Below are positions 1 through 35,945 of a stretch of 35,945 nucleotides of DNA, piece after piece. Every line of letters starts with the position of its first letter. Position 1 is the first letter of the stretch. Under the pieces are notes generated by a model. That model was not told the DNA's origin and made no database searches. It saw nothing but the letters and a program-made list of their open reading frames with translations. Both the position numbers and the translations under genes were made by a program. Source of the DNA: Polynucleobacter meluiroseus (GTDB lineage: Bacteria > Pseudomonadota > Gammaproteobacteria > Burkholderiales > Burkholderiaceae); contig CAMBBT010000004.1 in assembly GCA_945864455.1 (NCBI GenBank), positions 1 to 35,945 of the forward strand, given 5' to 3'.

Positions 1-965
1 AGCAAGGGCTCTAAGCTTTGACTCAAGGTATTGAGGCGGTTACTAAGTTGGGCACCAAGTGTATTTGCTCGTTTGCCTAGCATCTGCGGAAGAGATCCAC
101 TTTCCGAAGCAATTCTGAGTAATTGTAAGGTTTCAATATCAAACAAAACATGTTTAGGGTCGGCGCGCATTAGAGCATCACCCAGTGGCCAACCCCGAGT
201 AAGGTGTTTGAATACCTCAGCACTGAAGTCATGACTAAGCCAATGGTTGGAGGATTGCGCTGTTACACGAAGCGCATCGGGAAGCGCTAAACCTGAGTCT
301 AGTAAATGTCCCAAGGTTCTGCACCAGTAAGTCAGCGTTGCTAAACGAAATAGTTTACCTAGCATTGGAATGCAAAAACTCAGTTGGTCACATTTTTTCT
401 GAAGGCGGGGTATTTTGAGCCAGGCAATCAGAAATAATCCAGAGCTACTGATCAGAAGGGCGCTGATTTCTAAGAAAAAATATTCAATGATGGTGGATAT
501 TTGAATGAGCGCTTTTGTAGGCGCTGGTAATTCAGCCTGAAAGTGAGCAAAGACATCCTTAAATACGGGAACAACCCAAATCATCATGACCAGAATTAGC
601 AAAAAGGAGCTAGCAAGAGTGATTACGGGGTAACTTAAAGCCTGTTGTACTTTGCGGCGTAACTCAATTTGCGCCTCAAGCTGCTGGCAAATGGTTTGTA
701 GTGCCAGTTCAATATTTCCGGTGCGCTCACTGACTCGAATGAGATTAATAAATTCTGCTGAGAATTGATTTCTCTGAAGTAGCAAGGCTTGAGAAAAGCT
801 TTCCCCTTGCCTTAACTGCATACATAAATTGCTTAAACAGCGTTGCCACTGCTTTGGGCTGGATGCAAGTATGAGCTCCATCGCATTTAAGAGTGGGAGG
901 CCAACAGTTAAGAGGGATAGGAGTTGCTGTGCAAATGTCAGTTGATCAGATTTACTTAGTGCCAT
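1..965 (-). CDS. pilC: Type II secretion system F / PilC-like inner membrane protein, 3' end beyond window
   Basis: Inner-membrane platform protein of a type IV pilus or type II secretion machine, which couples the assembly ATPase to pilin polymerisation. Reading the minus strand from ATG at 965 gives about 321 open codons up to the window edge. The start (MALSKSDQLTFAQQ, then LLTVGLPLLNAMELI) matches the beginning of the first GspF domain. A hydrophobic stretch (VITLASSFLLILVMMIWVVPVF) follows, and a second GspF repeat ends in SLEPLL near base 1. Typical PilC proteins carry about 60 extra residues before the first GspF domain, which are absent here. The start codon overlaps the end of the upstream ATPase gene by 10 bases, so the two are translationally coupled. 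Only the last few dozen residues should be missing. Whether it serves pili or secretion cannot be decided here. Confidence 0.85.
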   Translation of the reverse strand, partial: MALSKSDQLTFAQQLLSLLTVGLPLLNAMELILASSPKQWQRCLSNLCMQLRQGESFSQALLLQRNQFSAEFINLIRVSERTGNIELALQTICQQLEAQIELRRKVQQALSYPVITLASSFLLILVMMIWVVPVFKDVFAHFQAELPAPTKALIQISTIIEYFFLEISALLISSSGLFLIAWLKIPRLQKKCDQLSFCIPMLGKLFRLATLTYWCRTLGHLLDSGLALPDALRVTAQSSNHWLSHDFSAEVFKHLTRGWPLGDALMRADPKHVLFDIETLQLLRIASESGSLPQMLGKRANTLGAQLSNRLNTLSQSLEPL

Positions 966-2035
966 GTATCGACCTCAGTCTTTAGATCGACTTCTTGAAT
1001 TAAACCTGCCTTGACGTAGTGAAGTCCAGCCTCATACATGCTTGGATACTTTAAAGATGGATCAAATAAATGGGTTGCACCCAATACTTCATGTACCCCA
1101 ATACGACCATAACTACCAGTGCCTTTGCAGGCAGAGCATTTTCTGGCCTCTTCAATACTTCGACCCAAACATTGCCGACATATTTTGCGAATCAAGCGTT
1201 GCGAGCTGACGCTACACAAGCAAGATTCGAGCGCCTCTTGGTCAAGACCTAAACTTTTTAATCTAGTCAGTGCGCCTCTAGCATTGCGGGTGTGTAGCGT
1301 GCTTAAGACAAGATGGCCCGTTTGCGCTGCTTGTATAGCAAGCTGTGCAGTAGCGCTATCGCGAATTTCTCCAATCATGATGATATCTGGATCTTGCCGC
1401 AACAGGGCTCGGATGATGGTCGAAAAATCTAAGCCTGAGCGCGGGTGATACGCCACTTGATTCACTCCAGGTAGGCGAATTTCAATAGGGTCTTCTATAG
1501 AGCAAAGATTGCGATGACTTTGATTCAGTGAACGTAAACAACTGTAGAGAGTTCTGGTTTTGCCACTACCGGTAGGACCAGTTACCAATATCAGACCATT
1601 GGTTTGCTTGAGGGCATTCTGAAATATTACCAACTGTTCTGGAAGTAATCCAACTTGTTCGATAGCAAGATCATTAATGCAATTGGGCAAAATCCGGATA
1701 ACTGCTTTTTCTCCATGCAGAGTGGGAATGATTGAAACTCGGCAGTCAACATTGGGTTTAGAAAAATCAGGGCCAATTAAAAGTCGGCCATCTTGGGGAA
1801 GGCGTTTTTCAGCAATATCAAGTCGCGCCAGTATCTTGATGCGGGTGATTAATCGCTCATGCAGTTGAATCTCAAATTGCGCTTGCACTTGTAGCAAGCC
1901 ATCCACCCGAATGCGAACTAAAGTAGCCTGTGATCCTACTTCAACATGGATATCACTCGCCCTAGATTCCAGCGCATTGACTGCGATTTCATGCCAGGTA
2001 CGAATAATGATTGAATCATCTTGGTCGTTGCTCAA
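956..2035 (-). CDS. pilB: Short PilB/GspE-type assembly ATPase
   Basis: Hexameric cytoplasmic ATPase powering pilus or pseudopilus extension. Visible motifs are Walker A GPTGSGKT (residues 153-160), Walker B DIIMIGEIRD (217-226), a His-box region around STLHTR (245-250), and a tetracysteine zinc site C286-x2-C289 / C300-x2-C303 typical of GspE/PilB. At 359 residues it is much shorter than usual PilB (about 570) because the N-terminal MshEN/N1 domain is missing. It starts directly in the N2 domain (SRASDIHVE at 24-32). The start codon appears to be TTG at 2035, overlapping the TGA stop of the corC-like gene (TTGA). This coupling supports the start, although an in-frame extension into corC is not blocked by an immediate stop. 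It forms an overlapping series with the gene on each side. Confidence 0.88.
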   Translation of the reverse strand: MSNDQDDSIIIRTWHEIAVNALESRASDIHVEVGSQATLVRIRVDGLLQVQAQFEIQLHERLITRIKILARLDIAEKRLPQDGRLLIGPDFSKPNVDCRVSIIPTLHGEKAVIRILPNCINDLAIEQVGLLPEQLVIFQNALKQTNGLILVTGPTGSGKTRTLYSCLRSLNQSHRNLCSIEDPIEIRLPGVNQVAYHPRSGLDFSTIIRALLRQDPDIIMIGEIRDSATAQLAIQAAQTGHLVLSTLHTRNARGALTRLKSLGLDQEALESCLCSVSSQRLIRKICRQCLGRSIEEARKCSACKGTGSYGRIGVHEVLGATHLFDPSLKYPSMYEAGLHYVKAGLIQEVDLKTEVDTWH

Positions 2036-3321
2036 TCTTGTTCTTGAGTGAGGGCAGGTCGATAGAGCTTAACGGTCTTTACGCCCTGATCATCAAATTG
2101 AACAATCTCCATCACGATGCCTGCAATTCGCAAGCTGACATCATGATCCGGTATTGCCTCGAGCTTTTCTAGAATGAGACCGTTTAGCGTGCGAGGGCCA
2201 TCTAATGGCAGGTTGAGATTGAGTAGACGATTGAGGTCTCGAAGAGATGCGGTGCCGCTAGCTAGGTAGGTGCCATTCGCCAACCATTGGGGGTCATTTG
2301 AAAGATTAGAAAAGGAGGTTGTGAACTCACCAATGAGCTCCTCCACGATATCTTCAAAGGTCACTAAACCAAGGACCTCACCATATTCATTGACGACCAG
2401 GCTTAAACGCTGTTGATTATCTTGAAAGAATTGCATTTGTTGTAAAACTGGCGTCCCGCTTGGAATGAAATAAGGCTCATTTAATAAGGATTTAAAGTCT
2501 TCATGTTTTAAGTCTATATCACCAAGAAGTGACAAGGCCTTCTTGACAGATAGGATGCCAACTATTTGCTCAGAATCACCGTCGCAGACTGGTAGCTTAT
2601 TGTGATAGCAGGTTTCTAACTGTTGAACTACCTCGTCAATCGGTCGCGCGAGATCCAAAATTTCAATTTTTGATCTTGGGGTCATCACATCATCAACCGT
2701 AATGTTTTCTAAGTTAAATAAGTTCAGCAAAATATTACGGTGATGGTTTGATACGAAGCGATTAGATTCTAGAACCAAGCTGCGCAATTCTTCTTTACTC
2801 ATGGTTCTGCTATCCGAGGAAGATTGCAGGCCGAAGACCTTCATTAGGCCTGATACAAAGCTATTAATAAACCACAGCAGGGGCTTTAAGAAAAAGGTCA
2901 GCGGCAAAATGAACCAGCCCACTTTGGAAGCAATCTTTTCTGGAAAAGCTGCTCCTATGACCTTCGGAGTGATTTCACTAAAAATAATAATGAGCAAAGC
3001 AACTACTAAAGTTGCTAAAGAAAGTACGAGCCCACTATCTCCAAAGATATGCAGGGCAATTCCAGTCACTAGGATTGGCAGAATAGTATTGATCAGATTG
3101 TTGGAAATTAAGAGCACTGATAAAAGCGAATCAATCCGCTTTAAGAGTCGCTCTGCCAAGGCAGCCCCTTTATTGCCGCTGGTGGCCATGGCGCGTAGGT
3201 GATGACGATTTGATGAAAGCATGCTAGTTTCGGCCATTGAAAAAAAGCCCGAAAGAGCCAGTAAAAAGAGGACGAGAGCAACTTGGCTATAAAAAGGCCA
3301 ATCGTTAAAAAAGGTATCCAT
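2032..3321 (-). CDS. HlyC/CorC family membrane protein (DUF21, CBS pair, CorC_HlyC)
   Basis: Inner-membrane protein of the CorC/CNNM-related family, linked to magnesium/cobalt handling in relatives. It starts with a hydrophobic DUF21 domain of several membrane helices (QVALVLFLLALSGFFSMAETSM near the N-terminus, then two more hydrophobic blocks before about residue 165). A CBS pair follows (VDDVMTPRSKIEILDL, then LVVNEYGEVLGLVTFEDIVEE), and a C-terminal CorC_HlyC domain. I place the start at ATG 3321 (MDTFFNDW), giving 429 residues. The frame stays open to 3375, but the extra 18 residues do not look like family sequence. Its stop overlaps the downstream ATPase start, which is odd partnering for a pilus gene and probably reflects compaction. 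Substrate is not determined. Confidence 0.87.
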   Translation of the reverse strand: MDTFFNDWPFYSQVALVLFLLALSGFFSMAETSMLSSNRHHLRAMATSGNKGAALAERLLKRIDSLLSVLLISNNLINTILPILVTGIALHIFGDSGLVLSLATLVVALLIIIFSEITPKVIGAAFPEKIASKVGWFILPLTFFLKPLLWFINSFVSGLMKVFGLQSSSDSRTMSKEELRSLVLESNRFVSNHHRNILLNLFNLENITVDDVMTPRSKIEILDLARPIDEVVQQLETCYHNKLPVCDGDSEQIVGILSVKKALSLLGDIDLKHEDFKSLLNEPYFIPSGTPVLQQMQFFQDNQQRLSLVVNEYGEVLGLVTFEDIVEELIGEFTTSFSNLSNDPQWLANGTYLASGTASLRDLNRLLNLNLPLDGPRTLNGLILEKLEAIPDHDVSLRIAGIVMEIVQFDDQGVKTVKLYRPALTQEQD

Positions 3322-3439
3322 GATGTCTGCCTGCAAAAAGTAAGGATGAATCAATATAGCAAAGTGGCATTTCACAAGCTATAGATATGAAAGAAAGTAG
3401 TGTCGTCTACAGTGTTTAATTATGTGAGAATCACTTCAT

Positions 3440-3952
3440 ATGACCCCAATCAAAAAACAAGCTAGCTCAGATAGCGCCCAATATTGCGTCATTGCAGCCC
3501 CTTTTGGGGGTTTAGGGGTTTTGACTGAGCTAGTTGATGGCAGTTTGATGTTATCCAGAATTGAGTATTTACCTGCTACCACTGCCTTAGTGAGCCCTAA
3601 AAATCAACTGGCAAGAGAGGCAGAAAAGCAGTTCAAGGCCTACTTCCAGAATCCCCATCATCAATTTGATTTGCCGCTAAAGCCATCAGGAACAGAGCAT
3701 CAGCAAAGGGTTTGGAGCAGTATTCAGACGATACCGGTTGGTACAACTAAAACCTATGGCGAGATTGCAAATAAGATTAAGAGCGGCCCACGTGCGGTGG
3801 GCACAGCCTGCGGTGCCAATCCCTACCCTTTAATCTCACCCTGTCATCGAGTGGTTTCTGCTGAAGGAATTGGTGGTTTTATGAAAGAAGATGCGCCTGG
3901 CCTATATCGGCAAATCAAATTATGGCTTTTGAAGCATGAGGGCGCGCTATAG
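3440..3952 (+). CDS. ogt: Methylated-DNA--protein-cysteine S-methyltransferase (Ogt/Ada-C type)
   Basis: Suicide repair protein that transfers the alkyl group from O6-alkylguanine (and O4-alkylthymine) in DNA to its own cysteine. The active-site motif PCHRV carries the acceptor Cys135. The helix-turn-helix region (VGTTKTYGEIA, residues 100-110) and the SGPRAVGTACGANP segment before the active site fit the family. At 170 residues the length is normal. No Shine-Dalgarno sequence is evident before ATG 3440. The gene is divergent from corC and convergent with the squalene synthase-like gene, only 2 bases apart at the ends, so it is probably a single-gene unit. Confidence 0.9.
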   Translation: MTPIKKQASSDSAQYCVIAAPFGGLGVLTELVDGSLMLSRIEYLPATTALVSPKNQLAREAEKQFKAYFQNPHHQFDLPLKPSGTEHQQRVWSSIQTIPVGTTKTYGEIANKIKSGPRAVGTACGANPYPLISPCHRVVSAEGIGGFMKEDAPGLYRQIKLWLLKHEGAL

Positions 3953-3954
3953 GT

Positions 3955-4935
3955 TCAGATTTCTTTTCTGAGCGATCTAGAAAATAGATTAAAAAAGGCC
4001 TGCATGAGTACATCACTCTTCACTGAAAATTTTGTAAAAGTGTAAAAGACCATCACCGTTTTTCTAGAAAGCTTTACCTCATCTATGTTGCTAAATTCAT
4101 TTCGCTTCGCAATCTTTGAGAGTGTCATTACTGCTAAGCCAAAAGCTAGGAAGCAAAAGCGCCGCATCCCAAGTTCTGCTTTTGGAATCAGGAGTATGTA
4201 GCTTAGGGAGTCTTGGAGCTTCTGATAAGAAATCTTTAAAAGCGCTTTCTGGCTGATATCGGCTGGCTTCCAAGATACGCCGCGCGCATGATCTTCAGGC
4301 GAGTCTTTCAGGATATTGGTCATTTGTAAGGCTTGGCCAAAAGCAATAGCAAGGCCATCGTGACCCTTCATGTTTTTTGCAAATGCAGATGAGTGATTAC
4401 TAAAAACAGTAGTGAGCAGTTCTCCCACTACACCCGCAACAACATAACAATATTTCTCAAACTCGCATAAGTCTTTTAGGCCTGTCTGAGTCTGTTTGCC
4501 ATGAAAATAAGACATACCCTCTGACATAATCGAGACACAACGACTTACTGCTGCTTGATCATCTTTTGAGCAAGTATGCAAAATTCGTAAAACGGTTGGG
4601 GTGTGGGCAATGAGATCTAACTCATCTAGATTGCCATAATGATCAAGCGCTTTAAGACAGGGCTCTACAAAAGACTCAACAGGTGATTTTTTGAGAACTG
4701 CGTCTAAAAATAATTGAGAGAGCTTTTGCTTCGTCTCTGGACTTAAATCTGCTGCATCTTCAATGGTATCCACAATCCGGCACAGCAAATAAGTATTGCC
4801 CACCACTTTTTCAATCGGGGGAGGCAAAAGCGGGATAGTCAGAGCAAAGGTGCGGGAGACTGAGCCCAAAATGGCTTTTTGGTAAGCCAGATCTGTGCTC
4901 GGGTTCTCGCTAAGGCCCATTTGAGATAAATTCAC
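3955..4935 (-). CDS. Squalene/phytoene synthase family protein (squalene-synthase-like)
   Basis: Head-to-head prenyltransferase, most likely condensing two farnesyl diphosphates to presqualene diphosphate or squalene on the inner face of the membrane. Two Asp-rich Mg-diphosphate sites are visible: D56-TIED (56-60) and N207-ILK-D211-SPED (207-215). SVSRTFALTIPLLPPP (25-40) matches the substrate-binding start of the family, and YFHGKQ and GELLTTVF lie between the two sites. The DTIED and NILKD..ED forms are closer to classical squalene synthases than to HpnC/HpnD, though that is judged by eye. At 326 residues the length is normal. No shc, hpnC/D/E or carotenoid genes lie within the window, so its partners must be elsewhere. 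The product (hopanoid precursor or carotenoid) remains open. Confidence 0.82.
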   Translation of the reverse strand: MNLSQMGLSENPSTDLAYQKAILGSVSRTFALTIPLLPPPIEKVVGNTYLLCRIVDTIEDAADLSPETKQKLSQLFLDAVLKKSPVESFVEPCLKALDHYGNLDELDLIAHTPTVLRILHTCSKDDQAAVSRCVSIMSEGMSYFHGKQTQTGLKDLCEFEKYCYVVAGVVGELLTTVFSNHSSAFAKNMKGHDGLAIAFGQALQMTNILKDSPEDHARGVSWKPADISQKALLKISYQKLQDSLSYILLIPKAELGMRRFCFLAFGLAVMTLSKIAKRNEFSNIDEVKLSRKTVMVFYTFTKFSVKSDVLMQAFFNLFSRSLRKEI

Positions 4936-5006
4936 CCTTGAATTATGTCAGAGTAGGATGCCCTAAATAGCGACAAATTCCCTTACTGGTAAAAGTGACA
5001 TGGTCA

Positions 5007-5012
5007 TATAAT
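5007..5012 (+). promoter_or_regulatory. Candidate -10 element for the symporter gene
   Basis: A perfect TATAAT lies 31 bases before the GTG start, followed by a good Shine-Dalgarno (AGGAG at 5030-5034). The -35 region 17-18 bases upstream (TTACTG) is a poor match, so activation or a weak promoter is possible. Confidence 0.4.
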
Positions 5013-5042
5013 TTCACCAAATTATTAAAGGAGAAATAGGGC

Positions 5043-6458
5043 GTGCTTTTTTGGTTCGTCATCATTTATTGGCTCATATCCATCGGCATTGGATTATGGG
5101 CTGCCTTACGGGTTAAAAATACCGCTGACTTTGCTGCTGCTGGTCATAGCCTACCTCTGCCGATTGTTACCGCCACTGTTTTTGCTACTTGGTTTGGTGC
5201 GGAAGCAGTTTTAGGCGTCCCCGCTACTTTTCTAAAAGAGGGTTTGGGTGGCGTCGTTGCCGATCCTTTCGGCTCTTCCATGTGTTTGATCTTAGTCGGT
5301 CTCTTTTTTGCCCGCCATCTCTATAACCGCCGAATGCTCACGATTGGTGACTTCTTTCGTGAAAAATACGGACGTACTGTTGAAGTATTGGTAACGCTTT
5401 GTATTGTGGTCTCTTATTTGGGTTGGGTTGCCGCACAAATTAAAGCTTTGGGTCTCGTATTTAATGTGGTGTCTGACGGCAGTATCACTCAGACTGCTGG
5501 CATGATTATTGGGGCTGGAAGTGTATTGATTTACACCTTATTTGGTGGCATGTGGTCGGTTGCAATTACTGACTTTATTCAAATGATCATTATCGTCATT
5601 GGCATGCTGTATATCAGTGGGGAAATGGCTGAGCAGACTGGTGGCATCGGTGTAGTAATAGAGCATGCAGCAGCTGCCGGCCAATTTAGTAACTTCTGGC
5701 CGGATATGAATCTGGCTTCTATCTTGGGCTTCACGGCAGCCTTATGCACCATGATGCTTGGCTCAATTCCTCAGCAGGATGTTTTCCAACGCATTACCTC
5801 CTCCAAGAATGTCAATATTGCTGTGCAGGCCGCAATCTTGGGCGGTGTCCTTTACTTTATTTTCGCTTTCATACCAATGTATTTGGCTTATTCGGCAACA
5901 CTCATTAATCCAGAGCTGGTGAAGGAGTATTTATATACTGATTCACAGATGATTTTACCAAAATTGATTTTAAATCACGCGCCACTGATCGCGCAGGTCA
6001 TGTTTTTTGGGGCTTTACTTTCGGCAATTAAGAGTTGCGCTAGTGCAACATTACTCGCCCCATCAGTCACATTTGCAGAAAATATTGTGCGAGGATTTTT
6101 TAAGCACTTAAGCGATCAAGAGCTATTAAAAATTATGCGTATCACGGTATTGTGTTTTTCTATTGTGGTTACCCTCTTTGCGATTAATTCTGAGTTATCG
6201 ATTTTCAAGATGGTTGAGAGTGCCTATAAGGTAACTTTGGTTGCAGCCTTTGTTCCTCTAGCATTCGGGGTGTACTGGCCAAGAGCAAATGCTTTGGGTG
6301 GTCTGCTGTCGGTAGTCTGTGGCCTCACTATTTGGATTGCTTGTGAAATTTTGGCGCCAAATGCTATTTTGCCGCCACAGTTGGCAGGCTTACTAGCCAG
6401 CATTATGGGGATGGTCTTGGGCGGCTATCTATCTAAAGATCTCTTAAAAACGGCTTAG
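5043..6458 (+). CDS. Sodium:solute symporter family transporter (SSS/SSF)
   Basis: Integral inner-membrane Na+-coupled importer of the SSF family (relatives carry proline, pantothenate, acetate or sugars). The 471-residue protein is almost wholly hydrophobic, with roughly 12-13 predicted membrane helices. TVFATWFGAEAVLGVP (46-61) is the typical SSF TM2 region with its small-residue Na+ site. GTG 5043 is the start because AGGAG sits 8 bases upstream and the frame begins directly with the first helix. The next gene on the same strand, a ketopantoate-reductase-family enzyme, follows after 101 bases. That suggests the transporter may import a precursor handled by the neighbouring enzymes, but the substrate cannot be read from the sequence. 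Confidence 0.87.
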   Translation: MLFWFVIIYWLISIGIGLWAALRVKNTADFAAAGHSLPLPIVTATVFATWFGAEAVLGVPATFLKEGLGGVVADPFGSSMCLILVGLFFARHLYNRRMLTIGDFFREKYGRTVEVLVTLCIVVSYLGWVAAQIKALGLVFNVVSDGSITQTAGMIIGAGSVLIYTLFGGMWSVAITDFIQMIIIVIGMLYISGEMAEQTGGIGVVIEHAAAAGQFSNFWPDMNLASILGFTAALCTMMLGSIPQQDVFQRITSSKNVNIAVQAAILGGVLYFIFAFIPMYLAYSATLINPELVKEYLYTDSQMILPKLILNHAPLIAQVMFFGALLSAIKSCASATLLAPSVTFAENIVRGFFKHLSDQELLKIMRITVLCFSIVVTLFAINSELSIFKMVESAYKVTLVAAFVPLAFGVYWPRANALGGLLSVVCGLTIWIACEILAPNAILPPQLAGLLASIMGMVLGGYLSKDLLKTA

Positions 6459-6559
6459 ATGTCCCTTGCCTAAAAATTAGGCAATCAAAATTGTTGTGTC
6501 GAAAAATATTCTCATCTAGTATTTAAGTAATACAAAAATTTTATTCTGATGGGATTCCT

Positions 6560-7579
6560 ATGAAAATCTGTGTAATTGGCGGGGGTGGCGCTATTGGCGG
6601 CTACCTAGCGGTAATGTTGGCACGAGCGGGCAATGAGGTAACCGTTGTAGCGCGCGGCGCAACTTTAGCTGCAGTTAAAGAGCGCGGTTTGGCATTAATC
6701 ATGGATGACCAGCCAGAGCCTCTGGTAGCCGAAGTCAAAGCAGTTGAAAAAATTTCTGATGTGGAAACACCAGACGTCATTATGTTGGCTGTGAAGGCAC
6801 ATCAAGTTGATCCAATCATTCATGACTTAGCAGCCATCATGGGTCCAGAGACTATTTTGATTCCGATGCAAAATGGCATTCCGTGGTGGTATTTCCAAAA
6901 GCTTGCTGGCGTTTATCAAGATCACTCTGTTGAAACAGTAGATGCAGGTGGTGTAGCAAGGAAAGCAATTAACCCAAACAATATTATTGGTTGTGTCGTT
7001 TACCCTGCAACTTTTACTCAAGCTCCTGGTGTGATTCGACACGTAGAGGGTAATCGTTTCCCATTAGGCGAGTTGGATGGTAAGCCTTCTGAGCGAATCC
7101 AAAAGATGTCTGAGATGATGGGCGCGGCTGGATTTAAGTCTCCAATTTTGGAAGATATTCGTTCAGAGATTTGGCTCAAACTTTGGGGCAATATGACTTT
7201 TAATCCAATCAGCGCTTTAACCCATGGAACCTTAGAAGGCATTTGCCAATACCCATTGACCAAAGAATTAGCGCGCAACATGATGGCAGAAGCTCAATCT
7301 GTTGCAGAAAAGTTAGGCGTGACTTTCCGGGTTGATATTGAGCGTCGTATTGCCGGCGCTGAAAAAGTCGGCAAGCATAAGACCTCTATGTTGCAGGACT
7401 TAGAGGCTGGGCGTAGCTTAGAGATCGACGCGCTTTTGGGCTCGGCGATTGAGTTAGGTAAGATCACCCAAACACCAACTCCTTGTTTGAACGCTGTATT
7501 TGCTTTGACAAAGTACCTAGATGAAAACGTTCAAGCCTCCAAAGGTAGCTTAGCCTTACCATCTGTATCAGGTTACTAG
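6560..7579 (+). CDS. Ketopantoate reductase family protein (ApbA/PanE)
   Basis: Probable NAD(P)H-dependent 2-hydroxyacid/2-ketoacid oxidoreductase. A Rossmann motif (GGGGAIGGYLAVMLARAG, 8-25) opens the protein, and VARG (31-34) lies at the usual cofactor 2'-phosphate site. The C-terminal ApbA_C domain contains the conserved segment EIWLKLWGNMTFNPISALT, carrying the family's Lys and Asn active-site residues. At 339 residues it is slightly longer than E. coli PanE (303). Many ApbA-family members are not true PanE, and its place beside a transporter, an FAH-family enzyme and a PrdB-like reductase favours a catabolic or paralogous role over pantothenate synthesis. It ends just before a strong terminator shared with the convergent gene. 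Confidence 0.82.
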   Translation: MKICVIGGGGAIGGYLAVMLARAGNEVTVVARGATLAAVKERGLALIMDDQPEPLVAEVKAVEKISDVETPDVIMLAVKAHQVDPIIHDLAAIMGPETILIPMQNGIPWWYFQKLAGVYQDHSVETVDAGGVARKAINPNNIIGCVVYPATFTQAPGVIRHVEGNRFPLGELDGKPSERIQKMSEMMGAAGFKSPILEDIRSEIWLKLWGNMTFNPISALTHGTLEGICQYPLTKELARNMMAEAQSVAEKLGVTFRVDIERRIAGAEKVGKHKTSMLQDLEAGRSLEIDALLGSAIELGKITQTPTPCLNAVFALTKYLDENVQASKGSLALPSVSGY

Positions 7580-7607
7580 GTGTTACAAAAGTAAACTGAA
7601 GATATTG

Positions 7608-7641
7608 AAAATCCTTGCTATGTTGAGTAGCAAGGATTTTT
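7608..7641. terminator. Bidirectional rho-independent terminator
   Basis: A perfect 13-bp stem (7608-7620 with 7628-7640, 7-base loop TGTTGAG) has a run of T on the plus side and TTTT on the minus side. It sits between two convergent genes and can stop transcription from both. Confidence 0.85.
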
Positions 7642-7659
7642 GTTCTTAGGGAAACTGCT

Positions 7660-8427
7660 TTACTCGAAGCGATTATCGAGGCGACCAACGCCATCAATGA
7701 TGATGCTGACATTGCTACCTGGCTTCATTGAGCCAACACCTACTGAGGTGCCGCAAGCAATGATGTCTCCTGCTTGCAGCGGAACATCTTGGGAAATTAA
7801 GCTAACTAATTTCGCAGGCGGAAAAATCATATCTGCAATCGGATAGTTCTGACGTTCTTGATCATTCAGAATAGTTTTGATGCTTAATTTGCTGGGATCT
7901 ACACCAGTAGTGATGAAGGGGCCAAAGACGCCAAAGGTATTAAAGCTCTTCGAGCGAGTCCATTGGGCGTAGCCTGGATCACGATTCAGAATTTCTATAG
8001 CAGTCACATCATTGATGCAGGTGTAACCAAAAATCACTTTTGCAGCCTCAATTTCATCAGCCTCATGGATATGCTGGCCAATGACAATCCCAAGCTCACC
8101 CTCATAAACTACTTTGCCTGAGTAGGACTTGGGTGTGCGAATAGTTTGATTGGCAGCTAAGAAGGAGTTATTTCCCTTTAGGAAGTACAAAGGTTCAGCA
8201 GGCACAGCATGCTCCAGTTTAGTTACCAGCGCATGGAAGTTATCGACCATTGCAACCATTTTGGATGGGATGCAAGGGATATCAATCGTGACGTCTGCTA
8301 ATTGGAGTGTTTCACCTGTTGGTTTTGGATCCCTGAACAAGTCGCCCGAATAAACCACAATGAGGTCGCCCTGCACCTGTCCTAAACCACTTTTCCCTTG
8401 ATGCTGAAATCTAAGCCATTGAGCCAT
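7660..8427 (-). CDS. Fumarylacetoacetate hydrolase family protein
   Basis: FAH-superfamily enzyme (hydrolase, decarboxylase or isomerase of beta-diketo or 2-oxo acids), a cytosolic Mg2+-dependent dimer in relatives. The catalytic core starts near KMVAMVDNFHALV. The metal-binding region SGKVVYEGELGIVIG follows with its two Glu residues, then GYTCINDVTA with the metal Asp. The end region LQAGDIIACGTSVGVG is also typical. At 255 residues it is a standard short FAH protein with an N-terminal lead domain (RFQHQGKSGLGQVQGDLIVVY). It is divergently transcribed from the PrdB/GrdB-like gene with a 55-base gap and has CAGGA as a Shine-Dalgarno. The exact substrate is unknown. Confidence 0.87.
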   Translation of the reverse strand: MAQWLRFQHQGKSGLGQVQGDLIVVYSGDLFRDPKPTGETLQLADVTIDIPCIPSKMVAMVDNFHALVTKLEHAVPAEPLYFLKGNNSFLAANQTIRTPKSYSGKVVYEGELGIVIGQHIHEADEIEAAKVIFGYTCINDVTAIEILNRDPGYAQWTRSKSFNTFGVFGPFITTGVDPSKLSIKTILNDQERQNYPIADMIFPPAKLVSLISQDVPLQAGDIIACGTSVGVGSMKPGSNVSIIIDGVGRLDNRFE

Positions 8428-8482
8428 GATGAGTTCCTGTAAAGTGAATATTTGATAGACAATATCTTACAGGGATCAATGG

Positions 8483-9418
8483 ATGTCTAAGGCTTCGGAA
8501 CTTACTTTTGCATCAGAATTGGATCAGCCCATCCGCTATATGGAGCGTACCCGAAGCTATTACCTGGGCTTGGGATATGACAACCCCTATATCTGGGCCC
8601 ATTACATTGATGTGCCATTTACACCACTTCAAAAACCACTCAATCAATCTGTATTGGGCTTAATTACCACTGCAGTTCCTTATGACCCCGATAAAGGCCT
8701 TCAAGGTCCAGGTGCTCCTTATAACGCTGCTGCTAAGTTTTACCGGCCCTATCAAAGCCCTGTGGCTGGTGATATCGATTTACGAATTGCTCACGTTGGC
8801 ATCGATCGTAAAAATGCCAATATGGAAGAGAGTGATTGTTGGTTTCCGTTAGCGACAGCTAAACAAGCAGTTCAGGCTGGGAAAGTGAGGGCGCTATCAC
8901 CCAATTTTTATGGACTACCAACCAATCGTAGTCAACGCCATACTCTAGAAATAGATGCGCCCCTCATTTTAGAAATGCTACGTACGGACAAAGTTGATGT
9001 TGCAGTTTTAATTCCGAATTGCCCAATATGCCATCAGAGTCAAAGTTTGTTAGCACGATATTTAGAGGCAAACGGCATTTCTACTGTTGTGATGGGCGCT
9101 GCAAAAGATATTGTGGAATATTGCGGTATACCGAGGTTTTTATTTAGCGACTTTCCTCTGGGTAATGCGGCAGCCAAGCCTCATGATTCCCCCTCTCGAA
9201 CACTAAATTTTGAATTAGCACTAAGCCTTTTAGAGAGTGCTCCTGCAGCGCGCACGACAGTGCAGTCACCGCTGAGCTGGTCTACTGATCCGAGATGGAA
9301 GTTAGATTATTCCAATCTAGAAAAATTATCCCCAGAAGAGGTTTCACGCTTAAGAGAAGAGGCAGAGCAGGTTCGTATTACTGCACGTGAGCTCAGAATG
9401 AAAAATGTAGGAAATTAA
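8483..9418 (+). CDS. PrdB/GrdB-like reductase family protein with Cys at the CPIC site
   Basis: Relative of the glycine/sarcosine/betaine and D-proline reductase selenoprotein B family. The core motif C180-PIC183-HQSQSLLARYLEANGIS and the later IPRFLFSDFPLGNAAAKP correspond to the conserved blocks of that family, as I recall it. Anaerobe members use selenocysteine at the first position of a UxxC motif. Here both positions are ordinary Cys, encoded without an in-frame TGA. At 311 residues it has a C-terminal helical tail rich in Glu/Arg (290-311). In aerobic proteobacteria this family is poorly characterised, and function cannot be assigned beyond a probable thiol-based activity. The gene ends 7 bases from the convergent ispB and is divergent from the FAH gene. 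Confidence 0.68.
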   Translation: MSKASELTFASELDQPIRYMERTRSYYLGLGYDNPYIWAHYIDVPFTPLQKPLNQSVLGLITTAVPYDPDKGLQGPGAPYNAAAKFYRPYQSPVAGDIDLRIAHVGIDRKNANMEESDCWFPLATAKQAVQAGKVRALSPNFYGLPTNRSQRHTLEIDAPLILEMLRTDKVDVAVLIPNCPICHQSQSLLARYLEANGISTVVMGAAKDIVEYCGIPRFLFSDFPLGNAAAKPHDSPSRTLNFELALSLLESAPAARTTVQSPLSWSTDPRWKLDYSNLEKLSPEEVSRLREEAEQVRITARELRMKNVGN

Positions 9419-9425
9419 TTTCTTT

Positions 9426-10430
9426 TTAAGTCTGACGTGCGAGCGAGTAGTCACACAAGGCGCGCAATGCTGATGTTGCCTCGTTCGCTGGGAAATCTTG
9501 AATGCATGCCATAGCCAATTCTGCTTCACGTTTGGCTGCGCTCTGGGTATAATCTAAAGCGCCAGAAGTTTGCACGGCATTCAGAATTTGGACAAATACA
9601 TCGTCTGGTAAATCTTGATTTTGTTGAATGGCCGCGCGTACTAAAAGACGTTCTTCACTGCTGCCATTTTCTAGTAAATAAATGAGAGGCAATGTTGGTT
9701 TGCCTTCACGTAAATCATCACCAGCATTCTTACCCATCTGTGCGGCGTTGGCCGTGTAATCTAATAGATCATCCATGAGCTGGAATGCGGTACCAATATG
9801 GCGACCAAATGCTGCAGCTTGTGCACACTGCACATCTGTTGCATTGGCTAACATTGCGCCCAGCTCGGTAGATGCTTCAAATAGTTTGGCAGTTTTATAG
9901 CGAATGACTTGTAAATAGCTCGCTTCGTCTACCTCTGGGTCATTCATATTGAGTAATTGCAATACTTCGCCTTCAGCAATCGTATTGGTGGCATCTGACA
10001 GAATCTGCATCACGCGCAAGTCATTTGGGCTAACCATCATCTGGAAAGCTCTGGAGTAAAGAAAATCACCCACTAGAACGCTGGCGGCGTTGCCAAAAGC
10101 AGCATTAGCTGTTTCCCGACCCCTTCGGAGGGTGGACTCATCGACAACATCATCATGCAGGAGGGTGGCAGTGTGGATAAATTCAACTACCGCCGCCATT
10201 TCTAAGGTGTGTGGGATTTCTTTGCCATTGCTAAGCGCTTTGGCTACCAGCATCAATAGGGCTGGCCGCACCCGCTTCCCGCCAGCCTGGATGATATAGG
10301 TGGAAATTTGGTCAATTAAGGCTACTTTTGAGGCTAATCGTTGGCGAATTACCCCATCTAAAGCCTTGAAATCTAAGGCAATAGGGGCCAAAATTTGGCT
10401 TAAGTCATTGATTTTGACAGTACTTGGCAT
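9426..10430 (-). CDS. ispB: Octaprenyl (polyprenyl) diphosphate synthase
   Basis: trans-Polyprenyl diphosphate synthase that builds the ubiquinone side chain from farnesyl diphosphate and isopentenyl diphosphate. The first Asp-rich motif LLHDDVVDE and its GR tail (RRGRETAN), QAGGKRVRP at the IPP site, and the second motif QLMDDLLDY are all present. I start it at ATG 10430 (MPSTVKIND, 334 residues). The frame is open to 10538, but that extension runs across the rplU promoter and start and does not resemble the family. Promoter elements of the divergent rplU lie inside the first codons of this gene. No clear Shine-Dalgarno precedes the ATG. Confidence 0.92.
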   Translation of the reverse strand: MPSTVKINDLSQILAPIALDFKALDGVIRQRLASKVALIDQISTYIIQAGGKRVRPALLMLVAKALSNGKEIPHTLEMAAVVEFIHTATLLHDDVVDESTLRRGRETANAAFGNAASVLVGDFLYSRAFQMMVSPNDLRVMQILSDATNTIAEGEVLQLLNMNDPEVDEASYLQVIRYKTAKLFEASTELGAMLANATDVQCAQAAAFGRHIGTAFQLMDDLLDYTANAAQMGKNAGDDLREGKPTLPLIYLLENGSSEERLLVRAAIQQNQDLPDDVFVQILNAVQTSGALDYTQSAAKREAELAMACIQDFPANEATSALRALCDYSLARQT

Positions 10431-10442
10431 GCAAGATATAAT
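10414..10442 (+). promoter_or_regulatory. Consensus sigma-70 promoter of rplU-rpmA
   Basis: TTGACA (10414-10419) and TATAAT (10437-10442) are both perfect and are separated by exactly 17 bases, the optimal layout. Transcription should start near 10449, giving a leader of about 57 bases before rplU. The -35 box lies within the ispB coding start and the -10 just upstream of its ATG, so the two divergent units overlap physically. Confidence 0.9.
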
Positions 10443-10451
10443 AGTCGGCTT

Positions 10452-10474
10452 AGCTGATCCAGGGTGGATTAGCT
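10452..10474 (+). promoter_or_regulatory. Hairpin in the rplU 5' leader
   Basis: AGCTGATCC (10452-10460) pairs with GGATTAGCT (10466-10474) through 9 bp including one G-U, with loop AGGGT. It lies within a few bases of the predicted transcript start and upstream of the rplU ribosome binding site. It could be a 5'-stabilising hairpin or a ribosomal-protein leader; function is inferred only. Confidence 0.5.
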
Positions 10475-10505
10475 TAAATGTAGATATTAATTGAGGTTTC
10501 AAACC

Positions 10506-10817
10506 ATGTACGCGGTCATAAAAACCGGTGGCAAACAATATAAAGTTGCCGCAGGCGAAAAATTGAAAATAGAACAGATACCAGCGGAAATCGGCAGTGA
10601 AATCACTCTTGACCAGGTCCTCGCCGTTGGCGAAGGCGCTTCACTGAAATTAGGTGATCCATTGGTTAATGGTGCAGCTGTGATGGCCACTGTCGTCTCC
10701 CAAGGACGTCACGATAAAGTGACAATCTTTAAGATGCGCCGTCGCAAGCATTATCAAAAGCACCAAGGCCATCGTCAGAATTTCACTGAAATTTTGATCA
10801 ACACGATTAAAGCCTAA
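10506..10817 (+). CDS. rplU: 50S ribosomal protein L21
   Basis: Large-subunit protein L21, which binds 23S r[23 protein letters not shown] is the canonical N-terminus, so ATG 10506 is chosen over the in-frame TTG at 10491. The resulting 103 residues equal the usual length. The C-terminal [16 protein letters not shown] segment is the RNA-binding signature of the family. TTGAGG about 10 bases upstream can act as Shine-Dalgarno. It forms a two-gene unit with rpmA behind a consensus promoter. Confidence 0.97.
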
Positions 10818-10836
10818 TTCAGGGTAGGAGAAAGAT

Positions 10837-11097
10837 ATGGCACAGAAAAAAGGCGGCGGCTCAACACGAAATGGTCGCGACTCAGAATCGAAACGCTTAG
10901 GCGTTAAGGTATTCGGCGGCGAGCAAATTAATGCTGGCAGCATCATTATTCGTCAACGCGGCACCAAGGTTCATCCAGGTGTAAACGTTGGCATTGGTAA
11001 GGATCACACTTTGTTCGCCTTAATTGACGGTCAAGTGCAATTCGGAGTTAAGGGTGCTTTGAAGAAGGCCCAAGTTTCAGTCTTGCCTCGTTCATAA
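10837..11097 (+). CDS. rpmA: 50S ribosomal protein L27
   Basis: Large-subunit protein L27, whose N-terminus reaches the peptidyl transferase centre. [20 protein letters not shown] followed by LGVKVFGGE is the unmistakable family start, and 86 residues is normal. TAGGAG lies shortly before the ATG. It follows rplU after 19 bases and is followed by a strong terminator before obgE. Confidence 0.97.
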
Positions 11098-11154
11098 GGT
11101 GCCTGACTGAGATCCGTTTGATTCAGATTTATTCCGAATTTAACCCTTAGGAAC

Positions 11155-11180
11155 AGGCCTCGCTAAGCGAGGCCTTTTTT
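11155..11180 (+). terminator. Rho-independent terminator between rpmA and obgE, carrying the obgE SD-like GAGG
   Basis: AGGCCTCGC (11155-11163) pairs perfectly with GCGAGGCCT (11167-11175) over a TAA loop, followed by T6 (11175-11180). The obgE ATG starts only 5 bases after the T run. GAGG at 11169-11172, in the 3' arm of the stem, is the only Shine-Dalgarno-like sequence at a workable distance (12 bases) from that ATG. Confidence 0.88.
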
Positions 11181-11184
11181 ATTC

Positions 11185-12273
11185 ATGAAATTTATAGACG
11201 AAGCGCGTATTGAAGTCATAGCCGGCCAGGGTGGCGCCGGAAGTGCTTCTATGCGCCGTGAAAAGTTCATTGAATTTGGTGGGCCTGACGGCGGTGATGG
11301 CGGCAAGGGTGGAAGCGTATGGGCTATAGCCGATCGTAATATTAATACCTTGATTGATTACCGCTACGCCAAAACACATACTGCAAAAAATGGTGAACCT
11401 GGTCGTGGTGCAGATTGCTATGGTCGTGCAGGTGATGATATTGAATTACGTATGCCAGTGGGCACCAGCATTGCTGACTACGAAACTGGCGAACCCATTG
11501 CCGACTTAACAACCCATGGCGAACGACTCTGTCTTGCACAAGGTGGCGTAGGTGGATGGGGCAATATTCATTTTAAGAGCAGTACCAACAGAGCACCACG
11601 TCAAAAGACCAATGGCAAGCCAGGCGAGCGCCGTAAGTTGAAATTGGAGTTAAAGGTATTAGCTGACGTCGGTTTACTGGGCATGCCTAATGCTGGTAAG
11701 TCAACTTTGATTACTGCGGTTTCTAACGCGCGTCCAAAGATTGCTGACTATCCATTTACGACCTTACATCCTAATTTGGGTGTAGTTCGTGTTGGTAGTG
11801 AGCGGAGTTTTGTAATTGCCGATATTCCAGGTTTGATTGAGGGCGCTGCTGAAGGGGCTGGCTTGGGGCATCGCTTCTTGCGCCATCTTCAGCGTACCGG
11901 TGTGCTATTGCACTTGGTAGATATTGCCCCTTTTGATGAGAATGTTGATCCTGTGGCTGATGCCAAGGCAATTGTGAATGAGTTGCGTAAGTACGATGAA
12001 GCGTTAGTTGAGAAGCCACGCTGGTTGGTATTGAACAAAGTGGATATGATTCCCGAAGAGGATCGTCAAAAGGTGGTTACAGACTTTGTGAAAAAGTTCA
12101 AGTGGAAAGGTCCTATGTTTGAGATCTCTGCTTTGACTGGCCTTGGTTGCGATAAGCTTTGCTACGCACTGCAGGATTACTTAGATTCTGTGCGTCGTGA
12201 TCGCGATGAGCAAGATGAGCGCGCACAAGATCCTCGTTACAAAGATCAGTTAGAAGTTAAAAAAACCGATTAA
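11185..12273 (+). CDS. obgE: GTPase ObgE/CgtA
   Basis: Essential GTPase that associates with the 50S subunit and links ribosome assembly to stress control. The Obg fold has the glycine-rich start [20 protein letters not shown] and [12 protein letters not shown] (32-43). The G domain has G1 GMPNAGKST (166-174), G3 [16 protein letters not shown] and G4 NKVDM. The C-terminus is short and charged and lacks the OCT domain of Gram-positive Obg. At 362 residues the length is normal. The start is certain from the Obg fold, yet it sits directly behind a terminator hairpin. Transcription must therefore come from read-through of the rplU-rpmA unit or from an unseen promoter. Confidence 0.96.
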
Positions 12274-12300
12274 AGTATTTATTTAAATTGATCAGTTGTT

Positions 12301-13089
12301 ATGAACACTAAACACCCTAAACGTATCGTTGTCAAAGTAGGCTCCAGTCTTGTCACTAATAATGGTGAGGGCTTAGATCATGCTGCAATTGGGATGTGGG
12401 CCGAGCAAATGGCAACTCTTTTGAAGTCTGGTCATGAAGTCTTAATGGTGAGTTCTGGAGCAATTGCTGAAGGCATGCAGCGCTTGGGTTGGACTAAGCG
12501 TCCACAAGAGATTCATCAACTTCAGGCGGCAGCTGCAGTTGGGCAAATGGGTTTAGTGCAGGTTTACGAGAGTTGTTTTGCACGCTTTGATTTACGTAGT
12601 GCACAGGTTTTGTTAACGAATGCTGACTTGGCAGACCCAGAGCGCAATGCGAATGCGAAGGCAACCTTAGAAACTTTGTTAAAGCTGGGCGTCGTTCCAA
12701 TCATTAATGAGAATGACACAGTAGTGACTGACGAAATTAAGTTTGGTGATAACGACAGTCTTGCGGCTTTGGTAAGTAATTTAATTCATGCCGATTTATT
12801 AATTATTTTGACTGATCAAGGTGGTTTATTTACTGCCGATCCACGTCTAAATCGAGATGCAACCCTACTAAGTGATGCGATTGCGGGTGATCCTGCTTTA
12901 GAGATGATGGCTGGTGGCGCAGCAAGCGAATTGAGCAAGGGCGGCATGTTGACCAAGGTATTGGCTGCGAAAGTTGCCGTCCAAACTGGAGCATCTACTG
13001 TGATCGCCTCTGGTCATGAGCCTAATGTACTGACTCGTCTCTTGGCGGGCGAGAAAATTGGCACTTCTTTGAAGGCTAAGCTAAGTTAA
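12301..13089 (+). CDS. proB: Glutamate 5-kinase lacking the PUA domain
   Basis: First enzyme of proline synthesis: ATP-dependent phosphorylation of L-glutamate. The amino-acid-kinase domain is complete: [12 protein letters not shown] (10-21), [10 protein letters not shown], the proB signature [30 protein letters not shown] and [13 protein letters not shown]. The protein stops at 262 residues, right after [13 protein letters not shown], where typical proteobacterial ProB (about 367-372) enters its C-terminal PUA domain. No PUA remnant follows; a convergent lipoprotein gene ends 6 bases beyond. PUA-less ProB enzymes exist in other bacteria, so activity is likely retained, possibly with altered proline feedback. 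It sits 27 bases after obgE, a common betaproteobacterial pairing. Confidence 0.92.
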
Positions 13090-13095
13090 GTATCC

Positions 13096-13647
13096 CTAGA
13101 ATGTGGGAGCTGGTGGGCTCCCAGTAAAAGAATTGGGATTTAGGCTTTGCAGTATCGTCTTAAGACTCTTTTCTTGCGAATTGAGATTGCAGAATGCGCC
13201 TTGCGCCAATGCGGCTTGATAGCGATTTGGGATATTAGATCTGATGGCAGCCCATGAACTAAGGGGATTTTCATTCCACTTGTTATTATCGAATGTCCCA
13301 TATAAGCGTGACTGATAAGAGTCGCAACGGATCCCTTCATATTGACTTTGCTGACCGCCACTTGGATTAGTGATTACTACGATGTAGCGCGTGATTCCAT
13401 CTGAACCAATTCCAATAGAGTTTGTATCTACTGCAAACTTGAAAATTGTGGTGTTGGTAACATAAAAGGGCTGTAGGGTAGATTTACTGGGTGGATTTAA
13501 AGGCATGGTAGTTGTACCCTCTTTAAATACCATCGGAGCAAATGGATCTAAACCACTTTGTAGAGGGTCGCCTGCGCAAGCTATTAAGCTAGCTCCGATT
13601 GCAATGCTAATCGCATAGGCATTCATTTTGCGTAAGGCAGCATTCAT
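13096..13647 (-). CDS. CNP1-like family lipoprotein
   Basis: Predicted exported lipoprotein of 183 residues. A short basic start (RK), a hydrophobic stretch ([11 protein letters not shown]) and a lipobox LIAC with Cys24 suggest signal peptidase II processing and membrane anchoring. The mature part resembles the CNP1-like family of Burkholderiales ([30 protein letters not shown], then YEGIRC). Two cysteines in the mature domain (EGIRC and GAFCN) could form a disulfide. The start ATG overlaps the stop of rppH (ATGA), so the pair is co-transcribed. Molecular function is unknown. Confidence 0.75.
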
Positions 13648-14243
13648 TTTTCTTTATCCGATTTGGTGGGTGTTTTGGGTTGATCCTCATGACCAGTGTA
13701 AAAAGACTGAATGAGATCGAGGGGCGTGCCCCAGGCAAGCTGCTGCATTCTCAACCCTCTAGAAAGATAGCGAGCCAGCTCCGAAAGGGCCAGTTCATAA
13801 ACTTCGCGCTTGAAATCAATCACTCCATCTAATTGAATCCAGAAGGGGACCCAGCGCCAGGCATCAAATTCTGGGTGATCTGAGGCGCGTAATTGAATAT
13901 CACTGTCTAGGCCTTCTAGGCGCAGAAGAAACCAAATCTGTTTTTGGCCTCGATAGGTGGTACGGTGGGCACGGGTGGCGTGTTGCCGGCGCAAATATTC
14001 CTCAGGGACGTCATAACGAAGCCAATCCCTAGTTCGCCCAATAATTTGGACGTGCTCCGGCAGCAAGCCAACTTCCTCATGCAATTCGCGGTACATGGCC
14101 TGCTCAGGGCTTTCACCATGTTGAATCCCACCCTGTGGGAACTGCCACGAATGCTGCCCAACGCGTTTTCCCCAGAAAACCTCATTACGGCCATTCAGGA
14201 GGACAATGCCGACATTGGGGCGATACCCTTCACGGTCAAGCAT
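13644..14243 (-). CDS. rppH: RNA pyrophosphohydrolase
   Basis: Nudix hydrolase that converts 5'-triphosphate (or diphosphate) mRNA ends to monophosphate and triggers RNase E-dependent decay. The Nudix box runs from G38 to L60 ([23 protein letters not shown] in shape, with the E53, E56 and E57 metal ligands). [17 protein letters not shown] is the typical RppH start, and WRWVPFW further on fits the family. At 199 residues the C-terminal tail is slightly extended and charged. GAGG stands 10 bases before the ATG. It is divergent from proS with 48 bases between starts. Confidence 0.93.
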
Positions 14244-14291
14244 GATCGTGCCTCAAATCCTTTAAAATCAACGATTTGATTATATCCATAC

Positions 14292-16034
14292 ATGAAAGCA
14301 TCACAATCATTTCTCGCCACGCTAAAAGAAGCCCCCTCTGACGCAGAGGTGGTTTCGCACAAACTGATGGTGCGGGCAGGTTTAATTCGCAAGCTGAGTG
14401 CCGGCATTTATAACTATTTGCCACTGGGCTTGAGGGTGATTCGCAAGGTCGAAAATATGATTCGTGAAGAAATGAATCGCGCTGGAGCAATTGAATTGCT
14501 GATGCCGATGATTCAGCCTGCCGAGTTATGGCAAGAGACTGGTCGTTGGGAAAAGATGGGCCCTGAATTACTGCGTATTAAAGATCGTCACGATAGAGAT
14601 TTTTTAATTCAGCCGACTTCTGAAGAAGTGATTACTGATTTGGCTCGCAACGAGATTAAGAGTTACAAACAGTTGCCAGTCAATTTCTATCAGATCCAAA
14701 CAAAATTCCGTGATGAGCGTCGCCCCCGTTTTGGCATCATGCGTGGTCGTGAGTTCAGCATGAAAGATGCTTACTCATTCGATCGTGATGCTGAAGGCTT
14801 AAAGAAGTCCTATCAAATCATGTTTGATGCCTACACCCGTATCTTTCAGCGGATGGGTTTGAATTTCCGTGCCGTTACAGCTGATAACGGTGCGATTGGT
14901 GGATCCGGTAGTCAAGAGTTTCATGTGATTGCGGATACCGGTGAAGATGCGATTGTTTATTGCCCAAATTCGGATTACGCAGCCAATTTAGAGGCAGCTG
15001 AATCACTTGCATTGTTAGCAGCAAGAGCTGCTGCAAGCACTGCGATGGCTAAGCTGCCAACACCTGACAAGACTAATTGTGCTGATGTTGCGAAGTTTCT
15101 GAATCTTCCTCTTGAGAAGACGGTGAAGTCTTTGCTATTTGCGGTTGATCAAGAAAAAGGCCCTGCCAAACTCTTTATGTTGTTGGTGCGTGGTGATCAT
15201 GATCTCAATGAAGTCAAAGCAAGCAAAGTGCCTGGTATGACCCAATCCCGTTTTGCAACTGAAGCAGAAATCAAGCAAGCCTGTAATGCGCCAGCAGGAT
15301 ATTTGGGTCCTGTTGGGGTGAGCGCTGACGTTACCGTGGTAGCAGATCGTACGGTGGCCAATATGTCTGATTTTGTTTGTGGTGCCAATGATGCAGGCCA
15401 TCATTTAACGGGGGTGAACTGGGCGCGCGACTTACCGGAGCCTTTAGTACTCGATATCCGAAATGCAGTGATTGGGGACCCGTCTCCAGACGGTAAAGGC
15501 GTCGTAGATATTTGTCGTGGTATTGAAGTGGGGCATGTATTCCAATTAGGCACGCGGTATTCCGAAGCAATGGGTTGTACTTATCTTGACCAACAAGGTA
15601 AAGCGCAGCCAATGGTGATGGGTTGCTACGGCATTGGAGTGACGCGTTTATTGGGTGCAGCAATTGAACAGGGGCATGACGAGCGCGGTATTATTTGGCC
15701 AATCTCCATGGCGCCATTTGAAGTAGTGATTTGCCCAATGGCTTACGACAAGTCAGAGGCTGTTAAGGTAGCTTGCGATCAATTGCATGATGAATTACTT
15801 GCTGTTGGTATTGATGTGATTTTGGACGATCGCAATGAGCGCCCGGGTGCGATGTTTGCTGACTGGGAGCTGATTGGCGCACCATTTCGCGTGGTCATTG
15901 GTGATCGTGGCTTAGCAAATGCTGAAGTAGAATTCAAAGGCCGCACAGATGCTGAGTCACAAAATATCCCACTGTCAGATATCAAAGCAAAAGTGATTGC
16001 CGCTGTCCAGGCAGCGAAGAACGCAATTCATTAA
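14292..16034 (+). CDS. proS: Prolyl-tRNA synthetase (bacterial type, with editing domain)
   Basis: Class II aminoacyl-tRNA synthetase charging tRNA-Pro. Motif 1 lies in the N-terminal third, motif 2 is seen at [26 protein letters not shown], and motif 3 at [17 protein letters not shown]. Between motifs 2 and 3 is the YbaK-like insertion (roughly 225-385, with KSLLFAVDQ and [14 protein letters not shown]) that removes mischarged alanine. The C-terminal anticodon domain ([10 protein letters not shown] onward) completes a normal length of 580. No Shine-Dalgarno is visible before ATG 14292, which lies 5 bases after a TATATC that resembles a -10 box. A leaderless or very short leader is therefore possible, but this is weakly supported. 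Confidence 0.97.
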
Positions 16035-16057
16035 GCTCTTTGTACTACTTATTGAGT

Positions 16058-17440
16058 TTATTTTTTAAAGAGTCCGCCAATCCCTTTGGCGGCTCCTTTT
16101 GCAGCCATGGTTGCCATGGTGCGTGCCATCTTTCCACCCTTAAATTGCTTCATCATGGTTTGCATTTGTTCAAACTGAGCAAGTAGGCGATTGACTTCTT
16201 GTACCTCTACGCCCGCACCTGCGGCAATGCGTCGTTTACGACTGGCCTTAAGAAGTTCAGGCTTGCTACGTTCACGCGGGGTCATGCTGTCAATAATGCC
16301 GCGCATCCGCGTAGTTTGTTTGTCTGCATTGCTGAGATTTGATTTAGAGGCTGCTTGAGCAACCTGGCTCGGTAACTTATCCATCAGGCTGGCCATGCCA
16401 CCCATCTTTTGCATTTGCATCAGTTGATCACGAAAATCTCCTAGATCAAATCCGCCCTTAGAAATCTTTGTAGCTAATTTCTCGGCCTTGGCAACATCCA
16501 CATGTTGTTGGGCTTGCTCAACTAAAGCCAGGATATCGCCCATACCCAAAATACGATTGGCCATGCGCTGTGCATCAAAAGCTTCAAGCCCATCCATTTT
16601 TTCAGCCACACCAATAAATTTGAGTGGTACACCAGTCACTTGGCGGACAGAAAGAGCGGCACCACCGCGGGAGTCGCCATCAAGCTTAGTGAGAATGACG
16701 CCCGTTAACGGAAGTGCTTCATGGAAGAACTTGGCAGTATTGACGGCATCTTGACCCAGCATGGCATCAACTACAAATAGTGTTTCGATTGGATTTAGGC
16801 TCGCATGCAAAGTTTTGATTTCTTGCATGAGTGCTTCGTCAATACCCAAGCGACCAGCGGTATCAACCAACACCACATCAAAGTAATGACGGCGCGCCCA
16901 ATCTAGGGCAGCAAGTGCAATGTCATTTGGTTTTTGATTAATGTTACTTGGGAAAAATTCTGCGCCAACCTGTTTGGTGACAGTTTCAAGCTGTTCGATA
17001 GCAGCAGGGCGGTAGACGTCACAAGAAACCGTCAACACTTTTTTCTTTTTCTTTTCCTGGAGCCACTTGGCTAGTTTGCCAACAGAAGTAGTTTTACCGG
17101 CACCCTGTAAACCTGCCATCAAAATTACTGCTGGGGGTTGAGTTGCTAGGTTGAGTTCACCACTTTGATTGGTATCGCCCATCATCACTTGGGTCAGTTC
17201 GCGCTGGACTACCCCAACCAAAGCTTGGCCTGGACTCAGGCTACCAACCACTTCTTCACCAAGGGCTTTAAACTTAATCTGCTCCAGTAAAGACTTCACT
17301 ACTGGTAGCGCTACGTCAGCCTCCAATAAGGCTAGGCGGATCTCCCGCAGCATTTCAGCGGTGTTGGCTTCAGTCAGGCGGGCTTGGCCCCGCATTGTTT
17401 TAACAACGCGTGATAGGCGGTCGGTGAGATTCTCTAGCAT
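16058..17440 (-). CDS. ffh: Signal recognition particle protein Ffh
   Basis: SRP54 GTPase that binds 4.5S RNA and signal sequences and docks with FtsY for membrane protein targeting. The N domain (MLENLTDRLSRVVKTM start) is followed by the G domain with GLQGAGKTTSVGKLA, DTAGRLG and TKLDGDSRGGAA. The Met-rich M domain includes the RNA-binding segment RSKPELLKASRKRRIAAGAG. At 460 residues the length is normal, ending in a Gly/Lys tail (GIGGLFKK). Its ATG is only 20 bases from the ATG of the divergent ccsA-like gene, so its promoter must extend into that gene. Confidence 0.97.
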   Translation of the reverse strand: MLENLTDRLSRVVKTMRGQARLTEANTAEMLREIRLALLEADVALPVVKSLLEQIKFKALGEEVVGSLSPGQALVGVVQRELTQVMMGDTNQSGELNLATQPPAVILMAGLQGAGKTTSVGKLAKWLQEKKKKKVLTVSCDVYRPAAIEQLETVTKQVGAEFFPSNINQKPNDIALAALDWARRHYFDVVLVDTAGRLGIDEALMQEIKTLHASLNPIETLFVVDAMLGQDAVNTAKFFHEALPLTGVILTKLDGDSRGGAALSVRQVTGVPLKFIGVAEKMDGLEAFDAQRMANRILGMGDILALVEQAQQHVDVAKAEKLATKISKGGFDLGDFRDQLMQMQKMGGMASLMDKLPSQVAQAASKSNLSNADKQTTRMRGIIDSMTPRERSKPELLKASRKRRIAAGAGVEVQEVNRLLAQFEQMQTMMKQFKGGKMARTMATMAAKGAAKGIGGLFKK

Positions 17441-17460
17441 TTATCGATTAGACTTTCCAT

Positions 17461-18309
17461 ATGGATATTTTAGGTTACTCAAGTTTCGGCTGGCTTCCCC
17501 CAGCCCTTTACTTGCTTTTGCTGCTCTTTTTGAGCCAGAGGGCTAGGGCCGGCAAGCAATCTGCCCTCTCAGCTGGGCTAATGCAAGCCTGTATTTTTGT
17601 GATTCTGATCCTTCATGGAATTGAGTTGCATGACTCCGTCTTTACATCCCAAGGCTTCGTTTTTGGGTTTGCTCAGGACTTATCCTTGATTGCCTGGGTA
17701 GGTTTAGCATTTTATTGGTTCCAATCCTGGTTTTTGCCAATCGCTAGCTTGCTTTGGATGTCCATATTATTTGCTTTTGTTTGCTCTCTGCTGCCACTTT
17801 TTTTCCCAGGGGTAGTAATTTCGCCTGTGGCTGTTTCGGATCCTTGGTTCAAGGCCCACTTTATTGTGGCAACCATTTCAGTGGGTCTCTTAAGCCTAGC
17901 CGCGATGCAGGCAATGTTGATGAGTGTTTATGACCGCGCCTTGCATCGTCAATTAGCGATTGTTCCCAATAGTCGCCTATCTCATTGGTTAGAAGATTTG
18001 CCACCACTCATGATGATGGAGGGGCTGCTATTCAATTTGCTATATGTTGGTTTTGCACTCCTAACAATGACTATTTTTTCTGGCCTATTCTTCTCACAAG
18101 TTTTATTTGGTAAACCTTTTGTACTTGACCATAAAACTATTTTTGCACTCGTCTCCTGGATCTTGTTTGCTGGTTTACTCATAGCCCGTTGGTGGGTTGG
18201 TTTACGAGGTTGGGCGGCAATTCGTTGGGTATTGAGTGCCTATGTTGTTTTACTACTCGCCTATGTTGGTAGCCGCTTTGTATTGGAAGTGGTTCTTCAG
18301 AAAGCATGA
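17461..18309 (+). CDS. CcsA/HemX-like cytochrome c assembly family membrane protein
   Basis: Polytopic inner-membrane protein of 282 residues with about eight predicted helices, related to the CcsA/CcmC/HemX (YpjD) group that handles heme for cytochrome c assembly. Conserved positions include His residues at ILHGIELHDSVF and KAHFIVATISVGLLSL, and the WARWW-like segment IARWWVGLRGWAAIRW near the C-terminus, where the family has a His/Trp-rich region. ATG 17461 is forced by an upstream in-frame TAG at 17449-17451. This gene commonly sits next to ffh in betaproteobacteria. Its stop is 3 bases from the TTG start of the next gene. The precise role (heme chaperone or other) is uncertain. Confidence 0.8.
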   Translation: MDILGYSSFGWLPPALYLLLLLFLSQRARAGKQSALSAGLMQACIFVILILHGIELHDSVFTSQGFVFGFAQDLSLIAWVGLAFYWFQSWFLPIASLLWMSILFAFVCSLLPLFFPGVVISPVAVSDPWFKAHFIVATISVGLLSLAAMQAMLMSVYDRALHRQLAIVPNSRLSHWLEDLPPLMMMEGLLFNLLYVGFALLTMTIFSGLFFSQVLFGKPFVLDHKTIFALVSWILFAGLLIARWWVGLRGWAAIRWVLSAYVVLLLAYVGSRFVLEVVLQKA

Positions 18310-18312
18310 CCT

Positions 18313-19131
18313 TTGCTTAAGTGGCTTTTACTATTTGCCGGAGCAGGCCTTTTATATTTTTGGCTTAAGGGAAAAAAGCAGGCGAAATTTGACTGGAATC
18401 AATCTGCCAATTCAGGCCCGAGTAAGGGTCAGATCCTGACGGAGCCTGAGGCAATGGTGCAGTGTCAATACTGTAAAGTACATCTGCCGCAAGCCGATGC
18501 CCTTACTGATGACAAGCGGTTTTATTGTTCAAAAGAGCATCGTAACGCTTTAGACGAGCAAGGATGGATTGGTGCTGCAGCTTGGCGCGTTTCACCAAAC
18601 CATGATGTAAGGCCAGATGAAGTAAAGCCTGATTTACTGGTGATTCATCACATTAGTTTGCCGCCCGGTGAATTTAAAAGTCAGACGTCTAGCCAGAACA
18701 TCGTGAGTTTTTTTCAAAATACATTAGACGTAAATGCCCACCCCTATTTTGCAGAGATCGCAAACCAAAAAGTTTCGAGTCATTTCCTGATTGCGCGCAC
18801 AGGAGAATTAACCCAATTTGTTTCGACCCAAGACAGGGCGTGGCATGCTGGCGCATCGAATTTTATGGGTAGAGAAAGATGTAATGATTTTTCAATTGGC
18901 GTTGAGCTGGAGGGTGATGGCGATACGCCATTTGAGGAGGTTCAATACAAGTCATTAGCAAAGCTCGTTCAGAAATTGCAAAAGACTTATCCAAATTTGC
19001 AATTTGTAGGACATAGCGATATCGCTCCAGAACGAAAAACAGATCCCGGAAAATGTTTTGATTGGGAAAAGTTCCAAAAAGAGACAGGTATTTCGCAGGG
19101 AAAAATACCGTACGGCCTAGTTTCTCGCTAG
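18313..19131 (+). CDS. ampD: Fusion of PP0621-like membrane zinc-ribbon protein with AmpD amidase
   Basis: N-acetylmuramoyl-L-alanine amidase (1,6-anhydro type) for recycling muropeptides, fused behind a small membrane protein. Residues 1-19 form one membrane helix followed by basic KGKKQAK, predicting a cytoplasmic C-terminal part. Residues 51-76 hold C51-x2-C54, C72 and H76, a likely zinc ribbon like PP0621-family proteins. AmpD begins near DEQGW (81) with H112, E198, H234, K242 and D244 matching the zinc and catalytic residues of the family. Usual AmpD is a soluble protein of about 190 residues; this one has 272. No ATG, GTG or TTG lies in frame at the domain junction, so separate translation of AmpD is unlikely. 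The start is TTG 18313, 3 bases after the ccsA-like gene. Confidence 0.85.
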   Translation: MLKWLLLFAGAGLLYFWLKGKKQAKFDWNQSANSGPSKGQILTEPEAMVQCQYCKVHLPQADALTDDKRFYCSKEHRNALDEQGWIGAAAWRVSPNHDVRPDEVKPDLLVIHHISLPPGEFKSQTSSQNIVSFFQNTLDVNAHPYFAEIANQKVSSHFLIARTGELTQFVSTQDRAWHAGASNFMGRERCNDFSIGVELEGDGDTPFEEVQYKSLAKLVQKLQKTYPNLQFVGHSDIAPERKTDPGKCFDWEKFQKETGISQGKIPYGLVSR

Positions 19132-19146
19132 ATCAAATCTTTACAT

Positions 19147-19168
19147 GTGAGCATACGCTCACTTTTTT
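19147..19168 (+). terminator. Rho-independent terminator after ampD
   Basis: GTGAGC (19147-19152) pairs with GCTCAC (19157-19162) over a 4-base loop, followed by T6. It closes the ccsA-like/ampD unit and separates it from the nrdA promoter. Confidence 0.82.
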
Positions 19169-19268
19169 AGCCTTTAACTAAAATGGGTCTAGAAATTTCG
19201 CACCAAATTGACTCCTCGGTTACTGTAAAACTGACTAAAAATATAGATCAGCATTGGTCAGAAAAAAC

Positions 19269-19297
19269 TTACCAAATTCTAAATATTTCCCTATACT
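19269..19297 (+). promoter_or_regulatory. Candidate sigma-70 promoter of nrdAB
   Basis: TTACCA (19269-19274) and TATACT (19292-19297) are 17 bases apart. The -10 lies inside the first NrdR box and the expected start point (about 19304) lies between the two boxes. That is the layout expected for NrdR repression. Confidence 0.65.
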
Positions 19298-19303
19298 TAG
19301 TGT
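19288..19303 (+). promoter_or_regulatory. NrdR box 1
   Basis: TCCCTATACTTAGTGT matches the palindromic NrdR consensus ACACTATATATAGTGT at 12 of 16 positions. It begins exactly 31 bases upstream of box 2, the three-helical-turn spacing known for NrdR pairs. Confidence 0.75.
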
Positions 19304-19318
19304 CTTATGCGCTTCAAA

Positions 19319-19334
19319 ACACTAGATGTAGTGT
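19319..19334 (+). promoter_or_regulatory. NrdR box 2
   Basis: ACACTAGATGTAGTGT is a near-perfect NrdR box with symmetrical halves. It is embedded in a longer perfect inverted repeat (12-bp arms 19313-19324 and 19329-19340, loop GATG). It lies 72 bases before nrdA. NrdR represses ribonucleotide reductase genes when (d)ATP is high. Confidence 0.85.
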
Positions 19335-19405
19335 TTTGAATACAGCAATACCCATTGTTTTTTAACGATATTTTGTCCGAATAACTATATAGATGCAGGA
19401 GCAAC

Positions 19406-22390
19406 ATGACATACGCTAATCCACAGACAGCAGGCCAGCCAACTGGAGCTAATAATCCAGGAATGGGCCCTGCAGGAGTTATTAACCAAACTCCTTCTGC
19501 CAGCTTTGTAGCTGGTGGTGTTGGTGGCAATCAGGCAACCCAGTTGTCTGATTACAAAATCATTCGCCGTAATGGTTCTGTGGTTGCATTTGAGCCATCT
19601 AAAATCGCAATTGCAGTAACCAAAGCATTTTTGGCAGTTAATGGTGGCCAAGGCGCTGCATCTGCGCGTGTACGCGAACAAGTTGAGCAGCTGACTAACT
19701 CTGTAATACGTGCTTTATTGCGTAGCCGGCCAAACGGCGGCACTTTCCATATTGAAGATATTCAAGATCAAGTTGAGTTGGCTTTGATGCGTAGTGGTGA
19801 GCACAATGTTGCTCGTGCCTATGTTCTCTATCGTGAAAAGCGTAATCAAGAGCGCGCAGCTCAGCAAGAAGCTTCACAAGATACTCAAGTGGCTAATCAG
19901 GCTGGTGAGTCTGGCATTAAAGTTACCGACGATGGTCAAGAGAAGTGGCTCGATATGGCTGCTTTGCGAACTGTGATTGAAGCAGCTTGCGAAGGTTTGG
20001 GTAATCAAATTGATGCAAGCCCAATCATCACTGAAACAATTAAGAATTTGTACGATGGCGTACCAATGGCGCAAGTATATGACTCTGCTATCTTAGCTTC
20101 CCGTACTCTGATTGAGAAAGATCCTGCATACAGCCAGGTGACAGCTCGCATCTTGATGCACGTTATTCGTAAAGAGATTTTTGGTAAAGAAGTATTGCAA
20201 GGCGATACACAAACTGAGTACGGCACATACTTTGCCAAGTACATCAACGAAGGCATTTCTGCAGAGTTATTAGACCCACGGATGCGTGAGTTTGACTTGC
20301 CACGTTTGGCTGCCTCCTTGAATGCCAGTCGTGACTTGCAGTTCAACTACCTTGGCTTACAAACTTTATACGACCGCTATTTCTTGCACATTGAAGAGCG
20401 TCGTATTGAAATGCCGCAGGCATTCTTTATGCGTGTGGCAATGGGCTTGTCTTTAAATGAAACGGATCGTGAGCGTCGTGCGATTGAGTTCTATGAAATT
20501 CTCTCTACATTTGATTTCATGTCCAGCACGCCAACTCTATTTAATTCAGCAACAACCCGCCCACAGCTTTCTAGTTGCTACTTGACTACAGTAGATGATG
20601 ACCTTGATGGCATCTACGAAGCATTGAAAGAAAATGCTTTGTTGTCTAAGTTTGCAGGCGGCTTAGGTAATGATTGGACTAATGTGCGTGCTTTAGGTAG
20701 TCATATCAAAGGCACTAACGGTAAATCACAAGGTGTTGTGCCATTCCTCAAAGTAGTCAATGACACTGCAGTTGCTGTAAACCAAGGTGGTAAGCGTAAG
20801 GGCGCAGTTTGTGCCTATTTGGAAACGTGGCACTTAGATATCGAAGAGTTCTTAGAGTTGCGCAAGAACACTGGTGACGACCGTCGCCGTACGCATGACA
20901 TGAACACTTCGAACTGGATTCCTGACTTGTTCATGAAGCGCGTTATGGAAAATGGTGAATGGACTTTGTTCTCACCATCGAATACTCCTGACTTGCATGA
21001 CAAGTTTGGCAAAGCCTTTGAAGAAGCTTATGTTGCCTATGAGCAAAAAGCGGATCGGGGTGAGTTAAAGCCATTCCGCAGAATCCCTGCGCAGCAGTTG
21101 TGGCGCAAGATGCTTGGTATGTTGTTTGAGACAGGCCATCCATGGATTACCTTCAAAGATCCTTGCAATATTCGTAGCCCACAACAGCACGTTGGTGTGG
21201 TTCACTCCTCTAACTTGTGCACAGAGATTACTCTGAACACAAACGAGACCGAGATTGCTGTGTGTAACTTAGGTTCTGTGAACTTAACCGCTCACATGAC
21301 TACCGATGCTAATGGCAAGATGATTTTGGATCACGAGAAGCTCCAAAAGACTGTGCGTACTGCGATGCGCATGCTGGATAACGTGATCGATATCAACTAC
21401 TACGCAGTTGCTAAAGCGCGTAACTCCAATCTGAAGCACCGTCCAGTCGGAATGGGCATCATGGGCTTCCAAGATTGCTTGCATATGCAGCGTATTCCTT
21501 ACGCTAGCGATGAAGCGGTGAAGTTTGCAGATTCTTCTATGGAATCAGTTTGCTACTACGCTTACCAGGCTTCATGCGAGTTGGCTGAGGAGCGGGGCGT
21601 ATACAGTACTTACAAAGGTTCCTTATGGGACCGCGGCATCCTCCCGCAAGACTCAGTAGCGCTGTTAGCTCAAGAGCGTGGCGGTTATTTAGAGGTTGAT
21701 AACTCCTCGACGATGGATTGGAGTGGTTTGCGTGCCCGTATTAAGCAACACGGTATGCGTAACTCTAATTGCGTAGCGATTGCGCCAACAGCAACGATTT
21801 CCAACATCATTGGCGTTTCTGCTTGTATCGAGCCTACTTTCCAGAACTTGTTTGTGAAATCTAACCTTTCAGGCGAGTTCACAGTCGTAAATGAGTACTT
21901 AGTGCGTGATTTGAAGGATCGCGGCCTTTGGGATGAAGTCATGATTGCTGATCTGAAGTACTTTGACGGTACTTTATCTAAGATCGATCGCATTCCACAA
22001 GACTTGCGTGATTTGTACGCAACCGCCTTTGAAGTTGAGCCAAGCTGGTTGGTTGAAGCTGCTTCTCGTCGTCAGAAGTGGATTGACCAAGCTCAGTCAT
22101 TGAACATCTACATGGGCGGTGCATCTGGTAAGAAATTAGATGACACCTACAAGTTAGCTTGGTTGCGTGGCTTGAAAACTACCTATTACCTCCGTACTAT
22201 GGCTGCAACTCACGTTGAGAAATCAACCGTTTCTAGCGGTCAATTGAACTCCGTATCCAGCGGTGGTGGGGTAAACGGTACAGATGCAGCTGTGGCAGCA
22301 GGTGCTGGTGGCGCAGTTGAAGCGGATGGTCCAGCTTGCACAATGCGTCCAGGCGATGCTGGCTTTGAAGAATGTGAAGCATGCCAATAA
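19406..22390 (+). CDS. nrdA: Ribonucleoside-diphosphate reductase class Ia, alpha subunit
   Basis: Catalytic subunit reducing ribonucleoside diphosphates to deoxy forms with NrdB. After a low-complexity Gly/Pro/Ala start (1-45), an ATP-cone begins at YKIIRRNGSVVAFEPSKIA. A second cone-like segment (about 180-280, LRTVIEAACEGL onward) precedes the catalytic barrel. Active-site pieces are SSCYLTTVDDD (first redox Cys), NLCTEITLNTNETE (radical Cys and Glu), VCNLGSVNL (redox Cys), and the C-terminal CEACQ pair that shuttles electrons from thioredoxin. The 994-residue length exceeds E. coli NrdA (761), as in other two-cone enzymes such as that of Pseudomonas. It is controlled by the NrdR pair upstream and leads into nrdB after 45 bases. 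Confidence 0.96.
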   Translation: MTYANPQTAGQPTGANNPGMGPAGVINQTPSASFVAGGVGGNQATQLSDYKIIRRNGSVVAFEPSKIAIAVTKAFLAVNGGQGAASARVREQVEQLTNSVIRALLRSRPNGGTFHIEDIQDQVELALMRSGEHNVARAYVLYREKRNQERAAQQEASQDTQVANQAGESGIKVTDDGQEKWLDMAALRTVIEAACEGLGNQIDASPIITETIKNLYDGVPMAQVYDSAILASRTLIEKDPAYSQVTARILMHVIRKEIFGKEVLQGDTQTEYGTYFAKYINEGISAELLDPRMREFDLPRLAASLNASRDLQFNYLGLQTLYDRYFLHIEERRIEMPQAFFMRVAMGLSLNETDRERRAIEFYEILSTFDFMSSTPTLFNSATTRPQLSSCYLTTVDDDLDGIYEALKENALLSKFAGGLGNDWTNVRALGSHIKGTNGKSQGVVPFLKVVNDTAVAVNQGGKRKGAVCAYLETWHLDIEEFLELRKNTGDDRRRTHDMNTSNWIPDLFMKRVMENGEWTLFSPSNTPDLHDKFGKAFEEAYVAYEQKADRGELKPFRRIPAQQLWRKMLGMLFETGHPWITFKDPCNIRSPQQHVGVVHSSNLCTEITLNTNETEIAVCNLGSVNLTAHMTTDANGKMILDHEKLQKTVRTAMRMLDNVIDINYYAVAKARNSNLKHRPVGMGIMGFQDCLHMQRIPYASDEAVKFADSSMESVCYYAYQASCELAEERGVYSTYKGSLWDRGILPQDSVALLAQERGGYLEVDNSSTMDWSGLRARIKQHGMRNSNCVAIAPTATISNIIGVSACIEPTFQNLFVKSNLSGEFTVVNEYLVRDLKDRGLWDEVMIADLKYFDGTLSKIDRIPQDLRDLYATAFEVEPSWLVEAASRRQKWIDQAQSLNIYMGGASGKKLDDTYKLAWLRGLKTTYYLRTMAATHVEKSTVSSGQLNSVSSGGGVNGTDAAVAAGAGGAVEADGPACTMRPGDAGFEECEACQ

Positions 22391-22435
22391 GTAATTTACT
22401 CATTGGCCAGAAAAAGAAGAATTGAGGAGAGAATT

Positions 22436-23620
22436 ATGTTGAATTGGGAAGAAGAAGTTGCTCCAGCGCTAGCGAAAGTTAGCCTTGCACCGCAGCCGGT
22501 TGCAGTAGAGCCACAACGTCCACAGTTAGATCAAGTAGCAACGGTGCTACAAACTGCCGCGCCTACGCCAGTCCAGGCCGCGAATTTATCTGGTGGCGCA
22601 GCCTTGCGTGTAAACGCTGCTGATAAGCGCGTGATTAATGCCAAGACTGACGTAAACCAGCTGGTTCCATTTAAATATAAGTGGGCTTGGGAGAAGTACT
22701 TGGCGGGTTGTGCAAACCATTGGATGCCACAAGAAATCAATATGAACCGCGATATTGCGCTTTGGAAAGATCCAAATGGTCTGACTGAAGATGAGCGTCG
22801 CATTATTAAGCGCAACCTAGGCTTCTTTACTACCGCCGATTCTTTGGCTGCAAATAATATTGTTTTGGGTACTTATCGTCATATTACTGCTCCAGAATGC
22901 CGCCAATACCTATTGCGCCAGGCTTTTGAAGAGGCAATTCATACCCATGCATACCAATATATCGTTGAATCTTTAGGTCTAGACCAAAGCGAAATCTTCA
23001 ATGCGTATAACGAGATTGAGTCAATTCGCGCTAAAGATCAGTTCTTAATTCCTTATATTGACGTATTAACTGACCCAAATTTCAAGACTGGCACATTAGA
23101 AAGTGACCAAAAATTACTTCGTTCGCTGATTGTTTTTGCCTGCGTAATGGAAGGTTTGTTCTTTTATGTTGGTTTTACGCAAATACTTGCAATGGGTCGT
23201 CAAAACAAAATGACGGGTGCTGCTGAGCAGTATCAATACATCCTTCGTGACGAATCAATGCACTGTAATTTTGGCATCGATTTGATAAACCAAATCAAGC
23301 TGGAGAACCCGCAGTTATGGACTTCCGCGTTCAAAGACGAGATTAAATCCATCTTCGAAAAAGCAGTCGAATTAGAGTACCGTTATGCTGAAGATACGAT
23401 GCCTCGAGGAGTGCTCGGATTGAACGCTCCGATGTTCAAAGGGTACCTAAGATACATCTGTAATCGTAGATGTTTGCAAATAGGACTTGACGCGATGTTC
23501 CCAAATGAAGAGAATCCATTTCCATGGATGTCAGAAATGATAGATCTGAAGAAAGAACGAAACTTTTTTGAGACACGCGTTATTGAGTATCAAACCGGTG
23601 GTGCGCTAAGTTGGGAGTAG
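22436..23620 (+). CDS. nrdB: Ribonucleoside-diphosphate reductase class Ia, beta subunit
   Basis: Radical-generating subunit with a diiron-oxo centre and a tyrosyl radical. Helices with iron ligands are visible at [15 protein letters not shown] and [15 protein letters not shown], with the hydrophobic radical pocket around [17 protein letters not shown] 22436 (MLNWEEEV) is chosen because GAGGAGA stands just upstream. An in-frame TTG at 22403 would add 11 basic residues without a ribosome binding site. The N-terminal 60 residues are Ala/Pro/Gln-rich and variable. At 394 residues the protein is normal for the family. It is followed by a terminator at 23767. Confidence 0.96.
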
Positions 23621-23955
23621 TGAGGTAAGCCTCAAGCGCATAGTCGGCTAAATAGGAGATTAGACGGTTGGATAGTTTAAGAAGTCAGCAAAATCAGACG
23701 CAAATCCGAAAACCCTTGCTCAAGGGTGTCTGGGCTATTCTCTCCATTTTTTCCAGCACATTTAAGAAGCCGTTGTCCTTCGGGGCCACGGCTTTTTTTC
23801 CAGGATTCATTAGCGTGCAGCACTTAGCATCAAGCCGCGCGCCGATGAATGGCTCGCTCGTCAAATCCAATCGGTTGCAAAATCAGGCGGAAATGAATGG
23901 TCGGGTCTTCTTAATCGTTAGTTCGTACTAATCCTCACGTGAAGGAGTAACACAC
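23621..23955. other. Non-coding interval between nrdB and the H1-like gene
   Basis: These 335 bases contain a small hairpin (ACCCTTG..CAAGGGT around 23712-23727, no T run), the nrdB terminator at 23767-23799, and the upstream region of the H1-like gene. I find no tRNA fold and no credible small gene. A frame opening at TTG 23668 runs straight through the terminator. Confidence 0.6.
23767..23799 (+). terminator. Rho-independent terminator after nrdB with UUCG tetraloop
   Basis: AAGCCGT pairs with ACGGCTT. After one mismatch, GTCC pairs with GGGC (one G-U) around the extra-stable cUUCGg tetraloop, then T7 (23793-23799). Confidence 0.88.
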
Positions 23956-24168
23956 ATGGCAACAAAGAAAAAACCTGCTGCAAAGAAACCAGCTGCTAAG
24001 AAATCAGCTGCTAAGAAGCGTCCAGCTGCTAAGAAGCGTCCAGCTGCTAAGAAGAAGCCTGCTGCTAAGAAGAAGCCTGCTGCTAAGAAGCGTCCAGCTG
24101 CTAAAAAGAAGCCAGCCGCTAAGAAGCGTCCAGCTGCTAAAAAGAAGCGCGTAGCTAAAAAAAAGTAA
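23956..24168 (+). CDS. Lys/Ala-rich histone H1-like DNA-binding protein (zero-frame product)
   Basis: Small, very basic, disordered nucleoid protein resembling eukaryotic H1 tails (HctB/H1-like family of Burkholderiales). It consists of KPAAK and KRPAAK repeats encoded by 15- and 18-base tandem units. AAGGAG lies 8 bases before ATG 23956. The zero-frame product is 70 residues, ending in RVAKKK at TAA 24166-24168, shorter than relatives. The characteristic C-terminus of the family is instead found in the -1 frame directly downstream. Codons in the repeats are strongly biased to GCT and AAG, fitting high expression. Its gene is monocistronic, between the nrdB terminator and its own terminator at 24313. 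Confidence 0.85.
   Translation: MATKKKPAAKKPAAKKSAAKKRPAAKKRPAAKKKPAAKKKPAAKKRPAAKKKPAAKKRPAAKKKRVAKKK
24159..24165 (+). promoter_or_regulatory. A AAA AAG slippery heptamer at the end of the H1-like zero frame
   Basis: In the reading frame the codons are AAA AAA AAG TAA, so A AAA AAG stands in the correct phase for -1 slippage, immediately before the stop. It is the same heptamer used in E. coli dnaX. It is part of an A8 run (24157-24164), which could also cause transcriptional slippage. Two mutually exclusive downstream stems exist: CCTGC/GCGGG (24174-24178 with 24189-24193, spacer 8) and a stronger GCGGGCT/AGCCCGC (24189-24195 with 24208-24214, spacer 23). No clear upstream Shine-Dalgarno-like stimulator is seen. 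Confidence 0.6.
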
Positions 24169-24281
24169 GTAAACCTGCTGCGAAGAAAGCGGGCTCTGCT
24201 GTAAAAAAGCCCGCGGCTAAGAAAGCTGCATCAGTAACAACTGCCGCTGCTTGGCCCTTCCCAACTGGCACTCGTCCTTAA
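24165..24281 (+). CDS. -1 frame C-terminal extension of the H1-like protein
   Basis: Read in the -1 frame from GTA 24165, this adds 38 residues: more KPAAKK repeats, then a non-repetitive end AAAWPFPTGTRP, and TAA at 24279-24281. A W-P-F-P-T-G-x-R-P type ending is, as I recall, the conserved tail of Burkholderiaceae H1-like proteins, so this is real coding sequence out of phase with its start. Frameshifting after codon 70 would give a protein of 108 residues. The transcription terminator lies after this second stop, not after the first. One extra A in the A8 run would restore a continuous frame. Programmed frameshift, transcriptional slippage, recent mutation and sequencing error all remain possible. 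Confidence 0.7.
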   Translation, partial: VSKPAAKKAGSAVKKPAAKKAASVTTAAAWPFPTGTRP

Positions 24282-24312
24282 GTTTTAACTTTAGACGGGT
24301 GGTAAGTAGTTC

Positions 24313-24340
24313 AAAGGGGTCTCTATGAGACCCCTTTTTT
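24313..24340 (+). terminator. Rho-independent terminator after the H1-like gene
   Basis: AAAGGGGTCTC (24313-24323) pairs perfectly with GAGACCCCTTT (24327-24337) over a TAT loop and runs into T6 (24335-24340). It lies 32 bases after the -1 frame stop. The minus-strand PfkB gene ends at 24381, so it may serve that gene too. Confidence 0.9.
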
Positions 24341-24380
24341 ATTGCCTAAATTAGCTTGGCTCGCAATGAGCTCAATAAAC

Positions 24381-25340
24381 TCAGAGGCTGAACCCAAATA
24401 CGGATTTGAACTGATCAGTAATCTGATCTTTGCTGATTTGGTGATTTTGTGGTCCCTGGTTGCTAATCTTGATTGAGCCCATCAAACTTGCTAGACGGCC
24501 GGTGGTTTCCCAATCCATGCCATTTTCTAGACCAAAAAGTAATCCTCCACGAAAAGCATCGCCGCACCCAGTGGGATCAATCACTTTTGCAGCGGGTACT
24601 GGTGGAATGGCAATGCGTTTGCCATCGGAATAGATATCGGCGCCTTCTGCACCTTTGGTCACAATCAAAGCCTTCACTCGTTCAGCGACTTTTGCTAGGC
24701 TGTGCCCAGTTCGTTGAGCCAGCATTTCACCTTCATAGTCATTGACAGCTAGATAACTGGCAATATCCACCAACTCAAGTAGCTCTGGGCCATTAAACAT
24801 CGGCAAGCCTTGGCCTGGGTCAAAGATAAAAGGGATATTGGCTTCTGCCAATTGATGGCAGTGCTCCCACATCCCTTGACGACCGTCTGGTGCAACGATG
24901 CCAAACTTTGCAGCCCCTTTAGTATTTTTATTGCGCTCGGCAAGTACTGCAGAAACTTGGTTTAAATGGGACTGATCCATTGCTCCTGGATGAAAGGCGG
25001 TAATTTGATTATTGGACTGATCGGTTGTGATCATCGCTTGTGCAGTAAATGCATGTTCAATTTGACGAATGTGGCTGGCATCAATATTCAATTGTTTCAA
25101 TCGATCTAAGTAGGGCTTGGCATCCCCACCGACTGTTGCCATGATGATTGGATCGCCACCTAAAAGACTGAGGTTATAGGCGATATTGCCAGCACAACCA
25201 CCAAATTCTCGGCGCATCGTTGGCACCAAGAAGGCCACATTCAGAATATGAATTTGCTCTGGCAGGATTTGATCGGCAAATTTGCCTTCAAAGTTCATGA
25301 TGGTGTCGTAGGCGACAGAGCCGCAGATCAAGCTAGCCAT
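24381..25340 (-). CDS. PfkB-family carbohydrate/nucleoside kinase
   Basis: Ribokinase-superfamily cytosolic kinase. GGCAGNIAYNLSLLGG (47-62) is the PfkB N-terminal signature and DPTGCGDAFRGG (about residue 256 on) the C-terminal one with its catalytic Asp. VTKGAEGADIY lies before it at the ATP site. At 319 residues the length is typical. The N-terminal pattern ICGSVAYDTIMNFEGKF is like proteobacterial members annotated as adenosine or sugar kinases, but the substrate cannot be told by eye. The gene is 70 bases downstream of the prmA fusion on the same strand and may be read from the same transcript. Confidence 0.83.
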   Translation of the reverse strand: MASLICGSVAYDTIMNFEGKFADQILPEQIHILNVAFLVPTMRREFGGCAGNIAYNLSLLGGDPIIMATVGGDAKPYLDRLKQLNIDASHIRQIEHAFTAQAMITTDQSNNQITAFHPGAMDQSHLNQVSAVLAERNKNTKGAAKFGIVAPDGRQGMWEHCHQLAEANIPFIFDPGQGLPMFNGPELLELVDIASYLAVNDYEGEMLAQRTGHSLAKVAERVKALIVTKGAEGADIYSDGKRIAIPPVPAAKVIDPTGCGDAFRGGLLFGLENGMDWETTGRLASLMGSIKISNQGPQNHQISKDQITDQFKSVFGFSL

Positions 25341-25410
25341 AAATTACTTTCTGTAAGAGATAAATAAGAATCAGGTTTAAGCATAAAGAAAAAGCACAAA
25401 TGAGGATGTT

Positions 25411-26940
25411 TTAGGGGTAAACAACTCTCACCCGATAGCCAGCAGTATTCTGCGGCAATGGAATTGGTAGTTGAGCTTGAATTAACTCTCCAGGGGCGAT
25501 GCCCGAGCGCAAAAAATCAGCATGAGATTCTTGCCAAGCAAGCGGTAACCATTCTTTTGGAGTTAAGCGGATTGATTGGATCTCAGATTCTTCTGCATCA
25601 GTGAGCGTAATTTCTAAATTTGGGGGTAAAACAGCGAGTGCAAGACGATTTTGTATTTCAACTTGCAGTATGGATTGATTTGCGCCGCTTTTAAGGCCCT
25701 CTCTCGCGTTTTCTGGCGATAGTGTGGCTGAAGTTATTTTCCACGCAGCAAAATCGCTTACAGGGCGATTTACGCATCCTAGTGCACCACATATTTTTTC
25801 ATCAACAGCTTGCAAAACAGAAAATGCAGCCACTGAAAAAGAATTTGATGTGCCATCCACACGTGTTGCTAACGCTGGCAGTAAAGAATTTCTAGAAAGG
25901 TGCTCACCAAATACGAGAAGCAGAACAAAAAAACTGGCTAGTAAAGCAAACTTCAACCCCTTTTTTTGCGCAGGTGCAGCAAAAAGAGTTTTTTTACTCT
26001 GCTCTTTGTCGTTGGATAGAGAGCCATGCAAGCAAACCCAGCCGTCATTCTCTTTCCAGACTGAAAGTTTGAGCCATTGACTATAGGTAGTAATCACCTC
26101 ATCAGCTTGACGAGCAAGCACTCCAGATAAAACAATTTGCCCACCTGGGCGTATTTTATTGACCAATGCTGGAGCGAGTACTTGAAGTGGGTTAGCCAAA
26201 ATATTGGCCATCACAATATCGTATTTCGTTTCTGCTGCAAGCTCTGTAGCACTCTCATTTGGTAAAACAAACTGAATGGTGGTGTTATTGATTTGGGCAT
26301 TGCTGCGGGCTGCAATCATTGCTTGAGGGTCGATATCGGTACCTACGACGGAACTACAGCCCAGCTTTGCAGCTGCAATGGCTAGAATGCCCGAGCCGCA
26401 ACCGTAATCGAGCAAACTCTGATTTTTTAGATTTGGATGCTCCTCAAGCCACAGCAAACATAAATGCGTAGTAGGGTGGCTACCCGTACCAAAAGCTAGG
26501 CCTGGATCAACCGCCAAACAGATTGCGTTTGGATCGTTGGGAGCGTCATGCCAAGATGGCACGACCCAAATGCGCTTACCAATGGGAATCGGTGCAAACT
26601 GACTTTGGGTAAGCCTTACCCAATCTTGTTCTTCAACAATTTTTTCTTGGGGGGCTGATAGCTTAAAACCAGCCTCTTTTAGAGAAGCAAGTAATTCAGG
26701 GATAAATTGCGCGCTAGCTGAGTCATCAAGCGCTGGATTAAAAAGAGCAGTTACGGAAGATCTATCCCAGGCCTGAACTTCTGGTGATAGACCAGGTTCT
26801 CCGTAAAGTGGGTTCTCATCATATCCACCAGCTGCATCATCTTCTACGGTGACGGATAGTGCTCCTAACTCCAGGAGCGCATCGCCTAATGGTTCTGCCG
26901 TTTCAGCGACTACCGTGAAGATCAATTCACGATAAGACAT
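25411..26940 (-). CDS. prmA: PrmA ribosomal protein L11 methyltransferase fused to a DUF3426-like membrane domain
   Basis: Residues 1 to about 308 are PrmA, the SAM-dependent enzyme that trimethylates ribosomal protein L11. They show AVDPGLAFGTGSHPTT (143-158), the SAM loop LDYGCGSGILAIAA (177-190) and NILANP (246-251). E. coli PrmA is 293 residues. After a short polar linker (309-327) comes a membrane helix (about 328-346). Residues 360-509 then resemble DUF3426 (LQAVDEKICGALGC at 376-389, later a beta-rich domain). In Burkholderiales the DUF3426 protein is normally a separate gene after prmA with an N-terminal CxxC zinc ribbon. That ribbon is absent here, and no stop or restart codon separates the parts. 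It follows accC after 16 bases. Confidence 0.88.
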   Translation of the reverse strand: MSYRELIFTVVAETAEPLGDALLELGALSVTVEDDAAGGYDENPLYGEPGLSPEVQAWDRSSVTALFNPALDDSASAQFIPELLASLKEAGFKLSAPQEKIVEEQDWVRLTQSQFAPIPIGKRIWVVPSWHDAPNDPNAICLAVDPGLAFGTGSHPTTHLCLLWLEEHPNLKNQSLLDYGCGSGILAIAAAKLGCSSVVGTDIDPQAMIAARSNAQINNTTIQFVLPNESATELAAETKYDIVMANILANPLQVLAPALVNKIRPGGQIVLSGVLARQADEVITTYSQWLKLSVWKENDGWVCLHGSLSNDKEQSKKTLFAAPAQKKGLKFALLASFFVLLLVFGEHLSRNSLLPALATRVDGTSNSFSVAAFSVLQAVDEKICGALGCVNRPVSDFAAWKITSATLSPENAREGLKSGANQSILQVEIQNRLALAVLPPNLEITLTDAEESEIQSIRLTPKEWLPLAWQESHADFLRSGIAPGELIQAQLPIPLPQNTAGYRVRVVYP

Positions 26941-26956
26941 GAGGTACTCGCATCAC

Positions 26957-28321
26957 TTAAGATTTTCCGCGACTTGCGGCTTGTTCTTCTAAGCGATGCT
27001 CCAGGTAGTGAATGCTAGTGCCGCCTTCCATGAAGTTAGGGTCTAACATTAATTCGCGGTGCAAGGGCACGTTGGTGGTGATGCCATCAATCACCATTTC
27101 GGATAGAGCAATTTGCATGCGGCGGATCGCCTGTTCACGAGTATTGCCGTAAGAAATTAGCTTACCAATCATTGAGTCATAGTTCGAGGGAACAACGTAT
27201 CCACTATAGGCATGAGAATCGACCCGAATGCCAGGACCACCTGGCATATGGAAGGATCCAATTTTGCCTGGGCTTGGTGTGAATTTGAATGGATCTTCTG
27301 CGTTCAAACGACATTCGATTGCATGCCCACGGAACACAATATCTTTTTGGCGATAGCCTAATTTGAGTCCAGCAGCAATCCGAATCTGTTCTTGAACAAT
27401 ATCTACCCCAGTAATCATTTCAGTGACGGGGTGCTCAACTTGAACGCGGGTATTCATCTCGATAAAGAAGAATTCGCCATCCTCATACAGGAACTCAAAA
27501 GTACCAGCGCCACGGTAAGCCATTTTTCGACAAGCTTCTGCGCAGCGTTCGCCAATTTTGGCGATCAAGCGACGATCAATGCCCGGAGCTGGCGCTTCTT
27601 CAATTACTTTTTGATGGCGGCGCTGCATAGAGCAATCGCGCTCGCCCAACCAAATCGCATTGCCATGGGTGTCGGCCAGAATCTGAATCTCGACGTGGCG
27701 AGGTTTTTCTAAGAACTTCTCCATATAGACTTCTGGATTACCAAACGCACGACCCGCTTCTTCGCGCGTCATATTGACGGCATTGAGAAGTGCTGCCTCG
27801 GTATGAACAACCCGCATACCACGACCGCCACCACCGCCAGCTGCTTTAATGATGACTGGATAGCCTACTTTCTTGGCAGTAGCAATAATTTCTTTTGGAT
27901 TATCAGTTAAGGCGCCTTCAGATCCAGGAACACAAGGAACCCCTGCTTTAATCATCGCGCGTTTAGCAGAGACCTTATCACCCATTAAGCGGATTGTTTC
28001 AGCTTTAGGGCCGATGAAGGCAAAGCCAGATTTCTCAACGCGTTCGGCAAAGTCAGCATTCTCAGAGAGGAAACCGTAACCCGGGTGAATGGCTTCGGCA
28101 TCAGTGACTTCAGCCGCAGAAATAATGGCCGGCATGTTGAGATAACTCTGTGGCGAGGGGGCGGGCCCAATACAAACGGCCTCATCAGCCAGCTTCACGT
28201 ACTTCGCTTCTTTATCTGCCGTGGAGTAGACCACTACAGTTTTAATTCCCAACTCACGGCAGGCGCGTTGGATACGGAGAGCAATTTCTCCCCGATTGGC
28301 AATCAGAATCTTATCGAACAT
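26957..28321 (-). CDS. accC: Acetyl-CoA carboxylase, biotin carboxylase subunit
   Basis: ATP-dependent carboxylation of biotin on AccB, the first half-reaction of malonyl-CoA synthesis. [20 protein letters not shown] is the canonical start. The ATP-grasp glycine loop is [20 protein letters not shown] is the biotin carboxylase signature, and [17 protein letters not shown] holds the metal and catalytic residues. At 454 residues the length is normal. It is the third gene of the minus-strand series aroQ-accB-accC-prmA, 48 bases after accB. Confidence 0.97.
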
Positions 28322-28369
28322 GTCGGCTATGAGTTAGGTAAAAATGGATTAGTAGATGAGCTTAAAAGA

Positions 28370-28837
28370 TTAAGCAATGATGAATAGTGGTTGGTCAAAT
28401 TCAACTCCTTGACCGTTTTCGCACAGAATCTCTTTAACGACACCAGCGTATTCTGACTCAATCTCATTGAGTAATTTCATCGCTTCAATGATGCAAAGTG
28501 TTTGACCTACTTTTACCGTATCACCAATACTGACAAAATTTGGAGACTCCGGATTGGGTGCACGATAGAAAGTGCCCACCATTGGAGAGCGAGCAACCAA
28601 GCCAGCTTCACCAGTAGGGGCCTCAGTAGCCGGGGTTGCTAATGGTGCCTGATTCGCTACGGGACTAGCTGGCGCAGCATGAACTGGTGCTGGATTTGCA
28701 TAGACTGTTTGTCCAGCAGGGGCTGCAGAGTTAGAGTTAACGATGCGGACACGGTCCTCACCTTCATTAACCTCTAACTCAGAAATGCCCGACTCAGAAA
28801 CGAGGTCAATCAAGGTTTTTAGTTTTCTCAGATCCAT
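28370..28837 (-). CDS. accB: Biotin carboxyl carrier protein of acetyl-CoA carboxylase
   Basis: Carries biotin between AccC and the carboxyltransferase. The biotinyl domain contains EAMKL with the modified Lys121, preceded by the structural thumb-type region YRAPNPESPNFVSIGD. The N-terminal helix-rich segment (1-34) and an Ala/Pro linker (38-78) are typical. At 155 residues it is normal. It lies between aroQ (36 bases upstream) and accC, a standard gammaproteobacterial and betaproteobacterial arrangement. Confidence 0.96.
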   Translation of the reverse strand: MDLRKLKTLIDLVSESGISELEVNEGEDRVRIVNSNSAAPAGQTVYANPAPVHAAPASPVANQAPLATPATEAPTGEAGLVARSPMVGTFYRAPNPESPNFVSIGDTVKVGQTLCIIEAMKLLNEIESEYAGVVKEILCENGQGVEFDQPLFIIA

Positions 28838-28873
28838 AGGAATATTTCCTCTCTTGTAATGCTTTAAATAGAT

Positions 28874-29323
28874 TTATTTTTGTAAATGGGCAATGGCTGC
28901 TTGCAATGCCAATTCATAACCAATAGCGCCAAGACCACAAATGACGCCAGTGGCGATATCAGATAAATAGGAGTGTTTGCGGAACTCTTCGCGTTGATGA
29001 ATATTAGATAAATGGATTTCGATAAAAGGGATGGCCACCCCAGCTAAAACATCTCGCAAGGCAACGCTAGTATGGGTAAATGCGCCTGGATTGATGATGA
29101 TGAAATTCACCCCATCTTGGTTGGCTTTTTGAATTCGGTCAATTAACTCACCTTCATGATTGCTTTGGTAGGTGCACAGGTCTACAGATTGAGCTTGAGC
29201 CAGATTTTCCAGCTTTTGGTGGATGTCTTTGAGGGTGGTTGTCCCATAAACCTCTGGTTCACGAGTGCCTAATAGATTGAGGTTTGGACCCTGAATTACG
29301 AGAATTGAAGCTTTTTTCGACAT
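28874..29323 (-). CDS. aroQ: Type II 3-dehydroquinate dehydratase
   Basis: Third step of the shikimate pathway, trans-dehydration of 3-dehydroquinate by a dodecameric enzyme. [21 protein letters not shown] is the signature start, including the flexible lid Arg and Tyr. [14 protein letters not shown] and [20 protein letters not shown] hold the catalytic His and substrate-binding residues. At 149 residues the length is normal. It is the first gene of the aroQ-accB-accC-prmA series. A second shikimate gene, aroE, lies at the right edge of the window on the other strand. Confidence 0.96.
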
Positions 29324-29514
29324 AGATCCCTGTTTTTAGAGGCAGTTTGATGTTAATTGCTTCGAATGCTATGGCAGAAGTATACCTTCACCAGATTCTG
29401 AAAAAAGGGACTTCGAGGATTTTTAGGGTGAGATTTTGAAACTAAATGCCCTAATTACCTTGTTTTTAAGGGATAAAAAGGTGAATTCTAATCTATAAAA
29501 AGCAGTATCAGTCT

Positions 29515-30042
29515 CTATAAAGCTCCTTTAATTGCTTTTATGAGCTCTTCTTCGCTTATCTTTCCTAATTTTGTATATGTCGACTTACCTTTGGGATTAA
29601 TGATCACAGTATAAGGAAGGGCGCCTTGGGTATTACCCATTTGCTTAGACAGATTGCTGCCCTCTAGACCACCAATCACAATCGGATAGGAGACTGGGAT
29701 ACTTTTCAGAAATTCACGAATATTAGAGGGTGAATCGATACCGATACCGACAAATAAGACATTTTTCTGCAAATACTCTTGCGAAAGCAGATCCAAAGTG
29801 GGCATTTCCTCGATACAAGGGGGGCACCAGGAAGCCCAAAAGTTCACTACGAGGACTTTTCCCTGCCATTCAGATGTATTGACTGGTTTTCCGTCCGGGG
29901 TTTGCCAAGGGTTAGCAAAAAAGGCTTTTACAGAGGGTTCGCTAGCTAAGCCAGTTTTCGAAATCCATTGCGAAGTCAGCACACCTCCCAGCAGTGCCAA
30001 CAGACTAATTCCACAGATAGTCAGTAATTGTCTTCGGTTCAT
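29515..30042 (-). CDS. TlpA-like membrane-anchored thioredoxin family protein
   Basis: Periplasmic-facing thiol-disulfide oxidoreductase of the TlpA/ResA type. An N-terminal basic end (MNRR) and hydrophobic helix (LLTICGISLLALLGGVLTS) anchor it. The active site is WASWCPPC and the cis-Pro region is GALPYTVI. I choose ATG 30042 because AAGGAG stands 6-7 bases upstream, giving 175 residues; the frame is open to 30066. Such proteins reduce apocytochrome c or protect envelope thiols, and the partner is not known. It is divergent from mpl, whose ATG is 26 bases away, so promoters overlap the coding starts. Confidence 0.88.
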   Translation of the reverse strand: MNRRQLLTICGISLLALLGGVLTSQWISKTGLASEPSVKAFFANPWQTPDGKPVNTSEWQGKVLVVNFWASWCPPCIEEMPTLDLLSQEYLQKNVLFVGIGIDSPSNIREFLKSIPVSYPIVIGGLEGSNLSKQMGNTQGALPYTVIINPKGKSTYTKLGKISEEELIKAIKGAL

Positions 30043-30068
30043 TGCAACTCCTTCGCTAAAATTCATAG

Positions 30069-31466
30069 ATGCATATACATATCTTGGGCATCTGCGGTAC
30101 TTTCATGGGTGGCATTGCCGCAATCGCTCGGCAAGCCGGACATCGTGTAACAGGTTGTGATGCTAACGTGTATCCGCCAATGAGTACACAGCTTGAGGCT
30201 CAAGGTATTGAACTGATTGAAGGATTTTCACCAGATCAATTATTACAGTTTGAGACGATGCCTGATTTATTTGTGATTGGCAATGTAGTTTCGCGCGGCA
30301 ATCCCTTAATGGAGGCCATTCTGAATCAGGGGCTTCCTTATGTCTCTGGCCCACAGTGGCTAGGCGAACAAGTTTTATATGGCAGGCATGTTTTAGCGGT
30401 TGCTGGAACGCATGGCAAGACAACAACCTCAGCCATGCTGACTTGGATATTAGAATTTAATGGTTACAAACCAGGTTATTTGATTGGTGGCGTGCCACTC
30501 AATTTCACCGTATCTGCACGTTTAGGCGAGAGCCAATATTTTGTGATCGAGGCTGACGAATACGACACCGCTTTTTTTGATAAGCGCAGCAAGTTTGTGC
30601 ACTACAGGCCCCGCACTGCTTTATTAAATAACTTAGAGTTTGATCATGCCGATATTTTTGCTGATCTAGCAGCCATTGAAACCCAGTTTCATCATTTAGT
30701 CCGGACCGTTCCGAGCTATGGTTTGCTGGTGGTGAACGGCGAGGAGCCTGCCTTAGCAAGCGTGATGACACGGGGTTCTTGGGCACCTGTAGAGCAGTTC
30801 GGTCATGAGTCTAACAAGGAGTGGTCATTCATCTCTCAAGCTGGTGATGGATTTATTGTGCACAAAGCTGGTAAGGAAGTCGCCACGGTGAAGTGGGCTA
30901 CAGATTCTGGAGTGATGGGCCGACATAATCAACTCAATGCTCTTGCAGCAATTGCATCAGCAAATCACATCGGTATTTCACCGGCGGATTCCGCGCGCGC
31001 CTTGGCTGAGTTTAAAAATGTCAAACGACGTCTTGAAACTATTGGTATTGCAAATGGCGTTACCGTCTATGACGATTTTGCCCATCATCCCACTGCGATT
31101 GCGACAACTGTGGATGGTTTGCGTCGTCGTGTTGGTCAGGCGCGTATCTTGGCGGTATTAGAGCCTCGCTCCAATACGATGAAGCTAGGGGTGATGAAGG
31201 CTCAGCTTCCTGGTAGCTTGAGCCAGGCCGATCGAGTTTTTGCCTATGGCGCCAATACTGGTAAGGAGTCTCTAGGTTGGGACTTGGCTGAGGTGTTATC
31301 CCCACTTAATTCCAAAGAGCAGGGCAAAGCACACGCTTTTGATGAGCTTGATGCGCTAGTCAATGCAGTTGTAAAAGAAGCAAAGCCTGGCGATCACATC
31401 TTAGTAATGAGCAATGGCGGGTTTGGTGGCGTGCATCAAAAAATATTAAAAGCGATTAGTGCTTAA
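30069..31466 (+). CDS. mpl: UDP-N-acetylmuramate:L-alanyl-gamma-D-glutamyl-meso-diaminopimelate ligase
   Basis: Cytosolic Mur-ligase family enzyme that joins recycled tripeptide to UDP-MurNAc. MHIHILGICGTFMGGIAAIA is the nucleotide-binding start, AGTHGKTTTSAM the ATP P-loop, EADEYDTAFFD the metal and substrate region, and DDFAHHPTAI the second conserved block. At 465 residues the length is normal. It works in the same murein recycling pathway as the AmpD fusion at 18313: AmpD releases the tripeptide that Mpl re-uses. It is divergent from the TlpA-like gene and followed by an SDR gene after 40 bases. Confidence 0.95.
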   Translation: MHIHILGICGTFMGGIAAIARQAGHRVTGCDANVYPPMSTQLEAQGIELIEGFSPDQLLQFETMPDLFVIGNVVSRGNPLMEAILNQGLPYVSGPQWLGEQVLYGRHVLAVAGTHGKTTTSAMLTWILEFNGYKPGYLIGGVPLNFTVSARLGESQYFVIEADEYDTAFFDKRSKFVHYRPRTALLNNLEFDHADIFADLAAIETQFHHLVRTVPSYGLLVVNGEEPALASVMTRGSWAPVEQFGHESNKEWSFISQAGDGFIVHKAGKEVATVKWATDSGVMGRHNQLNALAAIASANHIGISPADSARALAEFKNVKRRLETIGIANGVTVYDDFAHHPTAIATTVDGLRRRVGQARILAVLEPRSNTMKLGVMKAQLPGSLSQADRVFAYGANTGKESLGWDLAEVLSPLNSKEQGKAHAFDELDALVNAVVKEAKPGDHILVMSNGGFGGVHQKILKAISA

Positions 31467-31506
31467 TCAGTACGATCAAAGTAAATCCAAATAGAGAGAG
31501 TATGCA

Positions 31507-32241
31507 ATGGGTGACAGATTAAAAGATAAGGTAGCAATCATTACAGGCGCAGCAAAAGGCATTGGTTTTGCTACTGCCCAGCGCTTTGCCGGAGAGGGTG
31601 CAATAGTAATCCTTGCCGATATGAATCTAGAGTCTGTAAAAGGCGCTGCTGCGCAGATTCCGAGTGCCCAGGCCTATGCCATGAATGTGACCGACCGGGC
31701 CAGCATTCAGGCAGTGGTAGATCAAGTGATGCAAAAACAGGGCCGTATCGATATCTTAATTAATAACGCTGGTATTACGCAAGATGCCCGTTTAGTGAAG
31801 ATGACAGAGGCGCAATTTGATGCGGTAATTGATGTCAATCTCAAGGGCGTATTTAATTGCACACAGTTAATTGTTCCTCATATGTTGGAGGCTAAGTCAG
31901 GCGCGATTATCAATGCATCTAGTGTTGTTGGTATTTACGGCAACTTCGGTCAAACTAATTACTCTGCTACTAAATTTGGCGTAATCGGTTTTACCAAGAC
32001 TTGGGCACGCGAACTCGGTCCTAAAGGCGTTCGGGTAAATGCAATTTGCCCTGGATTTATTGCAACTGAGATGATTAAAGCAATGCCAGAAAATATATTG
32101 CAAGATATTAAGCGGCGGAGTTGGCTTGGTCGCCTAGGTACTCCAGAGGAAATAGCAAGTGTGTATTTATTCTTGGCTAGTAATGAGGCCAGCTTTATCA
32201 ACGGAGTTGCTTTAGAGGTTAGCGGCGGGATTTCACTCTAA
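31507..32241 (+). CDS. SDR oxidoreductase, 3-oxoacyl-ACP/acetoacetyl-CoA reductase type
   Basis: NAD(P)H-dependent short-chain dehydrogenase/reductase. The cofactor motif TGAAKGIG (13-20), NNAG (86-89), and catalytic S139, Y152 and K156 (in NYSATK) are all present. The C-terminal VSGGISL ending is FabG-like. At 244 residues it has family length. It lies away from other fatty acid synthesis genes, so it may be a FabG paralogue or an acetoacetyl-CoA reductase. It is 3 bases from the RNB ribonuclease gene, hence co-transcribed. Confidence 0.87.
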
Positions 32242-32243
32242 GT

Positions 32244-34247
32244 ATGAACCTCGTATATGAAGAAGGCGGCGACATTAAGCTTGCCACAGTGCAGTCTGCA
32301 TCAGGTTCGGGTGATGCTGAGTCTTGGCAAGCTACCAGTCTTTCAGGAAAAAAGATCAAACTCAAAGCCAAAGAAGTTTGGCTACGCTTTGAGAAGCCTG
32401 AGGCTCAGGCAGTCATGGACGAAGCCACTACTTTGTCTAAAGATATCGATTTACAGTTACTGTGGGATTGCGCTCCCGAGGAAGAGTTTGGTCTGGTCGA
32501 TGTTTCTCATGAGTACTTTGGCGCGCAAGCGACGATTCCTCAGCAAGTCTCCTTAGGCATTGCTTTGCAGGGAGCCCCAGTATTTTTTCGTCGCAAGGGG
32601 CGCGGGCGCTTTCAGAGGGCGCCACTCGAGCAGTTGCAGGCTGGCTTAGCTGCATTGGAGCGCAAGCAAAAAGAGCTTGAACAGCAGTCTACTTGGCAAC
32701 AAGAATTAGTGGCTGGGACATTCCCAGAAACACTTCAGTCTTCTGTCCAGCAGTTATTGTTTTCACCGGATAAAAATACCACTGCGTATAAAGCGTTGAC
32801 AGCCGCATGCAATGAGACAGGAGAATCTCCTGCGCAGCTGATGATTCGTTGTGGTTCGATTAGTTCTCCTCTGGCTTATCACCAAGGCATGTTTCTCAAG
32901 GCGCATTTTCCTAATGGAGCTGCACATAGTCAAAGTATTGCCGTTGACCAAACCGCTTATGCTGCTGCTATCGCAGAACTTCCTCTGGCAGATGTGAAAG
33001 CTTTCTCAATTGATGATGCTGGAACTACGGAGATTGACGATGCCTTATCGGTAACAGAGCTCGCTGATGGTGGTCATCGCATTGGTATCCATATTGCCGC
33101 ACCTGGTTTGGTGATTACTAAAGATGATTCTCTGGATCAGGTAGCGCGGAGTCGGATGTCGACAGTGTATTTTCCGGGCGACAAAATTACGATGTTGCCT
33201 GATTCTGTCATTGAACAATTTTCTTTAGATGAGGGCGCTTCAAGACCCGCCTTATCGATCTACGTTGATATCGATGCACAAGGGGTAGCAAATAGAGACT
33301 CGCTACAAATGCGTGCCGAGATGGTACCTATGGTTGCGAACTTGCGTCTAGAGGATATTGAGCATCTCGTCAGCGAGGAAAGTTTAGCTGATGAAGGGGC
33401 TACCTATCCTTATCGTAAAGAGCTCTCTATTTTATGGAGGGCTGCTCAGCTTCTGCATGCTGGCCGCCAAGAAAAACGTGTCGCTAATGGGCTACGCGCA
33501 GAGCAGTTAGGGCTTATTGATCCCAATGCCTTAGCAAGAGATTTTCATTTCCAGATCAATGATATAAATGGAGTAGAACGCGTAGAAATTATGCCGCGTC
33601 AGCGTGGATCTATTCTTGATACGATTGTTGCTGAATGGATGATTTTCTGTAACAGTGCTTCCGGTCAGCTCTTGGCTGATCATGGTTTGCCAGGCTTATT
33701 TAGAACCCAGAAGGGTTGGGGCCCTTTGCGCACGCGCATGCAAACTACCCCAGGTCCACATGAAGGCTTGGGTTTAGATTACTATGCGTGGTGCACATCG
33801 CCACTACGCCGCTACTCAGATTTAGTTAATCAATGGCAACTCATTGCCTTAGCTAAGCATGGCGTAACCGCCAAGATGGTTGCGCCCTTCCCACCGCGCG
33901 ATGCTAGTTTGATGGGGATTGCTGCAGATTTTGAGTCTTGTTATCAAACTTACAGTGAATACCAAGACCGATTAGAAAAGTACTGGTGTCTGCGTTGGGC
34001 TACTCAGGATGGCGAGTCTAAGAATGTACATGTACGTCATTTAAAAGAAGGCATGTCTCGACTGGAGTTAGTCCCATTGCACCTCCCTGTTCCAGAGCTA
34101 GCAAGCCATTCGCGTATGACTCGCGCCGAGGTGGTGCTAGCCGATATCGATTTATTGCAGCTCAGTGCCGCTGTTAGGGTCCTAGAGATTGAAGCTAAAG
34201 TTGAAGTGCCCGAGGTTAGCGCGCAAGAAGATGGTAGCGCAGACTAA
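32244..34247 (+). CDS. RNB-domain (RNase II/R family) exoribonuclease
   Basis: Predicted processive 3'-5' exoribonuclease. The RNB catalytic loop reads SIDDAGTTEIDDAL; compared with E. coli RNase II, the second catalytic Asp position is Glu, as far as I recall also found in other members of this subgroup. Further RNB blocks are STVYFPGDKITMLPD, PALSIYVDID, and YAWCTSPLRRYSDLVNQWQ with the conserved Arg residues. At 667 residues it resembles RNase II in size. The N-terminal cold-shock domains are weakly recognisable and the C-terminal S1 region looks shortened. It is tightly packed between the SDR gene and the TonB-like gene. Confidence 0.87.
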   Translation: MNLVYEEGGDIKLATVQSASGSGDAESWQATSLSGKKIKLKAKEVWLRFEKPEAQAVMDEATTLSKDIDLQLLWDCAPEEEFGLVDVSHEYFGAQATIPQQVSLGIALQGAPVFFRRKGRGRFQRAPLEQLQAGLAALERKQKELEQQSTWQQELVAGTFPETLQSSVQQLLFSPDKNTTAYKALTAACNETGESPAQLMIRCGSISSPLAYHQGMFLKAHFPNGAAHSQSIAVDQTAYAAAIAELPLADVKAFSIDDAGTTEIDDALSVTELADGGHRIGIHIAAPGLVITKDDSLDQVARSRMSTVYFPGDKITMLPDSVIEQFSLDEGASRPALSIYVDIDAQGVANRDSLQMRAEMVPMVANLRLEDIEHLVSEESLADEGATYPYRKELSILWRAAQLLHAGRQEKRVANGLRAEQLGLIDPNALARDFHFQINDINGVERVEIMPRQRGSILDTIVAEWMIFCNSASGQLLADHGLPGLFRTQKGWGPLRTRMQTTPGPHEGLGLDYYAWCTSPLRRYSDLVNQWQLIALAKHGVTAKMVAPFPPRDASLMGIAADFESCYQTYSEYQDRLEKYWCLRWATQDGESKNVHVRHLKEGMSRLELVPLHLPVPELASHSRMTRAEVVLADIDLLQLSAAVRVLEIEAKVEVPEVSAQEDGSAD

Positions 34248-35118
34248 ATTGGCCCAATTCGTGGTGCCTGAAAGATTAAGCAGAGCAGTGCTTTACTTTC
34301 AGACTACTTGGCAGCGCTACCCATTTCGCTTAGCACTTTGCATCTCTCTTGTAATTCACATTATTTTCTTATCGGTTCGTTGGGGATTTGGAGAAATTGA
34401 GAATCGTCGACTCAATACGCCGCTGAGTGTCGTATTAGTAAATGCCAGCAATAAAACACCCCCCAAGGAGGCTAATAAATTAGCGCAAGCAGATTTGCAG
34501 GGTGGTGGCAAAACAGAAAATCAAGATGCAACTGCTGTGCATCGAGCTCGCATGGGAGCTGAAGCTCGTCTTGAGGTTTTAGAGAAACAGCAAAAACAAA
34601 TGTTGGCAAAGTTGACGCAAGAGCGAATTCGTTCGGGTGGACACAAGAGTGGCGACGATCAAAAAATGACGCCCCAACTCAATTCTCTGGAAGCGGAACT
34701 GGCTAAACGTTTGCAGGCAGATGGACGCGAATCACGTCGTAAAGTCTTAACGGGTAGCAATACCAAAGCCGTGACTTTTGCGCACTACTACGATGCCATG
34801 CGTCAGAAGATCGAAGCTTATGGAAGTGCATTTTTTCCGCGCGCCAATGGTCGCCCTTTGTACGGTAGCTTGGTAATTGTGGTCAGCGTGGATGCCCAAG
34901 GACGAATTACTACGAATGCTCAAGGCAAGGATGGTTTATCGGTAGGGCGTAGCTCAGGCAATCCTGAGTTAGATAGGCAGGCCATTGCAATCGTGCGAGC
35001 TTCTGCTCCCTTTGGACCATTTCCTTCCGAAATGCGTAATCAGATCGATGTACTAGATTGGGTTTCTACCTTTGAGTTTGCGCGCGATGGTGCTGACCGT
35101 CTGGAGTTACGACGTTAA
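34231..35118 (+). CDS. TonB-like protein (energy transducer TonB, C-terminal domain)
   Basis: Predicted inner-membrane anchored periplasm-spanning protein. One N-terminal helix (FRLALCISLVIHIIFLSVRW) precedes a charged, coiled-coil-prone middle with runs such as EVLEKQQKQMLAKLTQERI. The TonB C-terminal fold follows (YGSLVIVVSVDAQGRI then NPELDRQAIAIVRASAPFGPFP). I choose ATG 34231 (MVAQTKLAQ), which gives 295 residues and overlaps the ribonuclease gene by 17 bases. The frame is open further back to 34189. The classic Pro/Lys-rich linker is replaced by the Gln/Lys/Glu-rich helix. No TonB-dependent receptor, exbB or exbD lies nearby, so the partner system is not visible. Confidence 0.8.
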   Translation: MVAQTKLAQFVVPERLSRAVLYFQTTWQRYPFRLALCISLVIHIIFLSVRWGFGEIENRRLNTPLSVVLVNASNKTPPKEANKLAQADLQGGGKTENQDATAVHRARMGAEARLEVLEKQQKQMLAKLTQERIRSGGHKSGDDQKMTPQLNSLEAELAKRLQADGRESRRKVLTGSNTKAVTFAHYYDAMRQKIEAYGSAFFPRANGRPLYGSLVIVVSVDAQGRITTNAQGKDGLSVGRSSGNPELDRQAIAIVRASAPFGPFPSEMRNQIDVLDWVSTFEFARDGADRLELRR

Positions 35119-35160
35119 TTTTGAAAAATAGTTCATAAATTCGCTTATTCTGTAGTCATC

Positions 35161-35945
35161 ATGAATTCACCTAACCCAGTCAATCTGCATACTGATCCCA
35201 GTTTATTTTCTGGGGTGGATGTGTACGCTGTTGCTGGCAATCCAATTGCTCATAGCAAGTCTCCTGTAATCCACCAAAGCTTTGCAGAACAAGCTAAGCA
35301 AAAAATGCACTATGGGTGCTTGCAGCCTGACATCAATGCATTTGCGGTAGCGGCGAAATCTTTTTTTGCAGCTGGCGGCAAAGGTATGAATGTCACCGTA
35401 CCGTTTAAATTGGATGCACAAGCTTTTGCGGATGCATTAACTTCCCGTGCCCAGCTTGCTGGTGCCGTAAATACATTATGGACAAAAGATGGCAAGATTT
35501 ATGGTGACAACACTGATGGTGCAGGTCTAGTACGTGACTTATTAGCGCAAGGCATTGCCATTCATCAATCGAGAATCTTGCTCTTAGGTGCAGGCGGCGC
35601 AGCCCGTGGTGTGATTGGCCCATTGCTGGAGCAATCGCCAAAGTGTTTGGTGATTGCCAATCGTTCTAATACAAAAGCACAAGAGCTGGTGAAGTTATTT
35701 GCTGATCTTGCGGCCTCTTCAGAGAGCGCTCTTGAGTCTAGAGCCTTGGCTGAACTCGAGGATGCTGAAAAAACGCCGTATCCATTTGATTTAGTCATTA
35801 ATGCCACCGCTGCCGGCTTAACTGATCAATCCCCTTTAAGCACTCAGGCAGTAGCTAATATTTTTGTACCCAGCTCTTTTGCATACGATATGGTTTATGG
35901 AAAATCTACCGCATTTATGCAGCAAGCTTTGCAAAAAGGCGCAAG
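35161..35945 (+). CDS. aroE: Shikimate dehydrogenase, 3' end beyond window
   Basis: NADPH-dependent reduction of 3-dehydroshikimate to shikimate. [18 protein letters not shown] holds the substrate-binding Ser pair, [12 protein letters not shown] the catalytic Lys, and GDNTDGAG the second substrate site. [12 protein letters not shown] is the cofactor motif, with ANRSNTKA after it for the NADP 2'-phosphate. Translation is open to the window edge (about 261 codons), so roughly the last 30 residues are missing. ATG 35161 is the first start of the frame but lacks an obvious Shine-Dalgarno. It follows the TonB-like gene after 42 bases. Confidence 0.95.

Follow-up and report, generated by a model that had tools for sequence, protein, structure and literature searches.

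The H1-like gene downstream of nrdB in Polynucleobacter meluiroseus raises the question of how a reading frame can stop directly after a run of adenines while an intact coding tail continues in the -1 frame, and whether one gene may in this way give two nucleoid proteins. The window (the whole stretch of DNA analysed, 35,945 nucleotides) is contig C4 of a draft genome of 1.49 Mb in 147 contigs, and the elements of the gene described below lie on its + strand. By direct reading, a Shine-Dalgarno sequence, AAGGAG (23942..23947), is placed 8 nt 5' of the ATG at 23956. The zero-frame ORF (23956..24168) encodes the short product, a Lys/Ala/Pro-repeat H1-like protein of 70 aa, and closes with GCT AAA AAA AAG TAA after 70 codons. 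The candidate slip site is an A8-G sequence (24157..24165, with eight A at 24157-24164 followed by G24165), within which an A_AAA_AAG heptamer (24159-24165) is in phase for a -1 shift. The zero-frame stop TAA (24166..24168) is found 4 nt past the A run, and a second TAA (24170..24172), 8 nt past the run, closes the +1 frame. The -1-frame tail, VSKPAAKKAGSAVKKPAAKKAASVTTAAAWPFPTGTRP plus stop (24165..24281), runs from GTA at 24165 to CCT at 24278, with TAA at 24279-24281; its 38 codons (24165-24278), which contain, for example, the peptide AASVTTAAAWPFPTGTRP, end in WPFPTGTRP and would bring the long product to 108 aa. An intrinsic terminator-like hairpin, GGGGTCTC/GAGACCCC, with a T run (24316..24341, direct reading) follows the tail stop. 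The sequence-only reading of this DNA had described the zero-frame end after AAA AAA AAG, the 38-residue -1 continuation and a terminator 3' of the -1 stop, and all three are present with the coordinates and letters that it gave.

In the window the tail was rejected as a separate downstream gene, its frame having no ATG, GTG or TTG; these codons occur in the tail frame of many relatives, mostly as a TTG within ALNP, close to the C-terminus. The repeat part of the protein resembles NCBIfam NF038053 and Pfam HC2 (PF07382), below the cut-off for both; against NF038053, whose curated cut-off is 80 bits, the short product scores 15.2 bits and the fused gene of a relative (G033) 46.4 bits. The traits of NF038053-type proteins, namely Lys/Ala/Pro repeats, an AAAWPFPTG tail and a position downstream of nrdB, are present, and the repeats and tail are common to H1-like proteins of other genera. 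Positions 23722-23799 of the window bear a weak Rfam similarity to the Burkholderia sRNA BcKCsr2 (18.7 bits against a gathering score of 40) and overlap a terminator-like hairpin 3' of nrdB; the Rfam search gave no match above threshold.

The frame break across Polynucleobacter

When the tail was used as a query against 186 Polynucleobacter genomes, matches were obtained in 167, most of them in a short open frame of only 40-59 aa, which indicates that there, too, the tail is severed from the frame upstream of it. Loci from about 172 genomes were parsed, those with a frame break being referred to here as FS genomes, and the same break was found at the locus downstream of nrdB in about 140 of them, dozens of these closed; the named records that share it include P. 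alcilacus, P. necessarius and P. sinensis, and of the genomes fetched, 106 have nrdB identified upstream of the gene. In a run-length tally that takes in one outgroup genome and counts one genome twice, the break is associated with A9 in 129 genomes, with A8 in 9 (the window's clade, where the run is preceded by GCT in place of GCA), with a G-A10 substitution variant of the same frame in 1 and with A6 in 1 (G032); the tail is in the +1 frame in 2 genomes (G018 and G050), about 29 genomes are in-frame, and A10 is found in 14. This recurrence rules out a sequencing error or a lone lost A, the alternative that had been raised for the window. The sequence-only reading had also expected that nine A in the run of close strains would mean a continuous frame: nine A are indeed found in most relatives, yet the ninth is supplied by GCA in place of GCT and the frame remains broken.

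Over the tail of FS genomes, pN/pS is 0.13-0.48 with zero stops in the -1 frame, while the other two frames contain 2-3 stops with pN/pS of about 0.7 or more; only when read in the -1 frame does the tail show purifying selection. Its last nine residues, WPFPTG[TS]RP, are found in 123 of 127 FS genomes. Outside the genus, in Burkholderiales such as Cupriavidus, Noviherbaspirillum, Oxalicibacterium and Acidovorax, this C-terminus, whose ancestral pattern is (A/P)AAAWPFPTGTRP, ends one continuous frame, which on sequence comparison identifies the tail as the ancestral C-terminus of Burkholderiales H1-like proteins, now placed behind the break in most Polynucleobacter. When synonymous sites of the tail were compared with those of nrdB, variability at four-fold sites was lower after the slip site (0.07 versus 0.17), but the comparison draws on only 37 genomes, which is too small a sample to carry weight. 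These data bear on the reading in which the locus is a neutral relic or a sequencing artefact and the tail is untranslated: the region is repetitive and A-rich, and isolated further indels occur in a few draft genomes (G002, G053), but the same break in dozens of closed genomes, together with a tail that is intact and selected genus-wide, leaves this reading with next to no probability.

The candidate slip site and the possible slipping machines

Taking into consideration that (i) the break is genus-wide and (ii) the tail is selected in the -1 frame, the earlier proposal that one gene gives two nucleoid proteins by slippage is strongly supported. Our best explanation, to which we give a probability of roughly 85%, is that this is a conserved recoding site, where slippage on A8-A10 would split expression into a short and a long nucleoid protein. 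In this genome, the products would be a short basic protein of 70 aa, ending in AKKK, and a long protein of 108 aa with the ancestral C-terminus; the short form would be a purely basic repeat peptide, to which the long form would add the Burkholderiales H1-like C-terminus. Slippage could follow either of two routes: (a) at A_AAA_AAG the ribosome would let tRNA-Lys(UUU) leave AAA AAG and re-pair with AAA AAA, the overlapping codons of the -1 frame, or (b) RNA polymerase would yield mRNAs with one extra A (or two fewer), and either slipping machine would lead to the same protein pair. In A9-type species, including the window, where GCT leaves the run at A8, the default would be the short form and slippage would add the tail; in A10 species the default would be the long form, the short one arising from slippage. 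The isoform ratio would then be set co-transcriptionally or co-translationally. The sequences themselves show the break and its conservation, the selection on the tail and the conservation of the run and of both stops; that slippage takes place, how efficient it is and what each form does are our inferences.

The slip site of all 127 FS genomes contains a run of A8-A10, the longest A run elsewhere in the same ORFs being 5-7. The heptamer is in exact -1 phase in the window, as had been proposed, and wherever FS genomes have a complete zero frame (127 of 127) it closes with NNW AAA AAA AAG TAA. Elsewhere in these genes KKK is encoded by AAA AAA AAG or AAA AAA AAA in 0 of 410 cases, and the final KKK is preceded by GCA, which makes up 12-17% of Ala codons elsewhere, in 102 of 127 genomes. 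Counted over the two strands of the 1.49 Mb genome, A8G turns up only 20 times, which together with the recurrence of the break and tail in about 140 relatives speaks against chance. In every genome with at least 8 A (156/156), stops close both non-tail frames at exactly 4 and 8 nt beyond the run, despite variable following bases (GTAAGTAA, GTAGTTAA, GTAACTAA, GTAATTAA) and whichever frame is the default. A10 is retained in the in-frame clade, where the tail is in the default frame.

Several of these features are those expected from RNA-polymerase slippage on A8-A10, in which the tail would be read from mRNAs that have gained one A (or lost two); this version of the best explanation we hold at a little under even odds. 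Run length is conserved (A9 in 129 and A10 in 14 genomes), and bacterial slippage typically takes place on A9, nine being the common threshold (PMC1088944); both alternative frames are closed, as two-way slippage predicts, and in-frame species keep A10. Decay in the A6 genome G032 is a hint that run length matters: its site reads GCA AGA AAA AAG TAA GCA AG, the second stop is lost and the protein ends in WPSPTGTRP, the invariant Phe having changed to Ser. However, the window's clade has A8, which is under the usual threshold, and its tail is nevertheless intact.

That same A8 clade gives a hint in favor of the other version, in which programmed -1 frameshifting at A_AAA_AAG, stimulated by a hairpin downstream, would be the work of the ribosome alone; this version likewise falls somewhat short of an even chance. 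All FS genomes, those of the A8 clade and the A6 genome G032 among them, have the heptamer in phase, with a stop codon directly 3' of it. Only tRNA-Lys(UUU) would read the site, as it is the only tRNA-Lys found in G037, a 99%-complete relative in which 31 of the 38 tRNA hits were resolved in detail or nearly so, the remaining hits being 82-92 nt long, like Leu, Ser and Tyr tRNAs. On the other hand, the phase of the heptamer is automatic, because the break follows an A9 run in that frame, and a run of 9-10 A is longer than the heptamer requires; G032 has the heptamer in phase, yet shows the lost stop and the Phe to Ser change described above. Nor does the dnaX of this genus use the motif: in four Polynucleobacter genomes dnaX lacks an in-phase A_AAA_AAG and its A runs do not exceed 5, and it was rejected as a parallel slip site.

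Two alternative stems downstream of the heptamer had been pointed out, and both are present and mutually exclusive in the window. The near hairpin, CCUGCU-GCGAAGAA-AGCGGG (24174..24193), is the candidate stimulator; its stem, CCUGCU/AGCGGG, begins 8 nt past the heptamer and, at -8.3 to -9.4 kcal/mol, is not as weak as had been stated, though it is no stronger than synonymous recoding gives. In most relatives the near stem has 7-8 bp, begins 6-7 nt past the heptamer and reaches -13.3 kcal/mol; overall, most genomes have a downstream hairpin whose start is 6-12 nt away (-5 to -13 kcal/mol, with -8.3 in the window), within or near the spacing rule of 4-10 nt for frameshift hairpins (PMC4066793). 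Double compensatory changes, few overall, are observed in G098 for the far stem and between G121 and G124 for the near stem, and speak for the ribosomal route. Against it, hairpin strength shows no excess over synonymous recoding of the same peptide, the null being nearly as strong, and the near hairpin is a possible, not a proven, stimulator. The far hairpin, GCGGGC...GCCCGC (24189..24214), is conserved in the large clade and missing from the basal FS clades; the hairpins are not common to all FS clades, and RNAalifold found no convincing common structure among 118 unique sequences. The absence of an SD-like stimulator, also counted against a ribosomal site, extends from the window to all FS genomes examined, with 0 of 127 having one 6-17 nt upstream. 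An SD-like stimulator is not obligatory in the -1 programmed ribosomal frameshift class.

The original label of programmed -1 ribosomal frameshift has the conserved in-phase heptamer and the coding tail on its side, but it is not established; the conserved run length of 9-10, the closure of both non-tail frames and the in-frame A10 relatives fit polymerase slippage equally well or better. For the window, with its A8 run, we place ribosomal slippage slightly ahead of polymerase slippage; for the genus, the two are equally likely, and both may operate together.

Relation to known recoding systems

Few ordinary chromosomal genes of bacteria are subject to conserved recoding (dnaX, prfB, copA, chelatase genes). 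The slippage proposed here would add to these cases a nucleoid architectural protein of abundant freshwater bacteria, and its mechanism belongs with dnaX-type slippage. As far as it is described where cited in PMC1088944, the dnaX of Thermus thermophilus is similar in its A9 run, in the close stops in the other frames and in products that differ at the C-terminus; it differs in being another gene and in having a long default, where the Polynucleobacter A9 species have a short one. Within the genus, the A10 clade has the opposite default to the A9 species. E. coli dnaX and the IS3 family, such as IS911 (PMC4066793, PMC3711429), share the in-phase heptamer, tRNA-Lys(UUU) and a possible downstream hairpin, but the Polynucleobacter site has no SD-like stimulator and its run is lengthened to 8-10 A; moreover, the -1 product is the shorter one in E. 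coli dnaX and the longer one in Polynucleobacter. The H1-like proteins of Burkholderiales (NF038053; PF07382) have the same PAAKK-type repeats and AAAWPFPTG(T/S)(R/K)P C-terminus in one continuous frame, whereas most Polynucleobacter would need slippage to reach that C-terminus.

We found no report of this gene in the open-access literature, and it is absent from the main texts of PMC3711429 and PMC5009743; the search covered main texts, and an earlier listing in the supplements of the GeneTack study is possible. The gene, and the inverted defaults within one genus, appear to be new. In most species gene callers will report the tail-less short protein alone. The natural series of runs and frames (A10 in-frame, A9, A8, A7, A6) should make polymerase and ribosome slippage separable.

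History of the break and its departures

On the nrdB tree, an in-frame A10 genome (G052) is at the base, and FS genomes occur both in basal lineages and in a single large clade, with an A10 in-frame clade between them. The state changes number 9, versus about 25 for shuffled labels; some deep nodes are weakly supported, which allows more than one estimate of how often the break arose. None of about 140 FS genomes regained a continuous frame by a one-A insertion, despite the mutation-prone runs, which suggests that the arrangement of the frame break is maintained by selection. The same observations bear on phase variation at the DNA level, in which replication slippage would toggle the tail within populations. 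A9 and A10 tracts are typical of contingency tracts, and run length does vary between clades (A10, A9, A8, A7); however, such toggling predicts a mix of on and off states, and the lack of any one-A regain, together with the few changes on the tree, makes it very unlikely.

Within the large clade, the departures are single tips (G033, G182, G030, G018 and G050). G033 is in-frame with A7, G182 has its phase changed upstream and G030 is rearranged; a fused gene is tolerated in these in-frame relatives and in the G049/G054 clade, which counts against the slippage reading. In G018 and G050, A8 arose by deletion in a GCA context and moved the tail, still intact, to the +1 frame, which was also counted against slippage.

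The layout with stops in two frames and the tail in the third could be a phase-independent cassette, A8-A10 followed by GTA[AG][GCT]TAA, that sets the ratio of the two isoforms, single-base changes in the run having inverted the default between clades of the genus while both products were kept; we consider this somewhat better than an even bet. Because slippage would preserve both products, the loss of one base from the homopolymer could become fixed.

In the draft genome G053, an additional frame break was observed in the repeat region of the H1-like gene, possibly a pseudogene or an assembly error. G056 was set aside as an example of A6, as its A10 run is in-frame; directly after it comes another, shorter GCAAAAAAGTAG copy, at which the frame is broken in a different way, so that this draft genome seems to have duplicated the slip cassette locally.
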